From: Chloroflexota bacterium
GTDB lineage: Bacteria; Chloroflexota; Anaerolineae; Promineifilales; Promineifilaceae
Assembly (NCBI GenBank): GCA_008501785.1
Contig: QQUD01000985.1
Location: 1-6,891 of the forward strand
Direction of reading: 5' to 3'
DNA: 6,891 nt
Below are positions 1-6,891 of this stretch, one piece after another. Below the pieces are notes generated by a model. It saw only the letters and a list, made by a program, of their open reading frames with translations, had not been told where the DNA came from and did no database searches. How positions within the stretch are numbered: the stretch's first letter is position 1; each line of letters starts with the position of its first letter. The position numbers and the translations under genes are program-made.

Positions 1-436
1 CGATGCACCATTTCGCAAACCGCTCATCTGGCCCAGGATGCATTACCATGTAGCGCACCTCATTGCCGTATGGCTGGTCCCAGCCAAAATGATGGTAGCC
101 GGTGTGAATGATCAAAATGTCGTCTTCACGAACTTCAACGCGCTCTTCAATCATTTCCGGTGTGTACACATCAAAATCACCGCAAATGTCGCTCAAATCG
201 ACAATCGCCGCATCTCCAACTAAGAAATCAAGCTCAAGCGAGGCGATATCTTTGCCAGGGGTATAAAAGTGAATTTCGCCATCCAAGTGTGTGCCAACAT
301 GGTTTGAATGAGTCACAACTTGTCCATTCGCGCCATTTGGTGCGAGTCGTTTGAAATACTTTACCTGTAGCGGTTCATAAGTTGGCCAGGGAGGTGTACC
401 AATACCTAATGGCATTGTGAGATCGATAAATTTCAT
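1..436 (-). CDS. Cyclase family protein (kynurenine formamidase-like metal hydrolase), 5' part only
   Basis: The first 145 codons are present and the gene runs off the window at base 1. The start ATG at 436-434 has a good ribosome binding site (AGGAGA, 450-445) 8 nt upstream. The protein opens MKFIDLTMPLG, typical of the cyclase family (PF04199), and carries the metal-binding signature HVGTHLDGEIH at residues 46-56, matching HxGTHxDxxxH. His46, His50 and Asp52 are the expected metal ligands. A further family-like patch, MHPGPDERF, lies near residue 133. Characterised relatives hydrolyse amide bonds of aryl or cyclic substrates (N-formylkynurenine, isatin). The substrate here is unknown. The position downstream of FdrA and DUF1116 genes, with an amidase upstream, suggests ring opening of a cyclic amide or ureide; this is inference. 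It is separated from the methyltransferase gene by 178 bp holding a repeat, so it may have its own promoter, though I saw no convincing one. Confidence 0.88.
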   Translation of the reverse strand, partial: MKFIDLTMPLGIGTPPWPTYEPLQVKYFKRLAPNGANGQVVTHSNHVGTHLDGEIHFYTPGKDIASLELDFLVGDAAIVDLSDICGDFDVYTPEMIEERVEVREDDILIIHTGYHHFGWDQPYGNEVRYMVMHPGPDERFAKWCI

Positions 437-494
437 CTAAAAAGTCTCCTTTTGATTGTTTAGATTGGGGGATTGAAAAAGCCATCTAGTTAAT

Positions 495-599
495 GTCATT
501 TCGAGGTCCCCCGAGAAATCCCTGCGTTCTGTTATGAGAAAGCGTTAGGGATTCCTCCCTTCGGCTGCGCTCAGGGCAGGCTTCGGACTTCGGAATGAC
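495..599. repeat. Imperfect intergenic inverted repeat (element A, long form)
   Basis: The outer arms, 495-506 (GTCATTTCGAGG) and 588-599 (CTTCGGAATGAC), pair at 10 of 12 positions. An inner pair, 513-523 (GAGAAATCCCT) and 547-557 (AGGGATTCCTC), pairs at 10 of 11. The stretch 558-587 on the right is unpaired in this scheme but carries a minor 4-bp stem (557-560 with 573-576). The element fills much of the gap between the methyltransferase stop and the cyclase start. It has no T-tract, so it is not a standard terminator. Its left end matches the shorter hairpin at 5188-5215, so the two look like members of one REP- or MITE-like family. Confidence 0.75.
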
Positions 600-614
600 G
601 GTTCTCCCAACCTC

Positions 615-1400
615 TTATTTCTTTATCCCAATAAAATGATAGAAGTTTGCGAGGGAGATATACGGCCGTTTACTTCTCACCGCCATCTCCAAAGCTTCTA
701 GTTTTTCATAAAAAACTGGATCATATTTGCGCTCATTGTCGGCCATGAAATCGCAAATACAACGAATCCCGTATTGCGCCTCAACCGTGAAGTTGTTTGA
801 GGACAACAATTCAATCAATTCGTTTTCTGTGTAACGCTGGATATTTGTATTGAAAAGCTCTACGAATTTTGTTCGTTTATCTAGCTGTTCCAAAGCGCCT
901 TGCATGTCATATTCGCGCAGCGCCAGTTTGAATGTTTCTGCATGAGGATTGGTGATGATGAGGGACAGGATACCATTTGGTTTGAGACTGTTATGGATGG
1001 ATTGGAGAACGGCCGTTACATCCTGAACATATTGCAAAACATTATGACACAACACTACATCAAAAACAGGGTCCGCATAATGTTTAGCCAACTGCTCTGC
1101 ATTCCCAACGGTAAATGTCATCTTGTCAGCAATCCCTTTCGCTTCAGCAAATTGCTGTCCTTGTGCAATCATTTCGGCCGAAAAATCCATAACCGACAAT
1201 GAGAATCCAGACTGCGCTAACGGAACCGCATCTAAGCCATTCCCACCACCCAAATCAAGGATTTTTGCTGGCGGTTGAGGCAAATGTGGCTGCAAATTTG
1301 CCTCGGCAATCCGGTATCGCAACTTTCCCCAAGGTGCATCCTGCCACGCTTGCCATGCCGCCATGCCATCGTCGAAATTCTGTCCAACAACTTTTTCCAT
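615..1400 (-). CDS. Class I SAM-dependent methyltransferase, CmoM/SmtA-like
   Basis: A 261-residue Rossmann-fold methyltransferase. Counting from the chosen start, motif I LDLGGGNG is at 48-55, the acidic residue after strand 2 is Asp72 (VMDFS), and the motif IV region DVVLCHNVLQYV is at 114-125. The resemblance to E. coli CmoM, which methylates 5-carboxymethoxyuridine in tRNA, runs the full length: an N-terminal NFDD, AEAKG after motif I, a GIR..CDFM patch near 211-219, and the C-terminal PYISLANFYHF in place of PYITLGRYIHV. Whether it acts on tRNA here is unproven. I chose ATG at 1400 because GGGAGG lies just before it and the family has a short N-terminus. An ATG four codons upstream (1412) with a weaker AGGA site is also possible. 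Only 30-42 bp separate it from the DUF1116 stop, so co-transcription is likely although the pathway link is unclear. Confidence 0.85.
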   Translation of the reverse strand: MEKVVGQNFDDGMAAWQAWQDAPWGKLRYRIAEANLQPHLPQPPAKILDLGGGNGLDAVPLAQSGFSLSVMDFSAEMIAQGQQFAEAKGIADKMTFTVGNAEQLAKHYADPVFDVVLCHNVLQYVQDVTAVLQSIHNSLKPNGILSLIITNPHAETFKLALREYDMQGALEQLDKRTKFVELFNTNIQRYTENELIELLSSNNFTVEAQYGIRCICDFMADNERKYDPVFYEKLEALEMAVRSKRPYISLANFYHFIGIKK

Positions 1401-1442
1401 TATTCCTCCCATTCGTTAATTCCTAACATTCGTTGTCCTCAC

Positions 1443-2693
1443 TCACGCCAAATCATACTTCTCAGCAAACGCAAACAGCGATTCTTCAAACACATTCATC
1501 GGCGGCAGCACCAATCCGGCACCCACCTGACCAATGCCAGCATCCCGGTGTGCAATGCCGGTGTTGATTTGTGGACGAATGCCCAACTCAATCACTTTGC
1601 GAATGTCAACACCAACTGGCGTACCGCGAAAACCAAGGGCCGGAATCGTGAACAATTTGTGCTCGCCGACGCTGATTTCGTACATCGAGAGTGTCGTGTT
1701 CAAAGCCATTTCCGGCGTCCCGCTGATAAAAGTGACGATTGCGGGAGCCGTTGCCATCGCAAACGCACCAATGCCTGCTGTTTCGGTAATCGTGCTGTCG
1801 CCAATGTCGCCGCTGGCATCGTCAGCGGTAAAGCCGGGGAAGTAGAGGCCATCTGGCTGACCCACTGGACCCGTGAACCAGCGATTGCCTAACCCACTAA
1901 CACGAATGCCTAAATCAGTGCCATTCCGTGCCATTGTGGTCATGACGGTGCTGCCTTCAACGCCGTGACCCGCATCAGCCATTGCTTTACAGGCTGCCAT
2001 TACCGGATTGAGTACCGTGAGTGCATTTTCGGCCATGAATTGCAGCACTTTAGCTTTATCGGCATCGCTAAAACTGGTTTGCGCCAGCAGTGGGGCCAAT
2101 TTTGCCGTGAACAGGATAGAGCCTGCCTTGTTGCGATTATGCCCTTCGTCACCCATGTGCAGCGATTCGGAGAGCAAGGCGCGGATGTCAATGCCGTCTT
2201 CACTGAGCATTAAAGCTTCAGCAATCATCGACCCAAGTGTGTCGTTCATCCAGTGCAGTTTGTCGAGCACTTCTTGGCTGTATGCGCCATAGCGCAGCAC
2301 TTTGCCGTAGCCTTCGTTCAGATTGGAGTACGCTTTGTTGCCATGCGTCACGTTTTCGATGACGTACACTTTCATCGATGATGATGTCACGCCTGCCATT
2401 GGACCGACAGCATCATGCTCGTGGCATGGTTCCAGGTCAATGGCTCCTGATTTGACAAGCTGTTCGGCGCTGTCCCAATCGGTGGCTTTGCCTTCAAAGA
2501 TGAGTGCCCCCACAATTGCGCCTCGCATCGGTCCTGATGCACGTTCCCAGGTGATGGGCGGACCGGCGTGCAGCAGCAGGTTGTCGCGCATACCGGGAAT
2601 CACATCAATGGCTGGTGCGATGGTTTTGAGAATCGGACGGGCGTCCATCATGCGGGAAACGGCCGTTTCATTGGCCTTTTCAATATCAATCAT
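1443..2693 (-). CDS. DUF1116 (YlbE/AllG-type) protein, likely oxamate carbamoyltransferase-type subunit
   Basis: A 416-residue protein of the DUF1116 family, full length for the group. Seen in the sequence: EPCHEHDAVGPMAGV at 88-102 (a Cys/His-rich family signature), MGDEGHNRN at 180-188, MARNGTDLGIRVSG at 254-267, and the Gly-rich GIAHRDAGIGQVGAG at 379-393. In E. coli the homologue YlbE (AllG) is encoded next to FdrA (AllF) in the allantoin regulon, and the AllFGH set is assigned to oxamate carbamoyltransferase, which makes carbamoyl phosphate from oxalurate. The same type of reaction is inferred here; the actual ureido substrate is not known. The start ATG has a strong GAGGAG site (2705-2700) 6 nt upstream. 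The gene is divided from its usual partner fdrA by a toxin-antitoxin pair and a palindromic element. No DUF2877 (AllH) gene is seen between them or downstream within the window. Confidence 0.9.
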   Translation of the reverse strand: MIDIEKANETAVSRMMDARPILKTIAPAIDVIPGMRDNLLLHAGPPITWERASGPMRGAIVGALIFEGKATDWDSAEQLVKSGAIDLEPCHEHDAVGPMAGVTSSSMKVYVIENVTHGNKAYSNLNEGYGKVLRYGAYSQEVLDKLHWMNDTLGSMIAEALMLSEDGIDIRALLSESLHMGDEGHNRNKAGSILFTAKLAPLLAQTSFSDADKAKVLQFMAENALTVLNPVMAACKAMADAGHGVEGSTVMTTMARNGTDLGIRVSGLGNRWFTGPVGQPDGLYFPGFTADDASGDIGDSTITETAGIGAFAMATAPAIVTFISGTPEMALNTTLSMYEISVGEHKLFTIPALGFRGTPVGVDIRKVIELGIRPQINTGIAHRDAGIGQVGAGLVLPPMNVFEESLFAFAEKYDLA

Positions 2694-2711
2694 GTCTCAC
2701 TCCTCTGTAAG

Positions 2712-2772
2712 TCGTAGGACAAAACGTTGTTTTGTCCGGGTCAGATGGTCAAGACAGCGTCTTGACCTACGA
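2712..2772. repeat. Three-way-junction palindromic element (element B)
   Basis: This 61-bp element has a 5-bp outer stem, TCGTA (2712-2716) with TACGA (2768-2772), closing two perfect 9-bp hairpins. Hairpin 1 is GGACAAAAC/GTTTTGTCC (2717-2725 and 2729-2737, loop GTT). Hairpin 2 is GGTCAAGAC/GTCTTGACC (2747-2755 and 2759-2767, loop AGC). The linker is 2738-2746. It sits three bases beyond the vapC stop and ends 18 bases before the DUF1116 start. There is no T-run on the transcribed side, so it is not a canonical terminator. It may be a mobile palindromic repeat or an mRNA processing or attenuation site; that part is inference. Confidence 0.8.
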
Positions 2773-2774
2773 AT

Positions 2775-3185
2775 TTAGTTTTGCATTTCTAGAAATTGCT
2801 GTGGCGTAACGGCCGTTTCTGGAAACTCTCGCAATACTTTCTTATCAACTGTAACTAATGGAACTTGTAATTCTTGAGCAAGTGCAACAAACTCACAATC
2901 ATAAGCCGAACAATTGCTTGCTTTTGCAAGACGATATACGTCATTAGTAGCGATGTGAAATTCATAATCACGCATCCTGTTTTGTGCAGCTTGCGTGATT
3001 CGTGACACTTGGGAGAGTGTCAGTAGGTCTTTTCGTAAGAAAAGCAAAGCAGTGTTGCGAAATTCGCCTCGCCATAAAAAGGGTGCCACCCAAGTAGCAT
3101 CTTTTTTATGAACACTTGCAGCAATTTCTGTGAAGTCACCTTTAATGTAATAATAAACAAGCACATTTGTATCTACGACAATCAT
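2775..3185 (-). CDS. vapC: PIN-domain ribonuclease toxin (VapC-type)
   Basis: A 136-residue PIN domain. The acidic metal-binding residues are visible: Asp5 in VVDTNVLVYY, Glu41 in WRGEFRN, Asp96 in SAYDCEFVALA, and Asp114 in VTVDKKVL. Length and spacing are normal for VapC toxins, which are Mg-dependent endoribonucleases, most known ones cutting tRNA or rRNA. The RNA target here cannot be predicted. The ATG start overlaps the stop of the antitoxin gene by four bases (ATGA, 3185-3182), the usual translationally coupled arrangement. The C-terminus contains ETAV encoded by one copy of the ACGGCCGT octamer. The gene looks more AT-rich than fdrA and the DUF1116 gene around it, which fits acquisition by transfer. 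All catalytic residues are intact, so the toxin is probably functional. Confidence 0.92.
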   Translation of the reverse strand: MIVVDTNVLVYYYIKGDFTEIAASVHKKDATWVAPFLWRGEFRNTALLFLRKDLLTLSQVSRITQAAQNRMRDYEFHIATNDVYRLAKASNCSAYDCEFVALAQELQVPLVTVDKKVLREFPETAVTPQQFLEMQN

Positions 3186-3424
3186 GGACGGCCTTCATTT
3201 TTCCATTGATCTAGTTCTTCGTTTGTTAAATGATAGTGTGCGGTTAGTTCACGCAGTTTACGTGCTTCGGCTTCAAGCTCTTCTGGTCTGGGCCGATAGG
3301 TTTGAAATGCTTGCTCAATAAGCAAGATTACTTCATTATTGATGCTGCGACGATTTGCTTTGGCGGATTCCTTCAATTTTTTATAAAGATCGTCCGGAAT
3401 GTTTTTTATCGTAACAGTTGCCAT
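3182..3424 (-). CDS. vapB: Ribbon-helix-helix antitoxin (VapB/FitA-type)
   Basis: An 80-residue antitoxin. The N-terminus MATVTIKNIPDDLYKKLKE followed by ANRRSINNEVILLIEQAF is a ribbon-helix-helix DNA-binding domain of the Arc/FitA kind: a basic/polar strand then two helices, ending near residue 45. The charged C-terminal part (PRPEELEAEARKLREL, then NEELDQWKNEGRP) is the expected toxin-binding tail. I chose ATG at 3424 because a consensus AAGGAGGT lies 7 nt upstream; an in-frame extension to about 3457 would run into the operator palindrome and adds nothing family-like. It should bind VapC to neutralise it and repress its own promoter through the palindrome at 3448-3468. The pair is transcribed antitoxin first, and the stop overlaps the toxin start. 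Confidence 0.9.
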   Translation of the reverse strand: MATVTIKNIPDDLYKKLKESAKANRRSINNEVILLIEQAFQTYRPRPEELEAEARKLRELTAHYHLTNEELDQWKNEGRP

Positions 3425-3431
3425 GAAAAAT

Positions 3432-3439
3432 ACCTCCTT
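3432..3439 (-). promoter_or_regulatory. Consensus ribosome binding site of vapB
   Basis: AAGGAGGT on the minus strand, a full match to the Shine-Dalgarno consensus, 7 nt before the ATG at 3424. It fixes the antitoxin start and is one of the strongest sites in the window, consistent with antitoxin being made in excess over toxin. Confidence 0.85.
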
Positions 3440-3447
3440 GATGCTGG

Positions 3448-3468
3448 TTGGAACCATTGTGGTTCCAA
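3448..3468. promoter_or_regulatory. Perfect palindrome, probable VapB operator
   Basis: TTGGAACCA (3448-3456) and TGGTTCCAA (3460-3468) form a perfect 9-bp inverted repeat around a 3-base centre. It lies 24 bp upstream of the vapB ATG and overlaps the proposed -10 element. RHH antitoxins typically bind such repeats as dimers of dimers, and placement over the promoter fits autorepression. Binding itself is inferred. No second copy of this palindrome was seen in the window. Confidence 0.72.
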
Positions 3469-3485
3469 AACGGTTTATTTGTCAA
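3456..3485 (-). promoter_or_regulatory. Candidate sigma-70-type promoter of vapBC
   Basis: On the minus strand a perfect -35 box TTGACA (3485-3480) is followed, after 18 bp, by CACAAT (3461-3456), a 4-of-6 match to the -10 consensus. Transcription would begin near 3449, just ahead of the ribosome binding site. The -10 lies inside the palindrome at 3448-3468, so a bound antitoxin would block RNA polymerase. The -35 is convincing; the -10 is only fair. Confidence 0.6.
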
Positions 3486-3501
3486 GAGGTAAAATGGGAT
3501 G

Positions 3502-5172
3502 TTACCCGCTTTTCATTTTTGCCAAAAGCGCCATCAGCTTTTCGTTGCCCCCCGCAGGCGGTCGCCAATCAACCTGAACGGCCGTTCCCCCCTGACCTAC
3601 CAAACTGTCATAAAACGATTCGAGACCGACGTTAACGGCCGTTAATCCCTCACCAAACGCATCCAACGAAATGGTGGGATGATTGGAAACGACAGGCTGG
3701 GCAACGCGGTTAAATACATAGTCCACTGCCTCATTTGTTTCCGAGAAAATGGTCGCACCCGCAGCCGCTAATTGTTCAATTTGACTGTTCAAATCTTGCG
3801 GGTCTTCATCGGTGCCGACGACAATGGCGACCACTTTTTTGTTGGCTTGTTTGGCTTCGGCAATGATCGGGCTGAGTTCAATGGCCGGGTTGGCGTGCGA
3901 CCCTTCGCCCAGCACCACATCGAGCAAAATGATGCCCACATCCGGGTCAGCGATTTCCTGCCTCATGCGGCGAATGCGCAAATCGTTGTCCATCATGGGG
4001 TGCAAACGACCTTGTGTAAACGCGTCTTCGCCGAGGTCGAGGATGGTGTGTCCCTGGCTTTGCATCAGGTTGGGCAGCTGCTGTTCGGGGCGAATGGGGA
4101 TGTTGGTGTAGATGGGGTCGAGAACGGCCGTTAAGCCCAACAACGCCTCATAAGCCAACGTGCCACCCGAGAACAGCCCACGCATATACCCATCCACCGG
4201 CTCACGGTGCGACCCCAAAAATGAAGTTTGCACCGAACTAGAAATATGAACGGCGATTTCGGCCGTATCAGCCAAATTGATCGCAAAGTGCAGATTGCCG
4301 ATTTGATGACCAGGAACTGGATACCCGAGGAAGTTAACCACAACATCTTTGCCGGTTGCTTGTGCCGCTTGCAGTAATCGAGCGGCTTCCTGTGGTGCAG
4401 GGGGTTTAGAAACTAGCACAATCACACGCGTGTTTCGATCTCGGCCCAGTAAATCTAATGCTTGATGCGCGGTAATGCCGCCAACGTCCGATTTGAGGTC
4501 ACGGCCACCGGTGCCAATCGCCTGCGAGATGCCGCTGCCCAAATTGTGGATTGCGCTGCTGACGGCTTGCAAACCTGTGCCAGACGCCGCCACAATGCCG
4601 ATGCGTCCACGTCGTGTGCGATTGGCAAAGCCGAGGCCAATGCCGTTGACGATGGCGGTGCCGCAGTCGGGACCCATCACCATCAGCCCTTTGGCTTGTG
4701 CCATTTTTTTGAGGCGCACTTCGTCTGCCAAAGGCACATTGTCGCTGTAGAGGAAGACGTGTTTGCCCTGGCGCAGCGCATCTTCAGCCACACCAGCCGC
4801 ATAGCGACCAGGTACCGAGATGAGTACCCAACTGGCATCCGGCTGCATTTTTATCGCGGCGTCGAGGCTGCGTGGGCGGAAATCTTGGGCAGCACCAGAG
4901 GCGGCGCGTTTGGTGAGGAGTTTGTCAACTTGGGAGAGGGCGGTGGAAACGGCCGTTTCGCTTTCCCCCTTCACCACAATCAATAAATCATCTGCTTTCG
5001 CCGCAATTCCATCGGGTAGCAGCCCACCCGCTGCCAGCAAATCCCGGTTTGCAGGGGTTGCCATCACCACACCTGCATCTTCTACGCCATCCAAAGCGGC
5101 CAATGCTTTTTGCAATTGCATTAACACAACTGAATCATAATAACTTCCTGCTCGAATTTCATGTTGAATCAT
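3502..5172 (-). CDS. fdrA: FdrA/AllF-type acyl-CoA synthetase-like protein, likely carbamoyltransferase subunit
   Basis: A 556-residue protein, close to the 555 of E. coli FdrA and alike from end to end. Landmarks: MATPANRDLL at 37-46, a succinyl-CoA-ligase-alpha-like CoA-binding fold with SDNVPLADEVRLKK at 143-156, GPDCGTA at 167-173, AASGTG at 195-200, GTGGRDL at 220-226, SKPPAP at 255-260, then a second ligase-like half with GGTLAYEA at 336-343, ILLDVVLGEG at 415-424, and the C-terminal VNVGLESF and PPAGGNEKL. FdrA was named as a suppressor of an ftsH mutation in E. coli; its family is now linked to oxamate carbamoyltransferase (AllFGH), which yields carbamoyl phosphate. That the present protein transfers a carbamoyl group is inferred from family and from the nearby DUF1116 gene. 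The ATG start has only a weak GGAAG site close by. Four ACGGCCGT octamers fall in this gene, each encoding Thr-Ala-Val. Confidence 0.93.
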   Translation of the reverse strand: MIQHEIRAGSYYDSVVLMQLQKALAALDGVEDAGVVMATPANRDLLAAGGLLPDGIAAKADDLLIVVKGESETAVSTALSQVDKLLTKRAASGAAQDFRPRSLDAAIKMQPDASWVLISVPGRYAAGVAEDALRQGKHVFLYSDNVPLADEVRLKKMAQAKGLMVMGPDCGTAIVNGIGLGFANRTRRGRIGIVAASGTGLQAVSSAIHNLGSGISQAIGTGGRDLKSDVGGITAHQALDLLGRDRNTRVIVLVSKPPAPQEAARLLQAAQATGKDVVVNFLGYPVPGHQIGNLHFAINLADTAEIAVHISSSVQTSFLGSHREPVDGYMRGLFSGGTLAYEALLGLTAVLDPIYTNIPIRPEQQLPNLMQSQGHTILDLGEDAFTQGRLHPMMDNDLRIRRMRQEIADPDVGIILLDVVLGEGSHANPAIELSPIIAEAKQANKKVVAIVVGTDEDPQDLNSQIEQLAAAGATIFSETNEAVDYVFNRVAQPVVSNHPTISLDAFGEGLTAVNVGLESFYDSLVGQGGTAVQVDWRPPAGGNEKLMALLAKMKSG

Positions 5173-5187
5173 AAGCTTCCATCAACC

Positions 5188-5215
5188 GTCATTCCGAGGT
5201 CTTCCGAGGAATGAC
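5188..5215. repeat. Short hairpin repeat (element A, short form)
   Basis: GTCATTCC (5188-5195) and GGAATGAC (5208-5215) are perfect 8-bp arms. Inside them, tandem G-A mismatches and a GG/CC pair close a TCTT loop. The left end aligns with 495-519 of element A, and the right end matches that element's right terminus, so this looks like an internally deleted copy. It lies 15 bp upstream of the fdrA start codon and could affect translation initiation; that is inference. Confidence 0.72.
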
Positions 5216-5246
5216 ATATAAGGGTTGGGTCTTCAGGAATTCAGGG

Positions 5247-5302
5247 GGAGTGGAGGCTTTAGCCGGTTCTCACAAGACCGTTCCGGCTAAAGCCTCTACT
5301 CC
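5247..5302. repeat. Long intergenic stem-loop repeat (element C)
   Basis: Arms 5247-5266 and 5283-5302 pair at 19 of 20 positions; the exception (5252 with 5297) is a G-T pair when read on the + strand. The loop is 16 bases. The core of the arms reads GAGGCTTTAGCCGG. The element lies between the lipoprotein stop and the fdrA start. No T-tract follows it on the minus strand, so it is not a textbook terminator, although so strong a stem could still stall RNA polymerase or protect a 3' end. It has no similarity I can see to elements A or B, so it is a separate repeat family. Confidence 0.78.
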
Positions 5303-5343
5303 AAATCCTACGAGATCCCAAAGAGCCAAGAGTTTTAAATTGT

Positions 5344-6129
5344 TTATTTACACAAAATTTGTTCCGCAATTGGAACTATCATAGTTACCCATTCGGCGTA
5401 CATTTCGCTGGATGGGTGGAGAAAATCTTCGGCTGTTAACGTGGCATCGGTGAGGGCCTTGCGCGAGATTGGGGTGATGTCAATGAAGTGTGCCCCTGTC
5501 TCTTCGGTGGCGGTGCGGTTGATAGCGTTGAAGGCGTCGATTGCGGCACCGATAGCGTCACGGTCCTCACGGTGCGCGAATGGGGTTGCGCCCCAGTCGG
5601 GAATGGAGACGACGATGACGTGGGATGGATTGTTGTTGGCGAAGGTTACGGCCGTTTCCAACAACCCCACAAACTCATCCCGATACACCTCCTGACTCAA
5701 CCCTCGATATTGATTGTTCACCCCAATCAACAGCGTCACCAAATCATACGGTCCTGTGGGCTTGGTGTTGGCGATACCTGTCATCAATTCATCTGTTGTC
5801 CAACCCGTTTTAGCAATTATTTCTGCATCTGTGATGGCAATGCCGTTTGACCGCAATGTGTTGACAAGCTGCACCGGCCATCGCTCCGCTTTCATCACAC
5901 TTTCACCAATCGTGTACGAATCCCCCAACGCCAGATAGCGAAAGGGTTGTTGATCGTCGTTGCAAACGGGAGTGGGTGTGGGAACGGCCGTTTTTGTCAT
6001 CATCCTCGTTGTAGTTGTTAAAATAGTTGCTGTTGGTGTCGGCTGCGTTTTTGAAACTGACTGACATCCAACAACCGCCCAAACCAACAATAAATTAACA
6101 ATTAACAATTGCCAATTAACAATTAGCAA
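5344..6129 (-). CDS. SGNH/GDSL-family hydrolase, putative lipoprotein
   Basis: A secreted esterase/lipase-like enzyme of about 261 residues (counted from TTG at 6129). A hydrophobic N-terminus ends in a lipobox AVVGC with the lipidated Cys at residue 22. A Thr/Pro-rich linker follows to about residue 57, then the SGNH domain. Block I is LALGDSYTIGE (nucleophile Ser71), block II the Gly in AKTGW (109), block III GVNNQ (Asn138), and block V EDFLHPS with Asp235 and His238. All four SGNH blocks are intact. The substrate is unknown. The start is uncertain: no ATG precedes the lipobox. TTG at 6129, with GGGGA upstream, gives a signal of ordinary length; TTG at 6159 is the longest option. Either start overlaps the amidase 3' end. 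The signal peptide lacks the usual basic residues and is partly encoded by a 7-bp tandem repeat, which suggests a recently formed start. Confidence 0.82.
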   Translation of the reverse strand: MLIVNWQLLIVNLLLVWAVVGCQSVSKTQPTPTATILTTTTRMMTKTAVPTPTPVCNDDQQPFRYLALGDSYTIGESVMKAERWPVQLVNTLRSNGIAITDAEIIAKTGWTTDELMTGIANTKPTGPYDLVTLLIGVNNQYRGLSQEVYRDEFVGLLETAVTFANNNPSHVIVVSIPDWGATPFAHREDRDAIGAAIDAFNAINRTATEETGAHFIDITPISRKALTDATLTAEDFLHPSSEMYAEWVTMIVPIAEQILCK

Positions 6130-6139
6130 TTGACAATTT
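6093..6139. repeat. Heptanucleotide tandem repeat (AATTRVC)n
   Basis: Six consecutive 7-bp units and a partial seventh start at 6093: AATTAAC, AATTAAC, AATTGCC, AATTAAC, AATTAGC, AATTGAC, AATTT. AATT is invariant; the other three bases vary. The array covers the amidase stop codon (6125-6123) and encodes both the last residues of the amidase and much of the lipoprotein signal peptide, where three units make a 21-bp period giving QLLIVNW/QLLIVNL. Confidence 0.88.
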
Positions 6140-6891
6140 CCCCAATCTCCTCCGCCCAACCCAGCATCGCTTCATCTTCATACCAGCGGCCCGTGAGCTG
6201 AATGCCCAGCGGCAGTCCTGCCTCGTTTTTACCGGCTGGCAGCGTCAGCGTAGGCAGCCCGCTGTGGGTCCAGGGCAAATTCATGACCGGATTGCCTGTG
6301 CTGGACAATCCCATCGGGGCCGCTCCTTGTGCCGGTGGTGATAGCATGATGTCAATGCTGTTTTTCTTCATCAGGCGAGTCAATTTGTCCCGCAGTTTGG
6401 CACGACTCGCCCATGCCTTTTTGAATTGCCTATCAGAAACTTTTTTGCCACGTTTGATTAAGTCGGCTGTTTTGGGATGGTAAAGACGGCCGTATTTAGC
6501 AAACCACGATTTGTGAACTTGCGCCGTTTCAGCGGCAACCAACAAATTGTGCCGTTCATAAATATCGTCGAAATCAGTTAAAGCCAGCACTGATTTTACG
6601 GCAAACCCTGCTTCATGCAGCTTTTTGCAGATTTGCCGATAATGCGTGCGCCCTTCCGGTGAGACATAATCGAGATAACGTCCTTCGGGGACGCCGAACA
6701 CCGGCTTGCGACCTGGGTAGCCAAATTGCCAATGGTCACACAATAAATTGGCGGTCATTTCGATACCAGCAATGTCTGGCGCAAACAGGCCGACGGTATC
6801 GACTGAGGCGGACACGGGGATCACGCCCTTTTTGGAGATGCGATCATAGCTTGGTTTGTAACCGATCACGCCGCAATACGCCGCTGGGCGA
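6123..6891 (-). CDS. Amidase-signature enzyme, C-terminal 255 residues (5' end outside window)
   Basis: The frame is open to the window edge. The visible part begins RPAAYCGVIGYKPS, the tail of the amidase signature; in the common form GGSxxRPAAxCG the catalytic Ser lies about three residues before this, just outside the window. An apparent GTG start at 6869 is internal and should be ignored. The C-terminal half has the family hallmarks SPPAQGAAPMG, STGNPVMNLPWTHSGLP, LTLPAG and GLPLGIQLTGRWYEDE. Enzymes of this family (Ser-cisSer-Lys) hydrolyse amides, including ureido acids and biuret-type compounds in some pathways. The substrate here is unknown; placement upstream of an FdrA/DUF1116 locus suggests a role in amide or ureide catabolism. 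The last residues, IVNC, are encoded by the heptad repeat rather than by conserved sequence, so the C-terminus may have been reset by repeat expansion. Confidence 0.9.
   Translation of the reverse strand, partial: RPAAYCGVIGYKPSYDRISKKGVIPVSASVDTVGLFAPDIAGIEMTANLLCDHWQFGYPGRKPVFGVPEGRYLDYVSPEGRTHYRQICKKLHEAGFAVKSVLALTDFDDIYERHNLLVAAETAQVHKSWFAKYGRLYHPKTADLIKRGKKVSDRQFKKAWASRAKLRDKLTRLMKKNSIDIMLSPPAQGAAPMGLSSTGNPVMNLPWTHSGLPTLTLPAGKNEAGLPLGIQLTGRWYEDEAMLGWAEEIGEIVNC

What the first reader, a model, noticed from the sequence alone, without database searches (positions are those of the whole stretch)
662..6493. HIP1-like highly iterated palindrome ACGGCCGT embedded in genes as Thr-Ala-Val
Eleven exact copies of one 8-base palindrome occur in 6.9 kb, about a hundredfold above a uniform-base expectation. 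Copies lie in six different, unrelated genes, including the toxin, and nine of eleven are in the same codon phase (ACG GCC GTN). Four read Glu-Thr-Ala-Val, from GAAACGGCCGTT. Codon bias alone would not conserve a flanking palindrome of 12-14 bp. This resembles the HIP1 octamer of cyanobacteria but has a different sequence. It could be a site for a methyltransferase, a nucleoid or segregation protein, repair, or a mobile short palindrome that inserts in frame.
Basis: partly seen in the sequence, partly recalled or inferred. Interest (0 to 1): 0.72.

Follow-up and report, generated by a model that had tools for sequence, protein, structure and literature searches.

The report
Genome-wide ACGGCCGT palindrome in Chloroflexota bacteria
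A group of Chloroflexota bacteria has one 8-letter palindrome written thousands of times across its genomes, in nearly every place where the protein code permits it, like the unexplained HIP1 element of cyanobacteria, and sister lineages use different versions, most of them built on the same core.

Summary
ACGGCCGT occurs 11 times in 6.9 kb (shuffles: 0.13). In 28 of 56 held species of one Chloroflexota order it occurs 0.44-2.1 times per kb (up to 15,176 copies per genome); in 300 other phylum genomes drawn it stays below 0.1, bar one order member at 0.18. It is a HIP-class element, close to HIP1 on Synechococcus plasmids in density, enrichment and occupancy. In HIP genomes 443 of 460 Thr-Ala-Val tripeptides are spelled ACG-GCC-GTN, against 5 of 77 in distant relatives, and the tripeptide is about nine times commoner. 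All codon phases, intergenic DNA and some phage contigs are enriched. Copies arise by substitution, not insertion; constraint is concentrated on the 8 bp, and filling hardly depends on neighbouring copies. Sister lineages use 'dialects': TCGGCCGA, GCGGCCGC, bare CGGCCG, and TGCCGGCA, at mostly non-homologous positions. No DNA methyltransferase family tracks the element, and one core-dialect genome has no hit in four families; so methylation is not supported here, though not excluded. Reader, writer and function are unknown. I favour a sequence-specific drive by an unidentified CGGCCG-recognising activity.

The parts
662..669 (.). ACGGCCGT copy 1, in SAM-methyltransferase gene (615-1412 -), phase 2 (SKRPY)
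1009..1016 (.). ACGGCCGT copy 2, same gene, reads V-TAV-L
2659..2666 (.). ACGGCCGT copy 3, in AllG/DUF1116 gene (1443-2693 -), reads E-TAV-S; present in all 16 HIP-A sequences of the alignment, changed in the six others
2809..2816 (.). ACGGCCGT copy 4, in PIN-domain toxin gene (2775-3185 -), E-TAV-T
3578..3585 (.). ACGGCCGT copy 5, in FdrA gene (3502-5172 -), G-TAV-Q
3635..3642 (.). ACGGCCGT copy 6, in FdrA gene, L-TAV-N
4124..4131 (.). ACGGCCGT copy 7, in FdrA gene, L-TAV-L
4949..4956 (.). ACGGCCGT copy 8, in FdrA gene, E-TAV-S
5648..5655 (.). ACGGCCGT copy 9, in GDSL-lipase gene (5344-6159 -), E-TAV-T
5984..5991 (.). ACGGCCGT copy 10, in GDSL-lipase gene, K-TAV-P
6486..6493 (.). ACGGCCGT copy 11, in amidase gene (6123-6890 -, cut by the window's end), phase 1 (KYGRL)

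Best explanation
Shown: ACGGCCGT is a highly iterated palindrome of HIP class, carried genome-wide by half the held species of one Anaerolineae-type Chloroflexota order (record titles suggest Promineifilum/Leptofilum relatives; the tools name no order). Copies arise by point substitution and are kept. Constraint is concentrated on the 8 bp, nearly every position where the protein permits the word is filled, and filling hardly depends on nearby copies. Inferred: an unidentified activity in these cells recognises the CGGCCG core, with flanking bases read according to lineage, and favours each matching sequence. It does so either by selection for being bound (a self-tag or DNA-handling site) or by repair or conversion biased towards the word. 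Because some phage and plasmid-like contigs are filled as well, the activity would have to act on, or be sensed by, any DNA in the cell. My confidence: HIP-class element about 0.97; per-site DNA-level drive about 0.85; an undescribed non-methyltransferase reader about 0.5.
For: Genome-wide counts: 27 of 56 genomes at 0.99-2.10 per kb and one (G031) at 0.44; the reversed control word TGCCGGCA is 17- to 201-fold rarer in the 27 and 10-fold rarer in G031. Occupancy of permitted positions, no locus dropped: TAV 443/460, [DHNY]GR 254/299, xRPx 112/157; loci chosen blind to content, TAV 253/266; distant relatives L022-L080 5/77, 2/134, 1/88. TAV frequency 2.88 against 0.31 per 1000 aa. Strict intergenic O/E 141 (28 sites in 15.2 kb) against 82 coding in G010, and 133 (25 sites in 16.5 kb) against 69 in G041. 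In G010 occupancy is flat with distance to the next site: 107/119, 148/164, 98/108, 16/19. Between HIP-A genomes ACG is kept 0.95 inside the word and 0.51 outside, GCC 0.85 against 0.61, and one-offs are rare (37 against 862 exact). Fourfold sites within 10 codons of a shared copy are barely more conserved than those over 40 codons away in the same gene and pair (0.485 against 0.454). Dialects: TCGGCCGA in G014 and G041, GCGGCCGC in G019, TGCCGGCA in G038, bare CGGCCG in G028. Viral contigs with terminase or portal genes carry the word, with 11 of 12 and 10 of 11 permitted positions filled.
Against: No reader protein was identified. Selection and biased repair give the same frequencies, so the form of the drive is undecided. 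The stratified neighbour effect is small (+0.03), but the pooled figures fall from 0.52-0.53 within 5 codons to 0.41 beyond 160, which leaves some room for a repair-radius model. G041 sites are scarcer than random at under 200 bp (0.169 against 0.261), so full independence fails there. In nine nearby loci without ACGGCCGT enrichment, GC-rich on the whole, 8 of 23 TAV are spelled by the word and TAV runs at 0.48 per 1000 aa, so against them the TAV excess is six-fold, not nine-fold. The TGCCGGCA dialect does not contain CGGCCG and is less filled (16/25 and 21/41). Viral contigs were found by searching for close pairs of the word, so the share of phages that carry it is unknown and densities there are biased upward; ten other viral pieces from the same scan are filled at 25 of 100. 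The genomes are mostly metagenome-assembled. One 16.8-kb contig of a HIP-A genome (L081) has no copy, unexplained.
Confidence: 0.55

Rival explanations
1. Elhai's HIP model: a methyltransferase specific for the core marks the site, and mismatch repair directed by that mark creates and preserves HIP words.
For: In cyanobacteria, genomes with a highly over-represented word have at least one putative methyltransferase able to methylate it (PMC4390886, sections 2.3, 2.5 and first part of 3.4 read). The one-off pattern described there, deviation mostly at first and last bases, is reproduced here. MutL is present in 49 of 56 genomes. Most genomes carry some m5C or m4C/m6A methyltransferase.
Against: m5C family PF00145 is found in 14 of 28 HIP-A genomes. 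Five of 28 (G003, G010, G011, G015, G031) lack PF00145 and any PF01555 hit better than 1e-10. G021, with CGGCCG 9.4-fold over-represented, has no hit in PF00145, PF01555, PF02086 or PF02384. The 60 best-scoring methyltransferase loci, not all matches, form no family that follows the element; the largest all-HIP-A cluster has three members. The common D12 enzyme also occurs in HIP-less genomes, and GCGGCCGC and CGGCCG contain no A. In G010 filling does not fall off near other copies, as that model's saturation would suggest.
Confidence: 0.22
2. DNA-uptake-sequence type drive: competent cells preferentially take up and recombine DNA bearing the word, so it accumulates, with species dialects as in Neisseriaceae.
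For: Dialects around a common core resemble DUS dialects (PMC3630211, abstract read). ComEC is present in 26 of 28 HIP-A genomes.
Against: ComEC is about as common without HIP (15 of 18 HIP-less genomes). Known uptake sequences are not palindromic (recalled). Some phage and plasmid-like contigs are filled too, which uptake of chromosomal DNA would not readily predict.
Confidence: 0.12
3. A Chi-like or segregation/nucleoid site: the word tells a nuclease or DNA translocase that the DNA is self, and selection fills the genome with it.
For: A per-site benefit independent of neighbours, and phage mimicry, fit a self-tag.
Against: Known Chi and KOPS words are non-palindromic and polar (recalled). 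Enrichment of about 70- to 140-fold exceeds what I recall for Chi. No candidate reader was found.
Confidence: 0.15
4. Composition, codon usage or protein constraint (the TAV peptide is conserved, not the DNA).
For: TAV is the most frequent setting, 9 of 11 window copies.
Against: Codon-preserving shuffle O/E 7.8, all three phases enriched, intergenic O/E above coding, synonymous positions far more conserved inside the word than outside, sister lineages without it.
Confidence: 0.01
5. A mobile palindrome that inserts in frame.
Against: 18 of 1369 comparisons between HIP-A genomes, and 13 of 412 against non-HIP relatives, have a gap in the other genome at the site; the rest align base for base with substitutions. 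Set aside before these counts: 78 of 1447 and 24 of 436 comparisons in which the alignment splits the word itself.
Confidence: 0.01

Closest known systems
HIP1 (GCGATCGC) of cyanobacteria
   Same: 8-bp GC-rich palindrome at 1-2 per kb. Quantitatively alike: S. elongatus plasmid pANL has 2.07 per kb, O/E 109, Ala-Ile-Ala 41 of 44 spelled by HIP1, against 1.93 per kb genome-wide, O/E 85 and TAV 226 of 232 in G010. One-offs deviate mainly at the outer bases (PMC4390886).
   Different: Other phylum, other word (core CGGCCG, not CGATCG). Several dialects arranged by phylogeny, and no tracking methyltransferase found. Sites also in some phage contigs (not compared for HIP1 here).
Alternate HIPs of cyanobacteria (GGCGCC, rCCGGy, GCsGC, GGGATCCC, TCGATCGA)
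   Same: Replacement of one palindrome by another; TCGATCGA differs from HIP1 only at the outer bases, as three of the dialects here differ from one another (PMC4390886).
   Different: Described there as sporadic, with a candidate methyltransferase; here the ACGGCCGT dialect is found in 28 species and is clustered on the RpoB tree.
DNA uptake sequence dialects of Neisseriaceae
   Same: Thousands of copies, a fixed core with lineage-specific remainder, dialects that follow the phylogeny (PMC3630211 abstract).
   Different: DUS is not palindromic (recalled) and works through competence; here most HIP-less relatives have ComEC too.
EagI/NotI-type restriction-modification sites (CGGCCG, GCGGCCGC; recalled)
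   Same: The recognised words are identical.
   Different: Restriction sites are normally avoided (recalled); here the 8-bp words are about 70- to 140-fold enriched in the genomes measured and no cognate enzyme was identified.

Membership tests
Highly iterated palindrome (HIP) in the sense of Elhai 2015 | Palindrome over-represented far beyond composition, genome-wide, about 500-2500 per Mb | tested here: met
   990-2100 per Mb in 27 of 56 genomes, one at 440; O/E 85 in G010; range quoted from section 2.3
Highly iterated palindrome (HIP) in the sense of Elhai 2015 | Single-base deviations concentrated at first and last bases | tested here: met
   14-15% at outer bases, 1-3% at inner bases in 37 HIP-A loci
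Highly iterated palindrome (HIP) in the sense of Elhai 2015 | A methyltransferase able to methylate the word is present in the genome | tested here: inconclusive
   No family searched tracks the word; G021 has no hit in four families; genomes incomplete, specificities unknown. Elhai notes HIP1 genomes without a recognised CGATCG enzyme
HIP1 itself | Sequence GCGATCGC in cyanobacteria | tested here: not met
   Sequence and phylum differ
DNA uptake sequence | Over-represented word with lineage dialects | tested here: met
DNA uptake sequence | Word-dependent transformation with a cognate receptor | not testable with these tools
   Only ComEC presence was tested, and it does not track the word
Chi or KOPS-like site | Polar, non-palindromic word (definition recalled) | tested here: not met
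   The word is its own reverse complement
Mobile insertion sequence or MITE | Copies are insertions absent from homologues | tested here: not met

The most novel reading that the evidence does not exclude
A previously undescribed DNA-recognition system, not a methyltransferase, reads CGGCCG-centred palindromes in Chloroflexota. It tags all self DNA, has driven near-complete filling of permitted positions and rewritten tripeptide usage across the proteome, has diverged into dialects whose switching replaces most of the site positions, and is matched by phages. Cyanobacterial HIP1 would be an independently evolved case of the same kind of system.
Probability: 0.33. Interest if true: 0.88.

Novelty: new variant of a known kind. 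Interest (0 to 1): 0.68.

Why it matters
HIP1 has long been known without an agreed function (recalled), and the HIP paper I read in part treats cyanobacteria (PMC4390886). A second phylum with the same phenomenon, several dialects, HIP-less sister species and phages that can follow suit provides new comparative contrasts. One can now ask which gene changes where the dialect changes, and whether methylation is needed. It also shows that a DNA-level force can set tripeptide usage across a proteome: Thr-Ala-Val six- to nine-fold up, Ser-Ala-Asp/Glu and Ala-Ala-Ala in other dialects. That matters for codon-usage, selection and gene-transfer inference in these uncultured bacteria. The word could also serve as a genomic signature for binning and for assigning phages to hosts.

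Tried and rejected
Codon or composition artefact: rejected. In-frame insertion: rejected. Flank conversion of old sites when dialects switch: largely rejected; only 1 of 14 TCGGCCGA/GCGGCCGC/TGCCGGCA sites in three gene alignments from the rpoB regions sits on an ACGGCCGT column. In the AllG and FdrA alignments the dialect sites of L014 and L019 also fall elsewhere, except one column shared by L011 and L019. A required spacing or periodic layout: G010 spacings are near Poisson, CV 1.12; G041 shows a short-range deficit, CV 0.91. A universal m5C, m4C, D12 or HsdM methyltransferase: not found. The D12 family looked promising at first (24 of 28 HIP-A genomes at E<=1e-52), but 7 of 18 HIP-less genomes have it at that level too and four core-dialect genomes have no hit; a tree of 30 of these proteins mixes the states, and the one tested against solved structures is closest to DpnII methylase 1 and Dam. 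ComEC and MutL do not discriminate. A paper on methylation in sludge, searched for passages, gave nothing on this word, nor did a further search. A paper on HIP1 selection that I recall is not held.

Rows dropped: the 37-locus HIP-A set left out seven loci of HIP-A genomes (two fully masked, L081 with no copy, four short ones with copies); one search repeats the occupancy count with none dropped and agrees. The comparison set that the script labels 'order, no HIP' has nine loci; two (L016, L020) lie in genomes not among the 56 of the order and two (L021, L132) are in the core-dialect genome G021, so I quote it only as nearby loci. L022-L080 are called distant relatives by protein identity (74% or less); only six of their genomes were checked against the order list, and none is in it. 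Dialect labels come from counts, with core-dialect genomes labelled by hand (G060 from counts and its sister G059) and G047 relabelled as none because its background is GC-rich. Of 120 viral stretches the 80 listed were examined. ORFs were called by a simple longest-ORF rule.
Full report
Observation. The window holds 11 exact ACGGCCGT palindromes where shuffles give 0.13. They fall in six minus-strand genes (SAM methyltransferase, AllG/DUF1116, PIN toxin, FdrA, GDSL lipase, amidase). Nine are in the Thr-Ala-Val phase, and every Thr-Ala-Val of the eight window genes examined (9 of 9) is spelled by the palindrome. The window's own genome is not held, so the genome-wide test was made on relatives.

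Relatives. The AllG protein led to 80 loci in public genomes, and ACGGCCGT runs at 0.8-2.2 per kb in fifteen of them: L001-L013, L015 and L018. Counting whole genomes of all 56 held species of the order, 27 carry 0.99-2.10 per kb and one 0.44, up to 15,176 copies; the same letters read backwards are 17- to 201-fold rarer in the 27 and 10-fold in the other. In an even draw of 301 genomes from the phylum, the starting genome apart, one member of this order has 0.18 per kb and all others are below 0.1. The order is not named by the tools; titles such as Promineifilum and Ardenticatenaceae and Leptofilum suggest where it lies.

It is not codon usage or protein conservation. In 37 loci (574 kb) there are 937 copies. 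Shuffling synonymous codons within genes leaves 106 on average of the 822 in genes, and the excess is 5-, 14- and 33-fold in the three phases. With no locus dropped, 443 of 460 Thr-Ala-Val, 254 of 299 [DHNY]-Gly-Arg and 112 of 157 x-Arg-Pro-x positions are filled; in loci chosen without regard to content, 253 of 266, 162 of 189 and 69 of 102. In distant relatives the figures are 5 of 77, 2 of 134 and 1 of 88, and Thr-Ala-Val itself is about nine times rarer; in nine nearby loci without the enrichment, GC-rich on the whole, they are 8 of 23, 2 of 51 and 0 of 36, with Thr-Ala-Val six times rarer. In strict intergenic DNA the composition-corrected excess is larger than in genes: 141 against 82 in G010, 133 against 69 in G041, from 28 and 25 intergenic sites. 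The rpoB regions of HIP-A genomes have 70 of 70 Thr-Ala-Val filled; stretches around methyltransferase genes, often mobile, have 43 of 47, and 112 of 147 over all phases.

How sites behave. Orthologue alignments show substitution, not insertion. Between HIP-A genomes 862 of 1351 ungapped comparisons are exact and only 37 are one base off; against six relatives without the word 12 of 399 are exact and 78 one base off. Inside the word the silent third base of ACG is kept in 95% of comparisons, against 51% outside (GCC: 85% against 61%). Fourfold sites within 10 codons of a shared copy are hardly more conserved than those over 40 codons away when compared within gene and genome pair (0.485 against 0.454), although pooled figures decline from 0.53 at 3-5 codons to 0.41 beyond 160. 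The constraint is thus concentrated on the word, with a small regional trend. Spacing in G010 is close to random. The chance that a permitted position is filled there does not depend on the nearest other copy (107/119, 148/164, 98/108, 16/19 from nearest to farthest); in G041 short spacings are scarce. Words one base off at inner positions are no commoner than composition predicts (51 against 75 expected in G010 genes, 57 against 70 in G041).

Dialects. Two species use TCGGCCGA instead (G014 9414 and G041 7668 copies, against 198 and 85 ACGGCCGT). One uses GCGGCCGC (G019, 12,040), and one TGCCGGCA, which lacks the CGGCCG core (G038, 3665 against 14) and is less filled (16 of 25 and 21 of 41). 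G028, G057-G059 and G021 enrich CGGCCG 9.4- to 17.5-fold without fixed flanks; in G028, 281 of 355 permitted CGGCCG positions are filled, in the others 53-60%. Each dialect has its own protein signature: Ser-Ala-Asp/Glu 166 of 193 in G041, Ala-Ala-Ala 138 of 156 in G019. On an RpoB tree of 51 species the labels need 8 changes, against 22 when shuffled, and the seven T and core species in it group together with support 97 (five genomes, among them core G058, gave no RpoB match). Sites of the other dialects mostly do not sit at the positions of ACGGCCGT sites (1 of 14 shared), so a switch replaces the map rather than editing flanks.

Mobile DNA. Two have terminase or portal genes (L373, 18 copies in 9.3 kb; L388, 14 in 7.1 kb); another is a 100-kb element with ParA and FtsK-like genes. 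Permitted positions are filled at 11 of 12, 10 of 11 and 46 of 52 in these three, against 25 of 100 in ten other pieces from the scan. So such phages exist; how common they are is not known.

Candidate machinery. In cyanobacteria Elhai links HIPs to methyltransferases and mismatch repair (abstract, sections 2.3, 2.5 and the first part of 3.4 of PMC4390886 read). Here m5C methyltransferases are found in 14 of 28 HIP-A genomes. m4C/m6A enzymes vary widely, and the 60 best-scoring loci contain no family that follows the element. A D12 enzyme is common (24 of 28 HIP-A at E<=1e-52) but reaches that level in 7 of 18 HIP-less species too, and four core-dialect genomes have no hit; GCGGCCGC contains no adenine, and the one D12 protein compared with solved structures is nearest to DpnII methylase 1 and Dam. 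G021 has no hit in any of four families. Assembly gaps (RpoB found in 51 of 56) soften these absences. ComEC (50 of 56) and MutL (49 of 56) do not discriminate.

Comparison with HIP1. Measured the same way, Synechococcus elongatus pANL has 2.07 HIP1 per kb, O/E 109 and 41 of 44 Ala-Ile-Ala spelled by it; a UTEX 3055 plasmid has 40 of 45, Pseudanabaena 32 of 38, Leptolyngbya 12 of 21 and Nostoc 8 of 18. These are plasmids, not chromosomes. The Chloroflexota element is therefore the same kind of phenomenon, with another word in another phylum. In the held library no paper holds 'highly iterated palindrom', 'bacteria' and 'Chloroflex' together; the listings showed no title on such an element in Chloroflexota. 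That is a statement about this library and these searches only.

Conclusion. The finding is real and is a new variant of the HIP class. The best reading is a per-site DNA-level drive by an unidentified CGGCCG-recognising activity. Whether this is selection for recognition or biased repair is open.

Noticed in passing
L081 (G001:C1:1-16808): A 16.8-kb contig of a HIP-A genome with no ACGGCCGT at GC 0.55: perhaps a binning contaminant or recently acquired DNA.
   Followed up: no
G019, G014, G002, G003, G011 genomes: GCCGGC (the core read backwards) is scarce in several of these genomes, e.g. 51 in 8.0 Mb of G019 against 13,814 CGGCCG.
   Followed up: no
L043, L045, L046, L053, L055, L061, L062: More distant Anaerolineae relatives nearly lack GGCC altogether (0-9 copies in 9-21 kb), as if under GGCC-specific restriction.
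   Followed up: no
G041 contig C1: TCGGCCGA copies are scarcer than random at spacings under 200 bp (0.169 against 0.261), unlike ACGGCCGT in G010.
   Followed up: partly
MutL of G001-G004, G006-G008, G010, G018, G040, G042: The MutL_C match ends early (profile position 116-140 of 142) in this HIP-A subclade, which includes some of the highest densities.
   Followed up: no
G031 genome: Intermediate ACGGCCGT density (0.44 per kb) next to a HIP-less clade on the RpoB tree: perhaps a decaying or mixed genome.
   Followed up: partly
window 2775-3457: A FitA-like ribbon-helix-helix antitoxin and PIN toxin pair sits between the AllG and FdrA genes.
   Followed up: no
window 494-610 and 5190-5230: Two intergenic stretches look alike by eye (gtcatt..cgaggt..ccgag); no repeat search was run.
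   Followed up: no
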